Below, piece after piece: positions 1-12,615 of a stretch of 12,615 nucleotides of DNA. This DNA is from Candidatus Rifleibacteriota bacterium (GTDB lineage Bacteria; Riflebacteria; Ozemobacteria; Ozemobacterales; Ozemobacteraceae): contig JAKJFO010000020.1 in NCBI GenBank assembly GCA_022704885.1, positions 24,638-37,252 of the forward strand, read 5' to 3'. Numbering within the stretch: the first letter of the stretch is position 1; each line of letters begins with the position of its first letter. The notes under the pieces are model-generated. The model saw only the letters and a list, made by a program, of their open reading frames with translations. It ran no database searches and was not told the DNA's origin. The position numbers and the translations under genes were made by a program.

Positions 1-16
1 GTTCAAGATAAGAGAG

Positions 17-49
17 TTATCCGCAGATAGCGCGGGTTTGCGCAGATCT
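17..49 (+). repeat. Intergenic CGCAGAT-type repeat, copy 1
   Basis: The 10-mer ATCCGCAGAT at 19-28 is followed at 41-47 by another CGCAGAT. The same 10-mer, again followed by CGCAGAT and by an ACACAGATC variant, occurs at 1241-1269 in the same orientation. The A/G-rich sequence just before each copy is also similar. The two copies bracket the plus-strand gene pair. Short CGCAGAT-rich repeats are scattered through intergenic DNA of many environmental bacteria; this looks like one of them. Confidence 0.55.
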
Positions 50-153
50 AACATAAAGACAGGAAATGCCTGGCTGGAGACTGGTGCTGGACGAGAAAGA
101 TGACACCTGAGAAAATTCGCGGTAAGACAGCATTTGCGCCATTATAAAAAAAG

Positions 154-184
154 TTGTGTCTTGCTGCAGGTAATACTGTATATT
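154..184 (+). promoter_or_regulatory. Weak sigma70-like promoter candidate
   Basis: TTGTGT at 154-159 could serve as a -35 and TATATT at 179-184 as a -10, with a long 19-bp spacer, about 40 bp upstream of the first plus-strand start. The match is poor and the spacing suboptimal. It is listed only as the best candidate in the leader, and the housekeeping promoter consensus of this organism is unknown. Confidence 0.2.
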
Positions 185-213
185 GTTCTTAAAAGTTGCA
201 GAACAAGCCTGCG

Positions 214-219
214 AAGGAG
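214..219 (+). promoter_or_regulatory. Ribosome binding site that decides the start of the DJ-1/PfpI gene
   Basis: AAGGAG lies 5 nt before the ATG at 225. The frame stays open back to another ATG at 183, but that one has no Shine-Dalgarno sequence, and the 14 residues it would add are not conserved-looking. The ATG at 225 is therefore preferred. Confidence 0.85.
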
Positions 220-224
220 ATATC

Positions 225-788
225 ATGAGCAAACCAGTTAAGGTCGGGATTCTGTTTGAGACTGATTTTTATGAAAACGAGATTTTCTATTATCAGCACC
301 GTTTTCAGGAAGAGAATATCGAGCTGCACTTTCTGAGCAGACTATGGGGCAACCCGTCGCTGACTTTTAAAGGGCATGAATATCAGATCAAAATGGATTG
401 CAACGAGAGCTTCGAGGGTCTCAGTGACGAAGAGTTGGCCGGTTTTTCAGCTATCATCGTGCCTGCCGGAATGGTCGCCGACCGTCTGCGCTACACTGCC
501 GACGTGACGCAGATTCCGCCGGCTACGCAGTTTCTGGCGCGGGCGTTTGCCAACAAGAATATAGTCAAGGGAATCATCTGCCACGGTCTCTGGCTGGTCG
601 CACCGATGCCAGAGCTGGTGCGGGGCCGTAAAATGACTTGTCACAACAACCTTCTCGGCGATGCCAAAGCTTATGGAGTCGATTATGTAAACCAGGATCT
701 GGTTGTCGACGGCGACCTGGTTTCGGCCCGAACTGGCGGTCACTGCCATCTTCTGGCTCGTCAGATCATCAATATGATCAAGAAATAG
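225..788 (+). CDS. DJ-1/PfpI family protein (class I glutamine amidotransferase-like fold)
   Basis: Encodes 187 aa. The N-terminal strand VKVGILFETDF (residues 5-15) is followed by an acidic cluster (E12, E17, E19) where the family carries its conserved Glu. Residues 74-82 (FSAIIVPAG) form the oxyanion-type loop. The nucleophile elbow is GIICHGLWLV, with Cys119 followed by His120, as in PfpI proteases, Hsp31-type chaperones and DJ-1 glyoxalase/deglycase proteins. Length is typical for a single-domain member. The family includes proteases, hydrolases, deglycases and amidotransferases, so the substrate cannot be assigned. The start at 225 is chosen for its AAGGAG site. A VOC-family gene follows 7 nt downstream and is probably cotranscribed. 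Both families include methylglyoxal-handling enzymes, which makes a carbonyl-detoxification role a reasonable but unproven guess. A second, more divergent family member lies on the other strand at 6418-7179. Confidence 0.88.
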   Translation: MSKPVKVGILFETDFYENEIFYYQHRFQEENIELHFLSRLWGNPSLTFKGHEYQIKMDCNESFEGLSDEELAGFSAIIVPAGMVADRLRYTADVTQIPPATQFLARAFANKNIVKGIICHGLWLVAPMPELVRGRKMTCHNNLLGDAKAYGVDYVNQDLVVDGDLVSARTGGHCHLLARQIINMIKK

Positions 789-795
789 GCCGACC

Positions 796-1230
796 ATGTC
801 ATCAGATAATCTTGCTTCTGTACAATTCGCTCATGTCGGCATGACCTGCTCGAACCCCCAGGAAACCGAACAGTTTTACTGCAGGTATTTTGGGTTTCGG
901 CGGGTCAGAACTGTTGATCTTGGTAGCAAACAGCTGATTTTTCTCGCCAGCGCAGACGACAATTTCAGGCTCGAACTGTTTCAGGCCACAGAACAATTGC
1001 CAGTGCCAGCGCCTGGCGGTAGCGGGCCTGAATGGCCGGCACTCAAGCATCTGGCCTTCTCGGTGCCAGACCTCGACGCTTTTCTGCGGCAGATGGGTGA
1101 CGCTGCGGTAATAACTCAGTCGACAGTCGATCTCGGTAAAATTGTGCCAGGCTGGAAGGCCGTCTGGTTAGCCGACCCCGATGGCCGCATAGTCGAAGTC
1201 TGTCAGGGCTACACCGACGAAAAGCCATAA
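796..1230 (+). CDS. VOC superfamily (glyoxalase/bleomycin resistance/dioxygenase fold) protein
   Basis: Encodes 144 aa, the usual size of a single-chain VOC protein with two beta-alpha-beta-beta-beta modules. All four canonical metal-ligand positions are present: His13 (FAHVGMTC), Glu60 (RLELFQ), His85 (LKHLAFSV) and Glu134 (RIVEVCQ). The protein is thus likely an active metalloenzyme, as in glyoxalase I, methylmalonyl-CoA epimerase or related lyases. The typical DPDGRIVE turn precedes the last ligand. The start at 796 lies 7 nt after the previous stop with only a weak AGG-type Shine-Dalgarno sequence overlapping that stop codon, suggesting translational coupling. The DJ-1/PfpI partner makes a glyoxalase-like role attractive, but VOC substrates are too diverse to name one. 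Confidence 0.88.
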   Translation: MSSDNLASVQFAHVGMTCSNPQETEQFYCRYFGFRRVRTVDLGSKQLIFLASADDNFRLELFQATEQLPVPAPGGSGPEWPALKHLAFSVPDLDAFLRQMGDAAVITQSTVDLGKIVPGWKAVWLADPDGRIVEVCQGYTDEKP

Positions 1231-1240
1231 GAATAAGATA

Positions 1241-1269
1241 ATCCGCAGATTACGCAGATGACACAGATC
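1241..1269 (+). repeat. Intergenic CGCAGAT-type repeat, copy 2
   Basis: ATCCGCAGAT (1241-1250), TACGCAGATG and ACACAGATC follow each other as three degenerate units of roughly 9-10 bp. The first 10 bases are identical to 19-28 at the left edge, in the same orientation. The repeat begins about 10 bp after the VOC stop codon. Confidence 0.6.
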
Positions 1270-1363
1270 CGCTGGCAGGTTTATAGCACTTAAAAATGAT
1301 TGATCCATGATTATGAAAAGTAACAATCTGGTCAGTTCAGGTTCTAAGGTCAAGACGACAGGC

Positions 1364-1387
1364 GTGCTCGTGCGCGTAATCGTAATC
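1364..1387. repeat. Hexamer-periodic repeat (GTGCTC GTGCGC GTAATC GTAATC)
   Basis: Four consecutive 6-bp units share the pattern GTnnTC/GTnnGC: two GTGCKC-type followed by two identical GTAATC units, then GATTGA. Six-base periodicity would encode alternating Val-Leu/Arg/Ile dipeptides if translated, but no gene context supports translation. Similar GTAATC/GTGCTC runs occur as intergenic repeats in various bacterial genomes (recalled, not searched). Confidence 0.45.
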
Positions 1388-1409
1388 GATTGAGCCGCTT
1401 GAAAGCATG

Positions 1410-1473
1410 CTCTCACAAAGCCACAAAGCCACAAAAAAAAGAGTTCCTTTGTGGCTCTGCGGCTTTGTGAGAG
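1410..1473. repeat. Long imperfect inverted repeat; possible bidirectional terminator
   Basis: The arms 1410-1435 and 1448-1473 are complementary over 26 bp with only two mismatches, separated by a 12-nt loop. The left arm contains direct copies of CCACAAAG. The hairpin lies 22 bp beyond the stop of the minus-strand outer-membrane gene and 179 bp beyond the VOC stop, where a shared terminator would be expected. No U-tract follows the stem on either strand, so it is not a classical intrinsic terminator. It may be a dispersed palindromic repeat, an RNA 3'-end stabiliser, or both. Confidence 0.6.
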
Positions 1474-1495
1474 TCTCTGAGATGGTTGGCCCGGG

Positions 1496-2551
1496 TTAGA
1501 AGCGGGTATCGATGAGGATGCCGTGGATCGAGCGTGACATGTCGAAGGCGGCGACGTTCGACCAGTTGCGGCTCCACAGGGTACGCAGCGAAACTCCGTA
1601 TTTGTCGTTGAAATATTTGGTCAGGGTGGTAATCGATGTGTACGAGCTGTCGTGCCTCTGGCCGCCGATCGACATGTATAACCCGTCATAGTCTTTGCGA
1701 TAATACTCGCTGTAGCAGTTGAGCAGCATGTCGTTGGGCAGTATGTAGCTGGTTTCGTAACTGATTTTGTGGCCGGCGCCATCCCAGGTTGTGGCACGCG
1801 CATGATCGACGTCGTAGCTGTAACCGACGCGTACCAGCCGTTTCGGCGTAACCTGTATACTGTGCGTCACTGCACCGCTCCAGTTGTGGCCGGTGCGGTT
1901 CGAGTTGGTGGCAAAGATCGAAACATTGCTGTAGTCGGTTTTGCGGTAACGCAGATCGATACTGGTCGTGTGCCCGTGCCCGCTCGAATAGACCAGCGAC
2001 GGGCCGGTCATCAGCGCTTCATCGAAGATCTTTTTGCCGAGCAGCAGGTGCTGATAGACGGTCGAATAGCGCAGAGTGCGCCGCTTTGTCAGGTTCCAGC
2101 GGCCGGCGAATTCGACCATATTCTGCGTCAGGTTGAAGTCGTCGAGTTCATCGTGGTTGCTGTTGAAAAAGGCGTAGTTGAGCGTGTAATCGTGATCCGG
2201 CGCGCGATACGGAATATAGCTGCCGATGATGTTGATCATTTTTCGACCATCGTTCATTTTGGCGACAGTGGGCGGAACCGGCGCACCGATAGCGTTGAGT
2301 ATCGCGTTGGTGTCATACTGGTAGCCGGTGGTTACCTTCCAGAACATGCGCTTTTCTGGCGGCGGCAGCTTGATCAGCTCAGCCATACTGAGCAGGCCGA
2401 ACGGGTGCGCACTGAGATACCACGGGTTGAACTTTGGCTGCGCGGCAGCTGGTGTAACACCGCCTTCGTCAGCCATTACCCCCGTTGAGGCTGCAATAAA
2501 CAGCACCACAAAACACAGCACTGCCCACTTATTGTCAATAATCTGTTTCAA
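1496..2551 (-). CDS. Putative outer-membrane beta-barrel protein with TTG start
   Basis: Encodes 351 aa. Residues 1-28 form a Sec signal peptide: Lys/Asp-rich start, hydrophobic core AVLCFVVLFIAAS, likely cleavage after VMA. After a short Pro-rich stretch the mature protein is dominated by alternating aromatic/polar strands, beginning with a TGYQYDTNA segment of the type seen at the start of many bacterial barrels. It ends in LIDTRF; a C-terminal Phe is the usual signal for BAM-dependent barrel assembly. I do not recognise a specific family or a transport substrate. The start codon is TTG (2549-2551), supported by AGGGAG seven nt upstream, and the signal peptide begins directly there. It is the last gene of the minus-strand series, 15 nt after a cupin gene, and is followed by the 1410-1473 hairpin. 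Confidence 0.7.
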   Translation of the reverse strand: MKQIIDNKWAVLCFVVLFIAASTGVMADEGGVTPAAAQPKFNPWYLSAHPFGLLSMAELIKLPPPEKRMFWKVTTGYQYDTNAILNAIGAPVPPTVAKMNDGRKMINIIGSYIPYRAPDHDYTLNYAFFNSNHDELDDFNLTQNMVEFAGRWNLTKRRTLRYSTVYQHLLLGKKIFDEALMTGPSLVYSSGHGHTTSIDLRYRKTDYSNVSIFATNSNRTGHNWSGAVTHSIQVTPKRLVRVGYSYDVDHARATTWDGAGHKISYETSYILPNDMLLNCYSEYYRKDYDGLYMSIGGQRHDSSYTSITTLTKYFNDKYGVSLRTLWSRNWSNVAAFDMSRSIHGILIDTRF

Positions 2552-2558
2552 AAATAAT

Positions 2559-2564
2559 CTCCCT
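2559..2564 (-). promoter_or_regulatory. Ribosome binding site supporting a TTG start
   Basis: On the minus strand AGGGAG precedes the TTG at 2551-2549 by 7 nt. It sits in the 15-nt gap just after the upstream cupin stop. There is no in-frame ATG near the signal-peptide start, so the TTG is taken as the true initiator. Confidence 0.75.
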
Positions 2565-2566
2565 CA

Positions 2567-2899
2567 TCAGCTTTTGGCCGGTTCGGGAACCGGGCGGCGC
2601 GGGCTGAAGATATCTATTGCAAGGCAGTCTTCGAGCAATTTGAACTGGTGGGAAACACCACCGGGTATGAAGTAGGAGTCACCGGCTTTGAGAACGGCCT
2701 TTTCGCTGCCGATCGTGACTTCGAAAGAGCCTTTCAGCAGGTATCCGAACTGTTCTTCAGGGTGTTCGTGTGCCGGCGAAACGGTGCCGGCCGGTGTGTT
2801 CCAGTAGAGGACGTTCATGTTACCGTTGCCGCCGAGGTCGGTGAGCTTGATGCCGTGACCGAAGTCGATTTCTTTGAGTTTGTCGCGAAATACGAACAT
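2567..2899 (-). CDS. Small single-domain cupin protein (copy A)
   Basis: Encodes 110 aa, the length of a minimal cupin. Cupin motif 1 is AHEHPEEQFGYLLKG, giving His44, His46 and Gln50 (Gln in place of the usual Glu). Motif 2 is GDSYFIPGGVSHQF, giving His84. These four residues probably bind a divalent metal. Such small cupins include sugar or polyketide isomerases, dioxygenases and ligand-binding regulators, so function is open. The protein aligns without gaps over most of its length with the cupin encoded at 7211-7555, sharing MNV at 28-30, the spacing of all four putative ligands, EKA-LKAGDSYF and a DIFSP/DVFSP ending. AGGAG lies 7 nt before the ATG. It is 13 nt downstream of the FGE-like lipoprotein gene and 15 nt upstream of the outer-membrane gene, so cotranscription is likely. 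Confidence 0.85.
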   Translation of the reverse strand: MFVFRDKLKEIDFGHGIKLTDLGGNGNMNVLYWNTPAGTVSPAHEHPEEQFGYLLKGSFEVTIGSEKAVLKAGDSYFIPGGVSHQFKLLEDCLAIDIFSPRRPVPEPAKS

Positions 2900-2912
2900 G
2901 CTGGTTCTCCTG

Positions 2913-4082
2913 TTATTCTACCTGAACGATGCGGAAGCCAAGGTCGCAATAGTTTGTATAAGCCCAGTTGGTGTTGGTGTGATAGATCGAAATCGGCGAG
3001 TTGTTGCCGTAAACCAGCCAGCTGCCACCGCGGCGCTGTCGGTAAACCCCGGATTCATCGTTAATCGGGTCTAGTTCACCCTTGGCCGGGTCGTAGCCAG
3101 CCGCTTTGTAGTCTTTGGCGAAATAGGTGTAAGACGAATAGAAATCCTGCGCCCACTCAGAGGCATTGCCGGCCAGATTGTATATGCCGAGTTTTGAAAC
3201 ACCGCCCGGGCAGCAGCCGACATCCTGTGTGCCGCCGCCACTGTTGTAGTTGGCCTTGCCGTCGAAATAGCTGAGCTTCTTGCCAAGTTCACTGTTGACC
3301 CAGTAATCAAGACCTTTGGGCTCCCATGCAACCATTCTGCGGTCATAAATCATGTTATCGTCATCATAGCGTGCGGCGTATTCCCATTCTGCTTCGGTTG
3401 GCAGGCGGTAACCAGGAGAGCCGTAAAAGCGGGCAGTACCGTCAAAGGTGCATGACCAGTCGGTAAGATTGTACAATTTGGTCAGACCCTGAATTTCACT
3501 CAGCATATTGCAGTAGAACGCAGCTCCATACCATGTAACGTAGACTATCGGGCGGTTCTCGAGGCCGGGAGCGACGACGAAACCATAGCCGGTATACGAA
3601 ATCTCGCACTTCTTACCTTCGTAGTCGGCATCGAGATTGAGCAGCTCCTGCTGGTTGCCTTCGGCATTTTTAACCGTTTCATTGCCGGCAAGATTGCCGG
3701 TCAGATAGCCTTTGCGCAGAGCATAGTTGAGCATATCGCAGAACTGGGCATTGGTGATCTCATATTTGCCGATTTTGTAATCGCGTGTCAGGGTCACCAG
3801 CCGCACCGGGCCGGTTACGCCCGAGTTATAATTGGCCGGGTAATCTGCTGCCACAGTATCGGTGCCATTTGCAAAGCCAGAGCCGTCACCCAGATTATCC
3901 CAGCCCATCTTGAAGGTGCCTTTGGGAACGGTCACCATCTCAGGAATGCGCGTGATGGTCGCGTTACCGATAACAGCGGCATCGTCATCATCGTCATCGC
4001 CGAAAATACTGCAGCCAGTAAGCGTCAACGAGAGAAGGCAAATCAACAGCAATGCATAAAATCTGAGTCTAAGATCGAGCAT
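2913..4082 (-). CDS. Lipoprotein with FGE/sulfatase-modifying-factor-like domain
   Basis: Encodes 389 aa. A lipoprotein signal peptide ends in the lipobox L-T-G-C with Cys24, followed by SIFG and six consecutive Asp (29-34), so the protein is anchored to a membrane outside the cytoplasm. The remainder is an FGE-sulfatase (SUMF1/C-type-lectin fold) domain: MVTVPKGTFKMG, KIGKYEITNAQFC, YVTWYGAAFYCNML, YRLPTEAEWEYAAR, LAGNASEWAQDF, RRGGSW and a final LGFRIV. The C-terminal region has only one Cys (NYCDLGFR) and lacks the closely spaced Cys pair of true formylglycine-generating enzymes, so sulfatase activation is unlikely; a binding or structural role fits better. The start at 4082 is preferred over 4130 because GGAG lies 6 nt before it and the signal peptide begins there. 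Its first 14 nt overlap the end of the DUF2878-like gene, indicating translational coupling. Confidence 0.85.
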   Translation of the reverse strand: MLDLRLRFYALLLICLLSLTLTGCSIFGDDDDDDAAVIGNATITRIPEMVTVPKGTFKMGWDNLGDGSGFANGTDTVAADYPANYNSGVTGPVRLVTLTRDYKIGKYEITNAQFCDMLNYALRKGYLTGNLAGNETVKNAEGNQQELLNLDADYEGKKCEISYTGYGFVVAPGLENRPIVYVTWYGAAFYCNMLSEIQGLTKLYNLTDWSCTFDGTARFYGSPGYRLPTEAEWEYAARYDDDNMIYDRRMVAWEPKGLDYWVNSELGKKLSYFDGKANYNSGGGTQDVGCCPGGVSKLGIYNLAGNASEWAQDFYSSYTYFAKDYKAAGYDPAKGELDPINDESGVYRQRRGGSWLVYGNNSPISIYHTNTNWAYTNYCDLGFRIVQVE

Positions 4083-4617
4083 GAGTTTCTCCAAACAGTC
4101 GAATAGAATAAAACGCACAAATCGGAACAATTACTGCCCAGCAGGCAGCTATGATCAGGTATCCGTGCCATGTCGGCGGCCTGAACGCGATGAGCCCCAT
4201 GTGAGAGGCATTGCCCATGATGATGAATGAGAATATTATGCCGGTAATTGGCGGAGTCCAGCGGCTTTTCGCGAGAATCTGCCAGAAGATATAGAGCATG
4301 AACCCGAAGTTCATCCACAAAACCAGTATCCATTCAGGGCAGAGCGGGTCGGAAAGCAACCAGCGCGAGCTGCTGCTGACCGAATATACCCCGAGCCAGA
4401 TCAGCGTCGAGTCGGCTATGAAGCCGATCAGGCCGGTCAGCACGGCAGCCAGCACACGCTTTGCTTTTGCCGTAGTGGCAGGCAGAAACAGGCTGTAGTG
4501 GATGGCGAGCGCAATAAGACCGAGCCATGGATAGCCATGCGTTGTACCCTGGTAGCAGGTCATCGAAGTAAGAATGAAGACCAGGGTATTGAGCTTAAGC
4601 ACCAGATCAGGTTTCAT
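4069..4617 (-). CDS. DUF2878-like polytopic membrane protein
   Basis: Encodes 182 aa, mostly hydrophobic, with about five or six membrane segments and short loops. Recognisable stretches are YPWLGLIALAIHYSLFL (near residues 29-45), LIGFIADSTLIWLGVY, the W-rich PEWILVLWMNFGFML and a later GNASHMGLIAF. This arrangement (PWLG, then L-DS-L---G, then P-WI--LW--F) resembles the DUF2878 family of inner-membrane proteins of unknown function. The frame continues upstream to 4827, but that would overlap the end of the ThDP enzyme by nearly 150 nt and add a non-membrane, low-quality N-terminus. The ATG at 4617 has GAAAGG six nt upstream. The gene follows the ThDP enzyme after 64 nt containing a hairpin and overlaps the lipoprotein gene by 14 nt. 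The family assignment is from memory of its pattern. Confidence 0.68.
   Translation of the reverse strand: MKPDLVLKLNTLVFILTSMTCYQGTTHGYPWLGLIALAIHYSLFLPATTAKAKRVLAAVLTGLIGFIADSTLIWLGVYSVSSSSRWLLSDPLCPEWILVLWMNFGFMLYIFWQILAKSRWTPPITGIIFSFIIMGNASHMGLIAFRPPTWHGYLIIAACWAVIVPICAFYSIRLFGETHARS
4089..4092 (-). promoter_or_regulatory. Ribosome binding site deciding the lipoprotein start
   Basis: GGAG on the minus strand lies 6 nt before the ATG at 4082, inside the 3' end of the preceding gene. It favours 4082 over the longer frame starting at 4130, whose extra 16 residues would bury the signal peptide. Confidence 0.7.
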
Positions 4618-4623
4618 GCATCG

Positions 4624-4628
4624 CCTTT
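4624..4628 (-). promoter_or_regulatory. Ribosome binding site deciding the DUF2878-like start
   Basis: AAAGG on the minus strand is 6 nt before the ATG at 4617. The site falls between the intercistronic hairpin at 4651-4673 and the start codon, so the hairpin does not sequester it. Confidence 0.65.
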
Positions 4629-4650
4629 CATAATGCGCGGCAGAGCAGAT

Positions 4651-4673
4651 CGGGCGCTCCAATGGAGCGCCCG
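4651..4673 (-). other. Perfect GC-rich intercistronic hairpin downstream of the ThDP enzyme gene
   Basis: CGGGCGCTCC at 4651-4660 pairs exactly with GGAGCGCCCG at 4664-4673 around a 3-nt loop (10-bp stem, nearly all G/C). On the minus-strand transcript it starts 8 nt after the ThDP enzyme stop codon and is followed by a mixed sequence without a U-tract. It is therefore more likely to block 3' exonucleases, mark a processing site or attenuate partially than to be a full terminator. Confidence 0.75.
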
Positions 4674-4681
4674 TCGATAGT

Positions 4682-6340
4682 TCAGTCCTGAGCCCAGGTT
4701 TTGAAAGGCATGACTTCGTCGGCATCGATAATGACATCGATGATCGATGGCTTGTCTGAAGCCAGTGCTTTTTTGAATGCATCGGCGAACTGTTCGAGCT
4801 TCTCAACCCGGAAGCCGTTCGCGCCACAGGCTTCGGCGTATTTGGCGAAGTCTGGGCAGATGATGTGATTGAACACTTCTTTGCCGTGCGCTGCGAGGTT
4901 GAACAGCTTGATGATATTGAATTCGCTGTTGTTCAAGATGACCCAGATGATCGGAATCTTGTTCTGCAAAGCGGTAAGGATTTCGAATCCTGCCATTTCA
5001 TAATCGCCATCGCCGCAGCCGACGATGACGCGGCGATCTGGATTGGCGAGTTGTACGCCGAGAGAGGCGTTAACATGCGAGGCCATCGGCCCAAAGCTGC
5101 CGGGATTCTTGAAGTTCTGGCCTTTGTTGAATTCCATGAACGCTGCCAGCCAGATCATGTTAGCACCGGCATCACCCAATACGATGGCGCGATCGGGCAG
5201 ATACTTCGCAAGTTCCTGGCACAGGGCACCAGGATGCACTTTGCTGCCTTTGTATTCGACAACTGAATTGTAAATCTTGTCTTTGGTGAAGGTTTTCTTT
5301 TCGACCAGGGGCTTTCTTTGGGTCAGCGCTGCGTCGATAGCCTTAATCGCCGGCGCAATATCAGCTATCATGCCGTAGTCGGTCGGGTAGACCTTGCCGA
5401 TTTCATCGCGGCTGATATTGATGTGCATGAGGGTCTTCTTGTCGAACAGCCCTTCTTCGAACTTCCACATCTGCCATTTCGGGAAAGAATTGCCGATGCC
5501 GATCACGAGTTCAGCAGCTTTGAAAGCCTCTTTCGCGCCCTTGTCGCCGCAGGTGCCCGGCATGCCAAGCGACAACGGGTGGTTTTCGGGGATGATGCCC
5601 TTGGCATCCATTGTGGTCAGAAATGGAATCTGAAATTTTTCGACGAACTGCAGCAGTTCTTTTTCGGCGTGGCTTCTGACGCTGCCGTAACCGATGATCG
5701 CGAGAATTTTTTTCTTCGCGTTGAGTGCGTTGGCAAGAACGTCGGCAAAAAGATCGACGGTTTTCTGCAGTGGCAGAACCGGTTTGATATCAAGCTTGAT
5801 TTCACGATGACGGGTCGCCGGCATGGCGGCGACGTCGTAAGGCAGGTCAATATGCACCGGGCCCGGGCGGCCTTCAAAAGCCAGATTTACGGCAGCTTCA
5901 ACTATGTCGCAGGCCTGATCGGGGTGTTCGATGAGAAAGGTTCCCTTGGTGGTCGCGGCAAACATTGCCTGAGAATCAGGAGTGCGGCCGATTCCGGTTA
6001 CTTCGCCGAGGTCGCCCTTGCCGCGCCATTTCTTGGGGGCATAAGAAGCGATAGAAAGCACCGGCAGAGAATCAGAAAGAGCTACGCCGAGACCCGAGAA
6101 AAAATTGTATGAGCCCGGGCCGCCCTGTGCATTGCAGACGCCGAGTTTGCCCTTGTTGAACATGGCATAGCCGCAGGCCATGAATGAGGCTGCCTGTTCA
6201 TGTCTGACCATGATGGTCTTGATTTTTTTTGACTCGGCAAATGCGAACAAAATGTCGCCCGACCCCTGGCCGGATCCGCTGAAAACCGCGTCTACCCCTA
6301 TAGATTCGAGCATTGCCACGATGGAATTACTGACATTCAT
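4682..6340 (-). CDS. ThDP-dependent enzyme of the acetolactate synthase-like superfamily
   Basis: Encodes 552 aa, the expected full length for the family (pyrimidine-binding, central and pyrophosphate-binding domains). The N-terminal domain has VRHEQAASFMACGYA with the catalytic Glu48, then NAQGGPGSYNFFSGL. The central domain (about 190-330) has the FAD/transhydrogenase-like IIGYGSVRSHAEKELL pattern. The C-terminal domain has the ThDP/metal motif GDGDYEMAGFE at 443-453, ending 26 residues later in NN (470-471). Relatives include acetolactate synthase, sulfoacetaldehyde acetyltransferase, oxalyl-CoA decarboxylase and benzoylformate decarboxylase. No IlvN-type regulatory subunit or other branched-chain biosynthesis gene is nearby, so a specialised 2-keto-acid decarboxylase or carboligase is more likely than anabolic acetolactate synthase; the substrate is unknown. 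AAGGAG lies 10 nt before the ATG. Hairpins sit in both flanking gaps (77 nt upstream, 64 nt downstream). Confidence 0.9.
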   Translation of the reverse strand: MNVSNSIVAMLESIGVDAVFSGSGQGSGDILFAFAESKKIKTIMVRHEQAASFMACGYAMFNKGKLGVCNAQGGPGSYNFFSGLGVALSDSLPVLSIASYAPKKWRGKGDLGEVTGIGRTPDSQAMFAATTKGTFLIEHPDQACDIVEAAVNLAFEGRPGPVHIDLPYDVAAMPATRHREIKLDIKPVLPLQKTVDLFADVLANALNAKKKILAIIGYGSVRSHAEKELLQFVEKFQIPFLTTMDAKGIIPENHPLSLGMPGTCGDKGAKEAFKAAELVIGIGNSFPKWQMWKFEEGLFDKKTLMHINISRDEIGKVYPTDYGMIADIAPAIKAIDAALTQRKPLVEKKTFTKDKIYNSVVEYKGSKVHPGALCQELAKYLPDRAIVLGDAGANMIWLAAFMEFNKGQNFKNPGSFGPMASHVNASLGVQLANPDRRVIVGCGDGDYEMAGFEILTALQNKIPIIWVILNNSEFNIIKLFNLAAHGKEVFNHIICPDFAKYAEACGANGFRVEKLEQFADAFKKALASDKPSIIDVIIDADEVMPFKTWAQD

Positions 6341-6375
6341 TTAGCGCTCACTCCTTAATTAGATTCTGCAGAGAG

Positions 6376-6407
6376 TCTGCCGAACCGGTTGGTGCCGGTT
6401 CGGCAGA
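6376..6407 (-). other. Perfect intercistronic hairpin upstream of the ThDP enzyme gene
   Basis: TCTGCCGAACCGG at 6376-6388 is exactly complementary to CCGGTTCGGCAGA at 6395-6407, with a 6-nt loop (13-bp stem). It begins 10 nt past the stop of the second DJ-1/PfpI gene on the minus strand and ends 35 nt before the ThDP enzyme start. No U-tract follows. It could stabilise the upstream messenger, act as a weak attenuator, or be a cleavage site that sets different expression for the two halves of the operon. Confidence 0.75.
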
Positions 6408-6417
6408 ATGATCAGGA

Positions 6418-7179
6418 TTATTTGCTTTTGAGAACTTCGACAAGCTTCTTGCCGTAATCGATCGAAGACTCTACCGACAGGGCGGTTACGAAGGGCCAGT
6501 CATAAACGACACAGGTGTTTTTGCGGTTAGCCTTGGTGTCGGCAGATACTTTGCCTTTGGGGCCGACGGCGTCTTCGACGACATCCTGCAGAGGAAGCAG
6601 GAAACCGGGGGTTACCACGTTGGTGCCGGCATTGTCAGGAGTAGCGCCAGCCAGATCGTAGCTGAGTTCGAAATCGAAGTCCCAGGCGCGCGGATGCGCA
6701 GTCACGTGCTTGCCGTAAATGATGCTCTTGTAGTTGTTGTCAGGATTGCGGGTAAATGCCAGAGCACCGACGGCGTAGCAGATGGCGCCGATGAGCTTGT
6801 TGGTCTTGAAGGCTTCAAGCAGCAGCGCGTGAACTTTGGGGTTGTTGTCGATGTCGAGCGGAGTGCCAGGACCGCCGGTAAGGACGATGGCATCATAATC
6901 AGCCATTTTGGCGTCGGCGATTTTGATCGGTTTGTTCCATTCGGTGCCGTCGAGCAGTTCATGTACGCGCTTGCAGACTTCTGGCGGATTCACCTTGTAA
7001 TGCTGCAGCGAATCTTCAAAGTCAGGATCGATACTCATTTTGATCGGCAACGGCTTTTTGCCCTGTGGAGTTGCCAGAGTAACGGCGAAACCTGCCTTTT
7101 TGAGTGCATCCCAGGGCGCCTGAAGTTCTTCGGCCCAGACCGCGTAATTTGTTGCGAGAACCAGTACTTTTTTAGCCAT
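6418..7179 (-). CDS. DJ-1/PfpI family protein, larger type
   Basis: Encodes 253 aa. It opens with KKVLVLATNYAVWAEELQAP (E17/E18 at the conserved Glu position), has an early GFAVTLATPQGKKPLP segment typical of Hsp31-like members, then DAIVLTGGPGTPLDIDNN (about 96-113), and the nucleophile elbow GAICYAVGAL with Cys134. The residue after Cys is Tyr rather than His, so a standard Cys-His dyad is not obvious. The region after residue 145 (GKHVTAHP, ELSYDLAGATPDN) resembles the larger ThiJ/PfpI proteins. Activity could be glyoxalase III-like, amidase-like or chaperone-like. The ATG at 7179 has AAAGGAG eight nt upstream; the frame extends to 7311 but overlaps the preceding cupin gene and looks non-coding there. 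It is 31 nt after a cupin gene and 77 nt before the ThDP enzyme gene. Confidence 0.87.
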   Translation of the reverse strand: MAKKVLVLATNYAVWAEELQAPWDALKKAGFAVTLATPQGKKPLPIKMSIDPDFEDSLQHYKVNPPEVCKRVHELLDGTEWNKPIKIADAKMADYDAIVLTGGPGTPLDIDNNPKVHALLLEAFKTNKLIGAICYAVGALAFTRNPDNNYKSIIYGKHVTAHPRAWDFDFELSYDLAGATPDNAGTNVVTPGFLLPLQDVVEDAVGPKGKVSADTKANRKNTCVVYDWPFVTALSVESSIDYGKKLVEVLKSK

Positions 7180-7187
7180 CGTTAAAT

Positions 7188-7194
7188 CTCCTTT
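7188..7194 (-). promoter_or_regulatory. Ribosome binding site deciding the second DJ-1/PfpI start
   Basis: AAAGGAG on the minus strand is 8 nt before the ATG at 7179 and lies in the 31-nt gap after the cupin gene. This selects 7179 over the longer open frame reaching 7311. Confidence 0.85.
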
Positions 7195-7210
7195 AAGATT
7201 TTGTTCCTGA

Positions 7211-7555
7211 TCAATATTTGTTCTGATTTTTCCAGGGCGGTACATCATCTCGCGCCGGGCTGAACACATCGATTGCTTCGGTTTCACCAACCGCGACAAA
7301 CGCATGCTCAACGTTAGATGGAACGAAATATGAATCGCCGGCCTTCAGCAGCGCTTTTTCGCCGCCGATGTCGATCTGAAAAGCCCCTTTGATAATGTAA
7401 CCGAACTGCACCGCTGCATGATGATGACTGGGCAGAGCCGCTTTGTCTGCGAAGTTCCAGTGCATTACATTCATCGCTTCGCCGCTGCCCAGGTATTTCC
7501 CGATGACTCCCGGGGCTACCTTGTGCTCCTCCAGCTTATCCAGGAAGCAAAACAT
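7211..7555 (-). CDS. Small single-domain cupin protein (copy B)
   Basis: Encodes 114 aa. Cupin motif 1 is SHHHAAVQFGYIIKG, with His44, His46 and Gln50; motif 2 is GDSYFVPSNVEHAF, with His84. All four putative metal ligands fall at the same residue numbers as in the cupin at 2567-2899, and the two proteins share the same opening (M-F-x-F-x-D-K-L) and a D-x-F-S-P segment near the end, so they are paralogues. They differ in the loop between the first two ligands (HHHAAV here, HEHPEE there) and at the C-terminus, which suggests different ligands or partner proteins. A strong AGGAGG lies 4 nt before the ATG. The gene is 26 nt after the sensor phosphatase gene and directly precedes the second DJ-1/PfpI gene. 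Role unknown. Confidence 0.86.
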   Translation of the reverse strand: MFCFLDKLEEHKVAPGVIGKYLGSGEAMNVMHWNFADKAALPSHHHAAVQFGYIIKGAFQIDIGGEKALLKAGDSYFVPSNVEHAFVAVGETEAIDVFSPARDDVPPWKNQNKY

Positions 7556-7581
7556 AAAACCTCCTCTTTCTTTATCTTAAT

Positions 7582-9555
7582 TTATACTGCTTGCGGACCG
7601 TTGTACTTGATGGCCAGCATGGTGATGTCGTCCGATTGCTCGGCACCGTCTGTAAAGACCGCAACCTCGTGGCGGAGTTCCTTTACCAGCGAGGTAACTT
7701 CCTTGTCACAGTTTGCGTTGAGGGTGTCGTGCAGGCGCTTGTCGCTGAACTGCTTCGCCGCTGTGTTCATCGCCTCGTTGACACCGTCGGTATACAAAAA
7801 CAGTACGTCGCCTGCCCGCATTTTGAAGCTGTTGGGCTTGAATTTAACGCCTGGCATAACCCCGAGAACCACATTCTTGTTGAGTTTCAAGAATTCGAAT
7901 GAACTGCCACCATCGGGCGAAACGCTGAGCAACGGCGGGTTATGACCGGCGTTGGCGCAGGCGAGTTCGCCGGTGCGGGTGTCGAGAATCGCGCAGAACA
8001 CGGTGACGAACATCAGTTCATCGTTGTCGGCGCTGATCAGTTCGTTGACCCGGGCAAGAATCTGTTCTGGCGGCAGATCGTTCATCGCCTCGGTTCGCAG
8101 AAGTGTCTTGGTAATCACCATGAATAGAGCTGCGGCGATACCCTTGCCGGAAACGTCGGCAACAACCATACAGAATTTATCAGGTGTTATAAAGAAGAAG
8201 TCGTAGAAATCGCCACCAACTTCGCGTGCCGGTTCCATCAGACCGAAAATGCTGAGCTCCTTGCGGTCAGGGAAGGGCGGAAAAATGCGCGGCAGCATGC
8301 TGGCCTGTATCTGATGTGCAATTTTGAGCTCGTTTTCGATGCGCTCACGCGCTGCTATGGTCTCTTTGAGCTCACGCAGATAATTCCTGAGATCGTCAGA
8401 CATTTTGTTGAAGGAGTTCTGCATAGCCGTAACTTCGGCAATCTTCGAGAACACTTCAATTTTGTGATCGAGTTCGCCATGAGCGACTTTGCCGACTCCA
8501 CGTGCAAGGGCGCAGATCGGTCGGGCAATAGCTCTTGAAATGGTGATGACGATGACGAGCATAAGAATCAACCCGGCAAAACCGATCAGCGATGATTCGG
8601 CCTGCAGGTCGTAAATCACGCCATGAATCTCATCAGTCGGGTAAACAAAGGCTATCGAACCGGCCATAATACCTGCATGACGCAGTGGTCGCAGCACAAC
8701 CCAGGCCGCGCGGCCGGCGACCGGTTCATTGACTCTGATGAACTTACAGGCGCTTGTCGCGAGTTTATTGAGGTCTTTGAGTTCTGCCGCCATTTCCGGA
8801 CTGAGTTCATTGATGTTTTTTGCAAGAGCCTTGTAGTTGCCGATAGCGTTCATCAGCATACCTTTATTGCTCATGGCGACACAGTAACCTGTTTTCAGAA
8901 TCTTCAGTTCGCTCAGCTTCTGCGAAATTTCATCAAGCGAAATGTCGATAACAATTCCACCAATAACCTTGCCATCTCTGAAAATGGGCAGTGTGTAAGT
9001 CAGCAGCAGCATATACTCTTTACCATCTTTGCCAAGGCTTACTGCGCTGCGGTAAGGTTCTGTCCAGATGGCTTTTTTCTGGTCTCTTGCGGCAAAATAC
9101 CATTCCTTGTCGAAGTAGGTATAATCAGGCTTCTCGCCGAGTTGCATGTAGTCGATCCGGCCATTCTGCCTGAAGTAAATCGGAGCAAAATTTTCGCTGG
9201 CAGTGCTGAACTGGCCGGGCTCGAATGCCATGCCGACGCTATGAATATAGGGATTTGCTTCCAATACCTGTTTCAGATATTCCTTGAGCTGTTCTTCATG
9301 CGATTTATCGCCGATTTCTGTGTAGCGGCGGTTGAAGCTGATCTCCATCATTTTGGCGATCAGAGCCGCTTCGTTGAAAATCAGGTCGAATCTTTTCGTG
9401 TAAAACTGGGCTTTGTCTGTCGCACTCTTCTCGAGAAATTGTTCGACCGTGTCTCTGGTATAATAAAAGTCAACGGCCATGGTCAGCCCGAAAACGAGCG
9501 CAGTGACTCCCCATATCCAGAGAATCATCGTCGTGCGCAGCGAAATCTTATGCAT
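7582..9555 (-). CDS. Membrane sensor phosphatase: dCache-HAMP-PP2C (SpoIIE/RsbU type)
   Basis: Encodes 657 aa. Order: transmembrane helix about 10-30; extracytoplasmic dCache-type sensor about 35-310, including YFDKEWYFAARDQKKAIWTE and the repeat-end pattern GKVIGGIVIDISLDEI; transmembrane helix about 320-342; HAMP linker about 343-397; short coiled segment ending IAHQIQASMLP; PP2C/SpoIIE phosphatase about 430-652. Metal-binding acidic residues are in place: GGDFYD (Asp449, Asp452), VADVSGKG (Asp467), LYTDGVNEA (Asp590) and SDDITML (Asp642/643). Proteins of this build dephosphorylate a phospho-STAS antagonist in response to a periplasmic signal. The ATG overlaps the stop of the HATPase gene by 8 nt and has no good Shine-Dalgarno sequence, so translation is probably coupled. 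Likely substrates are the two neighbouring STAS proteins. The sensor ligand is not predictable here. Confidence 0.93.
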   Translation of the reverse strand: MHKISLRTTMILWIWGVTALVFGLTMAVDFYYTRDTVEQFLEKSATDKAQFYTKRFDLIFNEAALIAKMMEISFNRRYTEIGDKSHEEQLKEYLKQVLEANPYIHSVGMAFEPGQFSTASENFAPIYFRQNGRIDYMQLGEKPDYTYFDKEWYFAARDQKKAIWTEPYRSAVSLGKDGKEYMLLLTYTLPIFRDGKVIGGIVIDISLDEISQKLSELKILKTGYCVAMSNKGMLMNAIGNYKALAKNINELSPEMAAELKDLNKLATSACKFIRVNEPVAGRAAWVVLRPLRHAGIMAGSIAFVYPTDEIHGVIYDLQAESSLIGFAGLILMLVIVITISRAIARPICALARGVGKVAHGELDHKIEVFSKIAEVTAMQNSFNKMSDDLRNYLRELKETIAARERIENELKIAHQIQASMLPRIFPPFPDRKELSIFGLMEPAREVGGDFYDFFFITPDKFCMVVADVSGKGIAAALFMVITKTLLRTEAMNDLPPEQILARVNELISADNDELMFVTVFCAILDTRTGELACANAGHNPPLLSVSPDGGSSFEFLKLNKNVVLGVMPGVKFKPNSFKMRAGDVLFLYTDGVNEAMNTAAKQFSDKRLHDTLNANCDKEVTSLVKELRHEVAVFTDGAEQSDDITMLAIKYNGPQAV

Positions 9556-9958
9556 ACTTGGTCAGTCTCAAAATGTTCGCCTCACCACTGCGTTCATAGG
9601 TGAGAACATCCATTATCTGCTTTGCGAAAAATATACCGAGTCCGCCGATCTGGCGTTCTTCCATCGGCAGGGTGGTGTCAGGGTCTGCTTTGTCGAGCAT
9701 GTTGAAAGGAATTCCAAGATCCTTTACCTCAATGGTAATTCCTGCTTTGTCGCCCTCGGTCGGCGAACAGGCGATGTCGATCGATCCGGTTGTTTGAGGG
9801 TAAGAATAACTGATGATATTCACCAGTATCTCTTCCATGGCCAGCCTGATTTTGCCGATCTTCTTATCGTCGAAACCCAGTTCCCGGGCATAATCCAGGA
9901 TGAAGCCGAGCATGTCGTTCAGATTCTCCAGCTTCGCCGGATGAGTTGAAGCAGGCAT
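9548..9958 (-). CDS. RsbW/SpoIIAB-like HATPase (anti-sigma factor or STAS kinase)
   Basis: Encodes 136 aa, a stand-alone GHKL ATPase domain of the size of RsbW and SpoIIAB. The N box is AMEEILVNIISY (Glu42/43 and Asn47), the G1 box is VKDLGIPFN (Asp80) and the G2-type loop is IGGLGIFFAKQIMD (105-116). Family members phosphorylate STAS anti-anti-sigma factors on Ser/Thr and usually bind a sigma factor or another target. No sigma factor gene is in the window, so the protein it restrains, if any, is encoded elsewhere or is not a sigma factor. It sits between a complete STAS gene (19 nt upstream) and the sensor phosphatase (8-nt overlap), the classical partner-switch trio. AAGGGG lies 6 nt before the ATG. 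Confidence 0.9.
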   Translation of the reverse strand: MPASTHPAKLENLNDMLGFILDYARELGFDDKKIGKIRLAMEEILVNIISYSYPQTTGSIDIACSPTEGDKAGITIEVKDLGIPFNMLDKADPDTTLPMEERQIGGLGIFFAKQIMDVLTYERSGEANILRLTKYA

Positions 9959-9977
9959 TTAAAGCCCCTTTCGGGAA

Positions 9978-10298
9978 TTACCCCTCGAATTCTTTCTGTA
10001 TGGTCATGAAGGTGTCGAGTCCGCTCATTTTGACTACGTCAAGAACTGCTTCCTGGGCGCCGACAAGGTAGACCTGTACATCAGCACCGATGCGCTGCTT
10101 GGCGAATATCATGACGCGCAGACCGGCGCTGGCTATGTACGTCAGATCCTTTACCATGAACACGATTTTGCTGATTTTCTGGCCGATCAGCTTTTTGAGT
10201 TCTTCCTGAAAGTTGCCGGCATTAGTGGCATCGAGGCTGCCTGCGAGCGTAACCCGGGCGATACCGTCGTTGAGTTCCATTTTGTACTGCAGATCCAT
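9978..10298 (-). CDS. STAS-domain anti-anti-sigma factor antagonist
   Basis: Encodes 106 aa, the standard single STAS domain. It opens MDLQYKMELNDGIARVTLAG, has the LDATNAGNF segment, and contains the phosphorylation loop DLTYIASAGLRVM with Ser57 at the position phosphorylated in SpoIIAA and RsbV. In the usual scheme, the unphosphorylated form binds the RsbW-like kinase and frees its target, the kinase phosphorylates Ser57, and the SpoIIE-type phosphatase resets it. Both such enzymes are encoded immediately downstream. The start at 10298 (AAGGAG six nt upstream) is preferred to 10325, which would overlap glgX and add nine non-conserved residues. It lies 16 nt after glgX. Confidence 0.92.
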   Translation of the reverse strand: MDLQYKMELNDGIARVTLAGSLDATNAGNFQEELKKLIGQKISKIVFMVKDLTYIASAGLRVMIFAKQRIGADVQVYLVGAQEAVLDVVKMSGLDTFMTIQKEFEG

Positions 10299-10304
10299 AT
10301 ATTG

Positions 10305-10310
10305 CTCCTT
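10305..10310 (-). promoter_or_regulatory. Ribosome binding site deciding the STAS start
   Basis: AAGGAG on the minus strand is 6 nt before the ATG at 10298 and lies within the 16-nt gap after the glgX stop codon. It rules against the longer frame beginning at 10325. Confidence 0.85.
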
Positions 10311-10314
10311 GAGG

Positions 10315-12423
10315 TTATTTACCAACCAGCACGATGACCGAGCGCGGCCCGACCATGAAATACTGCTGGTTGTCGAGTAAGATTTCGTTTCCGGGGGTCA
10401 CGATGTCATCTGGCGATTCCATGCCGGTATTGGCAAAAACATGCCAGCGTCGGCCGTTATCGAGGCCGGGCAGTTCGAAGCCGTGTGCATCCCAGTGCAT
10501 GTTCATCGCTACGTAGATGTCAGGTTCTACCGTGCGCCGTTCGTCGCTCTGCCAGCGGCGGCACATGAAAGCTACCGTGCGCGCGGCGCCTGACCAGTCA
10601 GCGTTCCAGGCGCTGGTGCCGTGCCACGAAACTTCGACGTCTGGTGCGGCATTCATCGCGTAAGAGCTGTAGCGCAGCATCGGGCTGGCTTTTCTGAACG
10701 CGATCATCTGCCTGAAGAAATTGTGAATTTCGGCGTTTTCTGAGAGCTGCTCCCAGTTCAGCCATGAAAGCTCGTTATCCTGGCAATAGGCGTTGTTGTT
10801 GCCATACTGCGTATTGCCGAACTCATCGCCGGCCAGGATCATCGGGGTGCCATGGCTGACCAGCAGCATGGCGGCAGCATTCTTGATCTGCCTGATCCGC
10901 AGCCGGTTGACCTCTTTATCGTCGCAGGGCCCTTCCCAGCCGCAGTTCCAGCTGTGGTTGTCGTTGCCGCCGTCAGAATTGTTCTCGCCATTGGCTTCAT
11001 TATGCTTGCCGTTGTAAGAAACCATATCCATCAGTGTAAAGCCGTCGTGGCAGGTGATGAAGTTGACTGAGGCACAGTTTTCGCGGGCTTCCCACTGGTA
11101 CAGGTCGGGCGAGCCTTGAATGCGCTGTGATACAGCGCCGGCAAGGCCGGGTTCGCCTTTCAAAAACTTGCGCAGGTCATCGCGATACTTGCCATTCCAT
11201 TCGGCCCAGCGCCCCCATGACGGGAATGAGCCGACCTGGTAGAGTCCGCCGGCATCCCAGGCTTCGGCGATCAGCTTGCATTTGCCGAGAATCGGGTCGA
11301 ATGCCAGCGTTTCGAGCAGTGGTGGGCTGCTCATCGGCGCCCCGTTCTGGTCACGGCCGAGAATGGCGGCGAGATCGAAGCGAAAGCCGTCAACGTGATA
11401 ATCGGTAACCCAGTAGCGCAGGCAGTCGAGAATCATGTTGCGCACGATCGGGTTGTTGCAGTTGAGCGTGTTGCCGCAGCCGCTGAAGTTGTAGTAATAA
11501 CCCTCGGGCGTCAGCATGTAGTAAGTCTTGTTGTCGATGCCGCGATACGAAATGTAGTGGCCGCGCTCGTTGCCCTCGGCTGTGTGGTTGAAAACCACGT
11601 CGAGAATGACCTCGATGCCGTTCTTGTGCAGCGTTTTGATGGTATTCTTGAGCTCATCAGCCTGCATGCCGAATTTGCCGGTAGCGGCAAAACCCGCTTT
11701 GGGCGCGAAGAAGCCAACGTTGCTGTAGCCCCAGTAGTTGAGCAGGCGCTCGCCGGTGACCGGCGAAAGTTTTGAGTTTTCGAACTCATCGAAAGTGTGG
11801 ACAGGCATTAGTTCGAGGCAGTTTATGCCGAGATCCTTAAGGTAGGGAATCTTGTCGCGGATGGCGGCGAACGTGCCGGGGTGCTTTACCTTCGCTGAAG
11901 CGTGGGCGGTAAAGCCGCGCACGTGCATTTCATAAATGACCAGGTCTTCGAACGGAATCTCGAGCTGGCAATCGTCTTCCCAGTCGAAGTCGTCGGCCAG
12001 TATCTGGCCGCGGTGCGGAAAAATATTGTTCCAGTCCGGTTCTTTACCCCACACATCGCGACCGCTGACCAGTCTGGCATAGGGATCGAGCAGAACCTTG
12101 TCTCTGTCGAAGCGATGCCCGTTTTCTGGATCATACGGCCCTTCCATGCGGTAGCCGTATTCGATGTTTTCGTAGTCGACATCGAAGAGAATCATGCTGA
12201 AAACGTTGCCGGTGCGAAATTCCCTCGGAAAGGGAATCTCGGCAAAGGGCTGCGTGGCATGTTTTTTGAACAGCACAAGTGAGCAGGCAGTCGCATAGCG
12301 TGAAAACACCGAAAAGTTGACGCCGCCGGGCACCAGAGTAGCGCCGAACGGCAGCGGCTTGCCCGCCCTGAGTTTGAATTCGCCGTGTGAGTGGGTAGGG
12401 TGCAGGTCGATGCGGTTTGTCAT
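10315..12423 (-). CDS. glgX: Glycogen debranching enzyme GlgX (isoamylase-type, GH13)
   Basis: Encodes 702 aa, the normal length for GlgX/TreX. An N-terminal CBM48-like domain (about 18-110, PFGATLVPGGVNFSVFSRYA) precedes the GH13 barrel. The four conserved regions are visible: DVVFNHTAEG (from Asp275), DGFRFDLA with the nucleophile Asp350, LIAEAWD with acid/base Glu387, and FITCHDGF with Asp460. The GlgX-typical NGKHNEANGENNSDG and NGWN-like HSWNCGWEG follow, and the C-terminal beta domain ends PRSVIVLVGK. It hydrolyses alpha-1,6 branch linkages of glycogen, chiefly in limit dextrins, in the cytoplasm. Unusually it is embedded between two STAS genes: one base separates its ATG from the stop of the upstream STAS gene, and the next STAS gene starts 16 nt after it. 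AGGAG lies 4 nt before the ATG. No other glycogen gene is visible. Confidence 0.95.
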   Translation of the reverse strand: MTNRIDLHPTHSHGEFKLRAGKPLPFGATLVPGGVNFSVFSRYATACSLVLFKKHATQPFAEIPFPREFRTGNVFSMILFDVDYENIEYGYRMEGPYDPENGHRFDRDKVLLDPYARLVSGRDVWGKEPDWNNIFPHRGQILADDFDWEDDCQLEIPFEDLVIYEMHVRGFTAHASAKVKHPGTFAAIRDKIPYLKDLGINCLELMPVHTFDEFENSKLSPVTGERLLNYWGYSNVGFFAPKAGFAATGKFGMQADELKNTIKTLHKNGIEVILDVVFNHTAEGNERGHYISYRGIDNKTYYMLTPEGYYYNFSGCGNTLNCNNPIVRNMILDCLRYWVTDYHVDGFRFDLAAILGRDQNGAPMSSPPLLETLAFDPILGKCKLIAEAWDAGGLYQVGSFPSWGRWAEWNGKYRDDLRKFLKGEPGLAGAVSQRIQGSPDLYQWEARENCASVNFITCHDGFTLMDMVSYNGKHNEANGENNSDGGNDNHSWNCGWEGPCDDKEVNRLRIRQIKNAAAMLLVSHGTPMILAGDEFGNTQYGNNNAYCQDNELSWLNWEQLSENAEIHNFFRQMIAFRKASPMLRYSSYAMNAAPDVEVSWHGTSAWNADWSGAARTVAFMCRRWQSDERRTVEPDIYVAMNMHWDAHGFELPGLDNGRRWHVFANTGMESPDDIVTPGNEILLDNQQYFMVGPRSVIVLVGK

Positions 12424-12424
12424 A

Positions 12425-12615
12425 TTACTCCTGATTGGCTGCCAGGTTGCTCAGCGCTGATTTGAGATCGGGGTAAACCGTGAAGAATCCGCTGAAGCCG
12501 GTCATTTCCATGATGTCGGCGATTTCGTCGGAAAGGCCGCAGAAAGCCCAGCGGCCGCCCTGCATCTTGAGCTGCTTGCCGATCATCAAAAGCACGCGCA
12601 GACCGGCGCTCGAAA
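12425..12615 (-). CDS. STAS-domain protein, C-terminal part (cut by window edge)
   Basis: The last 62 codons of a gene entering from the right edge are visible; the 5' part lies beyond 12615. The readable part begins SSAGLRVLLMIGK, which is the phosphorylation loop of a STAS anti-anti-sigma domain (the Ser before AGLR), followed by GGRWAFCGLSDEIADIM and a C-terminal helix ending LAANQE. This is the same fold and loop as the STAS protein at 9978-10298, so the locus carries at least two antagonists. Its stop codon lies one base before the glgX ATG and the Shine-Dalgarno sequence of glgX is inside its last codons, so the two are almost certainly cotranscribed and coupled. Confidence 0.85.
   Translation of the reverse strand, partial: SSAGLRVLLMIGKQLKMQGGRWAFCGLSDEIADIMEMTGFSGFFTVYPDLKSALSNLAANQE

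Follow-up and report, generated by a model that had tools for sequence, protein, structure and literature searches.

The window, a stretch of 12,615 nucleotides from a Candidatus Rifleibacteriota bacterium, carries on its minus strand the five-gene unit that a sequence-only reading had described, with genes for an upstream STAS protein (STAS1), the debranching enzyme GlgX, a second STAS protein (STAS2), an HATPase and a SpoIIE-type phosphatase all recognized by Pfam or TIGR models (Table 1). The genes follow one another closely, with gaps of 1 bp between STAS1 and GlgX, 16 bp between GlgX and STAS2 and 19 bp between STAS2 and the HATPase, while the HATPase and phosphatase genes overlap by 8 bp. 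We regard this anatomy, and its conservation as described below, as almost certain.

Table 1. Features of the window, with coordinates and supporting model matches.
Feature	Coordinates	Strand	Match
STAS1, C-terminal 62 aa, cut by the window end	12425..12613	-	Pfam STAS 1.7e-9
GlgX, isoamylase-type glycogen-debranching enzyme	10315..12423	-	TIGR02100; CBM48 and GH13 (Pfam)
STAS2, Slr1859 position	9978..10298	-	Pfam STAS 1e-17; TIGR00377
Putative RsbW/SpoIIAB-like serine kinase (HATPase)	9548..9958	-	Pfam HATPase_c_2 2.4e-23
Membrane sensor phosphatase, predicted IcfG/RsbU role	7582..9555	-	Pfam SpoIIE 4.1e-49, MCP-like_PDC_1 1.3e-20, dCache_1, HAMP
Cupin_2 protein	7211..7555	-	Pfam 2.2e-15
DJ-1/PfpI protein	6418..7179	-	Pfam 1e-15
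Thiamine-pyrophosphate (TPP) enzyme, acetolactate-synthase/pyruvate-oxidase-like	4682..6340	-	Pfam TPP_enzyme N, M, C
VOC/glyoxalase-like protein	796..1230	+	Pfam Glyoxalase 5.3e-11
DJ-1/PfpI protein, opposite strand to the module	183..788	+	Pfam 3.6e-16

STAS1 resembles anti-sigma-factor antagonists, occupies the position of Slr1856 and carries the motif SSAGLR, whose serine we take to be the phosphorylation site of the family. A longer relative is present at locus L001, and the motif is kept in the consensus of 90 upstream STAS proteins. STAS2 scores 76.8 bits with TIGR00377 (cut-off 53.45) and has the motif IASAGLR, each of the two STAS classes having a consensus of its own; its reading frame is listed from a TTG at 10325, and comparison with relatives favors the ATG at 10298. 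GlgX passes TIGR02100 with 710.7 bits against a cut-off of 640.9 and has the predicted catalytic residues D350, E387 and D460 intact, presumably the three catalytic carboxylates of the enzyme. The HATPase has the E...N motif (E43 and N47, each kept in all 16 of the module HATPases that were aligned) and lies under the equivalog cut-offs for RsbW (36.3 vs 145 bits) and SpoIIAB (26.2 vs 135 bits). The phosphatase is laid out as a dCache/PDC sensor, a HAMP domain and a SpoIIE-type PPM domain.

The GlgX clade and its switch genes

The nearest relative of the window GlgX comes from Candidatus Riflebacteria. When GlgX loci were ranked by score against the window protein, 95 of the 98 loci at or above 930 bits, a border chosen after the gap in scores had been seen, had a gene for a STAS protein or HATPase on the same strand and no more than 1.5 kb away, compared with none of the 93 loci at 400-930 bits (Fisher p about 1e-51, relatedness ignored). 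These counts leave out loci L081-L096, which repeat genomes of the first set, and include one locus, L199, whose GlgX is identical to that of L018. A STAS gene lies within 1.5 kb upstream of GlgX at 86 of the 98 loci, an HATPase is found at 81 and STAS2 at 64, some loci being cut by contig ends. No partner was found for three high-scoring GlgX, of which L075 has none at all, whereas L070 and L142 are truncated by contig ends. Because 80 of the loci served to train the HMMs, only the 18 high-scoring loci from the genome search are independent; 17 of these carry a STAS or HATPase gene, the remaining one being L142.

The pairing extends across 14 phyla, seven of them represented by one locus each, and so is not confined to a single genome, as a neighborhood search proposed alongside the sequence-only reading might have revealed. 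The link between STAS genes and glgX is not a coincidence. Occurrence is patchy. With the top 3 to 7 preliminary candidates scored per genome, the samples of Pseudomonadota (299) and Actinomycetota (246) gave the module in the seed genome alone. Many hosts are metagenome-assembled genomes, and records of Spirosoma, Runella, Dyadobacter and Streptomyces without that mark also carry the module.

In the GlgX tree all 71 partner-linked rows fall inside one clade of 76 (SH-aLRT 100), which holds both the window GlgX and that of Synechocystis salina (L056), the representative used here rather than Synechocystis sp. PCC 6803. This tree comprised 123 of 192 rows, 25 near-copy module rows having been dropped by hand and the lower-scoring ones below 600 bits reduced to 15, with plant isoamylases and 2wsk left out. 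The clade is marked by 17 specific conserved residues, nine of which lie in residues 4-122, around CBM48.

A shared history of GlgX and its regulators, the second point on which the sequence-only reading could have failed, is supported by correlated pairwise distances (r 0.80-0.85 for the STAS proteins and HATPase). The individual values were 0.854 for STAS1 (n=89), 0.826 for STAS2 (n=64) and 0.795 for the HATPase (n=81), with 0.648 for the phosphatase (n=49) and a maximum of 0.23 in 500 shuffles. The GlgX and HATPase trees agree in splitting the Bacteroidota, with Prevotella-type modules grouping with Riflebacteria, Omnitrophota and Clostridia, and Spirosoma-type modules with Nitrospirota; the HATPase tree had 72 rows after 10 were dropped, and a further one combined 34 module rows chosen by hand with 3 more and 16 paralogs. 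Joint inheritance is observed, and could come from operonic linkage alone. The phosphatase is less constant, being found within 6 kb at 49 of 98 loci and absent at 13 loci that have 6 kb on both sides, and its input domains are varied (43 scanned of 48 found).

Taken together, these sequence comparisons lead us to read the window as carrying a Riflebacteria-like version of a module that is old, has spread horizontally and combines a partner switch with one GlgX clade and often an upstream epimerase-fold protein. The original suggestion of an ancient or transferred module becomes one that is both, given the single GlgX clade, the patchy occurrence and the phylum-discordant placement. By the same comparisons, the cyanobacterial icfG clusters form one nested branch of this wider module.

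Neighboring genes and the 2-epimerase-fold protein

Several neighbors of the module recur elsewhere. The cupin gene lies 26 bp downstream of the phosphatase gene and is followed by the minus-strand DJ-1/PfpI gene, which probably starts at the ATG at 7179 (the reading frame is listed from 7311) and whose family recurs near the module in other phyla, at 26 of 81 loci with the window counted. The TPP enzyme, which is under the cut-off of all 25 NCBIfam models listed of 55 matched, belongs to a family found at 24 of 81 loci, and the VOC family at 22 of 81. The family of the plus-strand DJ-1/PfpI protein occurs at 47 of 81 loci and in S. salina stands upstream of a gene for a 2-epimerase-fold protein. 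This last family, as yet unnamed, is encoded upstream in 53 of the 71 module loci having 2.8 kb of room. Its gene is present in 6 of 6 Bacteroidota genomes with a high-scoring GlgX versus 1 of 192 others, and in 10 of 11 such Cyanobacteriota genomes versus 3 of 135 others. The conservation of such a partner points to an unrecognized step beside glycogen debranching.

The frequency of the epimerase-fold, DJ-1 and TPP genes would suit a neighborhood without mechanism, in which a carbon-storage island simply houses a general regulator whose target is another of its enzymes (epimerase-fold, DJ-1, TPP or VOC) or none of them, and it is consistent with this that 7 of the 93 lower-scoring loci have the epimerase-fold gene beside GlgX without any switch gene. 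However, GlgX has the switch genes beside it more regularly than these neighbors, as the upstream STAS counts above illustrate. Moreover, an epimerase-fold gene is missing from the stretch examined at 11 Prevotella-type and both Clostridia loci, all of which have STAS and HATPase genes near GlgX (at one of them, L038, the HATPase is 2.7 kb away). We consider this explanation very improbable.

Output of the switch

Partner switching has mostly been studied as a means to free sigma factors. A serious rival to direct switching of GlgX is accordingly that the HATPase serves as anti-sigma factor to a sigma factor encoded elsewhere (group 2 or housekeeping where no sigma B/F/G exists), with GlgX merely co-transcribed and making no contact. 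Published work fits this rival: in the icfG operon of Synechocystis, Slr1861 is reported both to act against SigC and to be the kinase of Ssr1600, Slr1856 and Slr1859 (PMC12329169), and in Chlamydia the primary sigma factor is reportedly under the control of the Rsb network (PMC4552016). Some sigma70-like match at E<=1e-10 was present in 36 of 36 module genomes, and the lack of a sigma B/F/G factor would not exclude a housekeeping sigma as the output.

Against this, no sigma domain was found in the window proteins scanned with Pfam and NCBIfam, and in 21 genomes the contig bearing the module gave no match to the SigBFG model (E<=1e-10, a setting blind to ECF-type factors) closer to it than 18 kb, a distance bounded by contig ends, many module contigs being short. 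The curated SigBFG model was over its cut-off in only 3 of 36 module genomes, and in the 17 Bacteroidota among them no score exceeded 123.4 bits (cut-off 234.35), though 7 of the 17 had two or three sigma matches instead of one. In the genomes of Runella and Spirosoma, too, the cut-off was not reached by any sigma factor. In contrast, a paralogous HATPase in genome G013 (C16:2412851-2413195) does adjoin a sigma match over cut-off (C16:2412068-2412733). The HATPase scan returned the module copy alone in two Bacteroidota genomes (G005 and G007) and also in a Streptomyces genome (G014) with seven sigma matches over cut-off; from this last case the scan probably misses distant paralogs. Finally, the switch stays with one GlgX clade in different phyla, a tie that a generic sigma output would not call for. 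An unlinked sigma output strikes us as possible rather than probable.

Given the pairing in fourteen phyla and the lack of a detected sigma gene close by in the genomes checked, glycogen breakdown may be under more direct control of the switch than the textbook version would have it. We favor direct switching of GlgX, or of its enzyme branch, by STAS1. In this model, the membrane dCache-SpoIIE phosphatase would respond to a periplasmic ligand and dephosphorylate STAS1, which the HATPase would rephosphorylate with ATP; it would phosphorylate STAS2 too, as a further substrate under a control of its own. Depending on its phosphorylation state, STAS1 would then bind either the HATPase or GlgX, in the latter case perhaps through the altered CBM48 region at the N-terminus, and this choice would determine how actively GlgX debranches and how much glycogen reaches the neighboring enzymes. 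We infer the kinase and phosphatase actions in this organism from those reported for Synechocystis, and likewise the ligand, a direct contact between STAS1 and GlgX and the sign of its effect. Against such contact, STAS-GlgX fusions in one reading frame were absent from the 98 loci and the window, and from the 120 proteins listed of 7,982 scored, a list filled by cyanobacterial-type GlgX; the test is a weak one.

Whether the direct output is GlgX, or a GlgX/epimerase-like enzyme branch, we judge from the sequences to be evenly balanced. A fuller proposal is somewhat more tentative and falls a little short of an even chance. In it, STAS1 would bind and control a dedicated GlgX isoform, the epimerase-fold protein belonging to the same branch, and debranching would be regulated in this way in all fourteen phyla with the module; icfG would be one branch, and its reported SigC link a later or additional use of the same kinase.

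The same co-conservation, and the concentration of clade-specific residues around CBM48, would also fit GlgX as an input, in which case GlgX with glycogen or product bound would sequester STAS1 or the HATPase and so inform the circuit of glycogen status, the effector lying elsewhere. We know of no precedent for a GlgX-type enzyme as input to a partner switch, and modules with a phosphatase mostly already bear varied sensor domains on that protein. Furthermore, all three predicted catalytic residues are kept in 74 of 74 high-scoring GlgX rows (and in 49 of 49 others), which argues that GlgX is not merely a sensor. We hold this arrangement to be unlikely.

If GlgX is indeed the direct target, an external signal would control glycogen mobilization at the post-translational level in many bacteria, and what the icfG cluster does in carbon use could be tested directly. 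The switch goes with a single GlgX clade in distant phyla, the 17 Bacteroidota genomes without a factor over the sigma B/F/G cut-off among them.

Relation to known systems

The likeness in gene content to the icfG cluster (slr1852-slr1862 in Synechocystis), already noted from the sequence, is matched at the S. salina locus, which shares with the window two STAS genes flanking GlgX, an HATPase kinase and a SpoIIE phosphatase, as well as a DJ-1 family. The order in S. salina is DJ-1, epimerase-fold, STAS, GlgX, STAS, phosphatase and HATPase, whereas the last two are swapped in the window, where the dCache sensor phosphatase is 23% identical to its S. salina counterpart. The window further differs in its non-cyanobacterial host and in the cupin, DJ-1 and TPP genes added downstream. 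In Synechocystis, the kinase Slr1861 is reported to phosphorylate both STAS proteins (Slr1856 and Slr1859), with the phosphatase IcfG acting on the upstream one, and the cluster, as quoted in the same source, affects growth with glucose under low inorganic carbon (PMC12329169). Darkness is reported to increase the phosphorylation of Slr1856 and Slr1859 (PMC7466104). Our survey of open-licence literature brought up no previous account of such a module from other bacteria than cyanobacteria.

The RsbU-RsbV-RsbW-sigma B and SpoIIE-SpoIIAA-SpoIIAB-sigma F systems use the same three protein classes as the window, namely a SpoIIE-type phosphatase, a serine-motif STAS protein and an HATPase. Here, however, an enzyme gene takes the place of the sigma gene, there are two STAS proteins, and no linked sigma gene was found among the window proteins scanned or near the module in the 21 genomes described above.

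Like the window protein, canonical GlgX, TreX and plant isoamylase 1 are GH13-type debranching enzymes; the window GlgX matches plant isoamylase 1 with 659 bits, 2vnc (which we take to be TreX) with 518 and 2wsk (presumably E. coli GlgX) with 441. Its clade is distinguished from lower-scoring GlgX by the nearby switch genes and the specific residues described above.

The closest parallels to the proposed mechanism are SiaABC-SiaD, HsbA-HsbD and BgrV-BgrR, in which STAS-type partners switch enzymes (SiaC-SiaD being the first pair) and a phosphorylation-controlled STAS-type protein is reported to set the activity of a diguanylate cyclase (PMC8457831). SiaC is a DUF1987 protein structurally related to STAS, whereas the candidate target in the window, proposed from its genes, would be a GH13 debranching enzyme.

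Switch genes around glgX

The sequence-only reading had described STAS, glgX, STAS, RsbW-like HATPase and SpoIIE phosphatase genes as one close-packed unit, and all five are indeed present on the minus strand with gaps of at most 19 bp. The spacings between STAS1 (upstream of glgX), GlgX, STAS2 (downstream) and the HATPase are 1, 16 and 19 bp, while the HATPase and phosphatase genes overlap by 8 bp. After the phosphatase, the minus strand continues with a cupin, DJ-1/PfpI, a thiamine-pyrophosphate (TPP) enzyme, DUF2878, a sulfatase-modifying-factor-like protein and a second cupin. The closest GlgX among the matches listed (93% identity) is that of Candidatus Riflebacteria bacterium HGW-Riflebacteria-1 (L001), where the order of the switch genes and downstream DJ-1 and TPP genes is the window's; its VOC and second DJ-1 homologues lie on the other strand, also in matching order. 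The window's host would thus be a member or close relative of this lineage. A formylglycine-generating-enzyme-like protein with a SUMF1 domain (window 2913-4130, same strand run) is likewise found in L001 and two Bacteroidota loci.

Coordinates of the switch genes in the window and of epimerase-fold genes at other loci
Feature	Coordinates	Strand	Basis
STAS1, 62 C-terminal residues only	12613-12425	minus	domain matches; window end cuts gene
GlgX	12423-10315	minus	domain matches
STAS2	10298 or 10325 to 9978	minus	domain matches
RsbW-like HATPase	9958-9548	minus	domain matches
dCache/PDC-HAMP-SpoIIE phosphatase	9555-7582	minus	domain matches
Epimerase-fold protein, L001	L001:343-2241		
Epimerase-fold protein, Synechocystis salina	L056:7817-9640		
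Epimerase-fold protein, 27 further aligned loci			

A scan with the window GlgX supplied the best 80 of 577 confirmed loci, with further loci coming from searches of genomes and six phyla. Each GlgX was scored against the window's, and profiles trained on the best 80 served to detect STAS, HATPase and SpoIIE genes. STAS-glgX adjacency is not confined to the window's genome: with a border of 930 bits, set after the score gap was seen, a STAS or HATPase gene lies within 1.5 kb in 95 of 98 high-scoring loci (L199 duplicating L018), whereas none of the 93 loci at 400-930 bits, 91 of them flanked on both sides by 1 kb or more, has a STAS, HATPase or SpoIIE gene within that distance. Nothing was found at L075, and contig ends cut the other two high-scoring exceptions, L070 and L142. 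Of the 18 high-scoring loci outside the profiles' training set, 17 have a STAS or HATPase gene. Among the 98 loci, STAS lies within 1.5 kb upstream in 86 and within 1 kb downstream in 64, the HATPase is nearby in 81 (78 within 3.5 kb downstream, three within 1.5 kb upstream), and the phosphatase is within 6 kb in 49; no phosphatase was found at 13 high-scoring loci having 6 kb of sequence on each side.

The upstream STAS proteins (SSAGLR...TGF..FF) and the downstream ones (SAGLR..IFAKQKMG) belong to different classes. HATPase residues E43 and N47 are kept in 16/16 aligned rows and the GlgX catalytic residues in 74/74 high-scoring rows. A SpoIIE domain is present in all 43 phosphatases scanned, and their input domains vary (HAMP 13, GAF 12, PDC-type sensor 9, response-regulator receiver 7, cyclic-nucleotide domain 3), so the input is exchangeable and the output side more constant. 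Seventeen GlgX positions are conserved among high-scoring rows and rare in 49 others; nine fall within residues 4-122, a candidate contact surface around the CBM48 domain. Compared with solved structures, the window GlgX scores higher against plant chloroplast isoamylase 1 (659 bits) than against 2wsk (441 bits).

Shared history and distribution of the module

In a GlgX tree of 123 of the 192 available rows, all 71 partner-linked rows lie inside one 76-row clade (SH-aLRT 100), the other five being L097, L218, L075, L070 and L142. Cyanobacterial module GlgX proteins, a UBA8530 genome excepted, form a single nested clade, and a recent donation of the module by the cyanobacteria sampled is therefore unsupported.

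The common history supposed for GlgX and its regulators is borne out. Pairwise distances correlate with those of GlgX at 0.854 for STAS1, 0.826 for STAS2, 0.795 for the HATPase and 0.648 for the phosphatase, the top value among 500 shuffles being 0.23, and part of this correlation comes from relatedness alone. The Bacteroidota are split alike in the GlgX and HATPase trees, with Prevotella-type modules beside Riflebacteria, Omnitrophota and Clostridia and Spirosoma-type modules beside Nitrospirota, which points to movement of the module between lineages as one unit. At paralogous HATPase loci in module genomes GlgX was found in 0 of 16, the single match (L238) being one of the module loci.

By record titles, the partner-linked loci among the best 80 of 577 span fourteen phyla: Bacteroidota (27), Cyanobacteriota (25), Chloroflexota (6), Actinomycetota (5), Omnitrophota (3), Pseudomonadota (3), Bacillota (2), and one each in Riflebacteria, Kiritimatiellota, Gemmatimonadota, Nitrospirota, Planctomycetota, Balneolota and Desantisbacteria. 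Inside phyla the module is rare and patchy, with GlgX of at least 930 bits in 4/39 Riflebacteria-phylum, 11/146 Cyanobacteriota, 6/198 Bacteroidota and 2/201 Chloroflexota genomes, and only in the seed genome itself among 299 Pseudomonadota and 246 Actinomycetota genomes.

Several arrangements depart from the window's. In Nostoc desertorum the module is split: a STAS, a HATPase and a phosphatase gene (L006:17577-19288) are encoded 5-7 kb away from STAS1-GlgX and on the other strand. Three Bacteroidota modules have HATPase and STAS upstream of GlgX (L141, L143, L144), the first two also the phosphatase. The HATPase match in G247 lies inside an 807-residue open frame, possibly fused. A Nitrospirae genome (G008) has a second module-type HATPase, accompanied by a STAS gene and with no GlgX within the 3.4 kb locus (L239); the switch may have been duplicated there and act on something else.

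An epimerase-fold partner and other neighbours

A protein of about 610 residues is encoded upstream of STAS1, outside the window, in 53 of the 71 loci long enough to show it (2.8 kb), and all 58 matches share GlgX's strand. Identity to the L001 copy is 53-75% across 28 other aligned rows from several phyla. That copy falls below every curated NCBIfam cut-off; the protein's predicted model (pTM 0.87) matches D-mannose isomerase and cellobiose/glucose 2-epimerases. The gene occurs in 6/6 Bacteroidota genomes sampled with high-scoring GlgX versus 1/192 others, and in 10/11 versus 3/135 for Cyanobacteriota. In three of these four extra genomes (G125, G554, G671) it adjoins GlgX without the switch, as it does in 7/93 lower-scoring loci. 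We infer that the enzyme pair predates switch control and was brought under the switch in one branch.

Two further families recur beside the module: one in Bacteroidota (11 loci), whose L015:13616-15178 copy has WD40-repeat matches, and a second GH13 alpha-amylase (12 loci, mostly Bacteroidota), whose L014:13050-14987 copy has a CBM20 starch-binding domain.

Output of the switch and likeness to icfG

Direct control of GlgX, or of its enzyme branch, by the switch has in our judgement an even chance of being correct. The dark is the time of glycogen use. PMC7466104 reports higher levels of phosphorylated Slr1856 and Slr1859, the Synechocystis STAS proteins in the STAS1 and STAS2 positions, in the dark. 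PMC8457831 describes diguanylate cyclases controlled by STAS-type switch partners. An unlinked sigma factor as output is less likely but a serious alternative. In its favour, PMC12329169 reports that Slr1861, the icfG-cluster HATPase kinase, and the STAS protein Ssr1600, which is not part of the cluster, jointly control SigC. Against it, in 21 genomes no sigma match on the module's own contig is closer than 18 kb, contig ends limiting the distance covered, and a match over the cut-off of the curated sigma B/F/G model occurs in only 3/36 module genomes (one Streptomyces, two Clostridia) and 1/14 controls. The Rsb network of Chlamydia is reported to act on the primary sigma (PMC4552016), so a missing alternative sigma is not decisive. 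Sigma matches in 17 Bacteroidota module genomes number one in 10 and two or three in 7, reaching at most 123.4 bits. G013 serves as an internal control, since one of its paralogous HATPases does adjoin a sigma match over the cut-off. The module HATPase is the sole HATPase match (E<=1e-6) in Bacteroidota G005 and G007 and likewise in Streptomyces G014, so that the scan is probably not exhaustive.

The cyanobacterial icfG cluster (slr1852-slr1862), its kinase, its phosphatase and its two STAS substrates are already known; as quoted in PMC12329169, Slr1861 phosphorylates both Slr1856 and Slr1859, and the phosphatase IcfG dephosphorylates Slr1856, not Slr1859. In the accessible parts of the open-licence literature, mostly without subscription papers, we found neither the module described for non-cyanobacterial hosts nor any account of a switch-tied GlgX clade or the epimerase-fold partner. 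The likeness to icfG noticed from the sequence holds, with two STAS classes flanking GlgX, a HATPase and SpoIIE phosphatase present, and the cyanobacterial modules nested in the GlgX clade. We rate the window locus as icfG-type partner switching, seemingly devoted to an enzyme.
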